NCBI GenBank assembly: GCA_020831625.1 | Contig: JAFIGD010000039.1 | Location: 1-48,802, forward strand | From: Verrucomicrobiota bacterium | GTDB lineage: Bacteria > Verrucomicrobiota > Kiritimatiellia > SS1-B-03-39 > UBA6053 | Length of the DNA stretch: 48,802 bases | Reading direction: 5' to 3' | Shown here: piece by piece, positions 1 to 48,802 of the stretch | Position numbering within the stretch: position 1 is the stretch's first letter | Layout: each line of letters starts with the position of its first letter | The notes under the pieces: generated by a model | What the model was told of the DNA's origin: nothing | Databases searched by the model: none | What the model saw: the letters and a program-made list of their open reading frames with translations, nothing else | Position numbers and translations under genes: made by a program

Positions 1-2
1 AC

Positions 3-2528
3 ATCTTCGAACGCGACGTCACCTTCCGCAAACACGACGGCTCCACCGCCCCCGGCCGCATCGACCTCTACAAGCGCGGCTGCTTCGTCCTCGAAGCCAA
101 ACAGGGCTCCGACACTGGCACCGGCAAGATCGGCCACGGCCGCCGCGGCTCCCCCGGCTACGAACAGGCCATGATCAAGGCCCGCAACCAGGCCGACCGC
201 TATATCCGCGCCCTTCCGCACGACGAGGGACGCCCTCCGTTTCTGCTCGTCGCCGACATCGGCCACGTCATCGAAATCTTCGCCGAATTCTCCCGCTCCG
301 GCGGCACCTACCTCCCGTTTCCGAGCCCCGGAAGTCACCGGGTTGCACTTTCCGACCTTCGGAAACCCGAAATCCGCGATCGCCTCCGCCTCATTTGGAC
401 CGATCCGCTGGCGCTGGACCCCTCCCGCCGCGCCGCGCGCGTCACCCGCGAGGTCGCCGACAAGCTGGCGAAGCTCGCCCTCTCCCTCGAAAAGAACGGC
501 GAGGAGCCCCACACCGTCGCCCGCTTCCTCATGCGCTGCCTCTTCACCATGTTCGCCGAGGACGTCAACCTCCTCGGCAAATACGGCTTCCAGCCCTTCA
601 CCCGCCTCCTGGAGGACATCGCCGAGGACCCCGCCTCCTTCGTGCCCATGATCGAGGAACTCTGGGGCAAAATGAACACCGGCGGCTATTCCACCGCCCT
701 CCGCCTCAACCTCCTCCAGTTCAACGGCGGCCTCTTCGCCGAAGCCAGGGCCCTTCCCCTCGACAAAGAACAGATCCGCCTGCTCATCGCCTCCGCCGAA
801 TGCGACTGGCGCGACGTCGAGCCCGCTATCTTCGGCACCCTCCTCGAACGCGCCCTCGACCCCGTCGAACGCCACAAACTCGGGGCCCACTACACCCCCC
901 GTGCCTACGTCGAACGCCTCGTCCTCCCCACCGTCATCGCCCCCGTGCGCGAGGAGTGGGACGCGGTGCTCGCCGCCGCCATCAAACACGACAACGACGG
1001 CAAACGCAAAGAGTCCATCCGCGAACTCAAGGCCTTCCACCGCCGCCTCTGCCACCTGCGCATTCTCGACCCCGCCTGCGGCTCCGGCAACTTCCTCTAC
1101 GTCACCCTCGAACACCTCAAACGCATCGAGGGCGAGGTGCTCGACACCCTCCAGGGCTTCGGCGAAACCCAGTCCAGCCTCGACCTCGCCGGCGAAAGCG
1201 TCGATCCCCACCAGCTCCTCGGCATCGAAATCAACCCCCGCGCCGCCGCCATCGCTGAACTCGTCCTCTGGATCGGGGCCCTGCAGGGACACTTCCGCAA
1301 CCGCGGCAACGTCATGCCGCCCCAGCCCATCATCCGCGACTTCAAAAACATCGAATGCCGCGACGCCCTCATCACCGCCGACGGCACCGAACCCGTGCTC
1401 GACCCCGAAGGCCGCCCCGTCACCCACTGGGACGGACGCAGCACCAAGCCCCATCCCGTCACCGGACTCCCCGTGCCCGACGAATCCGCCCGCGTCCCCG
1501 AAGTGCGCTACCTCAACCCCCGCAAAGCCGAATGGCCCGAGGCCGACTACATCATCGGCAATCCCCCCTTTATCGGCGCCTCCCGCATGAGGGACGCCCT
1601 CGGCGACGGCTATACCGACACCGTGCGCACCGTCCACAACGACATCGCCGAATCCAGCGACTTCGTCATGTACTGGTGGAACCACGCCGCCGAACTCGTC
1701 GCCCAGGGTAAAGCCCGGCGCTTCGGATTCGTCACCACCAACTCCCTCAAGCAAACCTTCAACCGCCGCGTCCTCGAAAAACACCTCACCGGCAAGCCCC
1801 CCGTCCACCTCGCCTACGCCGTGCCCGACCACCCCTGGGTCGACGACGGTGCCGCCGTCCGCATCGCCATGACCTCCCTCGCCCCCGGCGAAGGCCACGG
1901 CGAACTGCACACCGTCACCCAGGAAACAGACGAAGGCACCGACGGCTACAGCGTCGAACTCCTCACCAAAACCGGCCGCATCGGCGCGGATCTCACCATC
2001 GGACCGGATGTCGCCTCCGCTGTGGCTTTGCGGGCGAATGGAAATCTCAGTAACCGTGGGGTTTCACTATTTGGATCCGGATTCATCGTGTCCCGTGAAG
2101 ATGCCACAAAACTTGGCCTTGGAAAATTGTCCGGTACTGAAAACATCATTAGGGAATATCGTAACGGTAAGGACATCACAGCTAAAAGCCGGGATGTCTT
2201 GGTTATTGATTGTTTCGGTTTAACCTTGGACACTTTGTCCAAAAGTTATCCTGAAATTTTCCAGTGGTTATTGGAACGGGTCAAACCGGAACGCGATAAC
2301 AACAAACGCGAATCCAGAAAGAAAAATTGGTGGTTGTTTGGGGAAACCAACCCAAAACTACGTCAGCAACTAAATGGCCTTCCCCTTTACATCTCCTCAG
2401 TAGAAACCTCCAAACCCGTCCCCTTCGCCCCTGAATTGCCATGCACAATCCGTGTCCATCCGCGTGCATCCGCGGTTCAAATTCCTTGCTGCCCCCAGGT
2501 GCGTCAGGCGATGCTTCACGGCGCATAA
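3..2528 (+). CDS. MmeI-like (type IIL) restriction-methyltransferase, open at the window edge and cut off at the 3' end
   Basis: The frame is open from the first bases, so the true start lies outside the window. Visible codons 18-33 read [16 protein letters not shown], a PD-(D/E)xK nuclease core with D21, E31 and K33. The adenine methyltransferase follows: SAM-binding motif [10 protein letters not shown] near 1066-1100 and catalytic NPPF near 1560. A target-recognition region follows from about 1590. Nuclease, methylase and recognition domain in one chain is the plan of MmeI enzymes, which cut at a distance and methylate one strand. Homology seems to stop after the segment ending YISSVETSK (about 2410). 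The last roughly 38 codons run through dispersed repeats, so the normal C-terminus is missing. Third codon positions are strongly C-rich until about 1990, then composition becomes AT-richer, as is usual for recognition domains. Activity is doubtful. Confidence 0.85.
2448..2483. repeat. Dispersed 'atccgtg...ccgcggtt' intergenic repeat, single arm
   Basis: This is a run of variants of the unit ATCCGYG (aatccgtgtccatccgcg, then tgcatccgcggttcaaat). It closely resembles both arms of the inverted repeat at 3046-3149. Such sequences normally lie between genes. Here the repeat is read as the tail of the MmeI-like gene, which indicates that the gene's end was replaced. Confidence 0.7.
2492..2526. repeat. 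35-bp repeat copy 1 (partner at 4406-4440)
   Basis: The 35 bp beginning cccccaggtgcgtcaggcga match 4406-4440 (cccccaggtccgtcaggcga...) at 30 of 35 positions by direct comparison. The second copy sits inside the REP-like hairpin cluster next to the IS200-type transposase. This copy is therefore probably an outlying member of the same repeat family, and it includes the last codons of the truncated restriction gene. Confidence 0.7.
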
Positions 2529-2547
2529 CTGGATAAGCGGGATGGCC

Positions 2548-2847
2548 TCATGCCTCTTGGCGTTTATCGAGCCACCGGGTCAGGGAATCAGAGGATTCGG
2601 CCGAACTGCGCCCGGCGAGGATTCCCTCCACACTGATGTCTTCGTCAAGATCCGGCCAATGGATGCCCTCACCCCCGCCGATCAATTCGTAATGCTCCCG
2701 TTCGGCCGGGGTGCCAATGCTCAGTCGAGGATACCATGCCAAAGGAACGGTAAGTGTCCGGCCGTCATCGAGATAAACGACCATGGCATCGCTCGTGAAA
2801 CCGACCGACCGGGCGAATGTCTCTCTTTCAAGCGTTAAAGTGCTCAT
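2548..2847 (-). CDS. DUF2442-like small protein
   Basis: A 99-residue protein beginning MSTLTLERETFARSVGF. The pattern of an 'FTDDAMVVYLDDGRTLTVPLAWYPRL'-like core, then an acidic stretch with IHWPDLDEDISVEGIL and a short C-terminal tail, is that of DUF2442 proteins, which are usually paired with DUF4160 proteins in toxin-antitoxin-like modules. I chose the ATG at 2847 because the longer frame upstream only reads through a tandem repeat. Just upstream, another minus-strand frame ending about 2828 reads MPSDKILEAWHEHFNA and then stops. That resembles the C-terminus of a DUF4160 partner whose front end was lost to the repeat. The family call is fairly secure. The partner remnant is inference. 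Confidence 0.65.
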   Translation of the reverse strand: MSTLTLERETFARSVGFTSDAMVVYLDDGRTLTVPLAWYPRLSIGTPAEREHYELIGGGEGIHWPDLDEDISVEGILAGRSSAESSDSLTRWLDKRQEA

Positions 2848-2923
2848 GCCATGCCTCCAGGATTTTGTCTGAAGGCATGATGCGTCCATTCGATTTTGCT
2901 GTTCTGACCCATATGAGAGAAGA

Positions 2924-2965
2924 GTTGCTGGTTGAGGATTGCTGGTTGAGGATTGCTGGTTGTGG
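2924..2965. repeat. 14-bp tandem repeat, three copies
   Basis: Three adjacent near-identical 14-mers, (g/a)ttgctggttgagg at 2924, 2938 and 2952, the last with one change. It is a minisatellite with no spacer-like variable sequence, placed where the partner gene of the DUF2442 protein would be expected. Confidence 0.8.
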
Positions 2966-3045
2966 GTTTGACCTATACAAAAGAACCTGATGCGGAAACG
3001 GGGGGAAATCAAGATCATTCAAGCGGAAAAAACGAAGTCTAATTT

Positions 3046-3149
3046 TTAACCACGGATGCACACGGATTCACACGGATACTGCAATTCGATTTGATTCAAT
3101 CGGAGGGCAGGGCATGATCCGTGACCATCCGCGCCTATCCGTGGTTGAA
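3046..3149. repeat. Imperfect inverted repeat, 'ccacggat' family
   Basis: The left arm at 3046-3078 (ttaaccacggatgcacacgg...) and the right arm at 3117-3149 (...gcctatccgtggttgaa) are imperfect reverse complements around a 38-bp centre. Each arm is built from ACGGAT/ATCCGT units like those at 2448-2483. Apart from this and the preceding AT-rich stretch, nothing is seen between 2966 and 3182. Confidence 0.75.
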
Positions 3150-3182
3150 TAAACACACCGCCAGACAAATCTATCAGGCACT

Positions 3183-3668
3183 CTAAGGTTGTATGGCTCG
3201 GTATCGAGTCCATGCATCCTGGATAATTTTGGGGGACAAAAACATATTGGTCTGTTTGAGCAGAGTCAGAGCGGAAGGGAAATCCACAAGACCGAGTTCC
3301 GCACCCAGCAACAGGATGCCCATCGTTCCGATGACAGGGACATTCAGTGATCTCGCCATTTCCCGGCCCTGACTTTCGTCCATGACCAGAATCGCATTTT
3401 CCAAGGATGCAAGCTGGATGACAGCAAGATCCGTCTTTGATAAAGAAGAGGATGGATCAAGGTGAACCTCAGGGTCTTCCACCACGCGCAGCCAATCGGG
3501 AAGAGAGAACGCCCAGTTTCGAACCGAATCCGGTGCCATTTCACTTTTCAATTCGTTCAGGACTGAAACCGGCAACAGTACATCCGTGGCGATCTCACGT
3601 AAAAGACCTACGCACTCAATCAGAATGAGGTAGTTGAGCGGACCTGTGTCAGAGACCAGAAGATTCAT
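3183..3668 (-). CDS. PIN-domain toxin, DUF3368 type (VapC-like)
   Basis: A 161-residue protein starting MNLLVSDTGPLNYLILI. The SDTGPL motif at residues 6-11 supplies the first metal-binding Asp of the PIN ribonuclease fold. Later acidic positions include the KTDLAVIQLA segment, and ILVMDESQGREMA supplies the last acidic residue. The IGTMGILLLGAELGLV stretch is characteristic of the DUF3368 branch. The start codon overlaps the stop of the UPF0175 antitoxin gene by 4 bp, so the two are translationally coupled. Family knowledge suggests an RNase toxin neutralised by the upstream protein. The target RNA cannot be read from the sequence. Unlike its neighbours at 3960 and 41764, this toxin is intact. 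Confidence 0.85.
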   Translation of the reverse strand: MNLLVSDTGPLNYLILIECVGLLREIATDVLLPVSVLNELKSEMAPDSVRNWAFSLPDWLRVVEDPEVHLDPSSSLSKTDLAVIQLASLENAILVMDESQGREMARSLNVPVIGTMGILLLGAELGLVDFPSALTLLKQTNMFLSPKIIQDAWTRYRAIQP

Positions 3669-3931
3669 GCCCGTTTCCGGAGGAGCTGAATCGCTTCCTG
3701 ATCCTTGTCAACACTCTCGACATTCAACGGGAGATCGTACTTAACCCGCAAGGTCTCGGCGGACCAGTAATCATCTCCTGCACCTGACAGGCGGCCCATG
3801 CTTCTCAGTGTGATTTTGCCGCTCCGGTATAACTGAATGGCGATAGCCTCTCTGGCAAGCTGCTCGCATTCCGCTTGGTTGTTGCCAAGGGATTGAACGA
3901 GATCATCCGGTATGTCCAAGGTTAAGGTCAT
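3665..3931 (-). CDS. UPF0175-family antitoxin
   Basis: An 88-residue protein starting MTLTLDIPDDLVQSLG. The family's plan is visible: a short beta-strand N-terminus, an AREAIAIQLYRSGKITL helix region (residues about 26-42), a helix-turn-helix-like LRSMGRLSGAGDDYW segment, then LPLNVESVDKDQEAIQLL. UPF0175 proteins usually precede DUF3368 PIN toxins, exactly as here with a 4-bp overlap. It probably binds the toxin and autorepresses. The gap to the divergent hicB-like remnant is only 28 bp, so both promoters must lie within or next to the coding starts. Confidence 0.85.
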   Translation of the reverse strand: MTLTLDIPDDLVQSLGNNQAECEQLAREAIAIQLYRSGKITLRSMGRLSGAGDDYWSAETLRVKYDLPLNVESVDKDQEAIQLLRKRA

Positions 3932-3959
3932 GGGGAAATCTACCTTACTTGGAGTCGAA

Positions 3960-4236
3960 ATGCAATACCGCTGAAGAATTCAGTCAGAAAGACGGCTGTC
4001 TTCACGGGAAGATTCAGTTTATCCAGGATTTGGTGACTTATGAGGCCGAAACCGTGCCCGAACTGGAAAAGGCCTTTCACGCGGCGGTGGACGATTATCT
4101 GGAAACCCTGTCCCTCTATGCAGAGCAAGACTCAGAAGACCGGGAACTGCTGCGCCTTCTCCGTGAAGCAAAAGCCGAAACCTACGGACAGCCGTTGGTT
4201 TCTCTGGAGGACGTGATAAAAGGGCTGGAGGGCTGA
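3960..4236 (+). pseudogene. hicB-like antitoxin with a disrupted 5' end
   Basis: A GGAG ribosome site at 3951-3954 sits 5 nt before ATG 3960, which gives MQYR and then a stop at 3972. The expected HicB sequence continues in another frame: AEEFSQKDGCLHGKIQFIQD, then the family hallmark AVDDYLETL. A few bases were therefore lost or gained near 3972. An open frame from TTG 3949 exists but lacks a proper HicB first strand. After DYLE the tail (DRELLRLLREAKAE...VSLEDVIKGLEG) does not look like HicB and recalls the C-terminal tails of other antitoxins, so it may be chimeric. No hicA lies beside it. Translation from TTG 3949 remains possible. Confidence 0.55.
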
Positions 4237-4394
4237 GGATGGTTAATCTGGTCCACGACAAGTCGACCTCAAGCACCATCCTCGCCACCCTCCCCCCAAA
4301 CCTCACCCCGCCCAAGTCACCAAATGCCTCAAAGGGGCGAGGAAAGCCAAGGTTGAGGAGATCCTGGGGGGGGAATTGGGGACGTAGCGAGGGA

Positions 4395-4658
4395 GGGGGT
4401 TAAAACCCCCAGGTCCGTCAGGCGACGCTACGCGGCGCACATTGCTTCGCGCACCCGGTTCCGTGGGTTGAAACCCGCCTCCGGCGGGTAAACCCACCGC
4501 TATTCGTCGGGTGTCGCTACGCGACGAAAACCGGCATCCCATTGCGTCGCGTAGCGACGGTTCCACGCATAGCCGTGGATTTCAATCCACGGTTTGGCCC
4601 CAAAAACGGTATCCCGTCGCGTAGCGACGGCTGACGGACCGGGGGATTTCAATCCCCC
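4395..4658. repeat. Cluster of REP-like hairpins
   Basis: Five or more palindromic units stand in a row: gggggttaaaaccccc (4395-4410), a cgacgctacgcggcg variant (about 4423-4437), gtgggttgaaacccgc with its closing gcgggtaaacccac (4463-4497), gtcgctacgcgac (4513-4525), cgtcgcgtagcgacgg (4545-4560 and again 4615-4630), ccgtggatttcaatccacgg (4573-4592) and gggggatttcaatccccc (4641-4658). Two motifs alternate: a gtcgcgtagcgac palindrome and a G-run/atttcaat/C-run hairpin. The cluster ends 5 bp from the IS200-type transposase gene, the usual arrangement of REP elements with their tyrosine transposase. No gene was found between 4237 and 4663. Confidence 0.75.
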
Positions 4659-4663
4659 ACCCG

Positions 4664-5080
4664 TCACCCCAAATGATAACGTGGATCGAAATCGATGCCG
4701 TGTTTCCGCAACATGGCCTCATATTCCTCGGCAAAGGTCCGCACCCGGTGGTGTTCCTCCTGATTGCGGATATAGGCGGACAAGATTTCTTTTTCCTCCG
4801 GTCCCACCGTGAACGCCCCGTATCCGTCCTGCCATTGAAAACGTCCCTGAATAAAGCACTGTTCGTTAATCCACGTTGAACTCACCCCTTTGAGCGTTTT
4901 CGCGGCTTCCGTTACGGTCAGTGTTTTCGGGATGTCCAGAAACAGATGCACATGGTCCGCCACCCCGCCGATGTCGCGCACGAAAATCCGGTGTTTTTGC
5001 GCGATGCCCGCCAGGTAGGCCCAGACCCGGGGGCGGATGTCGTTGTGGAGTAGAGGTTCACGGTTTTTGGTGCTCCACAC
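4664..5080 (-). CDS. IS200/REP-type tyrosine (Y1) transposase, 5' end shortened
   Basis: The protein begins WSTKNREPLL after a GTG codon. It carries the HUH-nuclease motif HVH in GGVADHVHLFLDI and the catalytic tyrosine in SAYIRNQEEHHR, and it ends in the family's GIDFDPRYHLG. Related proteins have about 12 more N-terminal residues (the first beta strand). Upstream codons in frame run into a C-tract (G-run at 5103-5110) without a start. The copy is therefore probably truncated or frame-shifted. REP hairpins lie directly 3' of it. The enzyme would nick single-stranded DNA at hairpins and move or spread them. Whether this copy still works is uncertain. Confidence 0.8.
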   Translation of the reverse strand: MWSTKNREPLLHNDIRPRVWAYLAGIAQKHRIFVRDIGGVADHVHLFLDIPKTLTVTEAAKTLKGVSSTWINEQCFIQGRFQWQDGYGAFTVGPEEKEILSAYIRNQEEHHRVRTFAEEYEAMLRKHGIDFDPRYHLG

Positions 5081-5113
5081 AAAATTGCAGAATCTTGCAA
5101 CGGGGGGGGCGTT

Positions 5114-5680
5114 TTATTTTTTGTCGGAGGTGATCAGGGGGGCCAGGGGGAGCAAATCGCGGCCTTTGCGGGTGTTGCGGTTGGGCATGTGCACGGACCG
5201 GATGTCGTCGAGGATCATAAAGCAGTCGGGGTCGGCGCCGCGGGCGATTTGCTGGGCCTTGCCGACTTTTCGGCGGCGGGACTGCACAAAGAGCAGATGC
5301 ACGACGCCGTCCCGTCCGTGCCCTTCAAAGACGGTGACCCGGTATCCCGCGGCCCGGAGGCTTTCGGTCACAAGCGTGCCTTTACGGGTAAAGACGCGGA
5401 TCACCTGCTCGCCGATTTTCAGGAAGTCCTCGATGGTCATGCCCACGTAGGTGCCGGAGGCGAAGCCGAGTGCGAAGGCCATGGAGTTGAGGGGGGCCTG
5501 CACGCTCTGCAATACACTGGAAACGGCATAGACCCAGATCAGGGCCTCAAAAAACGCGATGAGAAAGGCGTAGGGTTTGAGGCCGCGGATGATCATGGCA
5601 TGGCGGATGGTGCCGAGGCCCACGTCGCAGATGCGGGCGGCGAAAATCATCAGGGCCACAAAATATGGGGAGTCTATCAT
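5114..5680 (-). CDS. DUF2179/DUF5698 (UPF0316-type) membrane protein
   Basis: A 188-residue protein. The first about 75 residues hold three hydrophobic segments, including MIFAARICDVGLGTIRHAMI and FLIAFFEALIWVYAVSSVLQ, with the conserved ARxxDVxLGTxR pattern of DUF5698. The C-terminal half is a soluble DUF2179-type domain (VIRVFTRKGTLVTESLRAAG, later RRKVGKAQQIARGADPDCF). This matches UPF0316 proteins of unknown function. The gene is full length. It is divergent from the oxidoreductase at 5768, and the transposase starts 33 bp after its stop. Confidence 0.85.
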   Translation of the reverse strand: MIDSPYFVALMIFAARICDVGLGTIRHAMIIRGLKPYAFLIAFFEALIWVYAVSSVLQSVQAPLNSMAFALGFASGTYVGMTIEDFLKIGEQVIRVFTRKGTLVTESLRAAGYRVTVFEGHGRDGVVHLLFVQSRRRKVGKAQQIARGADPDCFMILDDIRSVHMPNRNTRKGRDLLPLAPLITSDKK

Positions 5681-5767
5681 GGTGTGTCTTCTTCAGTCGG
5701 GACTGGGGTTATGGGGCGGGCTTTTAAGTCTTTTTATCCGTCGACTGCAATGAATTTGCTGTAAAAA

Positions 5768-6739
5768 ATGGGTGAATCGCTTTATGACAGGGACATGAAG
5801 AAAGAACAGATGTGTTGGGGATTGATCGGCGCCGGTGATGTTTGCGAGAAAAAGGCGGGGCCGCCTTTGTATGAACTGCCGGGGCATTCGCTGCTGGCGG
5901 TGACGCGGCGGGACCGGGAGAAGGGGGAGGATTTCGCGCGGCGGCACGGGAACAGCCGGTATGTGCCGGATGTGGCATCGCTGTTGGCGGTTCCGGAAAT
6001 CAACGCGGTGTATGTGGCGACGCCTCCGGGGGTTCACGCGGAGCAGGCGATCGCGGCGGCGGAGGCGGGGAAGGCGGTGCTGGTGGAGAAGCCGATGGCG
6101 ATGAACGCGGCGGAGTGCGCGCGGATGGTGGCGGCGTGCCGGGCGAACGGGGTGATGCTGGGGGTGGCGTATTACCGGCGGGGCTATCCGTCGGTTCAGC
6201 GGGCGTTGGCACTGATCGAGTCGGGGCGGATCGGGGCGTTGAAAGCGGTTTGGATGAATGATCAGTTTCCGCCCAGTCACCGTTTGGATCTGGTGCACGC
6301 GTTTTGCGGGAATTTCGCGTCGGTGCGGGTGGAGACCCGGGAGGCGGGCGCGGTGCTGCACGCAGTGAGTGAGCGTGGCTGCGCGATTCGGATGAATCTG
6401 GGATGGAATGAGCATCCGGGTCAGCCGGAACAGGTGCGGCTGCGGGGGGAGACGGGTGAGATTTTTATCGAGGATCTGAAGGGCGGTTCTTTTACGGGAT
6501 CGGTTGCGGAATCCTTTGCTCCGCTGCCTTGGACACACTGGGGGCTGATCGAAAACTTCGGCGAGGCGTTCCGGGGCCGGTCTCCGCTGTTGTGTGACGG
6601 AGAGGAGGGGCGGAAGAGCACGGTGATTCTGGACTGGGTCTCGGCGATTGAACCTGACCTGGATCCGGTGGCGGTGGATTATGCGCATCCGCCGGAGGCG
6701 AATCCGGAGCGCGCGAAGCGGTGGAATTTGCTGGGGTGA
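5768..6739 (+). CDS. Gfo/Idh/MocA-family NAD(P)-dependent oxidoreductase
   Basis: The Rossmann motif GLIGAGDVCEKKAG (residues about 18-31 from this start) is followed by VYVATPPGVHAEQAIAAAEAGKAVLVEKPM, with the family's EKP signature at residues 107-109. A C-terminal alpha/beta domain follows. These enzymes oxidise or reduce sugars, inositols or related polyols. The substrate cannot be told here. At 323 residues it is typical. ATG 5795 (MKKEQMCWGLIG) is an equally good start because neither start has a clear ribosome site and the Rossmann strand begins just after it. The gene ends 6 bp before the convergent kinase gene. Confidence 0.85.
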   Translation: MGESLYDRDMKKEQMCWGLIGAGDVCEKKAGPPLYELPGHSLLAVTRRDREKGEDFARRHGNSRYVPDVASLLAVPEINAVYVATPPGVHAEQAIAAAEAGKAVLVEKPMAMNAAECARMVAACRANGVMLGVAYYRRGYPSVQRALALIESGRIGALKAVWMNDQFPPSHRLDLVHAFCGNFASVRVETREAGAVLHAVSERGCAIRMNLGWNEHPGQPEQVRLRGETGEIFIEDLKGGSFTGSVAESFAPLPWTHWGLIENFGEAFRGRSPLLCDGEEGRKSTVILDWVSAIEPDLDPVAVDYAHPPEANPERAKRWNLLG

Positions 6740-6745
6740 GCCGGA

Positions 6746-7720
6746 TTAAATCCTGAGGGTTTCGCGGATGCGGGCGCGCTGGTCCTGGAGGGCGGAGAGT
6801 TCGCCGCGCCACCAGGCTTCGGTGCCGAAGTGGGCGGCGAGGCGGTTAGGGCCGCCGTCGGCCTGCTGGAGGGCGCACCAGGCGGTGAAGTGAACGAAGC
6901 GCATGGCGCGGAGGGGTTCGACGAGGTCGAGGTCGTTTTCGGCGAAGTCCCGGATTTGCCGGTAGCCGTAGAGGAGGTGTTCGAGTTCCGGGCGGGAATT
7001 GGGGACGGTGTCGGGCAGCAGCATCCAGAGGTCCTGAACGGGCGGGCCGTAGACCATGTCGTCGAAGTCGATGAGGAAGATCCCGTCTTCGTCGGGGCGT
7101 TTCATGAGGTTGGCGACGTGCATGTCGCCGTGGATGCGGGTGTAGTCGCGGTCTTCGAAGAGCGGGGACAGGCTGTCCACGAGTTCTTCTACGAGATCGG
7201 CGTAGTCATCGATGAGATCGGCGGGGGCGTTTTGGCTGTGGTCGAGGATGAAATCGAGGTGGGTGAGGGTGGCGGTTTCGGGCGACCAGACGAGGCGCTC
7301 TTCGGGAATAAGGTCGTCGCCGACGATGTGCATGCGGGCGAGGGTGCGTCCGAGTTCCCGCCAGGTGGCGGGGTCGGGATCCTCGAAGGGACGTCCGCGT
7401 TTGCGGGGCATGATGCAGAACCAGATGCCCTGATCCTCGAAGAGGCTGAAGCCTTCGCGGTTGCATATCGGTGCGACCACGGGGACGTCCTCGGCTTCGA
7501 GGGCAAAAACAAAATCCTGCTCTTCCTCGAGGGCTTCGACGGACCAGCGGCCGGGGCGGAAGAATTTGACGACCACCGCGTCGCCGTCGGCCATGGGCAC
7601 ATCAAAAACGCGGTTGATGTAGCTGGTGAGAGGATGGCAGACCGAATCGGCGCGCCGTCCGAGTTCGCGTTCGGTGAGGGCGAGAACCCGGTCCGCGCCG
7701 AGAGATCGGAAGGGGTTCAT
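6746..7720 (-). CDS. SrkA/RdoA-like Ser/Thr protein kinase (APH fold)
   Basis: A 324-residue protein with the ATP-anchoring lysine in VVVKFF (about K52), the catalytic loop HGDMHVANL at 197-205 and the metal-binding LIDFDDM at about 216-222. This is the aminoglycoside-phosphotransferase fold. The overall match is to stress response kinase A, for example the N-terminal SVCHPLTSYINRVFDV and the central MPRKRGRPFE. In enterobacteria SrkA protects stressed cells. It is the last of three minus-strand genes. Its ATG overlaps the stop of the XRE regulator by one base. Its exact substrate is unknown. Confidence 0.85.
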   Translation of the reverse strand: MNPFRSLGADRVLALTERELGRRADSVCHPLTSYINRVFDVPMADGDAVVVKFFRPGRWSVEALEEEQDFVFALEAEDVPVVAPICNREGFSLFEDQGIWFCIMPRKRGRPFEDPDPATWRELGRTLARMHIVGDDLIPEERLVWSPETATLTHLDFILDHSQNAPADLIDDYADLVEELVDSLSPLFEDRDYTRIHGDMHVANLMKRPDEDGIFLIDFDDMVYGPPVQDLWMLLPDTVPNSRPELEHLLYGYRQIRDFAENDLDLVEPLRAMRFVHFTAWCALQQADGGPNRLAAHFGTEAWWRGELSALQDQRARIRETLRI

Positions 7721-8013
7721 CAGAGGAGGTGGGAGGGGAGGCTGTCGGGTTCCGGTTCCGACGGGTGGGCGGGGGCGGCGGGCGCGGCGGGCGCCGCATC
7801 CAGGGTGTCGAGGTCTTCCAGACGCAGGGACATGCCGAGGATGTCGAGCACGGCCATGAGGGTGTTGAGGCGGACGCCGGGGTTGCCGTGTTCGAGATCG
7901 AACATGGCGGTTTTTCCGATGCCGGCAAGGTCGGCGAGCTGCTTTTGGGAGAGGCCCCGCGCTTCGCGGGCGGTCCGGACGCGGGCCCCGAGTTCGCCGG
8001 GGGGGATGGACAT
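7720..8013 (-). CDS. XRE-family helix-turn-helix regulator
   Basis: A 97-residue protein starting MSIPPGELGARVRTAREARG. The classic Cro/CI-type five-helix DNA-binding domain occupies residues about 7-65, with the recognition part GLSQKQLADLAGIGKTAMFDLEHG. An Ala/Pro/acidic tail follows (DTLDAAPAAPAAP...). The domain is of the HipB type. It sits between a deoxyribosyltransferase-like gene (4 bp upstream) and the kinase gene (1-bp overlap), so all three are probably one transcript and the regulator may act on its own operon. A longer open frame upstream only reads through the neighbouring gene. Confidence 0.85.
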   Translation of the reverse strand: MSIPPGELGARVRTAREARGLSQKQLADLAGIGKTAMFDLEHGNPGVRLNTLMAVLDILGMSLRLEDLDTLDAAPAAPAAPAHPSEPEPDSLPSHLL

Positions 8014-8017
8014 GGCC

Positions 8018-8422
8018 TCAGGCCTCCGCGAAGTGGGTGTTGAGGTAGTGGACGGCGCTTTCCAGATCCGGAAGGATTTTGGTGCAGTAGCGCACCATCC
8101 AGGGGCTGCAGTCCTGAAACGAGAAGGGGCTGAAGCCGATGACGAATTTTCCGAGGTCGTGGGCGGCGTAAAAGACTTCCATGGAGGTGCCGATGGAGGC
8201 TTTGTTGTAGTTGACGAGGAGGATGTCGGCGTCGCGGACATCCTGGAGGTCGAACTCGACGATTTCGTTGGCGCTGTCGACCTCGCGGTCTTTGAAATTA
8301 CGGCGCATGGGATCGAGCAGCCGGAACTTCGGGGAGAGTTTGGTTTTGGCGGACTCGCGCCATTCGCGGGCGGTGCCGAGATGTTCGTCCATAATTGGAC
8401 CACTGAGATAGATTGTTTTCAT
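8018..8422 (-). CDS. Nucleoside 2-deoxyribosyltransferase-like protein
   Basis: A 134-residue protein starting MKTIYLSGPI, with the family's N-terminal YLSGPI strand, DVRDADILLV at 61-70 and GTSMEVFYAAHDLGK at 78-92. In deoxyribosyltransferases the glutamate of the 'GTxxE' element is the nucleophile, here E82. Enzymes of this family exchange bases between deoxynucleosides, hydrolyse nucleotides or sense modified nucleotides. The role here is not determined. I chose ATG 8422 because the conserved strand starts two residues later, although an in-frame ATG at 8500 exists. Neither has a clear ribosome site. It is first in the operon with an XRE regulator and a SrkA-like kinase. Confidence 0.8.
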   Translation of the reverse strand: MKTIYLSGPIMDEHLGTAREWRESAKTKLSPKFRLLDPMRRNFKDREVDSANEIVEFDLQDVRDADILLVNYNKASIGTSMEVFYAAHDLGKFVIGFSPFSFQDCSPWMVRYCTKILPDLESAVHYLNTHFAEA

Positions 8423-8531
8423 GGGATTTTGAGGGGAAGGTTCGTTTAAAGACTTCACCCCTGAACGGTTTCCGTAAAAATTCAAGCCTGCACCGCTCAT
8501 TGCTGAAATTTAACAATCTTTTCCCTGACTT

Positions 8532-8560
8532 TTGATTCAGAATCTGCATGATGGTATCGG
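8532..8560 (+). promoter_or_regulatory. Possible sigma70-type promoter of glgC
   Basis: TTGATT at 8532-8537 and TATCGG at 8555-8560 are separated by 17 bp, 27 nt before the glgC ATG. An AGGAG ribosome site at 8577-8581 lies between. The match is moderate. Confidence 0.35.
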
Positions 8561-8586
8561 TATGAAGCCTTAACCCAGGAGTTTTT

Positions 8587-9819
8587 ATGAATGTGATCGG
8601 TGTGATTCTCGGTGGTGGAGCAGGAACGCGTTTGCAACCTTTGACGAGTGAGCGTTCGAAGCCGGCGGTACCGATTGCGGGGAAATACCGTCTGGTGGAT
8701 GTACCCATCAGTAATTGCATCAACAATGACATTAAGCGTATTTACGTGCTGACGCAGTTCAACAGTGAGTCGTTGCACCGTCATATCCAGACGACCTACC
8801 GCTTTGATTCGTTTTCGCAGAGTTTTGTGCGGATTCTGGCGGCGCAGCAGACCCCGGAGGGGGATGCGTGGTATAACGGCACGGCGGACGCGGTTCGTAA
8901 AACGCTGAGCCACTACAAGGAAGACCAGGCGGATTACGTGGTGATTCTGAGCGGAGATCAGCTGTATTCGATGGACTTTAAAAAGATGCTGGAGGATCAT
9001 GTGGAGCGGGGCGCGGAAGTGACCATCGCCACCAAGCCCACCGACCGGCGGGACGCGGGTTCCCTGGGTATTTTGCAGGTGGATGAACAGTCCAGGATTA
9101 TCAATTTCGTTGAAAAGCCCGGCGACACGCCGGAATTGACGGCGTTAAAGGCTCCGTTTTATGAAGAGGAGCGGTATCTGGCCAGTATGGGAATCTATAT
9201 TTTCAATACCGAGGTGTTGAAGCGGCTGCTGGACGGAAACGACCAGGATTTCGGCAAGGAAGTGATCCCGAAAGCGATTCACAACACCAAAGTGTACTCG
9301 CATATTTATGAGGGCTACTGGCGGGACATCGGAACGATTCGCAATTTCTGGGAGAGCAGCCTGCAACTGACCGATGATGTGCCGGAGTTCAATCTGTATG
9401 ATGTGGAGAGCCGTCTGTACACCCGGATGCGCTTCCTGCCGCCTTCGAAGGTTCTGGGCTGTGTGGTGAACCACTGTTTGTTGAGCGAAGGCTGTATTCT
9501 GTCCGGCCGCGAAGTGACGCGCAGCATTATCGGGGTCCGCGGGGTGATCGGGCAGGGAACGGTGATGCGGAACACGGTGATGATGGGGGCGGATTATTAC
9601 GAGGAAGAACAGAAAGACGAGACCTCCGGGGTGCGTCTGGGCATCGGCCGGGACTGCTACATTGAAGACGCGATTATTGATAAAAACGCGCGGATCGGCG
9701 ACCGGGTGGTGGTGAGTCCCAAAGAGAAAAAAGACGGGGTGTATGCAAATTACACCGTCAGTGACGGGGTGATCGTGGTGCCGAAAGGCGCGGTGATTCC
9801 GCCGGATACGGTCTTGTAA
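8587..9819 (+). CDS. glgC: Glucose-1-phosphate adenylyltransferase
   Basis: A 410-residue protein. It makes ADP-glucose from ATP and glucose 1-phosphate, the committed step of bacterial glycogen synthesis. The nucleotidyltransferase signature GGGAGTRLQPLTSERSKPAV lies at residues 8-27, followed by VPISNCINNDIKRIYVLTQF. The YYEEEQKDE...GIGRDCYIEDAIIDKNARIG region belongs to the C-terminal left-handed beta helix that binds allosteric effectors. The length is normal. An AGGAG ribosome site lies 5 nt before the start. No other glycogen genes are adjacent. It is convergent with the methyltransferase gene, with one base between the two stop codons. Confidence 0.95.
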   Translation: MNVIGVILGGGAGTRLQPLTSERSKPAVPIAGKYRLVDVPISNCINNDIKRIYVLTQFNSESLHRHIQTTYRFDSFSQSFVRILAAQQTPEGDAWYNGTADAVRKTLSHYKEDQADYVVILSGDQLYSMDFKKMLEDHVERGAEVTIATKPTDRRDAGSLGILQVDEQSRIINFVEKPGDTPELTALKAPFYEEERYLASMGIYIFNTEVLKRLLDGNDQDFGKEVIPKAIHNTKVYSHIYEGYWRDIGTIRNFWESSLQLTDDVPEFNLYDVESRLYTRMRFLPPSKVLGCVVNHCLLSEGCILSGREVTRSIIGVRGVIGQGTVMRNTVMMGADYYEEEQKDETSGVRLGIGRDCYIEDAIIDKNARIGDRVVVSPKEKKDGVYANYTVSDGVIVVPKGAVIPPDTVL

Positions 9820-9820
9820 A

Positions 9821-11014
9821 TTAATCGTGATTCAGGAGGTTTTCCAAACACTGCGAGCTGATGCCGTAAAAGGCTTTCAGTTCGTTTATTTTTTGGAGGG
9901 CCTCGGCTTTTTTTGCGGGGATGTTTTTTCCGCGGACGGCCAGAATCATTTTGTTTTTGGCGGTGTGCTCCAGGGAGATGAATTCGAAGAGTTTGGTTTC
10001 GTAGCCTTGGGATTCGAGGAGGAGAACGCGGAGGCTGTCGGTGATCATATCCGCCTCCTGTCCGAGTTGAATGCCGAAGCGGAGGACGGGCTCGAGGACG
10101 GGGGGGGGGGTGATTTGCGGCCGGATTTCTTTGTGGCAGCAGGGGGCGCAGATGATAAAATCGGCGTTGGCCTGAATGCCGGCGAAGATGGCGAGGTCGG
10201 TGGCGGTGTCGCAGGCATGGAGGGCGATGATGCCGTTGATCGGCGTTTCGCTGATGAAATGTTGAATATCGCCGGCGGCGAAGGCGAGGCCATCGTACTG
10301 GATCGCGCGGGCGGTGTGGTTGGCCTCGGTCACGAGGTGTTCGCGGAGTTCGACGCCGGTGACGCGGGCCCGGTCGCCGATCTGCTTGCGGAGCTGATCG
10401 TAGAGGGCGAACGTGAGGAGTCCGCGTCCGCAGCCGAAGTCGACGACATGGACGGGTTGGCCGGTGTCGGGAAGGGTTTCGAGCGGTTTTTGGAGGATTT
10501 CAGCGAATTTGTTGATCTGCTTCCATTTCCGGGACATGGAGGGAAGCACCTGTTGCGCGGCATCGGTGACGCCCAGGGGTTGAAGCCAGGGGGCGGAGGG
10601 GGCGGTGAGGTACTGTTTGGCGCGGTCGTGTTCCGCTGCGGGCGCGGGTGCCGGTGCGGTGGCGGCGGTGCGGCGCAACATGGGACGGCCTTTTTTGCTG
10701 AAGTCGAGCTGGAGGGTTCCGGTGTCGAGAAAAAGGTGTGCACTGCGGAAAGGGGTGTTGAGAAGGCCGGCAATTTCCCGGAGGCCCGCTTCGTGCGTGA
10801 GGTTCCGGGTTTCATCACGGGTGGCGAAGCGGGTGACAAAGGTGAGGGTTTGCTTTCCTTTGAGCTGAATGGGGCGTACGCGGATTTGTTGAGGGGCGTC
10901 GGGCGTGTCCGGGGTGTTCCGGGGGCGGCTGAGGACGAGTTTTTGGAAATGACCGTGTTGAAGCGCCTCCGCGAGGGCTGAGACCCAGGTTTCCTCGGAG
11001 CCGGGAGGGGTCAT
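9821..11014 (-). CDS. Class I SAM-dependent methyltransferase (Methyltransf_32/GSTCD-like)
   Basis: A 397-residue protein in two parts. Residues 1-110 form a small domain of unknown role (FQKLVLSRPRN..., TLTFVTRFATRDETRNL). From about 155 a methyltransferase domain starts at MSRKWKQINKFAEIL. The SAM motif DFGCGRG is at 192-198, VTGVELRE is motif II, and FIICAPCCHKEIRPQ at 287-301 carries a CCHKE motif found in a group of RNA/unknown methyltransferases. The substrate is unknown. Its start overlaps the stop of the upstream glycosyltransferase by 4 bp, so the pair is co-translated, although no functional link is known. Confidence 0.85.
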   Translation of the reverse strand: MTPPGSEETWVSALAEALQHGHFQKLVLSRPRNTPDTPDAPQQIRVRPIQLKGKQTLTFVTRFATRDETRNLTHEAGLREIAGLLNTPFRSAHLFLDTGTLQLDFSKKGRPMLRRTAATAPAPAPAAEHDRAKQYLTAPSAPWLQPLGVTDAAQQVLPSMSRKWKQINKFAEILQKPLETLPDTGQPVHVVDFGCGRGLLTFALYDQLRKQIGDRARVTGVELREHLVTEANHTARAIQYDGLAFAAGDIQHFISETPINGIIALHACDTATDLAIFAGIQANADFIICAPCCHKEIRPQITPPPVLEPVLRFGIQLGQEADMITDSLRVLLLESQGYETKLFEFISLEHTAKNKMILAVRGKNIPAKKAEALQKINELKAFYGISSQCLENLLNHD

Positions 11015-11730
11015 GGGGTGGCTTCGGGTTTCAGGCGGACCTGGACATACCGGGAGCGCAGCCAGCGCATGGCGAAGAGATCGCGCACGGTTTTTTTGAG
11101 GCGGCCCCAGTTGGTGTATTTGCTGGCGCCGGCGGCCCGGGGGCGGTGGTTGACGGGCATTTGGAGGATTTTTGCGCCCTGCATGCGGAAGAGGGATCCG
11201 AAAAAGCGGTGCATGCCGTTCCAGGGCATGAGTTCATCGGTCAGAGACTTGCGGAAAATTTTGACTGCGCAGCCGGTGTCGGTGATGTCCTCTTTGAGGA
11301 TGAGATTGCGGACGGCGTTGGCGAATTTGCTGCCGTAGCGTTTGGACCAGGTGTCCTTGCGCTTGGCGCGGAACCCGAAGACGGCGTCGGCGTCGGCGCG
11401 GGCTGCCCAGAGTTTGGGAAGATCGGCGGGGTCGTTTTGGCCGTCGGCGTCGAGGGTGGCGATCCATTCGGACCGGGCCTGACGGAATCCCATCCAGAGG
11501 GCTCCGCTTTGCCCGACGTTGTTTTCGAGGGAGATCAGGCGGATGGCGGGAAAGATTTTGGCGGCTTCAAGAATGCGCGCGGGGGTGTCGTCGGTGGAGC
11601 CGTCATCGACGGCCAGAATTTCCCAGTCGCCGGGGAAGGTTTGGTCCATCACTCCGCCGACTTCCAGAAGCACGGGCACAATGGCTTCGGATTCGTTGAA
11701 GACGGGCAGCAGGACGGACAGAGTCGGCAT
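11011..11730 (-). CDS. Family 2 glycosyltransferase, dolichyl-phosphate mannose synthase-like
   Basis: A 239-residue protein starting MPTLSVLLPVFNES, a GT-A fold enzyme. D42-D43 lie in ILAVDDGSTDDT. The metal/nucleotide-binding DxD is in ATLDADGQND (94-96). The DTGCAVKIFRKS and NHRPRAAGASKYTNWGR segments are typical of polyprenyl-phosphate sugar synthases and ArnC-like enzymes. It has no obvious C-terminal membrane hairpin, so it is probably soluble or peripheral. I start it at ATG 11730. The TTG at 11751 would add only residues encoded by the rpmG terminator. Because that terminator ends just upstream, expression may depend on read-through. Confidence 0.85.
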   Translation of the reverse strand: MPTLSVLLPVFNESEAIVPVLLEVGGVMDQTFPGDWEILAVDDGSTDDTPARILEAAKIFPAIRLISLENNVGQSGALWMGFRQARSEWIATLDADGQNDPADLPKLWAARADADAVFGFRAKRKDTWSKRYGSKFANAVRNLILKEDITDTGCAVKIFRKSLTDELMPWNGMHRFFGSLFRMQGAKILQMPVNHRPRAAGASKYTNWGRLKKTVRDLFAMRWLRSRYVQVRLKPEATP

Positions 11731-11734
11731 GGGC

Positions 11735-11760
11735 GAAAAAAACCGTCGCAAGGCGACGGT
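11735..11760 (-). terminator. Intrinsic terminator of rpmB-rpmG
   Basis: On the minus strand ACCGTCGC-CTT-GCGACGGT forms an 8-bp stem with a 3-nt loop followed by seven T residues. It lies 25 bp after the rpmG stop and directly before the glycosyltransferase start. Confidence 0.85.
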
Positions 11761-11784
11761 TTGGAAGGCGGTTGTCCCTGAAGC

Positions 11785-11943
11785 TTACTTGATTTTGGCT
11801 TCGCGGTAGGGCACGTGCTTGCGGGCGACAGGATCGAATTTTTTGGTTTCGAGCTTCTCGGGTTTGGTCCGCTGATTTTTGGTCATGGTGTAAAAATGAC
11901 CGGTTCCGGCGGTGGAAACGAGTTTGATGAGATCGCGGGGCAT
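11785..11943 (-). CDS. rpmG: 50S ribosomal protein L33 (bL33)
   Basis: A 52-residue protein, [20 protein letters not shown]..., ending [11 protein letters not shown]. The [18 protein letters not shown] and [15 protein letters not shown] segments are diagnostic of bL33. It lacks the CxxC pairs of the zinc-binding form. A strong AGGAG ribosome site lies about 9 nt upstream, and the gene follows rpmB by 40 bp in the same direction. It is followed by a good intrinsic terminator. Confidence 0.95.
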
Positions 11944-11983
11944 GGGGGAATTCTCCTGAGGAGTCAGTTAAAGGGGGGTGGAA

Positions 11984-12235
11984 TTAGACGAGGAAGTCTT
12001 CTTTGCGGGGGTTGTCAAACTTGCCGGCTTTGAGGTCGGACACTTTGACCCACATGGTGCGGACGGTGCCGTCGGAAAAACGGATTTTCCGGCGCTGGGC
12101 GTTGGTTTTAAAGGTGCGTTTGCTGATGCCGGTGGTGTGCAGGCCGATGCCGCCGCTCTTTTTGGGCAGACCTTTGCGGGTGATTTTATTGCCGCGCGTG
12201 GTTTTCTTGGCGCCGCGGGTGTTTAATTTAGCCAT
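11984..12235 (-). CDS. rpmB: 50S ribosomal protein L28 (bL28)
   Basis: An 83-residue protein starting MAKLNTRGAKKTTRGNKITR, with the bL28 features GIGLHTTGISKRTFKTNAQR and IRFSDGTVRTMWVKVSDLKA. I start it at ATG 12235, which has a CAGGAG ribosome site. The frame continues upstream without homology. It is first of the rpmB-rpmG pair and divergent from lptD. The 172-bp gap between the two starts must carry both promoters. Confidence 0.95.
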   Translation of the reverse strand: MAKLNTRGAKKTTRGNKITRKGLPKKSGGIGLHTTGISKRTFKTNAQRRKIRFSDGTVRTMWVKVSDLKAGKFDNPRKEDFLV

Positions 12236-12407
12236 GGGAAACTCCTGAAAAAAATCGTCTGGGTAAGATTCCGAACATCGGAAAAGGAGCGGAATGATTA
12301 GCGGTGAAATCGGGGCATGGCAAGTGGAATCTCGAAAAAAAATCCGCATGCGCCGGGGGTGAAAGCTTGCTTTCTTTCTCTGAAATCGGTTGATAGGGAC
12401 TTACCTT

Positions 12408-14654
12408 ATGAAAACCCTCCCTTCTTTTTCCTCCGCAGTGCTGTTTTTGTGTTTTTTGACGGGGATTCTCCCCACGGGTTCGGCTCAACTCTCGTTGGAC
12501 CGGCGCGGCAATTTGGATGTCCAGGCGGATTCGCTGGATTTTGACGCGGCCACCAACACGGTGACCGCCCGGGGCAACGTGGAGCTGCGCAAGGGGCGTC
12601 AAAGCCTTCGGGCGGATATGATCCGGTACCATGTGCAAACCGAGCAGGCCCGGGCCCGCGGGAATGTGGTGTTTGTGAACGACGGGCAAATTTGGGAGGG
12701 GGAGGAACTCAATTACAATTTCATCACCGGGGCGGGGGATTTCCCGAGTTTGCTGCTGACGTTTAATCCGTTCCGGATCCGGGCGGAGGAGGCGGAGCGG
12801 AAAAGTCCGATTCATATGCAGATGAACGGGGTGGTGCTGACGACCTGCGACGACATCGAGAATCCCGAGTTCGCGATTCGGGCCTCGCGCGTGGATGTGT
12901 ATGAAGACGAGGTGTTTGCGTTGCGGAACGCGGTTTTTTACCTGCGCGGCGTGCCGTTTTTTTATCTTCCGAGGTTGTCGCTGGACCAGCAGCGGCAGGC
13001 GACCAACATCGATGTGGTCCCCGGATACGGGTCACGGGACGGGTTTTATCTGCTGACCGGATATAACCGTTACCCGAGCGAGGGGTACCGCACCAAAACC
13101 CATGTGGATTTGCGTTCGGAGCGGGGAATTGCGGTCGGGCAGGACTTTTTCTGGTACGATCCGGCGGAGGACCGGGATTTCACCCGAATCCGGGGGTACT
13201 ACGCAAACGATCAGCGTCCGTATCGGAACAGCAACGAGGAGGAGCGTCTGCGGGCTCAGGGTATTGAGCTGGATGAAAACCGGTACCGGGTGGATTTGTT
13301 TCATCGCAGCGATTTCTCCGCCAACGACAATCTTCGGGTGCGCGCGGCGTATTTGAGTGACGCCCGGGTGGTCCAGGATTTTTTCCGCTCCGAGTTCCGC
13401 AATGAGCCGGTGCCGGAAACCCGGGCGACGTATTCCGTGAACGGAACCCGGTGGATGGCCAGTGTCGAGGCCCTGCGTCAGTTGAACGAGGATGAATTCG
13501 AGAGTGTGAACCGGATGCCGGAGGCCCGGTTTCTGTTTCCGCTGGCGGCGGTGGGCGATTTGGGTTTCATGGTGGAAAGCGAATCCAGCGCGGGGTATCT
13601 GGAACGGACCTTTTCCCGTTTTCAGCGGGAAAACCGGAACCGCGAGGGTTATGACGCTTTCCGGGCCCATACGGAAAACCGTCTGTATTTTCCGTTTCAA
13701 GTGGACGGCTGGTTGAACATCATCCCCCGGGCCGGACTGGCCTACACGTATTACAGCGAGACCCTCCGGCAGGAGTCGGTGGTGACCACCGAGAGTTTTA
13801 CCGATCCGGAGACCGGGGTGATCACCAGCAGTTTTGAGACAAATCAGGTTCTGCGCGCCTCTTCGGCGGACAGTCGCATTCTTCCGGAAATCGGAGTGGA
13901 GAGTTCGTTTAAAGCCTATGGTATTATGCATGAAGGGCCCACCGGGCTCGGGACGGGCCTGCGCCACGTGGTGGAGCCTTTTACGAATTACACGTTTATT
14001 CCAGAACCGGATTTGACCCCGGACCGGATTTATCAGTTTGATGAAATTGACCGGCTGGGCGAGCGGCACGATATTCGCTTCGGGGTGCGGAACAAATTTC
14101 AGACCCGGCGCCCGCAGCCAAACAATCCGGCGTTTATTCATGACCTGGCCAATATTTCTGTCAGCACGCGATATGATCTCCGCAGCGATGCCGATCCCAA
14201 TCTGGGCAATGTGTTGATCGACACGGAATTGAGGCTGGTGGATTGGCTGTATGTCCGGTTTGATACCGAATTCAACACCGACAGTTCTGAGTTTGAGACG
14301 TTTAATACGGAATTACGGCTTGTGGATCCGGCCACGCGCAGTTCGCTGGGGCTGGACCAGCGTTATCGGTCGGACGCGCTGCACACGCTGCAGTTGAGTT
14401 ATGACGTGAACCCCCAGGCGCGCTTCGGCGTGCGGGGCTATACCCGGTTCGAATTGGAAAACGACGGGTTTGAGGAGCAGGAAATCATGCTCCGGTGGGA
14501 GACGGACTGTGTCGGGTACGGCCTGGGGCTGCTGTGGATTAAAGGGGATGAAGGACTTGACGGACCCGATGGAGACGACGAGTATAGAGTCTGGGTTCAA
14601 TTTTGGCTGACCGCGTTTCCGCAGGCGGTTTTGGATACCGGGAGCAGGCGCTGA
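12408..14654 (+). CDS. lptD: LPS-assembly outer membrane protein LptD
   Basis: A 748-residue protein starting MKTLPSFSSAVLFLCFLTGI with a signal peptide ending near TGSA. An OstA/LptA-like N-terminal jelly roll follows (DVQADSLDFDAATNTVTARG, ELRKGRQSLRADMIRYHVQT), then a long beta-barrel region rich in alternating aromatic strands (GYNRYPSEGYRTKTHVDLRS). LptD inserts lipopolysaccharide into the outer leaflet, so the organism has a Gram-negative envelope. ATG 12408 directly precedes the signal peptide. The frame is also open from TTG 12390. A GspG-type pseudopilin starts 1 bp after the stop. No lptE or surA is adjacent. Confidence 0.9.
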   Translation: MKTLPSFSSAVLFLCFLTGILPTGSAQLSLDRRGNLDVQADSLDFDAATNTVTARGNVELRKGRQSLRADMIRYHVQTEQARARGNVVFVNDGQIWEGEELNYNFITGAGDFPSLLLTFNPFRIRAEEAERKSPIHMQMNGVVLTTCDDIENPEFAIRASRVDVYEDEVFALRNAVFYLRGVPFFYLPRLSLDQQRQATNIDVVPGYGSRDGFYLLTGYNRYPSEGYRTKTHVDLRSERGIAVGQDFFWYDPAEDRDFTRIRGYYANDQRPYRNSNEEERLRAQGIELDENRYRVDLFHRSDFSANDNLRVRAAYLSDARVVQDFFRSEFRNEPVPETRATYSVNGTRWMASVEALRQLNEDEFESVNRMPEARFLFPLAAVGDLGFMVESESSAGYLERTFSRFQRENRNREGYDAFRAHTENRLYFPFQVDGWLNIIPRAGLAYTYYSETLRQESVVTTESFTDPETGVITSSFETNQVLRASSADSRILPEIGVESSFKAYGIMHEGPTGLGTGLRHVVEPFTNYTFIPEPDLTPDRIYQFDEIDRLGERHDIRFGVRNKFQTRRPQPNNPAFIHDLANISVSTRYDLRSDADPNLGNVLIDTELRLVDWLYVRFDTEFNTDSSEFETFNTELRLVDPATRSSLGLDQRYRSDALHTLQLSYDVNPQARFGVRGYTRFELENDGFEEQEIMLRWETDCVGYGLGLLWIKGDEGLDGPDGDDEYRVWVQFWLTAFPQAVLDTGSRR

Positions 14655-14655
14655 T

Positions 14656-15081
14656 ATGAAGACATCCAAAGCAGGTTTTTCGTTGATTGAAGTGTTGATC
14701 GCGGTGGTGATCGTCGCGATTATGGGCGGTCTGGTGGCCTTGAATCTGGACACCGACGGTGCCCGGGTCACCCGCACCCGCGCGCAGATGGAGACGCTGG
14801 CGCAGGCCTTGCGTTTATATCAGGCGCAACAGGGGACGCTGCCCACCCAGCAGCAGGGGCTGGAGGCGCTGGTGGAGAAGCCAACGCGTCCTCCGCTTCC
14901 GCCCCGGTATCCCGAGGGCGGCTATCTGGACAGCCGCCGGGTGCCGCTGGACGGCTGGGACCGTCCGTTCATTTATTTGGTTCCCGGCCGCTCGGGCGAA
15001 GCCTTTGAGATCATCAGCTACGGCCGGGACGGCGTGGAAGGCGGAACGGGACATGACGCGGATCTCAGCACCTCCGACTGA
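14656..15081 (+). CDS. gspG: Type II secretion major pseudopilin, GspG-like
   Basis: A 141-residue protein starting MKTSKAGFSLIEVLIAVVIV: prepilin peptidase cleavage after Gly7, methylatable Phe8, Glu at mature +5, then a hydrophobic helix. The GspG globular domain follows: LAQALRLYQAQQGTLPTQQQ, GLEALVEKPT, PLDGWDRPFIYLVPG and FEIISYGRDGVEGG. In this family the late Asp/Gly residues bind calcium. It forms the major subunit of the secretion pseudopilus. It directly follows lptD and overlaps the next pseudopilin gene by 29 bp. The rest of the type II secretion machinery is not in the window. Confidence 0.9.
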   Translation: MKTSKAGFSLIEVLIAVVIVAIMGGLVALNLDTDGARVTRTRAQMETLAQALRLYQAQQGTLPTQQQGLEALVEKPTRPPLPPRYPEGGYLDSRRVPLDGWDRPFIYLVPGRSGEAFEIISYGRDGVEGGTGHDADLSTSD

Positions 15082-15316
15082 GCGGCGGCTCCGGGATCAG
15101 GGGCGGGACGGATTCAGTTTGCTGGAAATTCTGGTCTGTCTGCTGCTGCTGGGGATTCTTGCGGTCGGATTTTCACAGGTGTTTCAGGGCAGTCTCTCGA
15201 TCGGACAGATCCAGGGGGCTGAAGGCAAGCTGATTCGTGACCGCCGCGAGGCGGTGCGGCATCAGTTCGCGGAAGTTGAGGGCGCGGAAGCGGTGATTGA
15301 GCTGTTGGAGGATTAA
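15053..15316 (+). CDS. Small pseudopilin-like protein (GspI/GspH type)
   Basis: An 87-residue protein starting [20 protein letters not shown]. The cleavage motif [18 protein letters not shown] (FSLLE with Glu at mature +5) is followed by a hydrophobic helix and only about 45 further residues with a charged C-terminus. A minor pseudopilin of the same secretion system is the natural reading. It is shorter than ordinary GspI or GspH. The start lies within gspG. It overlaps convergent trmD by 4 bp, so its 3' end is constrained. Confidence 0.75.
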
Positions 15317-15981
15317 AGCAGGTCCGGGCGGCGGGCCCGGGTGCGCTCCAGGGCCTGTTCTTTTCGCCAGGCGGCGATGGCAGCGTGGTTGCCGGAGAGG
15401 AGCACGGGGGGGACGGACCGGCCGCGGAAGGTTTCGGGGCGGGTGTAGTGGGGGTGATCGAGGAGGCCGCTGCTGAAGCTGTCCTGTTCGGCGGCGCCGG
15501 CGCCGCCGAGCACGCCGGGGAGGAGGCGGACGGTGGCGTCGATGATGACCCCGGCGGCGAGAACGCCGTTGGTGAGCACATAGTCGCCGATGCTGATTTC
15601 CTCATCGACGAGGGCTTCGATCACCCGTTCATCAACGCCTTCGTAGTGGCCGCAGAGGAAAATGAGGTGGGGCTCGCGGGTGAGCCGTTCGGCGGCGCGC
15701 TGATTGAACGCGCGGCCCTGGGGGCTGAGGTATATGACGCGGCTTTCAGGGGTTTTGACGGATTCGACGGCGGCGAAGAGCGGCTCGGGTTTCATGACCA
15801 TGCCTGGACCGCCGCCGAAGGGGCGGTCATCGGTGGTGTGATGCACATCGGTGGTGACGTCTCTGGGATTGATGAAGCGGAAGGCGACCGCCTCCAGCGT
15901 TTGGGCGCGCTTCATCATGGACTGATCCAGAAAGCCGGCGAGCATTTCCGGAAAGAGGGTGATGATATCGATGCGCAGCAT
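15313..15981 (-). CDS. trmD: tRNA (guanine37-N1)-methyltransferase
   Basis: A 222-residue protein starting [20 protein letters not shown]. Trefoil-knot SPOUT signatures are present: [53 protein letters not shown] and the SAM-binding [16 protein letters not shown]. It methylates G37 next to the anticodon and prevents frameshifting. It is third in rpsP-khpA-trmD (12 bp after khpA). The usual rimM gene between rpsP and trmD, and rplS after it, are absent. It is slightly shorter than E. coli TrmD, with a brief C-terminal domain. Confidence 0.95.
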
Positions 15982-15993
15982 GGCGCGGGGGCC

Positions 15994-16227
15994 CTAGGGT
16001 TCGATGACTTCGACGACCACTTGCCGGTTTTCGCGGTGGGCGAGGGCGTTGAGCAGGGTTCGAATGGCGCTGATGGTTTTCCCGTTTTTTCCGATCAGGG
16101 TGCCGACATCCTCCCGGGCGCAGCGCAATTCAAAGAAGATGGTTTCGTTGCCGTGAATCTCTGAAACTTCAAGAGCCTCGGGGATTTCCACCAAGGCTCT
16201 GAGGATGTGCAGAAGCACGGCTTTCAT
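15994..16227 (-). CDS. khpA: KH-domain RNA-binding protein KhpA
   Basis: A 77-residue protein consisting of a single KH domain. The GxxG RNA-binding loop is in VGTLIGKNGKTISAIRTLLN (residues 41-60), followed by VVVEVIEP. KhpA binds RNA broadly, often with KhpB, and affects cell division and ribosomal expression. It is found between rpsP and trmD in many bacteria, as here (9 bp after rpsP, 12 bp before trmD). The size is normal. Confidence 0.9.
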   Translation of the reverse strand: MKAVLLHILRALVEIPEALEVSEIHGNETIFFELRCAREDVGTLIGKNGKTISAIRTLLNALAHRENRQVVVEVIEP

Positions 16228-16236
16228 GGGGGAGAC

Positions 16237-16572
16237 TTACTCCGCGGCGGCCGCGGCGGCTTCTTCAACCGGAGCGTCTTCCGGGGAAGCGGCCTCTTGG
16301 GCTTTTTCCCCGGCTTTGGGAAGGGTGGTGGCGTGCTCGATGGCGCGGGGAATGAGCGATTTCACGGTGTCGGAGGGAATCGCGCCGACGCTGAGCCAGT
16401 ATTTGTAGCGGTCGTGCTTGAGAACCACGCGTCCGGTGCTGGATTTGGGGTCGTAGGTGCCCAAATACTCAATGGCTTTACCGTCGTGCGGGTTGGCGGA
16501 GTTGATGGCCACGATGCGGTAGAAGGGATTGTTCCGGTTCCCCATGCGTTTTAAGCGAATTCGTACTGACAT
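16237..16572 (-). CDS. rpsP: 30S ribosomal protein S16 (bS16)
   Basis: A 111-residue protein starting MSVRIRLKRMGNRNNPFYRI, with the bS16 pattern VAINSANPHDGKAIEYLGTY and DRYKYWLSVGAIPSDTVKSL. The C-terminus is extended by an Ala/Glu-rich tail (SPEDAPVEEAAAAAAE), common in some phyla. ATG 16572 follows an AGGA ribosome site. The frame stays open further upstream but has no homology there. It is first of rpsP-khpA-trmD. Confidence 0.95.
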   Translation of the reverse strand: MSVRIRLKRMGNRNNPFYRIVAINSANPHDGKAIEYLGTYDPKSSTGRVVLKHDRYKYWLSVGAIPSDTVKSLIPRAIEHATTLPKAGEKAQEAASPEDAPVEEAAAAAAE

Positions 16573-16624
16573 TGTTGTTCCTAAGAGAGTTGAAAAAGGA
16601 CTGAAATTGATGAAAAGAGCGAAA

Positions 16625-16652
16625 CCTATATCGGAATTGACCTCTCTGGCAA
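16625..16652 (-). promoter_or_regulatory. Likely promoter of rpsP-khpA-trmD
   Basis: On the minus strand TTGCCA (16652-16647), a 16-bp spacer and TATAGG (16630-16625) lie about 53 nt before the rpsP ATG, in the gap after the epimerase gene. Confidence 0.45.
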
Positions 16653-16670
16653 ACCTTTTTTGGGAAAATT

Positions 16671-17510
16671 TCAGTTTGCGGGGCGGCAGGCCAATTCGCG
16701 TTCGAGGATCAGGTCCAGGTATTTTTCCTGATCCCAGGCCCAGTATTCTTCGCTGAAGACTTCGATTTCGTGGAAGCCGTCGAAGCCGATTTCGTTGATC
16801 AGGCGGCGGAATCCGGCGACATTGATGCAACCGTCGCCCATGAGGCCGCGGTCGGTGAGGAGATGGCGGGTCTGCACGCGCCAGTCGCAGATGTGGAAGC
16901 CGAAGAGGGTGTTTTGCTGTGCGGAGAGGCGGAGTTCGGCCTCGACATCGGGATCCCACCAGATGTGATACACATCGGCGGCGATGCCGACTTTGGGGTG
17001 TTGGAGGGCTTCGCAGATTTCGCGGGCCTCGGCCATGCGGTTGACGCAGCTTTTATCGGCGGCGTACATGGGGTGGAGGGGTTCGATGGCGAGTTTGACG
17101 CCGACGGCGTCGGCGTGGGGGAGGAGGGCGGCGATGCCGTCGCGGACCTGTCGGCGGGATTCGGCGAGGGGTTGACCGGGCACGGCGCCGACGACGAGAA
17201 CGACCATCCCCGCGCCGATGGCTTGGGCTTCATCAAGATATTGGCGGTTGAGATCGATGGCGGTTTGCCGGGCGGCGGCGGTTTCGCCGGGGAAGAAGCC
17301 GCCGCGGACGAGGGCGGGAACGCTGAGGCCGCTGTCGTGAATGCGTTTGGCGGCTTCGGTGAGGCCGATGCCGCCCTCGGCGGGGTCGATAAGATTGCGC
17401 CAGACGGAAATGCCGGGGATGTCGGCCTGTTGGTAGCGGGCGAGGCATTCCGCGAGATTCCAGGGTTTATTGGTGAAGGAATGGATGGCGATTTTAGCGG
17501 GTGTTTTCAT
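16671..17510 (-). CDS. Sugar phosphate isomerase/epimerase (xylose isomerase-like TIM barrel)
   Basis: A 279-residue protein starting MKTPAKIAIHSFTNKPWNLA. The AP-endonuclease-2/IolE TIM barrel is seen in GISVWRNLIDP, MVVLVVGAVPG, KLAIEPLHPMYAADKSCVN (metal-binding Glu), VGIAADVYHIWWDPDVEAEL (Asp, His), GFHICDWR and FHEIEVFSEEYWAW (last Glu). These metalloenzymes act on keto-sugars, inositol derivatives or related compounds. The substrate is unknown. I chose ATG 17510 because the longer frame reads through the promoter region. It is divergent from the zinc-ribbon gene, with 61 bp between the starts. Confidence 0.85.
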   Translation of the reverse strand: MKTPAKIAIHSFTNKPWNLAECLARYQQADIPGISVWRNLIDPAEGGIGLTEAAKRIHDSGLSVPALVRGGFFPGETAAARQTAIDLNRQYLDEAQAIGAGMVVLVVGAVPGQPLAESRRQVRDGIAALLPHADAVGVKLAIEPLHPMYAADKSCVNRMAEAREICEALQHPKVGIAADVYHIWWDPDVEAELRLSAQQNTLFGFHICDWRVQTRHLLTDRGLMGDGCINVAGFRRLINEIGFDGFHEIEVFSEEYWAWDQEKYLDLILERELACRPAN

Positions 17511-17571
17511 AAGCTTGTTCTCTAGTGCGGGATGTGGTAGGGAAAATATCTCATACGAGGAGATTAAAACC

Positions 17572-18030
17572 ATGGCAACGAAAACCTTACAGATTAAAAA
17601 GAAAAAGCGGGTCGTTCTGGCGCCAAAGTCCATTAAAGCGGTTCATCAGGACTCCGAGGAAATTGAGGTTCCGGATGATGCATTTGTGTCTCAGTCGGTT
17701 GAAGATGCCCTTGAGGCGAAAAGTCAGCCAAATCCGATTTTGCCCCAGGGCTTGCAGACCAGTCATTTTTTTGACGCGTACTTGGCGGAGTCCCAGAAAC
17801 TGAAACAGACGGCCTCGAATCAGGAGGAAGCCAACGCGGTTTCGGAGGCCCAGGCACCCGAAACGCCTCCTACACGTGAAGTGTTGGGTGCGCCAACGTT
17901 CAAGTTTTTCTGTTACCGCTGCGGTCAGAAATTGCAGGTGCCGGTTGCGTGGGCGAACAAGATGCACACTTGTAAATCGTGCGGATATGAGATTGTCATT
18001 CCGCCGCCGCTGATGGGGGATTCCTGGTGA
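17572..18030 (+). CDS. Uncharacterised protein with a C-terminal zinc ribbon
   Basis: A 152-residue protein. The basic N-terminus, MATKTLQIKKKKRVVLAPKS, is followed by an acidic and probably disordered middle (residues 25-105). Then comes FKFFCYRCGQKLQVPVAWAN, with cysteine pairs CYRC (114-117) and CKSC (134-137) of a rubredoxin-like zinc ribbon. I do not recognise a characterised family. An AGGAG ribosome site precedes ATG 17572. Its stop overlaps the GTG start of the Nudix gene (GTGA), so the zinc-ribbon, Nudix and lipoate-ligase genes form one translationally coupled run. It could be a nucleic-acid binding or scaffold protein. The sequence alone does not say. Confidence 0.75.
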   Translation: MATKTLQIKKKKRVVLAPKSIKAVHQDSEEIEVPDDAFVSQSVEDALEAKSQPNPILPQGLQTSHFFDAYLAESQKLKQTASNQEEANAVSEAQAPETPPTREVLGAPTFKFFCYRCGQKLQVPVAWANKMHTCKSCGYEIVIPPPLMGDSW

Positions 18031-18548
18031 GGGAGGAGTGGTTTGATCTGGTGGATGAGGACGGGAACCGGGTGGGCCGGGCAAAGCGGTCGGAATGCCA
18101 CGGGAATCCGGATCTGCTGCACCAGGCGGTGCATGTGTTTGTGGTGAATGGCGCGGGGGCGGTGTTTTTGCAGAAGCGGTCTGCCGCCAAGGATATTCAA
18201 CCGGGGAAATGGGACACGTCGGTGGGTGGGCATGTGGACGCGGGCGAAGAACCGGATGCGGCGGCGCGGCGGGAGGCCCGTGAGGAGTTGGGGATTTCGA
18301 AGGCGGCTCCCGAGTTTCTGTACAGCTATCTTTGGCGGACGGCGGTGGAGTCGGAGCGGATTCAGAGCTATTGGATCCGCCATGAGGGGCCGTTCACGCT
18401 GCATCCCGATGAGATTGACGAGGGCCGGTTTTGGACCGCGATTGAAATCGATGCGGCGTTGAGTTCCGGGGTGTTCACTCCGAACTTTGAAACGGAATGG
18501 CCGCGGGTGCGAATGTTTCTGAGGCCGTCGGATGATTCATCTGATTGA
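18027..18548 (+). CDS. Nudix hydrolase, isopentenyl-diphosphate isomerase-like
   Basis: A 173-residue protein starting at GTG 18027 (REEWFDLVDEDGNRVGRAKR). The Nudix box GGHVDAGEEPDAAARREARE-ELG lies at about residues 67-89 and matches G-x5-E-x7-REUxEExGU. The overall plan (DLVDEDGNRVG, LHQAVHVFVVN, VFLQKRSAAKDIQPGKWDTS) is shared by IDI-type Nudix proteins such as YfcD. A true isomerase would need additional Cys and Glu residues in set places, so a pyrophosphohydrolase is more likely. It overlaps the genes on both sides (4 and 17 bp). Confidence 0.8.
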   Translation: MREEWFDLVDEDGNRVGRAKRSECHGNPDLLHQAVHVFVVNGAGAVFLQKRSAAKDIQPGKWDTSVGGHVDAGEEPDAAARREAREELGISKAAPEFLYSYLWRTAVESERIQSYWIRHEGPFTLHPDEIDEGRFWTAIEIDAALSSGVFTPNFETEWPRVRMFLRPSDDSSD

Positions 18549-19461
18549 GCCGTCGGAAATTCGGCTTTTCAAGCATTTGGCGGCGGAGGACGCCTTGCTG
18601 GACGGGAGCGGTGCCGGGGTGCCGGTGTTGATGATTTGGCGGGGACCGAAGGCGGTGGTCATGGGCAAAAACCAGAACCCGTGGAAAGAATGCAATTTGG
18701 AGGTGATCCGGGAGCGGGGGCTGTTGTTGGGGAGGCGTGTTTCGGGCGGGGGCACGGTGTATCACGATCCGGGCAATGTGAATTTTTCCTGGGTGGTGGA
18801 CCGGAAGGCGTATCGGCCGGAGGTGTTGCACGGAATTTTGCGGGATGCGTTGGCTCAGTTCGGGTTGGCGGCGGAAACCGCGGCGACGGGCGGTGTGCTG
18901 GTGGAGGGTCATAAGGTCTCGGGGGCGGCGTATTGCTACCGACAGGAGCGGGTGCTGCATCACGGTACCCTGTTGTGGAGGGCGGATTTGCCGATGATGC
19001 GCGCGGCGTTATCGGCGCCCAGGGTCCGTTTGAAAACCCATGCGGTGAACAGTGTTCCGGCACGGGTGAAAAACTTGTCGGATTGGCTGCCGGATCATGA
19101 TGCGGGGGATGTGGTGGAGGCGCTGGTGTCTGAGGCGGAGAAGCGCTTCGGCGCGCGGGCGGCATCGTCACTTGACGGGGACGCGGCGCGGGAGCGTGCG
19201 GCGCGTCTGCAGTCCCCGGAATGGATTTGGGGGCAGACGCCCCGGTTTGAGGCGGAGGTCGGTTTGCGGGAGGAGCGGCTGCAGGCTGTGATTCACCGGG
19301 GGCGGGTGGAAAAGGTGCGGTGGCGGGGAGAAGAGCGGATTTTCGCGGAGCGGCCTCTGTTCGGACCGGAGGGGTGCAAGGCGTTGGCGGAACACACCGG
19401 GGAGGAGGAGGAGGCGATGCTCCGGGCGTTTCGGGAGGGAGGATGGGTGTGGTGGGCGTAA
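18532..19461 (+). CDS. lplA: Lipoate-protein ligase A family protein
   Basis: A 309-residue protein with the biotin/lipoate A/B ligase fold. GPKAVVMGKNQNPWKECNLE, then RRVSGGGTVYHDPGNVNFS (the lipoyl-AMP binding loop), then EGHKVSGAAYCYR with the catalytic lysine, and HHGTLLWRADL. The C-terminal accessory domain is present (YLSP-equivalent WGQTPRFEAEVG). It activates lipoate and attaches it to E2 or GcvH proteins, or acts as an octanoyl/lipoyl transferase. The ATG lies 17 bp inside the Nudix gene. No lipA or lipB is nearby. Confidence 0.9.
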   Translation: MIHLIEPSEIRLFKHLAAEDALLDGSGAGVPVLMIWRGPKAVVMGKNQNPWKECNLEVIRERGLLLGRRVSGGGTVYHDPGNVNFSWVVDRKAYRPEVLHGILRDALAQFGLAAETAATGGVLVEGHKVSGAAYCYRQERVLHHGTLLWRADLPMMRAALSAPRVRLKTHAVNSVPARVKNLSDWLPDHDAGDVVEALVSEAEKRFGARAASSLDGDAARERAARLQSPEWIWGQTPRFEAEVGLREERLQAVIHRGRVEKVRWRGEERIFAERPLFGPEGCKALAEHTGEEEEAMLRAFREGGWVWWA

Positions 19462-19504
19462 CACTTGTTCGGCGCTTCCGCTTGCAGGTTGCGGAGGGGA
19501 CGGT

Positions 19505-19981
19505 ATGATAGCTGGAATGTCCCGGTTTTCCTTTTTGCTGAAACTATTCGGAGTGCTTTGGCTGCTGTCGTCCGGCACCGGCTGCGCGACCCGTCATTTC
19601 CAGCGTCCCCGCGGGCGTCCGGACACGGTGATGCGGATGGAGGTGACGGGGTATTGTCCCTGCGGGATTTGTTGCGGCTGGAAGCGGAGCTGGTTCGGGC
19701 TGGGGCCGCCGGTGGTGGCGTCCGGACCGCAGAGGGGTCAGCGGAAAATTGTGGGCCAGACGGCGTCGGGCACGCGGGCGAGACCGGGAACGGTGGCGGC
19801 GGACACGAGTGTGCTGCCGTTCGGAACGATTGTCTATGTGGAGGGGTACGGCTGGGGACGGGTGGAGGACCGGGGCGGCGCGATCAAAGGGAATAAACTG
19901 GATTTGTTTTACCGCTCCCACCGTCAGGCCCTGGAGTGGGGTCGGCAGCAGAAGCAGGTGCAGGTCTGGTATCCACGCTGA
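19505..19981 (+). CDS. 3D-domain (MltA-type) lipoprotein
   Basis: A 158-residue protein starting MIAGMSRFSFLLKLFGVLWL. A lipobox LSSGTGC at about residues 21-27 predicts a lipoprotein. The chain contains TGYCPCGICCGWKRS and then the 3D domain GTVAADTSVLPFGTIVYVEG...RVEDRGGAIKGNKLDLFY, with three conserved aspartates as in the MltA catalytic domain and Rpf-like cell-wall enzymes. It lacks the large MltA part, so it is a short 3D protein, probably acting on peptidoglycan. A GGAGGG ribosome site supports ATG 19505. It is convergent with the phosphodiesterase (3-bp gap). Confidence 0.85.
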   Translation: MIAGMSRFSFLLKLFGVLWLLSSGTGCATRHFQRPRGRPDTVMRMEVTGYCPCGICCGWKRSWFGLGPPVVASGPQRGQRKIVGQTASGTRARPGTVAADTSVLPFGTIVYVEGYGWGRVEDRGGAIKGNKLDLFYRSHRQALEWGRQQKQVQVWYPR

Positions 19982-19984
19982 GCG

Positions 19985-20479
19985 TTAGAGCGCTATGCGG
20001 GTCCATTTGTGCGTGGCGGTGTCGAACAGTGCGTAGCCGGGGACGGCGGCGCGGTGCAGGGCGCCGGGATTCAGAATACGGGTTTGGTCAACCTGTTCGT
20101 CACGGGGGACATGGGTGTGGCCGGTAAACACAATGTGAATATCAGGGTGGGTTATGAGGTCTTCTATGTCGCGCGGAGTATGGCCGTGGCACACGGCGGC
20201 GGTGATGCCGTCGAGATCGATTCGCGCGATGCGGGGGAGCGGAATCCCCAGTTTTTTCGCGTAAACCCTCAGACCGGCATCCCACTCATCGACATTTCCG
20301 ACGACCGCGGTCACCGGTGTGCCGGCCTCCTGTTGTTCAAACAGAAGCGTGACCACGTCTTCGCCGCCGAGGTCGCCGCAGTGGATCAGGTGATCCGCTC
20401 CGGCGTCGTTCAGGGCGCGGAGCGCCGCTTCGGTGCGGGGAAGATTGCCGTGTGTGTCGGAAAGGATGCCGAGGATCAT
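19985..20479 (-). CDS. YfcE/MJ0936-type metallophosphodiesterase
   Basis: A 164-residue protein starting MILGILSDTHGNLPRTEAAL. Calcineurin-like metal-binding motifs are present: D8-x-H10, CGD at about 34-36, GNVDEW at 61-66, CHGHTP and FTGHTHVPR. Such small enzymes hydrolyse phosphodiesters, and the cellular substrate is unknown. ATG 20479 is the only Met close to the conserved first strand. The frame is open upstream, where it reads through the 3' end of the restriction gene. The gene starts 11 bp after the endonuclease stop, so it may share that transcript although its GC content matches the host. Confidence 0.9.
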   Translation of the reverse strand: MILGILSDTHGNLPRTEAALRALNDAGADHLIHCGDLGGEDVVTLLFEQQEAGTPVTAVVGNVDEWDAGLRVYAKKLGIPLPRIARIDLDGITAAVCHGHTPRDIEDLITHPDIHIVFTGHTHVPRDEQVDQTRILNPGALHRAAVPGYALFDTATHKWTRIAL

Positions 20480-20490
20480 CGTGAAATCTT

Positions 20491-21567
20491 TCAGGCCGCA
20501 CCAAGGGTTGGCTCCATAAAACAATCCAGAAACTCTTCTGTGATGCCTCTTATTTTTCTCTTTAAGCAAAGGGAGTACAGCTCCTCCACTGCTGAATATG
20601 GAAAAAATTTCGGGTCCAGATCATTGAACTGAGGAGCCTGGCATTCTCTAAGAACAAGATCGCGATCAGAATCCGGAGCGACAATAACCCATCTGGAAGG
20701 GAATGGAGGCAATTGGTCCTTAAATTTTTTCATCCGCAGTAACCCGCTCCGCACTCCCGTCGAATGCTCAACTTCCATCACCGCAGGCATTAAGCGACCA
20801 TTTTTGAACCAAATGCAGTCAATCAATAAAGCCGCCTGCGCGGCTTCATCGTAAGCCATTAGCAACTTCTCATTCCTTAAATCTGAAATTATACCGGGGT
20901 ATTCACAGATCCTCTTGTTTAAATAAAGCAGACCTTTGTCATTTTGCGCAATCCAGGTCCGGTAATTTAATTGTGTTCCAATCAGAAAGAGAGCAACTTG
21001 AATCTGGGCATGTCGGCGCTGTATGTCAATGTCAATGGCTGTGTCGCTAGAAGGTGAAATCGTCACAGCTTCATAAACAACTTCGGTTGCCGGAACCTCG
21101 GATATGATCATGTCCACTTCTTTTTGGGCAACGACTCCAACGGGATGTGGTTCATTCGGGCTCCAAATCAAATGCTTGTGACCCCGTTTAATACTTTCCC
21201 GGTCTTGAATCTGTTCCACTCTGCCCGGATAACAATAATAAAACTGAGGTGTATGAGCGATCAGCGTTTCTAAAGCGGATCGGGTATTGTAACTCCCCGC
21301 AAGAATCCTATCGAGATTAAACGGCACATTTTCTCTGGTCGCATTTGCCACCCGCCAAAGCATTTCAGAAGATATCGTTTCGATCACAGCGTTTGCGGCG
21401 GACTCTCCTTTTGACGGGTTGAATCTCCTAATACGGACAGGACCTTCGGGCTTTTCGACTCCCTCTATGATAACATGAGTTCTTGTGCGTGGATTTATGT
21501 ATGGGTATTGAAGGTTTTTCGGGAGTTGAGCGATAAACTGAACCAAATTCGAAGCTGATAATTTCAT
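20491..21567 (-). CDS. Putative type II restriction endonuclease
   Basis: A 358-residue protein beginning MKLSASNLVQFIAQLPKNLQ, encoded 4 bp after a cytosine-5 methyltransferase gene. The C-terminal third has a candidate nuclease core, ALLIDCIWFKNG (D250) followed by PAVMEVEHSTGVRSGLLRMK (E265, E267). This resembles the D...ExE/EVEHS cores of several type II endonucleases, recalled as HgiDII-like. The position next to the methylase is strong support. The canonical lysine of PD-(D/E)xK is not obvious. GC is clearly lower than in flanking genes, indicating horizontal arrival. The cleavage site cannot be inferred from sequence here. Confidence 0.75.
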   Translation of the reverse strand: MKLSASNLVQFIAQLPKNLQYPYINPRTRTHVIIEGVEKPEGPVRIRRFNPSKGESAANAVIETISSEMLWRVANATRENVPFNLDRILAGSYNTRSALETLIAHTPQFYYCYPGRVEQIQDRESIKRGHKHLIWSPNEPHPVGVVAQKEVDMIISEVPATEVVYEAVTISPSSDTAIDIDIQRRHAQIQVALFLIGTQLNYRTWIAQNDKGLLYLNKRICEYPGIISDLRNEKLLMAYDEAAQAALLIDCIWFKNGRLMPAVMEVEHSTGVRSGLLRMKKFKDQLPPFPSRWVIVAPDSDRDLVLRECQAPQFNDLDPKFFPYSAVEELYSLCLKRKIRGITEEFLDCFMEPTLGAA

Positions 21568-21571
21568 GGGA

Positions 21572-22783
21572 TTAGCCTTTGTCGGAAATGAAAACGGAAA
21601 TCGAATCCGCTATGGCTTTGGACAACATATATGGCACTCCATTTCCAACAGTTTTGAACATGGAGGATAAGGGAATGGTTGGGGGGACAAGAAAATCAGC
21701 AGGCAAGCTTTGAATTGCAAGGGTTTCCGCCACGGTCAGTCTTCTGGCCTGATATGGATGTAAGTGTACTTCGTTGTTGCCGTAGGCGGCAGTAGGCGAA
21801 TAACGCCAACGATGCAAACGTTTGTAAGATTTCTTTTTGTCATCCCCTTCGTCGATCACCTTAAACTTAGCAAGTCCGGCCCTGGGTTTGAAAACATGGC
21901 CTGAATTTGGATGCTGCAACACATTGTTTTTCTGAAACCAATATTCCACAGTCAACTCCAAGGGCAGACCCTCAGGAGGGGGGATGCCACCATTTTCCCT
22001 AAAGGGAGTTCTTTCAGGCCAGGGAAGGCTTTTTAATACTTCAGCATCCTCACGTTCATGCAAGTTCCAAGGAAACAAGCTGATTTTAGAAGCTACATCG
22101 AAGTTAAATCGTTCACTTCCCGAAAGAAATCCAACAAGCAGGATCCTTTCGCGGTCCTGAGGCGCACCGTACCATAAAGCATTTACCAAACGTTCGGTCA
22201 GAACATATCCGGCAGAACGAAGTTTGGATTTAATCTCTTCGAAAAAAGCACGATGCTTGCTGGTACGGTACAGACCTTTCACATTTTCAAACAGAAAAAA
22301 ATCAGGCTTTAATGTGCAGATCAGATCTATATATGTACCCGAAAGCTTGCCATTCTCGCCGTGTTGCCCCTTGTTTTTTCCTCCAACTGAAAAGTCAGGA
22401 CAAGGGGGGCCACCGATGAATCCAACAGGCTTTAGATTATCTTTTTCCAGTTGGACAAGTCTGGACAGCTTCGCAAAATGTTTACCCTCAAGCATCCATG
22501 AGATATCCGCAAGGCTGTAACCATGCGTGGGTTCAGGGATAGCCATGTTCACTCTGGAGAACCGATAAGTCTGCATAAACGGCAGGTTGTATTCATTCAC
22601 AAAGCGAATGGCGTAATCTCCTTGTGTCTCAAAACCCAAATCTAAAAAACCGGCACCCGAGAAAAAAGAGAAAACCCCTATTTTTTGAGAGGTTTCGCCG
22701 TATTGATTTGTCGGAACCTCTTTAATTTTAAAGGATTCTGATTTAAGGTTGCAGTCTTTGTATAGTATTTTTTTGCTTTTCAC
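21572..22783 (-). CDS. DNA (cytosine-5-)-methyltransferase
   Basis: A 403-residue protein with the ordered motifs of m5C methylases: motif I GVFSFFSGAGFLDLGFE (36-52), motif IV GGPPCPDFS with the catalytic Cys128, motif VI FLFENVKGL (Glu166), motif VIII APQDRERILLVGF, a variable target-recognition region, motif IX QARRLTVAETLAIQSLP and motif X TVGNGVPYMLSKAIA. It protects host sites from the adjacent endonuclease. The gene is AT-rich relative to its neighbours. Its 96-bp upstream gap, shared with the divergent glycosylase gene, contains a TTGACA at 22843-22838 (minus strand) but no convincing -10. Confidence 0.93.
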   Translation of the reverse strand: MKSKKILYKDCNLKSESFKIKEVPTNQYGETSQKIGVFSFFSGAGFLDLGFETQGDYAIRFVNEYNLPFMQTYRFSRVNMAIPEPTHGYSLADISWMLEGKHFAKLSRLVQLEKDNLKPVGFIGGPPCPDFSVGGKNKGQHGENGKLSGTYIDLICTLKPDFFLFENVKGLYRTSKHRAFFEEIKSKLRSAGYVLTERLVNALWYGAPQDRERILLVGFLSGSERFNFDVASKISLFPWNLHEREDAEVLKSLPWPERTPFRENGGIPPPEGLPLELTVEYWFQKNNVLQHPNSGHVFKPRAGLAKFKVIDEGDDKKKSYKRLHRWRYSPTAAYGNNEVHLHPYQARRLTVAETLAIQSLPADFLVPPTIPLSSMFKTVGNGVPYMLSKAIADSISVFISDKG

Positions 22784-22879
22784 TTTTATACGTTTGCCAG
22801 TTTCGACTGTTTTTGCGAGTAGATTCTCTTATCAACTTGTCAATCACTTTGCATTGCTGAAACAGGAGCTGAGATCAGA

Positions 22880-23440
22880 ATGATTAGAGCCGCGTATACA
22901 TGTTCGGATAAACAGCTGGCAACGTCTTTTTTCGCGCGGAGCACGGTGACGGTGGCCCGTGATCTGTTGGGGCGGCGGCTGGTCCGGTGTCATGGGGACG
23001 GCCGGATGACGGAGGGGATGATCACGGAGACGGAGGCTTACGACGGGTTTGAGGACCGGGCCTCGCACGCGCACCGGGGCATGACGCGCCGGAACGCGGT
23101 GATGTTCGGTCCGCCGGGGGTAATTTATTTGTATCTGTGCTACGGGGTGCATTGGCTGTTGAATATCACCACCCGGGAGGAGGGGTATCCGACGGCGGTA
23201 CTGATTCGGGGGATGGAAGGGGTTTCGGGGCCCGGGCGTTTGACGAAACATCTGGAATTGAGCGGCGAGGAGAACACACTGCCGCTGGGGAGGACAGCCG
23301 GGCTTTGGGTGGCGGCGGGGAATCCCGTGCCGGAGGCTTCGGTGGCGCGGTCGGCGAGGGTGGGTGTGGACTACGCGGGACCGGAGTGGAGCCGGATGCC
23401 CTGGCGCTTTCAGGTTTCGGGGGGCGGCGGGGCGGGATAG
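22880..23440 (+). CDS. 3-methyladenine DNA glycosylase (AAG/MPG family)
   Basis: A 186-residue protein. Family hallmarks are ATSFFARSTVTVARDLLGRR, ITETEAYDGFEDRASHA (catalytic Glu in TEAY, residues 51-54), RGMTRRNAVMFGPPGVIYLY and CYGVHWLLNI, and later RGMEGVSGPGRLTKHL. It excises alkylated and deaminated purines in base excision repair. An AGGAG ribosome site lies upstream. The C-terminus is odd: it runs as FQVSGGGGAG through 31 bp that also encode the end of the convergent acyltransferase, so the last residues are probably not conserved. It is divergent from the restriction-modification methylase. Confidence 0.92.
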   Translation: MIRAAYTCSDKQLATSFFARSTVTVARDLLGRRLVRCHGDGRMTEGMITETEAYDGFEDRASHAHRGMTRRNAVMFGPPGVIYLYLCYGVHWLLNITTREEGYPTAVLIRGMEGVSGPGRLTKHLELSGEENTLPLGRTAGLWVAAGNPVPEASVARSARVGVDYAGPEWSRMPWRFQVSGGGGAG

Positions 23441-24063
23441 AGGGCGGCGAGGGCTTGGAAGCGTTCGCGGAGGGTTTGCATGTAGCTCTGGCGGTCGCCG
23501 GTCCAGGTGAGGGGTTCGCCAAAGGCGATATCGCAGATGTGGGGGACAAAGAGGGCTTCGCCGCGCGGGAGGGCTTTGCCGGTGCCCCGGAGGAAGACCG
23601 GGTGGGCGGGGATCTCGGGCAGGGTTTCGGCGAGGTGGGCGATTCCGGTTTTAAAGGGCCGCATTTCCTCCGGCTCTCCGCGGCTGCCTTCGGGGAAAAT
23701 GAGAAGAATTTCGCCGTTTTTGAGGGCTTCGACGCATTCGGAGAGCGGATGGGGGCCGTCCGCGGAGGGCTTGCGGTCGAGGGGGATCAGGCGGAGAATG
23801 TTGCGTGAGAACCAGGCGGAGGCCCGGTTGCGGTGGAAATAGTCGCGCGCGCCGACGGGGCGGAGCAGGGGCAGCATGCGGAGGGGGAAAAGCGAGAGCA
23901 GGACCAGGGTGTCCAGATGGCTGTTGTGATTGGCGGCGAGCAGGGCGGGTCCGCGGCGGGGCATGTTTTCGATGCCGCGGGCGTTCACACCGAGGAGGAG
24001 CAAAACGAAGGGTTTGACGAACCCGAGAAACAGGATGGCGCGGAGGAGAGGCAACATCATCAA
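23410..24063 (-). CDS. 1-acyl-glycerol-3-phosphate acyltransferase-like (PlsC family)
   Basis: A 217-residue protein with N-terminal hydrophobic segments, the catalytic NHNSHLD (H46-x4-D51) and the later FPEGSRGEPEEM motif. It transfers an acyl group to a lysophospholipid-type acceptor at the inner membrane. Its start overlaps the upstream CdsA-like stop by 4 bp, and that gene overlaps the CDP-alcohol transferase in the same way, so three lipid enzymes are co-translated. Its 3' end overlaps the convergent glycosylase gene by 31 bp. Confidence 0.9.
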   Translation of the reverse strand: MMMLPLLRAILFLGFVKPFVLLLLGVNARGIENMPRRGPALLAANHNSHLDTLVLLSLFPLRMLPLLRPVGARDYFHRNRASAWFSRNILRLIPLDRKPSADGPHPLSECVEALKNGEILLIFPEGSRGEPEEMRPFKTGIAHLAETLPEIPAHPVFLRGTGKALPRGEALFVPHICDIAFGEPLTWTGDRQSYMQTLRERFQALAALYPAPPPPET

Positions 24064-25007
24064 CCGGGGTGGTAATAGCGGATGAAATGCAGGAAGAGCG
24101 GGGCGGTGAAGAGGAGGCTGTCGACCCGGTCGAGGATGCCACCGTGTCCGGGGAGGAGTCCGCCGCTGTCTTTAATGTTCAGGTCCCGTTTGAGGGCGGA
24201 GACGGTGACATCGCCGAGAAAGCCGAAAAAGCCGATGCCGGCGCCGATGAAGAAGGCGGTGAAGCCCCGTAAGGGGGTCAGGAAGGGGGCGAGCAGGAGG
24301 GCGGCGAAGGCGGTGCTGAGGACGCCGCCGAGAAAGCCGGCCCAGGTTTTGCCGGGGCTGACCCCGGGGAGGATGCGGGGGCCGCCCAGGCTTTTGCCCC
24401 AGAGGTATTGGGCGATGTCGTTGAATTCGGTGAGTCCGACGAGAAAGAGCACCAGCCCGGCGGGTCCGGCGGCGGGATTCAGGGCGGGCGGCAGGACAAA
24501 CAGCCAGGCGGCGTGACTCAGGCAGAACACGGTGATCATCAGACCCCATTGAATGGTGCCCGCCGCATTGAGAAAGCCGCGGGTCTCCTGCAGAGACACC
24601 AGGCGGATGGGAATGATGAGGAACATGTAGACGGGGATAAAGATGACAAACATGCCGTACCATTCCAGTTGAATCCAGGTGTATTGTATGGGAATGGCGA
24701 GGTAGGCCCAGAACAGGACACGGCGGTCCACTCTGCGGGTGGGGATGAGGGAAATGTATTCCTTGAAGGCGAGGTAGGAGATGAAGGTGAACAGTATGAG
24801 GCCTGCGGATCCGCCCGCGAGAATGGCACCGAGAAAAACGGCGCAGATCAGCCACCAACTGCGGATGCGGTATTCGAGTTCGCGAAAATCCCGTTCCGGG
24901 TGGCGGCGCCGCAGGATTTTCGCGGTCAACCCCGCCAGAACGAGGAGCAGGAAAATCGCCGCGGAGACCTGGACCACGGGATGGGAGGGTTCGGTGATAA
25001 AGCTCAT
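24060..25007 (-). CDS. Phosphatidate cytidylyltransferase (CdsA/YnbB-like)
   Basis: A 315-residue polytopic membrane protein starting MSFITEPSHPVVQVSAAIFL. The family signature is clear: SPGKTWAGFLGGVLST, then GFLGDVTVSALKRDLNIKDS, then GHGGILDRVDSLLFTAP. It makes CDP-diacylglycerol from CTP and phosphatidate. Its place between a YnbA-like CDP-alcohol transferase and a PlsC-like acyltransferase matches the E. coli ynbAB pair rather than the housekeeping cdsA locus. I start it at ATG 25007. The open frame further upstream overlaps the previous gene out of frame. Confidence 0.9.
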   Translation of the reverse strand: MSFITEPSHPVVQVSAAIFLLLVLAGLTAKILRRRHPERDFRELEYRIRSWWLICAVFLGAILAGGSAGLILFTFISYLAFKEYISLIPTRRVDRRVLFWAYLAIPIQYTWIQLEWYGMFVIFIPVYMFLIIPIRLVSLQETRGFLNAAGTIQWGLMITVFCLSHAAWLFVLPPALNPAAGPAGLVLFLVGLTEFNDIAQYLWGKSLGGPRILPGVSPGKTWAGFLGGVLSTAFAALLLAPFLTPLRGFTAFFIGAGIGFFGFLGDVTVSALKRDLNIKDSGGLLPGHGGILDRVDSLLFTAPLFLHFIRYYHPG

Positions 25008-25606
25008 GCGGCGGCCTTCACGGCGTGATGCCCGCGTTTCCAGAGGGTGATCAGGAGGAGCGGGATGAGGGCGGAAAGGAGGTAATACGGAACCGGGGGC
25101 GGGAGGATGTCCAGGCCGACCGCCAGACCGAGAATGCCGAAGACCACCGCGCGGTCGCTTTTGCCCATGGGGCCGTCGTAGCGGCGTTCGCCCCCGAGCA
25201 CCGCGCCCATGAGGCCGGTCATTTCGGTGAGGCCGGCCAGGAGAACGAGGATGACCACGAGGGTGCCCGGCCATGCGGGCAGCCGCGCGAACGGCAGGTA
25301 CAGAAAGGCGTCGGAGAGGACATCGCCGAGTTCGTTGAGGAGGGCTCCGAGGGGCGATTTCATGTTGTGTTCGCGGGCGAGTATGCCGTCGACCGCGTTG
25401 AGGGCCATGCGCAGCAGTAACACGGCCGGGAGGAGGAGCCATGGCAGGCGGGAGGCGGGCGCGAGGGCCATGAACCCTCCGGCGGCCGCGGACAGGCCGA
25501 CGGCGGCGAGGGTGACTTGGTTCGCGGTTACGCCGAGGTCGGCCAGGCGTTGGCAGACCGGGCGCAGGCGGGCCTGGAAGCGGGGTTTGAGATCATAGAC
25601 GGTCAT
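25004..25606 (-). CDS. CDP-alcohol phosphatidyltransferase, YnbA-like
   Basis: A 200-residue membrane protein starting MTVYDLKPRFQARLRPVCQR. The CDP-alcohol signature D-x2-DG-x2-AR-x8-G-x3-D-x3-D appears as ALNAVDGILAREHNMKSPLG with N70 in place of the first Asp, D73 kept, N91 in place of the third Asp and D95 kept. The same Asn substitutions are recalled in E. coli YnbA, so this looks like a subfamily trait and not decay. It should swap CMP on a CDP-diacylglycerol for an unknown alcohol. It is first gene of the three-gene lipid cassette and overlaps the CdsA-like gene by 4 bp. Confidence 0.85.
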   Translation of the reverse strand: MTVYDLKPRFQARLRPVCQRLADLGVTANQVTLAAVGLSAAAGGFMALAPASRLPWLLLPAVLLLRMALNAVDGILAREHNMKSPLGALLNELGDVLSDAFLYLPFARLPAWPGTLVVILVLLAGLTEMTGLMGAVLGGERRYDGPMGKSDRAVVFGILGLAVGLDILPPPVPYYLLSALIPLLLITLWKRGHHAVKAAA

Positions 25607-25683
25607 TCCGCCGGATCTTGCGGGGAAGAGGCCGAAAGCGCAAGGTTAAACGTTTAGGCAGACGCTTAAATTCAGCGGGATTT

Positions 25684-25884
25684 TTATTTCGGCCAGCGGC
25701 CCCATGCGCCGCCGCCGAGGACGATGAGCACGATACCGGCGATCATTTTGCCGACGGACCGGTCCGGCGGGGAGCCGGTAACGGCTTCGGTGAGTTCGCC
25801 CACAGGAGACGCGCCCTCACTATAACCGTAGTAGAGCAGAATCGCGCCAATAATGATCAGACCCAAGCATAGTAATTTATTCAT
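25684..25884 (-). CDS. DUF3185-family small membrane protein
   Basis: A 66-residue protein starting MNKLLCLGLIIIGAILLYYG. Two hydrophobic helices (residues 4-20 and about 47-59) flank a short loop SPVGELTEAVTGSPPDRSVG, which matches DUF3185. The function is unknown. A strong AAGGAG ribosome site precedes the start. The upstream gap 25885-26113 (229 bp) is AT-richer and contains no gene. On the minus strand it has TTGCAC and TACAAT boxes 19 bp apart near 25952-25922 that could serve as its promoter. Confidence 0.8.
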   Translation of the reverse strand: MNKLLCLGLIIIGAILLYYGYSEGASPVGELTEAVTGSPPDRSVGKMIAGIVLIVLGGGAWGRWPK

Positions 25885-26113
25885 AGCCGATGTCTCCTTT
25901 TATGATGTTGTACCAAGGAGCATTGTACAGGAGAGGACCGTGTGCCGTGCAAGAGGAAACTCGTTTTATTTGACAGGATAACCGGATCATCCGGATCGTG
26001 TAAGACGGGGATGTTCTTGAGAAAGGATTTGGGTTGTAATGTGGTATTCAATTCTTAAAGTTCATTTTAGAGATTTTACGGATCGAATTGAAATTTAATG
26101 GAAGGTAAAAGGT

Positions 26114-26566
26114 ATGAAACCATTATTTGAAGATCATAACCGTCCGATTCGGACCGGACTCCGGGTGGCGGGGTTTATTCTTTTGCCTGTCGGCGCGGTG
26201 TTTCTGTTGATCGGGTTGGTTGATTTCTTCTCCGCTTTCGGCGGAGCCGGATTCCCGACTAAGTTTTGGTGCGCGTTTGTCGGTTTGCCTTTAACGGCAG
26301 CGGGCGCGGGATGTCTTCAGGCGGGGTATGCCCGAAAAATCGGGACCTATGTTGCCGGTGAAAGCGTTCCGGTTGTCACAGAATCCGCAAAGCATCTGGT
26401 GCGGGAGTTGCGTCCGGAATTCGGCGGTGGCGCAACATCCCGCAGTGATGCGGCCGCGAACGATTCAGTCGGGCGTATGAAACAGTTAAATGTCTTGAAA
26501 GAAAAAGGGCTGATCAGCGAGAGTGAGTACAATGCCAAACGCGCGGAAATTCTTGAACATCTTTGA
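26114..26566 (+). CDS. Two-helix membrane protein with a SHOCT-like C-terminus
   Basis: A 150-residue protein. Two membrane segments, VAGFILLPVGAVFLLIGLVD (about 18-37) and the FVGLPLTAAGAGCLQAGY region (about 57-75), are followed by a linker and a terminal MKQLNVLKEKGLISESEYNA-KRAEIL segment, the short helical SHOCT motif seen at the ends of many bacterial membrane proteins. The function is unknown. It lies 6 bp before the 2-hydroxyacid dehydrogenase gene in the same direction. Confidence 0.75.
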   Translation: MKPLFEDHNRPIRTGLRVAGFILLPVGAVFLLIGLVDFFSAFGGAGFPTKFWCAFVGLPLTAAGAGCLQAGYARKIGTYVAGESVPVVTESAKHLVRELRPEFGGGATSRSDAAANDSVGRMKQLNVLKEKGLISESEYNAKRAEILEHL

Positions 26567-26572
26567 GACGGC

Positions 26573-27538
26573 ATGAAAATTTACGTGGATTTCAGGCTGC
26601 CGGAGGATGCGTTGTCGTGTTTGCGGGAGGAGACCCGGGCGCATGAGCTGCTTTTTCCTCCGGCGTTATCGGGGACGGTTCTGGAGCCCGGCGGGGTGGA
26701 CGAGGGGTTTTTGGATGCGGAGATCGCTTTGGGACAGCCTTCGCCCGACGCGGTGGCGGTGGCGGAGCGTTTGCGGTGGGTGCATGTGAGCAGTTCGGGG
26801 ATCACGCGCTACGACACCCCGGCGTTTCGGGCTCTGGCGGCGGAAAAAGGCCTTGCGGTGACGAACAGCGCGCATGTTTACAACGAGGCCTGCGCGGAAC
26901 ATGTGCTGAGTTTTATGCTGGCGCAGTCCCGCCGTTTGGCGGAGGGCCTGGCCACGCCCCGGTTTGAATCCGGCGAGGCCTGGCTGCGGCACCGGGGCGG
27001 CTGTGTTCCGCTCCGGGGGCAGTGTGTGTTGATTGTGGGGTTCGGCGCCATTGGCGAACGGCTGGCGGAGCTGCTTGAGCCGTTTGATATGAAGATCACG
27101 GGGTGTCGGCGGATGCCGAGGGGGGATGAGCCGGTGCGGATGGTTCGGGAGGCGGAGCTGCCGGACGCGCTGCGCGGTGCGGATCATGTGGTGAACATCC
27201 TGCCGGACAGTCCCTGGACACGGGGCTTTTTTGATGAGGCGCGTCTGGGCCTTCTGAAGGCCGGCGCGACGTTTTACAACATCGGGCGCGGGGGAACGGT
27301 GAATCAGGAGGCGCTTTTGGAGCGGTTTGCGCGCGATCCCGGCTTTCATGCCTGGCTGGATGTGACGGAGCCGGAGCCATTGCCCGCGGATCATGCGCTG
27401 TGGCGGGAGCCCCGATGTCGGATCACGCCGCATGTGGCGGGCGGGCACCGGGGGGAGGCGTTGACGCTGGTGCGTCATTTTTCGGCCAACCTGCGCCGTT
27501 TTGAGTGCGGCGGGGTGTTGACGGACCGGGTGATGTGA
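26573..27538 (+). CDS. D-isomer-specific 2-hydroxyacid dehydrogenase
   Basis: A 321-residue protein. The NAD-binding motif GFGAIGERLAE begins at residue 156. It is followed by VVNILPDSPWTRGFFD, YNIGRGGTVNQEALL (catalytic Arg in GRGG), AWLDVTEPEPLPADHALW (catalytic Glu) and ITPHVAGGH (catalytic His). These enzymes reduce 2-keto acids to D-2-hydroxy acids or the reverse. The substrate is unknown (glyoxylate, hydroxypyruvate and phosphoglycerate are all possible). It is convergent with the AraC-type regulator, with 34 bp between the stops. Confidence 0.9.
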   Translation: MKIYVDFRLPEDALSCLREETRAHELLFPPALSGTVLEPGGVDEGFLDAEIALGQPSPDAVAVAERLRWVHVSSSGITRYDTPAFRALAAEKGLAVTNSAHVYNEACAEHVLSFMLAQSRRLAEGLATPRFESGEAWLRHRGGCVPLRGQCVLIVGFGAIGERLAELLEPFDMKITGCRRMPRGDEPVRMVREAELPDALRGADHVVNILPDSPWTRGFFDEARLGLLKAGATFYNIGRGGTVNQEALLERFARDPGFHAWLDVTEPEPLPADHALWREPRCRITPHVAGGHRGEALTLVRHFSANLRRFECGGVLTDRVM

Positions 27539-27572
27539 CTGGCCCGCATCGCTCATTCCTGAGATAAGCGGG

Positions 27573-28784
27573 TCAAAACATTCGAACGGTACGGTTTGAG
27601 TGCGCGAAGGGGTGCTGATACTGCTTGCGCCAGTCGCGGGGCGTCATGCCGACGGCCTTGCGGAAGGTGTTGGAGAATGTGGTGGTGTTGGCGTAGCCGC
27701 AGCGGTTGGAGACATCGGCGACGGGGAGGTTGGTTTCGGTAAGCAGCTCCTTGCCGAGCTGGACGCGCATATCGGCGAGGAGCGTGCGTGCCGGAACACC
27801 CACCCCCGTTTCGAAGCGCATTTCCAGGCTTCGCAGTCCGATTTGATTGTCTTTGGCGATTTTTCGAAGCGAGATGGCGTGCCCGCGCCGGAGGCAGCCC
27901 CAGAGTTCGCGGGTGACTTTGCCGATGACGGGGTCCGCACAGGCGTCTCCGGCGGTGGACGCGCGGCGAATGAGACGTTCCGGCGGAATTTTTTTGGAAA
28001 TCCGGCTGATGTTCTTTTTTTGTTGCGCGGCATCCATGAGCAGGGAAAGACCGATGGAGCCCGCGGTCCGGAATCCGGGCAGGATGGACGAGAGGCCGGC
28101 GGTCCGGCGGGGGTCGAAGAGGCTGTCGTGGAGGTTGTCGACTCCGAGGATGCCGGAGGTGTAGATGCGGTCGGGGCAGTGCCGCCGCATCATTTCCATC
28201 ATGGGCCACGCGAGCCAGTCGCTGGCCGTGAATATCCCGGTCGCGGGGGGATGGGCCTCAAGCTCCGGGGCGAGCTGTTCCCAGATTTGTTCCGCGTAGG
28301 CGGAGGGTCCGCAGGGGCTTTTTTTGCGGTCGAGTTCCAAATTGACGACGGTCAGAGATTCGGGGCGGTTTTTCAGGGCTTTTTGAAATCCCTCCAGGCG
28401 CTGGTCACTCCAGGTACGTCCCTTGTATCCCACGGTGATGAGGTGTTCATACTTGCGCTCCAGAAGGTGTTCGGCTGCCATTTTACCCACCGCCCGGTCA
28501 TCGCTTAGGACATTGGCGGCACCGGCAATGGCTCCCCGGGTATTGGAGACGTTGACCACGGGGATTCCGTGGCTTTGGAAGGCTTCAAGCCGTTCTTCCG
28601 ACCAGAGCAGCGCGATCGCGCCGGCCGCATACCGCAGCCCCCCAAGGTCGCGGATATCCTGAATAAAGCAGGGGCAATTCGATTCCACGGCCTGATCGTA
28701 TACGCCAAGGGCCACCTGATTGAGAACCTGTTCGGAGCCGGCGTTCATGTTATAGGGCCGGTAAAGAGCAAAAAAAGAGTCCAT
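27573..28784 (-). CDS. LacI-like sensor/AraC transcription regulator (XylR type)
   Basis: A 403-residue protein. Residues about 1-275 form a periplasmic-binding/LacI-like sensor (IPVVNVSNTRGAIAGAANVL, DDRAVGKMAAEHLLERKYEH, ATGIFTASDWLAWPMMEMMR, GVDNLHDSLFDPRRTAGLSS). The C-terminal about 100 residues are an AraC double helix-turn-helix: ISLRKIAKDNQIGLRSLEMR and LPVADVSNRCGYANTTTFSN-TFRK, ending GMTPRDWRKQY. This domain order is that of XylR, where a sugar controls activation. The ligand here is unknown. It is a multi-copy class in PVC genomes. It is divergent from hisG (163 bp between starts) and convergent with the dehydrogenase, which it may or may not regulate. Confidence 0.88.
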   Translation of the reverse strand: MDSFFALYRPYNMNAGSEQVLNQVALGVYDQAVESNCPCFIQDIRDLGGLRYAAGAIALLWSEERLEAFQSHGIPVVNVSNTRGAIAGAANVLSDDRAVGKMAAEHLLERKYEHLITVGYKGRTWSDQRLEGFQKALKNRPESLTVVNLELDRKKSPCGPSAYAEQIWEQLAPELEAHPPATGIFTASDWLAWPMMEMMRRHCPDRIYTSGILGVDNLHDSLFDPRRTAGLSSILPGFRTAGSIGLSLLMDAAQQKKNISRISKKIPPERLIRRASTAGDACADPVIGKVTRELWGCLRRGHAISLRKIAKDNQIGLRSLEMRFETGVGVPARTLLADMRVQLGKELLTETNLPVADVSNRCGYANTTTFSNTFRKAVGMTPRDWRKQYQHPFAHSNRTVRMF

Positions 28785-28947
28785 GGTGTCCGATTACACC
28801 TGCCCCGGAACTGAATCAAGCCTCTTTATGGCTTCCGCGTCCGGGGATGTTCGAAATCGGTGACTTTTTTTAAGGATTAGACATCGACAAACGGCATCCT
28901 TTTCTTTATCGCTTACTGCCCTTTGATTTACAAACCTTTCTTTTCTT

Positions 28948-29832
28948 ATGTCTGATACCGCCTCTCCTCTAATTCTGGGTCTGCCGAAAGGCAGCCTGCA
29001 GGAATCGACCTACGCGCTTTTCAAAAAAGCGGGGTTCACGATCAGTTCCAGCTCGCGCAGTTATCTGCCGCGGGTGGATGATGACGGCATGGAGATCCGT
29101 CTGATCCGTGCTCAGGAAATGAGCCGGTATGTGGAACTGGGTATGCTGGACGCGGGGCTGACGGGGCACGACTGGATCGTGGAGAACGGGTCGGATGTGC
29201 ACCGGGTCTGCGAACTGCAGTACGCCAAACAGGGGCGGAAACCGGTTCGCTGGGTGGTGGCGGTTCCGGAGAAATCCGACATTCACGAGCCGAAAGATTT
29301 GGAAGGAAAGCGGATCGCCACGGAGGCGGTGGGGATCGCCCGGCGCTGGCTTGAAGAGAACGGCGTGAAGGCCGATGTTGAATTTTCGTGGGGCGCGACC
29401 GAGGTCAAAGCTCCGGAGCTGGTGGACGCGATTGTGGAATTGACCGAGACGGGGAATTCGCTGCGGGCGAACAATCTCCGCATCATGGCGACGATCATGG
29501 AGTCGAACACCTGGTTTATTTGCAGTCACAAGGCCTGGGCGGACGAAACCAAGCGGGCGAAGATTGAGCAGATCGCGATGCTGGTGAACGGGGCGCTGGC
29601 GGCGGAAACCAAAGTTTTACTGAAATTGAATGTGAAAGAGGACGGCCTCGCCGAGGTGATCCGAATTTTGCCTTCACTCCACGCGCCCACCGTGAATTCC
29701 CTGTCCGAATCGGACTGGCACTCTGTGGAAACCGTGGTGGAAGAACATGTTGTGCGGGAAATTATTCCGCAGCTCAAGGCCGCCGGAGCCGAGGGCATTA
29801 TCGAACTCTCGTTGAACAAGATCATTCCCTGA
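28948..29832 (+). CDS. hisG: ATP phosphoribosyltransferase (long form)
   Basis: A 294-residue protein. The first step of histidine biosynthesis joins ATP and PRPP. The catalytic domain includes ILGLPKGSLQESTYALFKKA, LDAGLTGHDWIVENG and EDLEGKRIATEA-type segments, then the PRPP loop region VEFSWGATEVKAPELVDAIV-ELTETG. A C-terminal ACT-like regulatory domain (about 215-294: KVLLKLNVKEDGLAEVIRIL, GAEGIIELSLNKIIP) marks the long, histidine-inhibited, hexameric form that needs no HisZ. There is no clear ribosome site before the ATG (pyrimidine-rich leader). The gene stands alone, with no other his genes in the window. Confidence 0.95.
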   Translation: MSDTASPLILGLPKGSLQESTYALFKKAGFTISSSSRSYLPRVDDDGMEIRLIRAQEMSRYVELGMLDAGLTGHDWIVENGSDVHRVCELQYAKQGRKPVRWVVAVPEKSDIHEPKDLEGKRIATEAVGIARRWLEENGVKADVEFSWGATEVKAPELVDAIVELTETGNSLRANNLRIMATIMESNTWFICSHKAWADETKRAKIEQIAMLVNGALAAETKVLLKLNVKEDGLAEVIRILPSLHAPTVNSLSESDWHSVETVVEEHVVREIIPQLKAAGAEGIIELSLNKIIP

Positions 29833-29881
29833 TCCGGAAAAAGGGAAAACCTTGCTTTAACTTTCAACAAAAGGACCTACG

Positions 29882-29971
29882 ATGGGATCTATTAAGAAAC
29901 AGCGCCGTAAGAAAATGTCCAAGCACAAGCGCCGCAAGCGCAGTCGCAAAGACCGGCACAAAAAGAAATAA
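29882..29971 (+). CDS. 29-residue basic AURKAIP1/COX24-domain protein
   Basis: A tiny open frame, MGSIKKQRRKKMSKHKRRKR plus SRKDRHKKK, of which about two thirds is Lys and Arg. The KKxRRKKMxKHKxRKRxRKxR core is that of the AURKAIP1/COX24 (mS38) C-terminal domain, which also occurs as free mini-proteins in several bacterial phyla and is thought to be ribosome-associated. An AAGGA ribosome site ends about 7 nt upstream. It lies 49 bp after hisG and 28 bp before the TPR lipoprotein gene. It is easily missed by gene finders because of its size. Confidence 0.8.
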   Translation: MGSIKKQRRKKMSKHKRRKRSRKDRHKKK

Positions 29972-29999
29972 AGTTTAACTCCAACCCCGAGGCCCGCGT

Positions 30000-32294
30000 G
30001 TGAAGAATCACAGTTTAACACCAAAACGTAAACGCGGACTTCGGGCGGCAGTTTGTATCGCGGCCCCGACGATCTGGCTTTCGGGATGTGTTTCGTTAAA
30101 CATGTCCGGCGGGCCTTCGTACGGGGATTCCGTGCTGGAGTCACATGCTGAAAAAGCCCTTGAGCCCGCGAATGAACATTTCGCGGAGGCGCTGGCGCAT
30201 TTCAGTCAGGGGCTGATGTATGAGTTCCGGGAGGATCCCGGGGCGGCGCTGGAGCAGTTTCTGCTGGCGATTGAAAAAGATCCGGAGAATGAGACGCTGT
30301 ATTTGCTGACGTCCCGGCGCATGATGGAGCTGGGGGAGGCGGAGCGGGCTTTGACGTTGATGCGGAGACTGCTTGAGCGTGAACCGGAGAATGTTACGGC
30401 GTTGCTGTGGACCTCGAAACTTTATTTGCTGGATGAACAGGAGGAGGCGTCTCTGGAACTGCTGATGCGGCTTCTGGAGCTGGCTCCCGGGATGGAGGCC
30501 CCGTATTTGGAGGCGGCCCGGCTGTATTTGAGACAGGAGGACGCGGACGGGGCGCTGGAGGTGACGCGCCGCGGGACGGAGCGGGCGGAGGAGAACCGCC
30601 GGATTCGTCAGTTTCATGCGGAGCTGTTGTTGCGGGAGGCGGCAAGGGCGGATGAGCCACTGGTCGTTGACAGTCTGCGGGACGAGGCGTTGTCGGTTCT
30701 GAATGAGGGGCGGGAGCGGTATCCGGATCATGCTCCGTTCACCTTTTTGCAGGCGGCGCTGGTCGGGCAGTCCTCGGCGGCGGCCATGCTGCCGCTTTAC
30801 CGGGAGCTGGATGAGGCGACGGGACGTTCGCTGGAGGTTCGCAACACCATTCTGGTTCATTTTGTGCAAAGTCTGGGTGAGAACGCCTCCCAGGCGATAT
30901 TCGTTCTGAACGCCTACTTGCGTGAACATCCGGAGGACCCTTTCGGTCATTTCATGAAGGGATTGCTGTCCGAGTTGGCGCGGCGTCAGGATTTGGCGAT
31001 CGACGCCTATTCCAAAGTGGTTGAGCTGGATCCGGACGAGGTGGACGCGTTTCGCAAGCTGGCGTTGTTTTTGTTTCAGGGGGCCGAACCGAACCGGGCT
31101 CTTCAGGTTCTTGAGACCGCGTTGGAGCATCATCCCGAACATGTGGACCTGCTTTCGCTTGCCGGCGCTTTCGCGTTGAGCGCGGAAAAATTCGAGGCCG
31201 CGGCGCAGGCGCTGGACCGGCTGAACCGGTTGCGGATTCGAGGCGGGGAGGTGGAGGATTTAACGCAGTTTTTCACCCTGCGGGCCATGGCTCTGCTTGC
31301 GGTGGACCGGGCCGCGGAAGCGGTGGAGCCGATGTTTCGCGCGATCGAGTCGGAGGCGGAACTTTTGGAGGAGATCTGGCGGCATCAGATTCGTCTGGTG
31401 TTCCGGGCCGAGGATGACGAGGCGCTGAAAGACCGGAGAGAGCGGGTGTTGATCGACGCGCTGGAACGGCTGGCGAACCGGCGTCCGGAAGACCCGATGA
31501 TTATGCGGCTGCTCGGCAGGACAAATCTTTTCCGCCGCGATTTTGACGCCGCTCTGGAGGCTTTTGAGGAGACGCGCCGGCTTGCGGAGGCGACAGAGGA
31601 TCCCGCGCGCTGGATTCATGAGGACTTTCTGTTTGATTTTGCGTCCACGCTTGAGCGGCTGGGACGGGATGACGAGGCCATGGCCGTGTTTTCGGAGGTG
31701 ATTGAGCTGGATCCGGATCATGCCATGGCGCTGAATTATCTGGCCTATATGTGGGCGGAACGGGCGATAAATCTGGAGCAGGGTTTGCGGTATGTGCAGC
31801 GTGCCTTGCGGCTGGAGCCGCAAAACGGGGCGTACATCGACACGCGGGGATGGATTTTCTATCAGATGGGGCGATATGAGGAGGCATATATTGACCTGAA
31901 GCGTGCCTCGGAGCTGGAGCCGGACGAGTCGGTGATCGCGGAACACATGGGGGATGTGTTGATGAAACTGGAGCGTCCGGTCGAGGCGGCCGGCTATTAC
32001 CGGATCGCGTTGGCCTTGGATGCCGAGGAGCGGGAGGAGATTGTGCGTGAATCCCTGGAGCGGGCCGAGGCGGCGGTGGCGGACATGATTTCGGCGGAGC
32101 GGGAGGAGGCGCGACGGATCGCGGAGGCGACCGCGGCCATGGCCGATGCCGCGGAGGAACCCGCTGAAGAGGATGCCGGTGATGAGGAGGGTGATGAGGA
32201 GGCGGAGCCGGAAACGGATGGGGAATCGGATGAGGATGAAGAGGCGGCAGAGGATAGGGATAACGGCTCTTCAGAGATTAAAGACGTTGATTGA
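30000..32294 (+). CDS. Tetratricopeptide-repeat lipoprotein
   Basis: A 764-residue protein from GTG 30000 with a signal sequence RAAVCIAAPTIWLSGC, whose LSGC lipobox puts the lipidated Cys at about 27. Tandem TPR units cover residues about 45-690, for example GAALEQFLLAIEKDPENETL, AIDAYSKVVELDPDEVDAFR, MAVFSEVIELDPDHAMALNY and QMGRYEEAYIDLKRASELEP. The last about 70 residues are a strongly acidic, probably disordered tail (AEEPAEEDAGDEEGDEEAEP...). It is likely an outer-membrane-anchored protein-interaction scaffold. The function is not known. The 91 bp after it hold only a tandem repeat. Confidence 0.85.
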   Translation: MKNHSLTPKRKRGLRAAVCIAAPTIWLSGCVSLNMSGGPSYGDSVLESHAEKALEPANEHFAEALAHFSQGLMYEFREDPGAALEQFLLAIEKDPENETLYLLTSRRMMELGEAERALTLMRRLLEREPENVTALLWTSKLYLLDEQEEASLELLMRLLELAPGMEAPYLEAARLYLRQEDADGALEVTRRGTERAEENRRIRQFHAELLLREAARADEPLVVDSLRDEALSVLNEGRERYPDHAPFTFLQAALVGQSSAAAMLPLYRELDEATGRSLEVRNTILVHFVQSLGENASQAIFVLNAYLREHPEDPFGHFMKGLLSELARRQDLAIDAYSKVVELDPDEVDAFRKLALFLFQGAEPNRALQVLETALEHHPEHVDLLSLAGAFALSAEKFEAAAQALDRLNRLRIRGGEVEDLTQFFTLRAMALLAVDRAAEAVEPMFRAIESEAELLEEIWRHQIRLVFRAEDDEALKDRRERVLIDALERLANRRPEDPMIMRLLGRTNLFRRDFDAALEAFEETRRLAEATEDPARWIHEDFLFDFASTLERLGRDDEAMAVFSEVIELDPDHAMALNYLAYMWAERAINLEQGLRYVQRALRLEPQNGAYIDTRGWIFYQMGRYEEAYIDLKRASELEPDESVIAEHMGDVLMKLERPVEAAGYYRIALALDAEEREEIVRESLERAEAAVADMISAEREEARRIAEATAAMADAAEEPAEEDAGDEEGDEEAEPETDGESDEDEEAAEDRDNGSSEIKDVD

Positions 32295-32302
32295 GAAATT
32301 AG

Positions 32303-32338
32303 ATTACGATTACGATTAAGATTACGATTAAGATTACG
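32303..32338. repeat. Hexanucleotide tandem repeat GATTAC/GATTAA
   Basis: Six consecutive units in the order GATTAC, GATTAC, GATTAA, GATTAC, GATTAA, GATTAC fill 36 bp of the gap between two convergent genes (TPR lipoprotein and cobC). It is AT-rich in an otherwise GC-rich setting, so it is a simple-sequence repeat that may vary in length. Confidence 0.9.
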
Positions 32339-32385
32339 GCAGGGGAACAGAAAAACCATACCCCACCCCAAAAGGGCTCAAACGT

Positions 32386-32910
32386 TCAGACCTCTAAATG
32401 AAAGGGCTGAAGATGGGGGACGTCGATTTGAAAGAGGTCTTTGGGCGGGTGGTTTTTGAGAATGCCGATGAGGGTGCGGATGACGCCGGCGTGTGTGAAG
32501 ACAATCAGTCGACAGTGTGAGTGGTGAGGAACTTCATCCAGCCAGTTTGAGACCCGCCGGTTCAGGTCGGCCATGGATTCGCCTCCGGGCGGGGATTTTT
32601 CCCAGTAGGCCTCCATCCAGGGGGTCAGTTGATGTTGAGGGATATCATCCCATCGTTTGCCCTCCCACTCGCCGAAGGAGAGTTCCATCAGCTCGGGTGC
32701 ATAGTGAACGGGGAGCTGAGACCAGTGTTCGGCGGGGAGGGCGCAGCGGCGGGAGGGGCTGCTGAATACGGTATCGGATGCGCGGAACAGATCCGCTTTC
32801 AGGGTGTCGAGTTGAGGTTCCCATCCGGGTGCGGGAGGGACATCGAGTTGTCCGTAGCAGGTGCCGGGTGGAAGATCGACGGGCGGGTGACGGATCAGAA
32901 CCAGTTCCAT
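32386..32910 (-). CDS. cobC: Alpha-ribazole phosphatase-like histidine phosphatase
   Basis: A 174-residue protein starting MELVLIRHPPVDLPPGTCYG. It is a histidine-phosphatase fold: the catalytic RH at residues 7-8 (RHP where most have RHG or RHT), CYGQLDVP typical of CobC, ELSFGEWEGKRWDDI, and the second catalytic His in FTHAGVIRTL. CobC dephosphorylates alpha-ribazole 5'-phosphate or adenosylcobalamin 5'-phosphate. The ATG at 32910 overlaps cobS by 16 bp. It is the last gene of the riboswitch operon, which fits a final dephosphorylation step. Confidence 0.88.
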   Translation of the reverse strand: MELVLIRHPPVDLPPGTCYGQLDVPPAPGWEPQLDTLKADLFRASDTVFSSPSRRCALPAEHWSQLPVHYAPELMELSFGEWEGKRWDDIPQHQLTPWMEAYWEKSPPGGESMADLNRRVSNWLDEVPHHSHCRLIVFTHAGVIRTLIGILKNHPPKDLFQIDVPHLQPFHLEV

Positions 32911-33674
32911 GGCATCATGCAAAGGAGATAGAACCAGACCTCGGCCACTTGCTGGGTCGCGCCCAGGGTGTCGCCGGTGTAGCCGCCGATTTTGCGGGTG
33001 AAGAGGGGGGCGAGCACGAATTTGACGAGGAAGAGCAGGGGGAGAAGCAGCAGGGCGGCCGGGGTTCCGAAGAGGGCGAAGGGAATGAGCGTGAAAATCA
33101 GTGCCTGGATCTGTTCGCAACGGGTGGGTTTTCGTTTGGCGATGGGTTTGGATTTGCTTTGGTCCAGGTCTTGGACGTAGTTGTGGGAGGAGACGAAGGT
33201 GCCGGCGAGATAGCGGCTGCCGGTGTGGGCACTGATGAAGACCGCCGCGAGCACACGGGGGGAGACGCTTTCGATGAGGTGGGTGAGGCTGTGGACTTTC
33301 AGCAGGATCAGGAGCAGGATGCCGAGGACACCGTAGGCGCCGATCCGGCTGTCTTTCATGATGGTGAGAATTTGTTCTTTGGTGAATCCCCCGCCGAAGG
33401 CGTCACAGGTGTCGGTAAACCCGTCTTCATGGAAAGCTCCGGTGAGGAGGACCGATGCGCAGATGGAAAGCAGGACGGCGATTTCGGCGGGGAAGAGGTG
33501 CAGGGCCAGCCAGCAGGTGAGCCAGGCGAAGCCGCCGACGATCCAGCCCATAACCGGGAAATATTTTTGGGAGGCGTTGAGGGTGTCCGCGTCGTGATCG
33601 ATGTTTTTCGGGCAGGGCAGCCGGGTGAAAAACATGAGGGCGGTGAAGAACAGGTGGATTTCTCGGCGAATCAT
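32895..33674 (-). CDS. cobS: Adenosylcobinamide-GDP ribazoletransferase (cobalamin synthase)
   Basis: A 259-residue polytopic membrane protein. CobS features are FFTALMFFTRLPCPKN, TGAFHEDGFTDTCDAFGGGF (the acidic active-site motif), ILTIMKDSRIGAYGVLGILL and FTRKIGGYTGDTLGATQQVA-E. It joins adenosylcobinamide-GDP to alpha-ribazole or its phosphate at the inner membrane. It lies 14 bp after cobT and overlaps cobC by 16 bp. The cobU/cobP kinase that makes the GDP form is not in this operon and must lie elsewhere. Confidence 0.95.
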   Translation of the reverse strand: MIRREIHLFFTALMFFTRLPCPKNIDHDADTLNASQKYFPVMGWIVGGFAWLTCWLALHLFPAEIAVLLSICASVLLTGAFHEDGFTDTCDAFGGGFTKEQILTIMKDSRIGAYGVLGILLLILLKVHSLTHLIESVSPRVLAAVFISAHTGSRYLAGTFVSSHNYVQDLDQSKSKPIAKRKPTRCEQIQALIFTLIPFALFGTPAALLLLPLLFLVKFVLAPLFTRKIGGYTGDTLGATQQVAEVWFYLLCMMPWNWF

Positions 33675-33688
33675 AAAAACTTCCCCCG

Positions 33689-34693
33689 CTATTTTGTTGG
33701 GACGGCTGCATCGTCGAAGCTGGCCATGTCGTTGAGGAAGGCGGTGGCGGCATGGAGGAGGGGGAGGGCGAGGGCGCAGCCGGTGCCTTCGCCGAGACGG
33801 AGGCCGAGGTCGAGAAGCGGGGAGGCGTTGAGGTGTTCGAGAAAGCGGCGGTGACCTTGTTCGTCGGAGCAGTGGCAGAACACGGCGTTGCGGGAGAGGG
33901 CGGGTTCCATTTTCAGCGCGACGGCGTACGCGGCGGTCGCGATGAAGCCGTCCACGAGCACGAGCATGTTCCGGCGGGCGGCGGCGGCCATGCCGCCGGC
34001 GATGTGGGCGATTTCGAAACCGCCGTAGGCCTGGAGGATCGCTTCGGGCGAGGAGGGGAGGCCGTGACGTTCGACGGCGCGGTGGAGAAGGGCGCGTTTT
34101 TGGTCGAGGGCCTGTCCCTGAAGGCCGGTGCCGGCACCCACGCAGGTTTCCAGGGGTTCGCGGGTGACGGCGTGCATGATGAGCGATGCGGAGGAGGTGT
34201 TGCCGATGCCCATTTCGCCGAAGCCGATGACGTTGCAGCCGGTTTGGGCGGCGGTGTCGATGTGGGCGGCGCTTTGGGTCAGGCAGGTTTGGCGTTGCGC
34301 GGCGGACATGGCGGCGCCGTGAAGCAGATTTTCGGTGCCGCGGGCGACCTTCGCCGGAATGAGAAGCGGATGCGGCGGGAGGTCGGCATCCACGCCGACA
34401 TCGTGGATGCGCAGGTCCATTCCGTTCAGGCGGGTGAAGACATTGATGGCAGCGCCGCCGGCGAGGAAATTCAGGACCATGGCGGCGGTGACTTCACGCG
34501 GGAAGGCGCTGACGGGTTCGCGGGACAGACCGTGGTCGGCGGCGTAGACGAGAAGGGCGGGGGCGCAGAGTTCCGGGGTGAGACTTTGTTGTACGAGGCC
34601 GATTTGGAGGGCGAGGGTCTCCAGTTTTCCGAGAGAGCCGGGGGGCTTGGTTTTTCGGTCGATTTTGGAGTGGAGGGCTTGTTTAAGGGTCAT
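33689..34693 (-). CDS. cobT: Nicotinate-nucleotide-dimethylbenzimidazole phosphoribosyltransferase
   Basis: A 334-residue protein. It activates the lower-ligand base of cobamides to alpha-ribazole phosphate. Signatures are KIDRKTKPPGSLGKLETLAL near the start, VYAADHGLSREPVSAFPREV, MVLNFLAGGAAINVF, GEMGIGNTSSASLIMHAV, and the C-terminal LRLGEGTGCALALPLL with the catalytic Glu. The length is slightly short but complete. The start overlaps the upstream pseudopilin stop by 4 bp (ATGA), tying lower-ligand activation to the surface-protein genes. Confidence 0.95.
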   Translation of the reverse strand: MTLKQALHSKIDRKTKPPGSLGKLETLALQIGLVQQSLTPELCAPALLVYAADHGLSREPVSAFPREVTAAMVLNFLAGGAAINVFTRLNGMDLRIHDVGVDADLPPHPLLIPAKVARGTENLLHGAAMSAAQRQTCLTQSAAHIDTAAQTGCNVIGFGEMGIGNTSSASLIMHAVTREPLETCVGAGTGLQGQALDQKRALLHRAVERHGLPSSPEAILQAYGGFEIAHIAGGMAAAARRNMLVLVDGFIATAAYAVALKMEPALSRNAVFCHCSDEQGHRRFLEHLNASPLLDLGLRLGEGTGCALALPLLHAATAFLNDMASFDDAAVPTK

Positions 34694-35481
34694 CGACTCG
34701 TCCGCATGGGGTTCCAGTAGCCGTTTTCTTCATCGGGACCGAACCAGCCGAGATCGTGGGCATCGGCATCGCCGCCGTGGGGGTTGATGCCCGGGGGGGC
34801 GGGGGCTTGTTGGACCGCGGTGACGCTGCCATCCGCCCAGCCCACAATGGCGGCACCCAGAAACCTGAAGTGCGTGCTGGGGGATGGGCGATGGGTCGTG
34901 GGGCCTTGTCCAAAATCCCAAAAAGGCGGCTCGGAAAAGGCGTATTCCTGAATGCCGCTCCCGGAGGCGTAGGCGCTGCTGGCGAACATGACCGTGCGGG
35001 GGTTCATGATTTGACCGGGTCGCGCGGAGATTTTCAATCCGTTCGCATCATAGCCCCGGCCCGGCCAGCCGCCGATGTAGCTGCCGTTGTAGCCGTATCC
35101 GCCGGTACCCTCCTCAAAGGACTGGCTGCCCGTGAGCATTTTTTGAAACCGCGGGCATTGCACCACCCGGCGGTCTTCACCGAGGTATTCGGCCAGGAAT
35201 CCCAGTGTCGGATCAAACGGTGAATTGACTGAACTTCGGCGGCCGTGCCAGCGTCCGGTGTTCCATCGGTCGGATGCCGGGACATACTGGCCGTGGTCGA
35301 TGGCGTAGCTGAGGTTGGCGGCGACCAGCTGCCGGAGGTTGTTCATGCTTTGTGTTTGTTGGCCGCGAATGATTGCCCGTTGGACTCCGGGGACCGTCAG
35401 GGCGGCGAGCAGGGTGATGATGGCAACCACCACCAGCATTTCGACCAGCGTGAAACCTTTTTGGCGTTCCGGGAGGCTCAT
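34690..35481 (-). CDS. Type II secretion/DUF1559-like pseudopilin in the B12 operon
   Basis: A 263-residue protein with N-terminus QKGFTLVEMLVVVAIITLLA: prepilin cleavage before Phe, Glu at +5, then a hydrophobic helix. The NLRQLVAANLSYAIDHGQYV segment is the usual start of PVC pseudopilins. The C-terminal HFRFLGAAIVGWADGSVTAV resembles the H-x9-DG element of these proteins, with a longer spacing (12 residues between His and Asp). It is probably exported and held in the envelope. Overlaps of 4 bp with both the surface-protein gene and cobT place it firmly in the riboswitch operon. Its role in corrinoid handling is unknown. Confidence 0.85.
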   Translation of the reverse strand: MSLPERQKGFTLVEMLVVVAIITLLAALTVPGVQRAIIRGQQTQSMNNLRQLVAANLSYAIDHGQYVPASDRWNTGRWHGRRSSVNSPFDPTLGFLAEYLGEDRRVVQCPRFQKMLTGSQSFEEGTGGYGYNGSYIGGWPGRGYDANGLKISARPGQIMNPRTVMFASSAYASGSGIQEYAFSEPPFWDFGQGPTTHRPSPSTHFRFLGAAIVGWADGSVTAVQQAPAPPGINPHGGDADAHDLGWFGPDEENGYWNPMRTSR

Positions 35482-36782
35482 GGGGTTTCCTCTGTTTGCG
35501 TGATGTGGAGGCGCAGGAAATGCACGGGCGGGGCGGTGCCGCCGGCGGAAACCCGCACCCGGCGGAGCACACCGACCGAGGCGATGTGATGAGCGGAGGT
35601 TTCTTCGATGAGGGGGGCGTGATCGTCCACGGCTTCAAAGGGGTGTCCGTTTTCGCTGCGCGCGATGGGGTTCCAGTTTTGGAGGTCGGTGCTGAGCTGG
35701 ATTTCCAGGATCAGATCGACGGCCCGCTCGTCGCGGGTGAATTCGATGAACATATCGCCGTCGGTTTGAACCGCGCGGGAGACGGGCGCGGCGTCGGGAA
35801 GGGTGCCGGAGCGGCCGAGAGCATAGCTGAAGAGGTTGGGAATGCCGTCATTCCGGGGGCTGTGGTTGGGTTCCCGCTGATCCGGATCGGCGATTTGTTG
35901 TGCCGCCCAGGTGGCGAAGTCCATGTCGCGGGAAATGATTCCGACCGATTCAAGGTCGAATCCGCCGGAGCCCCAGGTCACCCAGGCGTCGTAAACGGGT
36001 TGACCGGAGCTGTCTTTGAAATGGCCGTTTCCGGGAATGTCCACGATCCGGACATAGCGGATTTCGTCCAGGTTCACATCCCCGTTGAGCACAGAAGGAT
36101 GATCCTCCAGAGACTTGAGATCAAAGGGGGTTCCCCAGGATTCGCCGTAGGCGTTGATATGTTTTCCGGCGAGGCCGTAAACGTTCCGGGGGTCAATATA
36201 CCCGTATGAGCCCACGGCTGCAGGCGTGAGAGACACGGAGGGAAACCGCGCGAAGTCTGTACCGTTGCTGGAGACCTCCACATAAGCCAGTTCGGCAAAG
36301 AGGGAGGTTTTTCCGCCGATGGCGTTTTCGAAAACGACAAAGTCGGCGCCGGACAGGTTGCGGATGGGGGTGTCGAATGCGAGGGTGATGGATCCGGGCG
36401 GAACGCCGTCTCCGATTTGTGTGCTGTTCAGATCCCCCAGAGAGACGACGGCAAAGTTGTCTCCCGTGACCGGACCGAGGACCTGGTTCAGGTCTGTCCA
36501 ATCGGGGGAGACCCCCGGGGCCGGGCTGTAATCCTCCACGGAGGCCACCCACCCGAAAAAGAGGGGGTTGACGATGTTGTCGGGGTTGGCATAGGTCCCG
36601 TTATGCTGCATTAACCGTGATTTTCCCTCCCCATGGGGGCCGATAAAACCGGGGACGGGGGCGTCGAAGGTGTTCGCCGGGTCGTTGAGCCCGCCGGAGT
36701 AGGGGCCCTGGGCCTGAAGCAGGCCGGCGGTCAGGAGGATGACAGCCCGGAGAGCGGGGCGTTTCATGAGGGAGGGATTCAT
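35478..36782 (-). CDS. Secreted cell-surface protein of the type found in B12 loci
   Basis: A 434-residue protein from ATG 36782 (AGGA ribosome site upstream) with signal peptide MKRPALRAVILLTAGLLQAQ. A beta-sandwich-like domain spans about 40-290: DLNQVLGPVTGDNFAVVSLG, GSITLAFDTPIRNLSGADFV-VFENAI, FAELAYVEVSSNGTDFARFP, RYVRIVDIPGNGHFKDSSGQ and AWVTWGSGGFDLESVGII. This pattern is recalled from 'cell surface proteins' in cobalamin-riboswitch loci of Bacteroidota. The tail resembles PVC exported proteins (LSTDLQNWNPIARSENGHPF, then FLRLHI). No PEP-CTERM signal is seen. It starts 1 bp after the DUF4465 gene and overlaps the pseudopilin gene. It is probably a corrinoid-binding or capture component. 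That is inference. Confidence 0.75.
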   Translation of the reverse strand: MNPSLMKRPALRAVILLTAGLLQAQGPYSGGLNDPANTFDAPVPGFIGPHGEGKSRLMQHNGTYANPDNIVNPLFFGWVASVEDYSPAPGVSPDWTDLNQVLGPVTGDNFAVVSLGDLNSTQIGDGVPPGSITLAFDTPIRNLSGADFVVFENAIGGKTSLFAELAYVEVSSNGTDFARFPSVSLTPAAVGSYGYIDPRNVYGLAGKHINAYGESWGTPFDLKSLEDHPSVLNGDVNLDEIRYVRIVDIPGNGHFKDSSGQPVYDAWVTWGSGGFDLESVGIISRDMDFATWAAQQIADPDQREPNHSPRNDGIPNLFSYALGRSGTLPDAAPVSRAVQTDGDMFIEFTRDERAVDLILEIQLSTDLQNWNPIARSENGHPFEAVDDHAPLIEETSAHHIASVGVLRRVRVSAGGTAPPVHFLRLHITQTEETP

Positions 36783-36783
36783 G

Positions 36784-37647
36784 TCAGGTCCTGTTTTTGC
36801 GCAGAAGGCTGAAAAGGACGCCGGCACCGCCGAGAAGGAGAAGAAGGGTTCCCGGTTCGGGAATCGCGCCAATGTTGTCGATGGCGAAAAAGTTGGGGGT
36901 GTTCATGCCGAAGGATCCGGTGTCAGAGGAGGTCAGCGTGAACGCCAGGGTGTCGACGGTTCCGAGCGGGGAGAGGTCGATGAAGCTCCAGTTGTCCAGG
37001 ATATAATGTTCGCTGACGTCTTCGGAGCGGAAATCGGCGAGGTAGAAATTGACCGTACCTGTTGATGCCGTGTTGTTCAGGCCTTCGATGGTGAGCAAAA
37101 ACCAATCCTCGTCCCCGCCGGTGAATTGTTTTGAGAAGGGGTCTCCGTCCAACATGCTGAAGTAGGCATAGGAGGTGTTGGCAACAAAAAGGCCCCGGCC
37201 GTTGAAATTTTGATGGGCCGTGAAGGATACGGACACGGGGCCGCCGGCGATGCCGTAGGTTTGGCTGCCTCCCTGACCGGCGCCCGGTTTGGCGCTGTAT
37301 TGGTTCGCAAGTCCGCCGGTGCTGTTATCGGTCACACGCGAGTAAGCCCAGCCGCTCCAGAAGTCGTATTGAAACGAACCCTCCCCGTCCGGTTGGTCAT
37401 AGGCGCGGTTGTACGTGTTCTGGAAAATTCCGATGGTCCCGCCGCTGCCGGACGTGAAGGTGGAATTTTTGGTGACGATGCTGCCCGACCCCGGTCCCCA
37501 GGGATCGTTCGTGATTGTTTCGGTTCCGGTGAGGTGTTCGCCGTTCTCGTGGTTGCCGGAGGCGAAACTCAGGTCTTCGAGGGTGATCTGGGACGCTTGC
37601 AGGCTGAAAGCGGCCAGCAAGGCAATGACACACGCATGTGTTTTCAT
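36784..37647 (-). CDS. DUF4465-domain protein with PEP-CTERM anchor
   Basis: A 287-residue protein. A signal peptide (MKTHACVIALLAAFSLQA) leads to a DUF4465 domain: FQYDFWSGWAYSRVTDNSTG, NQYSAKPGAGQGGSQTYGIA, ILDNWSFIDLSPLGTVDTLA and FGMNTPNFFAIDNI. The C-terminus IPEPGTLLLLLGGAGVLFSL-LRKNRT is a PEP-CTERM/exosortase sorting signal. DUF4465 proteins in Bacteroidota are recurrently encoded in vitamin B12-regulated loci. Here the gene is first behind a cobalamin riboswitch, 74 nt after it, with an AAAGGA ribosome site. A surface corrinoid-binding role is a reasonable inference. Attachment by PEP-CTERM instead of a lipid anchor is notable. Confidence 0.82.
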   Translation of the reverse strand: MKTHACVIALLAAFSLQASQITLEDLSFASGNHENGEHLTGTETITNDPWGPGSGSIVTKNSTFTSGSGGTIGIFQNTYNRAYDQPDGEGSFQYDFWSGWAYSRVTDNSTGGLANQYSAKPGAGQGGSQTYGIAGGPVSVSFTAHQNFNGRGLFVANTSYAYFSMLDGDPFSKQFTGGDEDWFLLTIEGLNNTASTGTVNFYLADFRSEDVSEHYILDNWSFIDLSPLGTVDTLAFTLTSSDTGSFGMNTPNFFAIDNIGAIPEPGTLLLLLGGAGVLFSLLRKNRT

Positions 37648-37720
37648 ATAATGTTCCTTTCCCCTGACGCGGGGGATTTGGGTTTGAGTTGAGTTCCCTC
37701 TGCGGGAGGGATGTCGGGGA

Positions 37721-37858
37721 GGCTCATCTCGTCTTCTGGCTTCCGGCTTGACCTTCGTTTCCCCTTCCGTTCCCTGCGGAACGTGGATTGAAAACGTCGT
37801 ATCCGGTTACAGCGGCGCGACCGCGGCCGATTTTCACGGCACTTCCGTTAGATGAGTC
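37721..37858 (-). promoter_or_regulatory. Cobalamin riboswitch
   Basis: Reading the minus strand, P1 is CTCATCT (37856-37850) closing with AGATGAG (37729-37723). Inside it lie GCCGTGAAAATCGGC, CGCGGTCGCGCCGCTGTAAC (compare the consensus GCCACTGTAA) and AAGCCGGAAGCCAGAAGACG (the B12-box equivalent of AGCCAGGAGACC). The order and spacing fit the cobalamin aptamer. A C-rich expression platform and the ribosome site of the DUF4465 gene follow, so control is probably at translation initiation or by early termination: B12 bound, operon off. It governs six genes down to cobC. Confidence 0.9.
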
Positions 37859-37884
37859 TTTGTCCGACGACTTATCGCGTTTCC

Positions 37885-37913
37885 TTATTAGAATGATTGG
37901 ATGCGCACAACAA
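37885..37913 (-). promoter_or_regulatory. Promoter of the riboswitch operon
   Basis: On the minus strand TTGTTG (37913-37908), a 17-bp spacer and TAATAA (37890-37885) lie about 27 bp before the riboswitch P1 stem. The predicted start is near 37878. Position and spacing are good. Confidence 0.55.
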
Positions 37914-38004
37914 GAAAAAATCATAACAATTCTTACCTGTTAAGTCGTATTTGGGGCTGAAAACAGGGTGGGGGATGGAGGCTCTGAAGTCGAAAAGATG
38001 GACC

Positions 38005-39852
38005 TCAGTCGAATGACTGGCTTAACAGAAGACTTGTGGTGTCGATCCGGGCAGTGGGGGCGGTTTCGGCGGCGCGGATTTCAAGGACGTTTTTTGTGGC
38101 GAGCCACTCTTTGGGGAAGGGGACGTCGAAGATGCCGATGTCGTTGTGTTGAAAGGCAAGGGGGTTTCCGTTGAGGAAAAAGTGATGTTGATGATTCCGC
38201 AGGCCGGCGTGGACGATGCGCAGGTGCGCGTGGCTTGCGTTCGGGACCGTATTTGCGGGAAGATCAAGGTTGAGGGTGAGGGATTCGCCCGCCGGGAGTC
38301 GCTGAAGGATTTGCGGGGCGTAAAACTGGTGGGTTATCACGGAAAGTGGGTCGGGGGAACCGCCGAGGGTGACTTCATACACGACGGTTTCCCGGACGGC
38401 GAGGGTGACACCGGTTGTCCAGGCGGTTCCCGAGGCGGCAAGAGGGGTATTGATCATCGTGAGGCTTTCGTCGGGAATGCGCTTGATGATGCCGGTGATT
38501 TCGCTTCCGCGGGGCGCGGTGATGGTCAGGGGCATGTTGAGGGGCGTTCGCTGGTCGTTATAGACGGCGACGATGAGGCGGTTGTCGTTCAGGGCGGCGG
38601 TCACCCAGATATCGGGATGGGGGGAGCGGGTTTCCATGAGACGGCCGCGGAAGTTGCGGAGCATTTTGAAGCCGGTGGCGACGCCGTTGCCGTGATGGGC
38701 CTCGTGGGCGGCGCGGGCCTCGGCTTTGTCGGGCACGCGGTCGAGGAGATAGAGCACGTCCCGCATGAAGTAGGTATAGTGGGCGCGGTCGCGGATGGCG
38801 GGCGGGGTGGTGTTGTAGCCGCCCTGGGCTGGCCCGGGGCGTTCGGGGTCGAGATCGCCACCGGCTTCGGTGTTGTAGACTTTGAGGAAACGTCCGTGGC
38901 GGGTGCGGGTGTAGGCGTTGAGCATCTCATAGGATGCGGCCACGATGCGGGTGTCGCCGCCGTAGTGATGCTCCGCATAGCCATCGATCCATTCGATGCC
39001 GGCGTCGACAGTGGGCCGGTGAACGGTCTCCCAAGTCGCGTATCCGTTTTGGTGGATGTGAAAATCCCAGCCGGCCACCAGCAAGACCTCGGGGTTGGCG
39101 GCTTTGAGGGCGGGGGCGAAGACTTTCAGCATGGCGTTGTACCATTTGACGTTTTGAGCCCCGGGCCAGAATCTCTCCTGGGTGACATCGCGGCCCCAGG
39201 GTTGGGTCTCCGCGCGGTAAAGGGTGTTGCGCCAGGTCCAGGTTGCGCCTTCTTCGGTGCCCTGGGGCATGAAACGGGTGGCGAGGGCGTCAAAACGGCC
39301 GTTATCGGCGCGGACTGCGACCCGTTGAGAGGTCCACACCAGGTGGTCGGTGGGCTCCTGTTCATAAAGCAGGGTCATGGGGGTGTCGGGTTCGACTGAA
39401 TCCTGACGGTAGAAGGCTCCGTTGTAGTTGACGCCGGGCCGCACGCCCCAGTTTAGGTAGGGTTCGTTCCAGAATTCGACGATGGGCTGCCGGTCGAGAT
39501 GACGGGATTGGGTGCCGTAGGTGGTTGCAACGGTTGTGAGACGGCGGGTCCAGTCGGGAGATTCAACGATCAGAGCGGGTTGATAGCGGTCCCAGAAGCA
39601 TTCGACGAAATGGGTGATTCCCTCCGGGGGGGATTGCGGGGTGCCGGGGTTGTGGGCGATGGTTCGCACGGATTCCACGCCCCAGGTCTCGATCCGTTCG
39701 GGGGGGAGCGGGGTGGCGTGGACGCCGAAGAGACCGCGCGGGACATGGGTTTGACTGTTCAGAGTCCGGGCGCGGCCGGTGACCTGGAGGGTGTCGGACA
39801 GGGCCGGAAACAAGCCGGAAATCAGGCAGCAGATCAGAATCGCATATTTCAT
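38005..39852 (-). CDS. Secreted clan GH-A glycoside hydrolase, GH86/agarase-like
   Basis: A 615-residue protein with signal peptide MKYAILICCLISGLFPALS. The catalytic barrel shows IVEFWNEPYLNWGVRPG (acid/base Glu130 in WNEP), GWDFHIHQNGYATWETV, WIDGYAEHHYGGDT and LKVYNTEAGGDLDPE (candidate nucleophile Glu329). C-terminal beta-sandwich domains follow (VVYEVTLGG, SHAHLRIVHAGLRNHQHHFF). The WNEPYLNW and NTEAGG motifs and the C-terminal domain recall beta-agarases/porphyranases of GH86, but other GH-A families are possible. The substrate is probably a polysaccharide outside the cell. It stands alone, upstream of the riboswitch and outside that transcript. No ribosome site is obvious. Confidence 0.65.
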   Translation of the reverse strand: MKYAILICCLISGLFPALSDTLQVTGRARTLNSQTHVPRGLFGVHATPLPPERIETWGVESVRTIAHNPGTPQSPPEGITHFVECFWDRYQPALIVESPDWTRRLTTVATTYGTQSRHLDRQPIVEFWNEPYLNWGVRPGVNYNGAFYRQDSVEPDTPMTLLYEQEPTDHLVWTSQRVAVRADNGRFDALATRFMPQGTEEGATWTWRNTLYRAETQPWGRDVTQERFWPGAQNVKWYNAMLKVFAPALKAANPEVLLVAGWDFHIHQNGYATWETVHRPTVDAGIEWIDGYAEHHYGGDTRIVAASYEMLNAYTRTRHGRFLKVYNTEAGGDLDPERPGPAQGGYNTTPPAIRDRAHYTYFMRDVLYLLDRVPDKAEARAAHEAHHGNGVATGFKMLRNFRGRLMETRSPHPDIWVTAALNDNRLIVAVYNDQRTPLNMPLTITAPRGSEITGIIKRIPDESLTMINTPLAASGTAWTTGVTLAVRETVVYEVTLGGSPDPLSVITHQFYAPQILQRLPAGESLTLNLDLPANTVPNASHAHLRIVHAGLRNHQHHFFLNGNPLAFQHNDIGIFDVPFPKEWLATKNVLEIRAAETAPTARIDTTSLLLSQSFD

Positions 39853-39912
39853 GAGACTAAAAAGGTTAGGCGTGAAGCCTAACCCTTGTGGTTAAGGTTG
39901 GAAAGCCGGGAT

Positions 39913-40809
39913 TCAGGATTTTTCCACGGTGTGCAGGTGCACATCCTGCTGCGGAAAGGGAATGCTGAAGCCGGCGGCTTCGATGCGTTCTTTGATGGTC
40001 ATGTTGAGGTCCATCATGGTCGGGAAAAAGTCGGAGGCTTTCACCCAGGGGCGCACACAGAAATTGACGGAGCTGTCGCCCAGTTCGAGGACTCCGACGG
40101 TGGGCGCGGGGTCTTTGAGCACCCGTTCGTCCTCGTCGAGAATTTTGAGAAGCAGGTCTTTGACGGCCCGCAGATCGTCGTTGTAGCTGACCCCGATGGT
40201 GAGATCAATGCGGCGGGTGTCGCGGGCGTTGACGTTGGTGATGGCCCCGGAGGTGATGGCGTTGTTGGGAACGATGATCACCCGGTTGTCGGGGGTGCGG
40301 AGGGTGGTGGTGAAGATGTCGATTTCCTCCACAATGCCCGCCGTGCCGCCGGCCTCGATAAAGTTGCCGACTTTGAAGGGCTTGAAGAGGATGAGCATGA
40401 ACCCGGCGGCGAAATTGGCGAGAGAGCCCTGGAGAGCGAGGCCGATGGCCAGACCGGCGGCACCGATGATGGCGACAAAGGAGGTGGTCTGCACGCCGAT
40501 CCGCTGCAGGGCGGCGAGGACAACGCCCACCATGATGATCGCGTAAACCAGTCCGGCGACGAAGCCGATGATGGTGCCGTCGATTTTGCGGGCGGTCATG
40601 ACTTTTTTGATGAGTTTGCGGATGCTGAAGGCCACAATTTTACCGATCAGGAGGATGGCGATCGCGATCGCCAGGTTTACCAAATAGGGGGTAGCGGCGA
40701 TGACAACATCCATGCCTTCACCGGCGGCGAAGCGATCATAGGTATTGGCGGCGGCGGCTGCGAGATCCATCGTTTCGGGGGCGGTTTCGGGTACAGTTTC
40801 TTCGGGCAT
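39913..40809 (-). CDS. mscS: Small-conductance mechanosensitive channel (MscS family)
   Basis: A 298-residue protein from ATG 40809 (AAGGA ribosome site upstream). Membrane helices include YLVNLAIAIAILLIGKIVAF and FVAGLVYAIIMVGVVLAALQ. The pore helix TTSFVAIIGAAGLAIGLALQ-GSLANFAAGFMLI carries the Gly/Ala pattern of MscS TM3. The beta domain follows: VGNFIEAGGTAGIVEEIDIF, NRVIIVPNNAITSGAITN. It releases solutes on osmotic down-shock. The length is like E. coli MscS. It begins 5 bp after lgt and probably shares its transcript. Confidence 0.93.
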   Translation of the reverse strand: MPEETVPETAPETMDLAAAAANTYDRFAAGEGMDVVIAATPYLVNLAIAIAILLIGKIVAFSIRKLIKKVMTARKIDGTIIGFVAGLVYAIIMVGVVLAALQRIGVQTTSFVAIIGAAGLAIGLALQGSLANFAAGFMLILFKPFKVGNFIEAGGTAGIVEEIDIFTTTLRTPDNRVIIVPNNAITSGAITNVNARDTRRIDLTIGVSYNDDLRAVKDLLLKILDEDERVLKDPAPTVGVLELGDSSVNFCVRPWVKASDFFPTMMDLNMTIKERIEAAGFSIPFPQQDVHLHTVEKS

Positions 40810-40814
40810 GATGT

Positions 40815-41705
40815 TTATCCTTGGGTTGGAGATGGATTGGATTTGAACCAGAACAAAAGGTTGACCGAGATCAGCAGCATGAGCCCGGTCAGCAGTTGAC
40901 CCCGGGACATCCATCCGAAGAGGAGTTCAGTGTCCGGGTCCGGCTCACGGAAGAATTCGGCCATAAAGCGGAAAATACTGTAGGCTCCGAGAAATGCAAA
41001 ACTTAAGCGGCCTTCGCGGGCACGGCTCCAGGAGGTTTGGCGAAGGGACCAGAGGATGAGAAAGAGCAGGAGGCCTTCGCCGAGCGCCTGGTAGAGTTGG
41101 GACGGGTGCCGGGGAATGAGCAGGCCTTCGTCGACCAGAGAGCGGAGGAAGTCGAGATCGTAGCGGCGGTCGGCCAGGGCATTTCCGGGATAGAATTCCC
41201 GGCGTTCGAGCGGGAAGACGACGCCCCAGGAGCCGGAGGTGGGGCGGCCCCAGAGTTCGCCGTTGATGAAGTTGGCGAGGCGGCCGAGGGCGAGTCCGGC
41301 GGGGCCCACCGCGCAGAGATTGTCGGACAGGTTCCAAAAGGAGACCTTGTACTTCCTCGACCACCAGACCATCACCAGCGCGCAGCCGAGGATGCCTCCG
41401 TGACTGGCCATGCCGCCCTCCCAGACGCGCAGGAGCTGTCCGGGGTCCTCCAGCAGGACGCGGGGCTGATAGAAGAGGAAATAGCCGATGCGGCCGCCGA
41501 GCATGACCCCGAAGACGGCCAGGGTGGTGAGGAAGTCCTGAACCTTGGCCGGGTTCATGTCCAGCAGCCCGCGCCGGGCCAGCCGCTTCAGGAGCAGATA
41601 CGCAATCAGAAAGCCGGCCAGATACGCAAGCCCGTACCAGCGCACCGCAAGGGTGTCGGTCAGGGTGAAAATTTCGGGCCGCAGGCGGTGGATGTAGATG
41701 GGCAT
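40815..41705 (-). CDS. lgt: Phosphatidylglycerol-prolipoprotein diacylglyceryl transferase
   Basis: A 296-residue polytopic inner membrane enzyme that attaches diacylglycerol to lipobox cysteines. Signatures are VRWYGLAYLAGFLIAYLL, LGGRIGYFLFYQPRV, GGMASHGGILGCALVMVWWS (conserved HGG), the Lgt signature GRLANFINGELWGRPTSGSW, HPSQLYQALGEGLLL, and the late FRFMAEFFREPDP. The length is normal. It serves the lipoproteins in this window (TPR and 3D-domain proteins). Directly upstream lies a broken hicAB remnant. Confidence 0.95.
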   Translation of the reverse strand: MPIYIHRLRPEIFTLTDTLAVRWYGLAYLAGFLIAYLLLKRLARRGLLDMNPAKVQDFLTTLAVFGVMLGGRIGYFLFYQPRVLLEDPGQLLRVWEGGMASHGGILGCALVMVWWSRKYKVSFWNLSDNLCAVGPAGLALGRLANFINGELWGRPTSGSWGVVFPLERREFYPGNALADRRYDLDFLRSLVDEGLLIPRHPSQLYQALGEGLLLFLILWSLRQTSWSRAREGRLSFAFLGAYSIFRFMAEFFREPDPDTELLFGWMSRGQLLTGLMLLISVNLLFWFKSNPSPTQG

Positions 41706-41746
41706 GGTTTATCGGGTTTTGTAGGGGGATTGTTCTTCGTAAAAAG

Positions 41747-41767
41747 TTATCGGTCACTTTTTTTCAT
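41747..41767 (-). pseudogene. hicB start remnant (six codons)
   Basis: The stop of the hicA-like frame overlaps an ATG (ATGA, 41767-41764) that reads MKKSDR and stops. MKKSDRY is a common beginning of HicB antitoxins encoded after hicA with this same overlap. The rest of hicB is missing and sequence upstream of lgt follows at once. Confidence 0.45.
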
Positions 41768-41961
41768 TCTGTACCCTTATGGATCACTTTTTCAACTTCG
41801 CGTTCCTGGTATCGTTTCGCATCCTGAGAAGGATTTCCGCTGAGGGTTATTTTCATTCCATTCGGATGGGTAAAGTTGCGGTGGCTTCCTTTTTCCCCGC
41901 TGCCTGAAAACCCGGCTTTTTTCATCGCACGTATCAGATCTCTGATTTTCTTGGGTATAAC
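41764..41961 (-). pseudogene. HicA-type mRNA interferase toxin, 5' frame lost
   Basis: Translation of the minus strand gives VIPKKIRDLIRAMKKAGF, then SGSGEKGSHRNFTHPNGMKI, then TLSGNPSQDAKRYQEREVEK-VIHKGTE: a complete 65-residue HicA dsRBD-like toxin with the catalytic His in GSHRNF. No ATG, GTG or TTG begins it. The codon before Val is TGA, while ATGs at 41969 and 41965 are in other frames, so a one- or two-base indel near 41962-41966 probably removed the start. The internal ATG (codon 13) would delete the first helix. The frame is too short and startless for ordinary gene calling. It was found by reading the 368-bp gap 41706-42073. Confidence 0.75.
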
Positions 41962-42073
41962 TCATTCATGGTACTAAACAGATACTACTTTTGTCAATAA
42001 GCTCTTTATCTTTGCCTTGCATCGTGGATTTTGTAGGGCTAGGTTTTAAGTCGGACAGATAAAATGTGGTATA

Positions 42074-43366
42074 ATGATGAAGACTTTTGTGCATATCTTT
42101 AATCGAAAATGGTTGATTGGGGTGCTGATATTTTTGGGGGTCGGGGCGGTTTCGCTGTTGCTGCCGATCTGGGATGCGCCTCCTTTTGAATCCGGGTCCG
42201 TTTTGCATGAGAGGGTGGAAGTTCATCCGGGTGACACGGTGTTTTGGGAGAAGTTGGATACGCTGTTGGAGAAGTATGAAGCGATCCGTTACCGGGACGC
42301 TGTTAAATGGGAGGCGGAACCCGAAACGTATCGGGAGGCGATCAATGATTGGCTTGAGCAGACAAACGGGCTGGAAGAGGAGCTGTTGGGTTTATTGGAT
42401 ACTTACAGCGTGATCTATTCGCCTTTGACGCCCGGTGAGGGGTATGTGGCGGATGAAGCCATAAGAGCATTAGAGATCGGGAGAGTTTTGTATCAGCGGC
42501 TCCGTCATCATATGGACGTGGACTCTGCAATGAACACGTATGACGTTCTCTATCGATATGTCGTGGATATGCAGGTGCCCCGGCCGAATTCAATGATGAC
42601 GGTTTTAGCGGCCCGCGCGCTGACGGACTATTATTTACATGCCGGTATCATTCTGCTGCATCTTTTTCCTGAGAACCTTCCTGTGGATTTTCTGAAGAAT
42701 CTTGAGAAGGGGGCGATGGGATGTTCATCTTTGAATCCGGAATATTGGGTCGAAGGAATGGACATGGAATTTCTCTATTTTAAAGATATTTTACCCAGTG
42801 CTTTTTCCGATATTGAACTCTTATGTTCTGATTTCTTGGGCTGGCTTCCGCGTTGGAACAGCTTTTTTTACCAGCCGAATCGGACCTTGGCTTTACAAGA
42901 AGAAGTACTTAAAATGAATCGCTCTCTTTTTCTGGAAACCCTGGAGGACTCATCGTGGGGTTCCCTTGATGAGATCAGAGCGTATTCCACGGCATTGGAT
43001 GATTGTGGTTTAAAGAGGGTGCACAATTATTATGGGCGAATTTTAGTAACCATTTTCTTCATTGATTATCACCCCGGATATCTTCGGGGTGTTTCTTTGA
43101 ATCGCATGAGTCAAACGTTAGCCGCACTGCACCGGTATCGTCGGGTTAACGGAAGATTGCCGGGGGAATTGGCGGATTTGGTGCCGGATTTCATCAAGAG
43201 CGTTCCGATGGATCCCTTTGACGGGCGGCCGATTCGGTACGATGCGGAACGGGGGATTGTTTACAGTGTCAATGAGAACGGTGAAGATAACGGCGGGGAT
43301 TCCACGGGGGGGCGGATTCCTGAACGGGGACTGGATTATGTGATTCGGATAGACGGGGAGGGTTAA
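42074..43366 (+). CDS. Uncharacterised membrane-anchored protein with a GspG-like C-terminus
   Basis: A 430-residue protein with an N-terminal membrane anchor RKWLIGVLIFLGVGAVSLLL (about 11-30) and a long helical domain (residues 60-340) without recognised motifs. A C-terminal region reads AALHRYRRVNGRLPGELADL-VPDF, then MDPFDGRPIRYDAERGIVYS and NGEDNGGD. That last part resembles the globular region of GspG-type pseudopilins and occurs at the end of many PVC membrane proteins. The function is unknown. Base composition is more AT-rich than in flanking core genes. It stands alone between the lgt/hicA remnant and pheT. Confidence 0.7.
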   Translation: MMKTFVHIFNRKWLIGVLIFLGVGAVSLLLPIWDAPPFESGSVLHERVEVHPGDTVFWEKLDTLLEKYEAIRYRDAVKWEAEPETYREAINDWLEQTNGLEEELLGLLDTYSVIYSPLTPGEGYVADEAIRALEIGRVLYQRLRHHMDVDSAMNTYDVLYRYVVDMQVPRPNSMMTVLAARALTDYYLHAGIILLHLFPENLPVDFLKNLEKGAMGCSSLNPEYWVEGMDMEFLYFKDILPSAFSDIELLCSDFLGWLPRWNSFFYQPNRTLALQEEVLKMNRSLFLETLEDSSWGSLDEIRAYSTALDDCGLKRVHNYYGRILVTIFFIDYHPGYLRGVSLNRMSQTLAALHRYRRVNGRLPGELADLVPDFIKSVPMDPFDGRPIRYDAERGIVYSVNENGEDNGGDSTGGRIPERGLDYVIRIDGEG

Positions 43367-43447
43367 GGGAAATAAGATGACTGCGCGGAACGGGGCGGGC
43401 ACGTTCCTTGCTGTTTTTTTGGGGGGCAGTCGTGGAACGAGATGATT

Positions 43448-43476
43448 GCGCTTCCCCGGGCAAGCCGGGAAAGCGC
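43448..43476. other. Strong hairpin at the pheT 3' end
   Basis: GCGCTTCCCCGG and CCGGGAAAGCGC form a 12-bp stem with one mismatch and a 5-nt loop, 7 nt after the pheT stop. No T-run follows on the minus strand, so it is a stabiliser or Rho-assisted end, not a classic intrinsic terminator. The rest of the gap 43367-43482 shows only G and T homopolymer runs. Confidence 0.55.
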
Positions 43477-43482
43477 CGGGCA

Positions 43483-45879
43483 TCAGCGGCCGACGATTTG
43501 GGCGTTGAGGGTGTCGACGAGGCGCTTTTCGATTTTGCCGTTGAGTTTTTCGACGGTTTCGTCGGTGAGCGTTTTCTTGGGGCTCCGGTAGGTGAAGCGG
43601 TAGGAGAGGCTCTTTTTGTTTTCGCCGAGTTTTTTGCCTTCGAAGATGTCGACGAGGTCGACGGTTTCGAGTTCATAGGGTTTGGCCTGTTGGATGACGG
43701 CCATGACTTCGGCGTGGGTGAGGTGGCTGTCGACCACCATGGACAGATCGCGGGAGGTGCTGGGGAAGGTGGGTACCGGGGCCATGACCGGCAGTTTGGC
43801 TTTGGGCAGGCGGTCGAGAACCAGTTCGGCCAGGGCGACGGGTTCGAAGATTTTCCAGCGTTCGCGCAGGGCTTTGGGCAGGAGTCCGATGCGGCCGAGT
43901 TCCTGTTTGCCGAGGAGCACGGTTGCGGACTGGCCGGGTTCGAAGGCGGCGTCTTCGGAGGGAACGAACTGCACGTCGGTCATGCGCTGACTGCGGAGGA
44001 AGGTTTCGAGTTGTCCTTTGAGCTGCGCGAAGGCTTCTTCGTCGGTGACGGGGCGCTGTTTGTCGAGGGCGGGGCGGCGGACGGGCCCGAGCTGTCCGAA
44101 GCTGACACGGGTTTGTTCCTCGACGCCGGTTTCGGCTTTGAGGAAGACAGTGCCCAGTTCGAAGAGGGCCAGTTCGTGGTTCTGGCGGGCGTGATTGCGG
44201 GCCAGGGTGTCGGCCATCTGGGGCAGCAGCGAGGTGCGGAGGACGGACTGGTCCTGGCTGATGGGATTGGGGAGTTTGACCTGCCGACCGGACTGGGCGG
44301 GATCGAGCCGGGCGAGCGTTTCGGGATCGGTCAGGCTGTAGTTCATGATCTCGAGAAAGCCCTGATGGGCGATCTGTTTCCAGATGCGCATGAGGCGGCG
44401 GACGGGTTTGTCGTTGGCTTCGGGAACAATGCGGGCGCAGGGCGCGGGGGCGGGAATGGCGTCGAGACCGTTGAGGCGTGCGATTTCCTCGACGAGGTCG
44501 ACTTCGCGGAGCAGTTCGCCGCGGTATCCGGGAATGCGGAGGGTGCAGCCGTGTTCATCCTGGTGCTCCTCGACGAGACCGAGGCGCTCGAAATAGCCGC
44601 GCATGGTGTCGACGGGGATGTCGACGCCGATGAGTCCGGTGATTTTTTTCCAGCGGCAGGAGACGGTGCGGGGGTCGGTTTTGCCGGGCCAGGCGTCGAT
44701 GACACCCTGAAGGGGGGTGGCGCCGGCGTATTGCTGCATGAGGGAGGCGGCGCGGCGGCTGACCCATTCGGCGTGGGTCATGTCGCATCCGCGGGCGAAG
44801 CGGTAGGAGGATTCGGTGTGGAGGCCGAGACGTTTGGCGGTGGCGCGGACGCGGGGGGCGCTGAAGGCGGCGCTTTCGAGGAGCACGCGGTGCGTGGTGT
44901 CGCGGATTTCGCTGTCGGCACCGCCCATGACGCCGGCGACGGCGAGGGGGCGGTCAGCATCGGCGATGACGAGGTCGTCGGGGGTGAGGGCGCGGGATTT
45001 ATCGTCGAGGGTGGCCAGCGGTTCGCCGGGGGCGGCGTTGCGGACAATGATTTTGTCGCCGTGGAGGAGATCCTGATCGAAGGCGTGCAGGGGCTGTCCG
45101 GTTTCGAGCATCACGTAGTTGGTGATGTCGACGAGGTTGTTGATGGGGCGGATGCCGCAGAGCCGGAGCCGTTTTTGCATCCATTCGGGGGAGGGGCCGA
45201 CCTGCGCACCGGTGAGGCAGCGGGCGGTGTAGCGCGGGCAGCCGGCGGGATCCTGAATCTCAACCGCGAAGTGTTCGCGGATGTGGGTGAGGCCTTCACG
45301 GAGCGGGGTGTCGGGGAGGCGGAGGGCGCGGCCGGTGAGGGCGGCGAGTTCGCGGGCGACTCCAATGATGCTGAGGCAGTCGGGGCGGTTGGGGGTGACT
45401 TCGAGGTCGAAGACGATTTCCGGGCCGCCGAGGATGTCCACCGCCGGGGTGCCGGGAACGGTGGCGGCGGGGAGGTCCATAATGCCGTCGTGCGCTTCGG
45501 AGAGACCGAGTTCGTCTTCGGCGCAGAGCATGCCGAGGCTTTCGATGCCGCGGATTTTGGCTTTTTTGAGGGTGAGGCCGCTGGGCAGGGTCACGCCCAC
45601 CGGGGCGTAGATGGTTTTCATGCCGATGCGGACATTGGGCGCGCCGCAGACGACAGTGAGCGGCTCGGCGCCGTAGTCGATGGTGCAGAGGGTGAGGCGA
45701 TCGGCATCCGGGTGCGGACTTATGGCGGTGATCTCGGCGGCGACAATGTCGGCGAAGTCGGAGCCGTGGGTCTCGACGGCTTCGACTTCGAGGCCGGAGA
45801 AGGTCAGCAGATCGCAGAGCGCCTGGGTGTCTTCGTGGAGATCAATGTATTCTTTGAGCCAACTGAGGGGGACGAGCAT
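43483..45879 (-). CDS. pheT: Phenylalanyl-tRNA synthetase beta subunit
   Basis: A 798-residue protein starting MLVPLSWLKEYIDLHEDTQA. It has the B1/EMAP-like tRNA-binding region (CTIDYGAEPLTVVCGAPNVR-IGMKTIYAPVG), B3/B4 editing domain (LEVTPNRPDCLSIIGVAREL), B5 domain (SCRWKKITGLIGVDIPVDTM), the synthetase-like core (LPNPISQDQSVLRTSLLPQM) and the C-terminal ferredoxin-like anticodon domain (PVPTFPSTSRDLSMVVDSHL ... LTDETVEKLNGKIEKRLVDT). It forms the alpha2-beta2 enzyme with PheS. I start at ATG 45879, where homology begins. It is separated from pheS by a toxin-antitoxin pair instead of following it directly. Confidence 0.97.
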   Translation of the reverse strand: MLVPLSWLKEYIDLHEDTQALCDLLTFSGLEVEAVETHGSDFADIVAAEITAISPHPDADRLTLCTIDYGAEPLTVVCGAPNVRIGMKTIYAPVGVTLPSGLTLKKAKIRGIESLGMLCAEDELGLSEAHDGIMDLPAATVPGTPAVDILGGPEIVFDLEVTPNRPDCLSIIGVARELAALTGRALRLPDTPLREGLTHIREHFAVEIQDPAGCPRYTARCLTGAQVGPSPEWMQKRLRLCGIRPINNLVDITNYVMLETGQPLHAFDQDLLHGDKIIVRNAAPGEPLATLDDKSRALTPDDLVIADADRPLAVAGVMGGADSEIRDTTHRVLLESAAFSAPRVRATAKRLGLHTESSYRFARGCDMTHAEWVSRRAASLMQQYAGATPLQGVIDAWPGKTDPRTVSCRWKKITGLIGVDIPVDTMRGYFERLGLVEEHQDEHGCTLRIPGYRGELLREVDLVEEIARLNGLDAIPAPAPCARIVPEANDKPVRRLMRIWKQIAHQGFLEIMNYSLTDPETLARLDPAQSGRQVKLPNPISQDQSVLRTSLLPQMADTLARNHARQNHELALFELGTVFLKAETGVEEQTRVSFGQLGPVRRPALDKQRPVTDEEAFAQLKGQLETFLRSQRMTDVQFVPSEDAAFEPGQSATVLLGKQELGRIGLLPKALRERWKIFEPVALAELVLDRLPKAKLPVMAPVPTFPSTSRDLSMVVDSHLTHAEVMAVIQQAKPYELETVDLVDIFEGKKLGENKKSLSYRFTYRSPKKTLTDETVEKLNGKIEKRLVDTLNAQIVGR

Positions 45880-45923
45880 AAGAGCCTTTCTTTCAAACGA
45901 GGAGTGTGGAGGATCAGTGGGTG

Positions 45924-46298
45924 TCACCAAAAGGTATTCGGGGCATTCTGTAGCAGGTGGCGGTCTTTGGTGAGGAGTTGACCGGAACCGAGGATGGACT
46001 GGGCCACAATCAATCGGTCGAACGGATCGCGGGTCCAATTCAGATTCATTGCCTCAGTGACGACATCGCCAAAGGGGAGTTCACATTCGCGGATGCCGAT
46101 TTTGCGCATCAGGGAAAAGAGTATTTCCGAGGCAGGTGTGGAAATTTTGCCCAGTTTGTAGAGGTATTGGAGTTCCAGGCGAACCATGGGCGAGACGCGC
46201 AGCGTGTGATCCTCAATATGCTGAATCCCCCTCGGGGTGAACAGGTTCAGGTCATTGTCAAAAAGCCAAATGAGGACATGCGTATCAAGGTAGATCAT
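45924..46298 (-). CDS. PIN-domain toxin (VapC-like)
   Basis: A 124-residue protein starting MIYLDTHVLIWLFDNDLNLF. The PIN residues are D5 in YLDTHVLIWL, Glu in VSPMVRLELQYLYKLGKI, and Asp in NWTRDPFDRLIVAQSI, with the closing LLTKDRHLLQNAPNTFW. It is a metal-dependent RNase toxin of the 'LDTHVLIWL' branch. The ATG overlaps the antitoxin gene by 14 bp. The frame continues upstream only through that overlap. It sits between pheS and pheT, 44 bp before pheT, an unusual insertion in a core operon. Confidence 0.9.
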   Translation of the reverse strand: MIYLDTHVLIWLFDNDLNLFTPRGIQHIEDHTLRVSPMVRLELQYLYKLGKISTPASEILFSLMRKIGIRECELPFGDVVTEAMNLNWTRDPFDRLIVAQSILGSGQLLTKDRHLLQNAPNTFW

Positions 46299-46515
46299 GG
46301 TTCCATTCGTCTGACCAGTCGAAATGGACCAGCTCTTCAGGATCCACATTCATACACTTGTGGGAAACCAGCCGACTCAGTTTGCTGGGGGGGGGCTCAC
46401 AAACGACCTTGATAACATGTCCATTGCGTTCAATCAGCAAGGGTTCCTGCTCTTCGATGACCTGATCGAGGAGGTTGTATAAATTATTTCGGAATGCGGA
46501 GGGGGTTACTTTCAT
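46285..46515 (-). CDS. Phd/YefM-like antitoxin
   Basis: A 76-residue protein starting MKVTPSAFRNNLYNLLDQVI-EEQEPLLIERNGHVIKVV, the usual Phd/YefM N-terminal DNA-binding fold. A C-terminal toxin-binding tail follows, ending VHFDWSDEWNHDLP. ATG 46515 is supported by a consensus promoter ending 6 nt upstream, which implies a leaderless mRNA. The longer open frame would include that promoter. It lies 49 bp after the pheS stop and overlaps the PIN toxin gene by 14 bp. Confidence 0.85.
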   Translation of the reverse strand: MKVTPSAFRNNLYNLLDQVIEEQEPLLIERNGHVIKVVCEPPPSKLSRLVSHKCMNVDPEELVHFDWSDEWNHDLP

Positions 46516-46521
46516 ATTGTG

Positions 46522-46550
46522 ATGATATTTGATGTCGTACGCTTTGTCAA
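46522..46550 (-). promoter_or_regulatory. Consensus sigma70 promoter of the toxin-antitoxin pair
   Basis: On the minus strand TTGACA (46550-46545) and TATCAT (46527-46522) are separated by exactly 17 bp. The expected start, 7 nt after the -10, falls on the A of the antitoxin ATG (46515). It lies in the gap between pheS and the antitoxin. Confidence 0.75.
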
Positions 46551-46564
46551 TAAAATACGTACGT

Positions 46565-47578
46565 CTACGCAAACTGACGGAGGAAGCGGACATCGTTGTC
46601 GTAGAGGCGGCGGATGTCGTCGATTTCGAGGAGGATCATGGCGATGCGTTCGAGGCCCATGCCGAAGGCGTAGCCGGTGACGGCGTCGGGATCGTAGCCG
46701 ACGGCGTTGAAGACGTGGGGGTCGACCATGCCGGCGCCGGCGATTTCGATCCAGCCGGAGTTTTTGCAGACGCGGCAGCCTTTGCCTTTGCAGACGTGGC
46801 AGGTGAAGTCGACTTCGACGCTGGGTTCTGTGAAGGGGAAGAAGTGGGGGCGGAAGCGGGTTTTGACGCCGGGGCCGAGAATTTCGCGGGCGAAGTGGGT
46901 GAGATCGCCTTTGAGGTCGGCCATGGAGACGTTTTCGGCGACGTAGAGGCCTTCGACCTGGTGGAAGTTGGCGCTGTGGGTGGCGTCGGGGGTGTCGCGG
47001 CGGTAGGCGCGTCCGGGGGCGATGATGCGCACGGGCGGGGGATGGTTGAGCATGTACCGGACCTGGACGGGGCTGGTGTGGCAGCGCATGAGGGTGCCGT
47101 CGTCGAGGTAGAAGGTGTCCTGCGGATCGCGGGAGGGATGATCGGCGGGGGTGTTGAGGGCGTCGAAGTTGTTGAAGACGGTGTCGATGTCGGGTCCGGT
47201 GGCGACGGTGAAGCCGATGCGGTCGAAGACCTCGGTGACGCGGGCGATGATTTGCCGGATGGGGTGGTTGCCGCCGAGGGGCGGGGCATCGCCGGGGCGG
47301 GTGACATCGAGGGCGTTTGCCGGCGCGGCGGTGGTGCCGAGGGCGGCTTTGCGCGCTTCGAGGGCCTCGGTGACAGCGACTTTAAAGCGGTTGGCGGCCT
47401 GGCCGAAGGCGGGGCGGTCTTCGGGGGCAACCTCTTTGAGGGAGGCCATGATTTGGGGGAGCTTGCCTTTGCGGCCCAGATAGGCCACGCGAACGGCTTC
47501 GAGGGCGTCGTTGCAGTCGGCGGCCTGAATATCGTTGAGGGCGGTGGCGGTGAGTTGATTGAGGTCTTCCATGTTCAT
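46565..47578 (-). CDS. pheS: Phenylalanyl-tRNA synthetase alpha subunit
   Basis: A 337-residue protein. An N-terminal coiled-coil tRNA-binding arm (residues 1-85, VRVAYLGRKGKLPQIMASLK) is followed by the class II core: motif 2 region GRAYRRDTPDATHSANFHQV-EG, FRPHFFPFTEPSVEVDFTC, a small Cys cluster CHVCKGKGCRVCKNSG, WIEIAGAGMVDPHVF and motif 3 GYAFGMGLERIAMI. It is catalytic with PheT. The ATG at 47578 is followed by a second at 47572, and either could be used. It is first in the minus-strand run pheS, antitoxin, toxin, pheT. Confidence 0.97.
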   Translation of the reverse strand: MNMEDLNQLTATALNDIQAADCNDALEAVRVAYLGRKGKLPQIMASLKEVAPEDRPAFGQAANRFKVAVTEALEARKAALGTTAAPANALDVTRPGDAPPLGGNHPIRQIIARVTEVFDRIGFTVATGPDIDTVFNNFDALNTPADHPSRDPQDTFYLDDGTLMRCHTSPVQVRYMLNHPPPVRIIAPGRAYRRDTPDATHSANFHQVEGLYVAENVSMADLKGDLTHFAREILGPGVKTRFRPHFFPFTEPSVEVDFTCHVCKGKGCRVCKNSGWIEIAGAGMVDPHVFNAVGYDPDAVTGYAFGMGLERIAMILLEIDDIRRLYDNDVRFLRQFA

Positions 47579-47682
47579 GCGGGGTTCTATAGCCCGTTGA
47601 GGGGGGGGATGGAAGAAAAACTGTATAGGATTGTGCGGGTTTGCGCTTGAGGTGCGGAGGGCAGAGGGGTAGGTTTACGGGA

Positions 47683-48678
47683 ATGAAGATCAAATCGGTG
47701 ACGGTGCTGTTTACAAGTGTGGGACGTCGGGTGGAGTTGTTGCGGGCCTTCCGGGCGGCGGCGGATGCGGCGGGGGTGCGGGTGCGGATCCTGGCCTGTG
47801 ACGTGGATCCCTTGGCTCCGGCCTTGCGGGAGGCGGACCGGGCGTTCCTGGCCCCGAGGTGCTTAACGCCGGAATATGGACCGTTTTTGGCGGAGATTTG
47901 CCGCGAGGAGGGCGTGGACGGGGTGTTTCCCTTGATCGACACGGAACTGGAGGCGCTGGCGGCGGCGCGGGGGGTGATCGAGTCCGCCGGCGCGCGGGTG
48001 GGCTTGCCCGAGATGGAGATTTTGCGCAGAACCCTGGATAAAAAAGAGACCCTGGGATTGTTCCGGGAGGCGGGCCTGCGGGTGCCGTCGACCTGGTTCC
48101 CGGGCGGTGTGGATGTGGAGGCGCTTCCGTATCCGGTGATTGTGAAGCCGCGGCGGGGAAGCGCGTCGCAGGGGGTCTTCCGGGTGGAGACGGCAGAGGA
48201 CTGCCGTTTTTTTCTAGGCTATGTCAAAGAGGCGATGGTGCAGGAGTGTCTGCCGGGACCGGAAATCACGACGGATGTGTTTGTCGGACCCTCGGGGCGC
48301 TTGCTGGGGCTGTGTTCGCGCGAGCGGATCGAGGTGCGCTGGGGGGAGGCGGCGAAAGCGGTGACCGTGGATGTCCCTGAAATTTCAGCGGCCTGCGAAA
48401 CGCTGGCGAAGATGTTCGGGCCTTCCGGCCCGTTCACGGTGCAGTGCCTGCTGAAGGAGGGGCGGCCGCATTTCACCGAAATCAACGCCCGCATGGGGGG
48501 CGGGCTGCCGCTGGCCTTCGCGGGGGGTATGAACGGGCATGTGCGGCTGCTGCGTGAGCTGGCGGGACTGGAGAATCCGGATTTTGATCTGCATGAGGTT
48601 CGAACCGGCGTCCACATGAGCCGCTTTGACGATGCGGTGTTTTTAACGGAGGCTGACGAGGGTGTGAGGTTTACTTAA
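47683..48678 (+). CDS. ATP-grasp enzyme, carbamoyl-phosphate synthase large-subunit-like
   Basis: A 331-residue protein starting MKIKSVTVLFTSVGRRVELL. The PreATP-grasp domain is at 1-110 (ACDVDPLAPALREADRAFLA, GVFPLIDTELEALAAARG). The ATP-grasp domain follows: TLDKKETLGLFREAGLRVPS, YPVIVKPRRGSASQGVFRVE, MVQECLPGPEITTDVFV, and the metal-binding FTEINARMGGGLPLAFAGGM. Such stand-alone enzymes ligate a carboxylate to an amine, often in surface-sugar or peptide pathways. The substrate is unknown. I prefer ATG 47683 to the earlier TTG 47641, which adds Arg/Gly-rich residues without homology. Confidence 0.85.
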   Translation: MKIKSVTVLFTSVGRRVELLRAFRAAADAAGVRVRILACDVDPLAPALREADRAFLAPRCLTPEYGPFLAEICREEGVDGVFPLIDTELEALAAARGVIESAGARVGLPEMEILRRTLDKKETLGLFREAGLRVPSTWFPGGVDVEALPYPVIVKPRRGSASQGVFRVETAEDCRFFLGYVKEAMVQECLPGPEITTDVFVGPSGRLLGLCSRERIEVRWGEAAKAVTVDVPEISAACETLAKMFGPSGPFTVQCLLKEGRPHFTEINARMGGGLPLAFAGGMNGHVRLLRELAGLENPDFDLHEVRTGVHMSRFDDAVFLTEADEGVRFT

Positions 48679-48734
48679 ACCTGAAGCCGTGAGATCTTTG
48701 CTGTGAATCCGCACAATCTCATGGGCTGCAAGGA

Positions 48735-48786
48735 ATTGTCGGGAATGCTCGACAGACCGCATGGGTATGCCTCGATTCCCGACAAT
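48735..48786. repeat. 12-bp perfect inverted repeat with nested palindrome
   Basis: ATTGTCGGGAAT (48735-48746) and ATTCCCGACAAT (48775-48786) are exact reverse complements around 28 bp that contain a small GCAT...ATGC palindrome (48760-48770). The structure lies 56 bp after the ATP-grasp gene. The remaining 124 bp to the window end show no complete gene. Confidence 0.8.
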
Positions 48787-48802
48787 CCCTTTCGCTCCAT
48801 GA

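What the first reader, a model, noticed from the sequence alone, without database searches (positions are those of the whole stretch)
34690..35481. A pseudopilin placed inside a B12 operon
The H-x-DG-like pseudopilin is translationally coupled on both sides (4-bp overlaps) between a surface protein and cobT. Pseudopilins are not known parts of corrinoid uptake. It could form part of an export or capture fibre or hold the surface proteins in place. If the linkage is conserved, it would define a new component.
Basis: partly seen in the sequence, partly recalled or inferred. Interest (0 to 1): 0.7.

Follow-up and report, generated by a model that had tools for sequence, protein, structure and literature searches.

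The report
Pilin-like protein in vitamin B12 uptake
A dedicated pilin-like protein is made together with vitamin-B12-capturing surface proteins under the control of a B12-sensing RNA switch in many Verrucomicrobia, Planctomycetes and related bacteria, which points to a pilus-type part of B12 acquisition that nobody appears to have described.

Summary
A 263-aa pseudopilin (34690-35481, minus) overlaps the surface-protein gene upstream and cobT downstream by 4 bp each, inside an operon headed by a cobalamin riboswitch (37731-37846). Upstream lie a DUF4465 protein, a family shown to bind B12, and a remotely BtuH-like surface protein (SURF).

The linkage is conserved, but not with cobT, which adjoins the pilin only here. 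In 346 genomes of the class, 37 of 41 carrying this pilin also carry SURF, against 21 of 305 without it (p=3e-30); in 34 of 41 SURF lies directly upstream. A cobalamin riboswitch heads 24 of 26 class loci whose upstream sequence is intact, and loci in Planctomycetota, Lentisphaerota and Hydrogenedentota, sometimes with the pilin as first gene. Among 80 loci of other pilins it is absent. One planctomycete operon runs riboswitch > DUF4465 > SURF > pilin > BtuF > BtuD > BtuC with no TonB receptor; a sister lineage has DUF4465 > TonB receptor > SURF with no pilin.

So this is a dedicated, riboswitch-controlled component of corrinoid acquisition. It may serve the outer-membrane step, on filament machinery encoded elsewhere. 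B12 binding, surface display and transport are untested. I found no published description.

The parts
37731..37846 (-). Cobalamin riboswitch (RF00174, model positions 47-167; the full element probably extends further) heading the operon; the only one detected in the whole genome
   Evidence: 62.5 bits, E 3.3e-13; sole RF00174 hit in G000, with strict filters
36784..37647 (-). DUF4465 (BtuJ-like) protein with C-terminal PEP-CTERM sorting signal; predicted B12-binding surface protein
   Evidence: PF14717 170.8 bits and PF07589; E 1e-45 to PDB 9HMU, which PMC13398666 gives as Coraliomargarita akajimensis D5EK51, a B12 binder
35478..36782 (-). SURF: secreted beta-sandwich surface protein, remotely BtuH-like
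   Evidence: no Pfam match; profile of 38 relatives matches 8blw_B (YncE family protein, C-terminal part) E 4e-6; AF2 pLDDT 88.8
35478..35481 (-). 4-bp overlap (ATGA) of SURF stop and pilin start
   Evidence: sequence; the same 4-bp overlap in L026, L065, L069, L071 (coordinates)
34690..35481 (-). The pseudopilin (263 aa)
   Evidence: AF2 pLDDT 93.1, pTM 0.89: helix 12-63 followed by a C-terminal domain with no PDB fold match at E<1e-3
35398..35466 (-). Prepilin cleavage/methylation segment, residues 6-28 (F10 and E14 invariant in 51 relatives)
34828..34872 (-). Residues 204-218, HFRFLGAAIVGWADG: H204, F205, R206, W215, D217, G218 invariant in 51 relatives
34711..34749 (-). Residues 245-257, GWFGPDEENGYWN: C-terminal signature shared across phyla
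34690..34693 (-). 4-bp overlap of pilin stop and cobT start; this coupling is found only in this genome
33689..34693 (-). cobT (nicotinate-nucleotide-dimethylbenzimidazole phosphoribosyltransferase)
   Evidence: TIGR03160 406 bits
32895..33674 (-). cobS (adenosylcobinamide-GDP ribazoletransferase)
   Evidence: NF001277 289 bits
32386..32985 (-). cobC-like alpha-ribazole phosphatase
   Evidence: TIGR03162 146 bits, below its cut-off of 162.9

Best explanation
The pilin is a dedicated, riboswitch-controlled component of corrinoid (vitamin B12) acquisition in PVC bacteria and Hydrogenedentota. When B12 is scarce the riboswitch is expected to open and the cell makes a DUF4465 (BtuJ-like) B12 binder, a BtuH-like surface protein and this pilin. 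The pilin is predicted to be processed by a prepilin peptidase and assembled, as filament tip or subunit, by the type IV pilus/type II secretion machinery encoded elsewhere in the genome. There it would hold or present the B12-binding proteins, or bind corrinoid through its own conserved C-terminal domain, and deliver it across the outer membrane to BtuF-BtuCD. It would thus occupy the step that a BtuB/TonB receptor serves in the sister lineage. Shown by sequence: the conserved operon, the riboswitch, the full uptake operon with BtuF, ATPase and permease but no TonB receptor, the TonB receptor in the pilin-less version, and assembly ATPases in all 38 genomes checked. Inferred: regulation by B12, processing, surface location, corrinoid binding and transport. 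My confidence is about 0.9 that it is a dedicated part of corrinoid acquisition and about 0.4 that it serves the outer-membrane step itself; the score below is for the whole statement.
For: Riboswitch and operon in the window. Relatives: 38 genomes of the class by first profile, 41 by improved profile; 37 of 41 have SURF against 21 of 305 others, Fisher p=3e-30, and 34 of 41 have SURF directly upstream on the same strand. DUF4465 is present in 27 of 41. A cobalamin riboswitch heads 24 of 26 class loci whose upstream sequence is intact, plus the three family loci and four named MAGs. In 59 genomes searched whole for RF00174, the only detected riboswitch is often that of the pilin locus, G000 included. 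Pilin directly behind the riboswitch: L073, L075, L076 and L080, L257 and L258. L256: riboswitch > DUF4465 > SURF > pilin > BtuF-type PF01497 > PF00005 > FecCD PF01032. L257: riboswitch > pilin > nitroreductase (BluB-like) > CobQ-like. L081 and L079: BtuF-type protein beside the pilin, CbiA/CobQ-type genes downstream. L212-L215: DUF4465 > TonB receptor > SURF without pilin; that receptor (E below 1e-150) is in all 9 such genomes and in no pilin genome. Control: of 83 loci of other pilins (979 kb), the only strong riboswitches (E<1e-8) are at L082, L084 and L094, which prove to be divergent members, leaving 80 without. T2SSE/PilB ATPase in 38 of 38 genomes, 11 in G000. B12-linked pilins cluster on the tree: 5 changes against 51 for shuffled labels.
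Against: No B12 binding, localisation or transport data exist for this pilin. Most Verrucomicrobiia pilin genomes also have TonB receptors (0-6 Plug domains), and four have one just behind or a few kb behind a cobalamin riboswitch (G017, G028, G083, G298), so pilin and TonB uptake are not mutually exclusive. In a Gimesia-like planctomycete group (L250-L254) the pilin has no riboswitch and other neighbours. The window DUF4465 has Phe where the family's conserved B12-contact Tyr is expected (MNTPNF; alignment against the motif given in PMC12751083). The pilin domain has no fold match that would suggest a ligand.
Confidence: 0.6

Rival explanations
1. The pilin is an export or anchoring helper: a minor pseudopilin that recruits the SURF and DUF4465 proteins to the type II secretion system or anchors them on the surface, with no contact to B12.
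For: Tight coupling to secreted, often PEP-CTERM, proteins; two in-frame SURF-pilin ORFs, L072 and L074; pseudopilins are classical T2SS parts (established knowledge).
Against: At several riboswitch loci the pilin is first behind the riboswitch with no SURF or DUF4465 beside it (L073, L075, L076, L080, L257, L258), or sits beside BtuF (L079, L081). SURF and DUF4465 are made without any pilin in the TonB-receptor loci.
Confidence: 0.25
2. The filament captures, stores or tethers corrinoids or B12 producers outside the cell (a scavenging or adhesion fibre induced by B12 starvation), while import goes through a separate porin or TonB receptor.
For: Riboswitch control; general TonB receptors in many pilin genomes; B12-binding BtuJ proteins of B. 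theta are shed on vesicles (PMC12751083).
Against: 17 of 26 pilin genomes outside the Verrucomicrobiia class set have no detectable Plug domain, though the background among pilin-less genomes of those phyla was not measured. L256 couples the pilin directly to BtuF-BtuD-BtuC with overlapping genes.
Confidence: 0.14
3. The pilin is an ordinary pseudopilin that happened to land in a B12 operon.
For: The genome has 15 other pilin-like matches, and cobT adjacency is unique to this genome.
Against: The linkage recurs across families and phyla with p=3e-30 and a clean control.
Confidence: 0.01

Closest known systems
BtuB/BtuG/BtuH/BtuJ corrinoid uptake operons of Bacteroides thetaiotaomicron (PMC12751083, PMC13398666)
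   Same: Riboswitch-controlled surface B12 binders (DUF4465 = BtuJ; SURF remotely like BtuH) with BtuFCD in at least one relative operon (L256).
   Different: The usual locus has no BtuB or BtuG but a pseudopilin; the proteins carry PEP-CTERM signals rather than being reported lipoproteins. The two papers contain no mention of pilins.
H-X9-DG / DUF1559 pilin-like proteins of PVC bacteria (TIGR04294, PF07596)
   Same: Type III N-terminus and C-terminal [H]-X9-DG region; 29 of 51 relatives match TIGR04294.
   Different: A distinct subfamily with W78, GGYGYN, HFR, WxDG and C-terminal GWFGP motifs and a fixed B12 context; the window copy itself lacks the H of H-X9-DG.
Competence pseudopili / type IV pili that import DNA (ComGC and kin)
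   Same: Same N-terminal family (ComGC model E 7e-8); analogy of a filament serving uptake across the envelope.
   Different: The proposed cargo is a small cofactor; the C-terminal domain is unrelated in fold; no assembly genes in the operon.
T2SS major pseudopilin GspG (TIGR01710)
   Same: N-terminal 60 residues match at E 2e-9.
   Different: 37.6 bits against a cut-off of 88.85; only the helix matches; no gsp genes adjacent.

Membership tests
Type IV pilin-like (pseudopilin) superfamily | Prepilin leader with hydrophobic helix and Glu at +5 | tested here: met
   PF07963 E 2.7e-8, TIGR02532 above cut-off; E14 and F10 invariant in 51 relatives; helix 12-63
Type IV pilin-like (pseudopilin) superfamily | Processing by prepilin peptidase and assembly into a filament | not testable with these tools
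   Only the presence of assembly ATPases was tested (38 of 38 genomes)
GspG major pseudopilin (TIGR01710) | Score above equivalog cut-off | tested here: not met
   37.6 against 88.85 bits
H-X9-DG-CTERM (TIGR04294) | H-X9-DG motif and model match | tested here: not met
   The window protein lacks the His (Phe207) and the match; 29 of 51 relatives match, so it works like one but this copy is not filed there
DUF4465 / BtuJ B12-binding family (36784-37647) | PF14717 above cut-off | tested here: met
   170.8 bits against 25; 9HMU E 1e-45
DUF4465 / BtuJ B12-binding family (36784-37647) | Conserved Tyr at end of the MNTPxY loop | tested here: inconclusive
   MNTPNF in the window; Y in L018 (MNTPDY)
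BtuH (SURF, 35478-36782) | Sequence or fold homology to BtuH | tested here: inconclusive
   Profile match E 4e-6 to the C-terminal part of 8blw_B, which I take to be BtuGH from memory; Foldseek gave no BtuH entry among its best hits
BtuB TonB-dependent uptake system | TonB receptor in the operon | tested here: not met
   None in the window operon; G000 has 4 Plug proteins on other contigs and its only detected cobalamin riboswitch is on the pilin operon
Cobalamin riboswitch RF00174 | Score above gathering threshold | tested here: met
   62.5 against 31.5 bits

The most novel reading that the evidence does not exclude
PVC bacteria import a small vitamin through a pilin-based, TonB-independent outer-membrane route: a corrinoid-binding pseudopilus that extends, captures B12 with BtuJ/BtuH-type proteins or its own head domain, and retracts through a secretin to hand it to BtuF. 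In phyla lacking TonB receptors this would be the missing outer-membrane B12 uptake system.
Probability: 0.35. Interest if true: 0.95.

Novelty: new variant of a known kind. Interest (0 to 1): 0.8.

Why it matters
How diderm bacteria without BtuB bring B12, a molecule too large for ordinary porins, across the outer membrane is open, and the PVC phyla carry dozens of single pilin-like genes of unknown purpose. This family gives one such pilin a specific, testable ligand context: the riboswitch names the metabolite and the neighbours are known B12 binders. If the pilin binds or imports corrinoids, it adds pilin-driven import of a small cofactor to envelope biology, and it suggests that other orphan PVC pilins are substrate-specific uptake parts too.

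Tried and rejected
(1) cobT as the conserved partner: rejected, cobT was found beside the pilin only in the window (downstream genes vary). A cobS-like gene lies near the pilin in L219 only. (2) Random pilin: rejected by the control set and statistics. (3) Strict replacement of BtuB by the pilin: not upheld, because some pilin genomes also have riboswitch-linked TonB receptors. (4) A fold-based clue to ligand from the pilin head domain: none. (5) SURF as BtuH by fold: not confirmed, only a remote profile match. (7) Literature: no paper found joining cobalamin riboswitches or B12 uptake with pilins; papers on DUF4465 do not mention pilins. Only open-licence PMC papers were searchable.

Full report
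Observation. The reported ORF is real. On the minus strand the order is: cobalamin riboswitch 37731-37846 (RF00174, 62.5 bits), DUF4465/PEP-CTERM gene 36784-37647, a secreted surface protein (SURF) 35478-36782, the pseudopilin 34690-35481, cobT, cobS and a cobC-like gene. SURF and pilin overlap by 4 bp, pilin and cobT by 4 bp. The pilin has an unambiguous prepilin N-terminus and nothing recognisable behind it. The window copy lacks the His of the H-X9-DG motif (Phe207).

Is it this pilin or any pilin? G000 has 15 further pilin-like matches. With a four-sequence profile, the family gave four hits above 440 bits and nothing else above 119. In the class (346 genomes) 38 genomes in 29 genera had one copy each at E<1e-40, and 41 with the improved profile. 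Nearly all sit behind SURF or a DUF4465-SURF fusion. SURF was found in 58 genomes and DUF4465 in 49. Of 41 pilin genomes 37 have SURF, against 21 of 305 others (p=3e-30); in 34 of 41 SURF lies directly upstream on the same strand, the rest mostly being contig breaks. Genomes are related, so the p-value overstates independence, but the pattern spans many families and four or more phyla.

Riboswitch. Upstream flanks of 34 class loci were fetched. 24 carry RF00174; eight of the other ten end at a contig edge before the start of the module, and L173 and L178 are true absences. The family loci L026-L028 have it, as do the named MAGs L065-L068 and L073, L074 and L075 and L080, with weaker AdoCbl-type hits at L076 and L079. 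It was not found at L069, L071, L072, L077 or L078. A whole-genome search of 59 genomes found a single cobalamin riboswitch in G000, the one of this operon; in many other pilin genomes too it is the only one detected. That search used strict filters and missed at least one 53-bit element (G008, seen), so 'only one' means 'only one detected'.

Control. A covariance model built from these riboswitches (few base pairs, so largely a sequence model) was run over 83 loci of other pilins, 979 kb. The only strong hits (E<1e-8) were at L082, L084 and L094, each upstream of a pilin that scores 104-161 bits with the family profile. These, with L259-L261, L263 and L264, include a second, divergent type: riboswitch > PEP-CTERM protein > SURF-like > pilin. 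Thus genomes of the window's own genus and family that lack the first type (G003, G007, G009, G010) carry the second. Some of those loci were initially counted as 'other' in the tree, so the five label changes there overstate the scatter.

Beyond the class. In 294 Planctomycetota genomes, 18 have the pilin. Five of the planctomycete loci fetched have the riboswitch 1.4-2.5 kb upstream (L245-L249), and L257 and L258 have it immediately upstream. L256 is a textbook uptake operon with the pilin in the middle: riboswitch, DUF4465, SURF, pilin, BtuF-type binding protein, ABC ATPase, FecCD permease. L257 continues with a BluB-like nitroreductase and a CobQ-like protein; Lentisphaerota L081 and L079 place the pilin beside a BtuF-type protein with CobB/CobQ-type genes downstream. 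A Gimesia-like group (L250-L254) keeps the pilin without riboswitch and with other neighbours.

The TonB comparison. In family f21 the locus is DUF4465 > TonB receptor > SURF without a pilin (Plug and barrel domains). That receptor has close relatives (E<1e-150) in all nine f21 genomes tested and none in pilin genomes, best E 3e-41. Plug domains were undetectable in 17 of 26 pilin genomes outside the class set, but present (1-6) in most Verrucomicrobiia pilin genomes, of which four have one just behind or a few kb behind a cobalamin riboswitch. So the pilin often stands where a TonB receptor would stand in the operon, but it is not a strict substitute genome-wide.

Known function of the neighbours. 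DUF4465 proteins bind B12 (PMC12751083; PMC13398666). The latter study includes the verrucomicrobial D5EK51, PDB 9HMU, which matches the window protein at E 1e-45. The window copy has Phe at the conserved Tyr of the binding loop, a caution. The SURF profile matches the C-terminal part of 8blw_B, annotated YncE family protein, at E 4e-6; I take this to be the BtuH half of BtuGH, from memory. The fold search gave only weak discoidin-like and other beta-sandwich matches.

Structure. The pilin model is confident (pLDDT 93.1, pTM 0.89): a long N-terminal helix and a compact C-terminal domain of about 200 residues without a PDB fold match at E<1e-3. Invariant residues in 51 relatives include C109, YGYN 129-132, HFR 204-206, W215, D217 and G218, with a near-invariant GWFG at 245-248. 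Their clustering in the model was not examined.

Mechanism. The best-supported reading is a dedicated component of corrinoid acquisition. The stronger reading, that it serves the outer-membrane step on type IV pilus/T2SS machinery supplied in trans (ATPases in 38 of 38 genomes), is inference from gene order. The export-helper rival explains the coupling to secreted proteins but not the loci where the pilin is first behind the riboswitch with no SURF or DUF4465 beside it.

Novelty. No paper in the searchable library joins pilins with B12 uptake or cobalamin riboswitches in this sense. I call it a new variant of a known kind: corrinoid uptake with a pilin component.

Noticed in passing
L074:7778-10852 and L072:876-3323: SURF and pilin lie in one uninterrupted reading frame (1024 and 815 aa) in a Hydrogenedentota MAG and a MAG labelled Rhodothermaeota; the prepilin segment is internal, which a prepilin peptidase should not be able to process unless there is an internal start.
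   Followed up: partly
L259, L260, L261, L263, L264, L082, L094: A second, divergent pilin type under the same riboswitch, with a PEP-CTERM protein and a SURF-like protein; genomes of the window's family that lack type 1 carry it.
   Followed up: yes
L212-L215: Pilin-less version of the operon: DUF4465 > TonB-dependent receptor > SURF, with only truncated or weak riboswitch matches upstream.
   Followed up: yes
L216, L217: In family f23 DUF4465 is followed directly by a strongly diverged pilin under a strong cobalamin riboswitch.
   Followed up: partly
L250-L254: Gimesia-like planctomycetes keep this pilin next to a small lipoprotein-like gene and an NHL-repeat-like protein, without detected riboswitch; function of that version unclear.
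   Followed up: no
L154 (G083:C84): Two cobalamin riboswitches about 2.3 kb apart, one before a TonB receptor and one before the DUF4465-SURF-pilin operon.
   Followed up: partly
L078, L255: The pilin is preceded by a 652-aa protein with an ECF-sigma-like N-terminus in two planctomycetes.
   Followed up: no
window 38005-39852 (-): 615-aa secreted protein upstream of the riboswitch with no Pfam or NCBIfam match; sequence looks like a glycoside-hydrolase-type protein.
   Followed up: no
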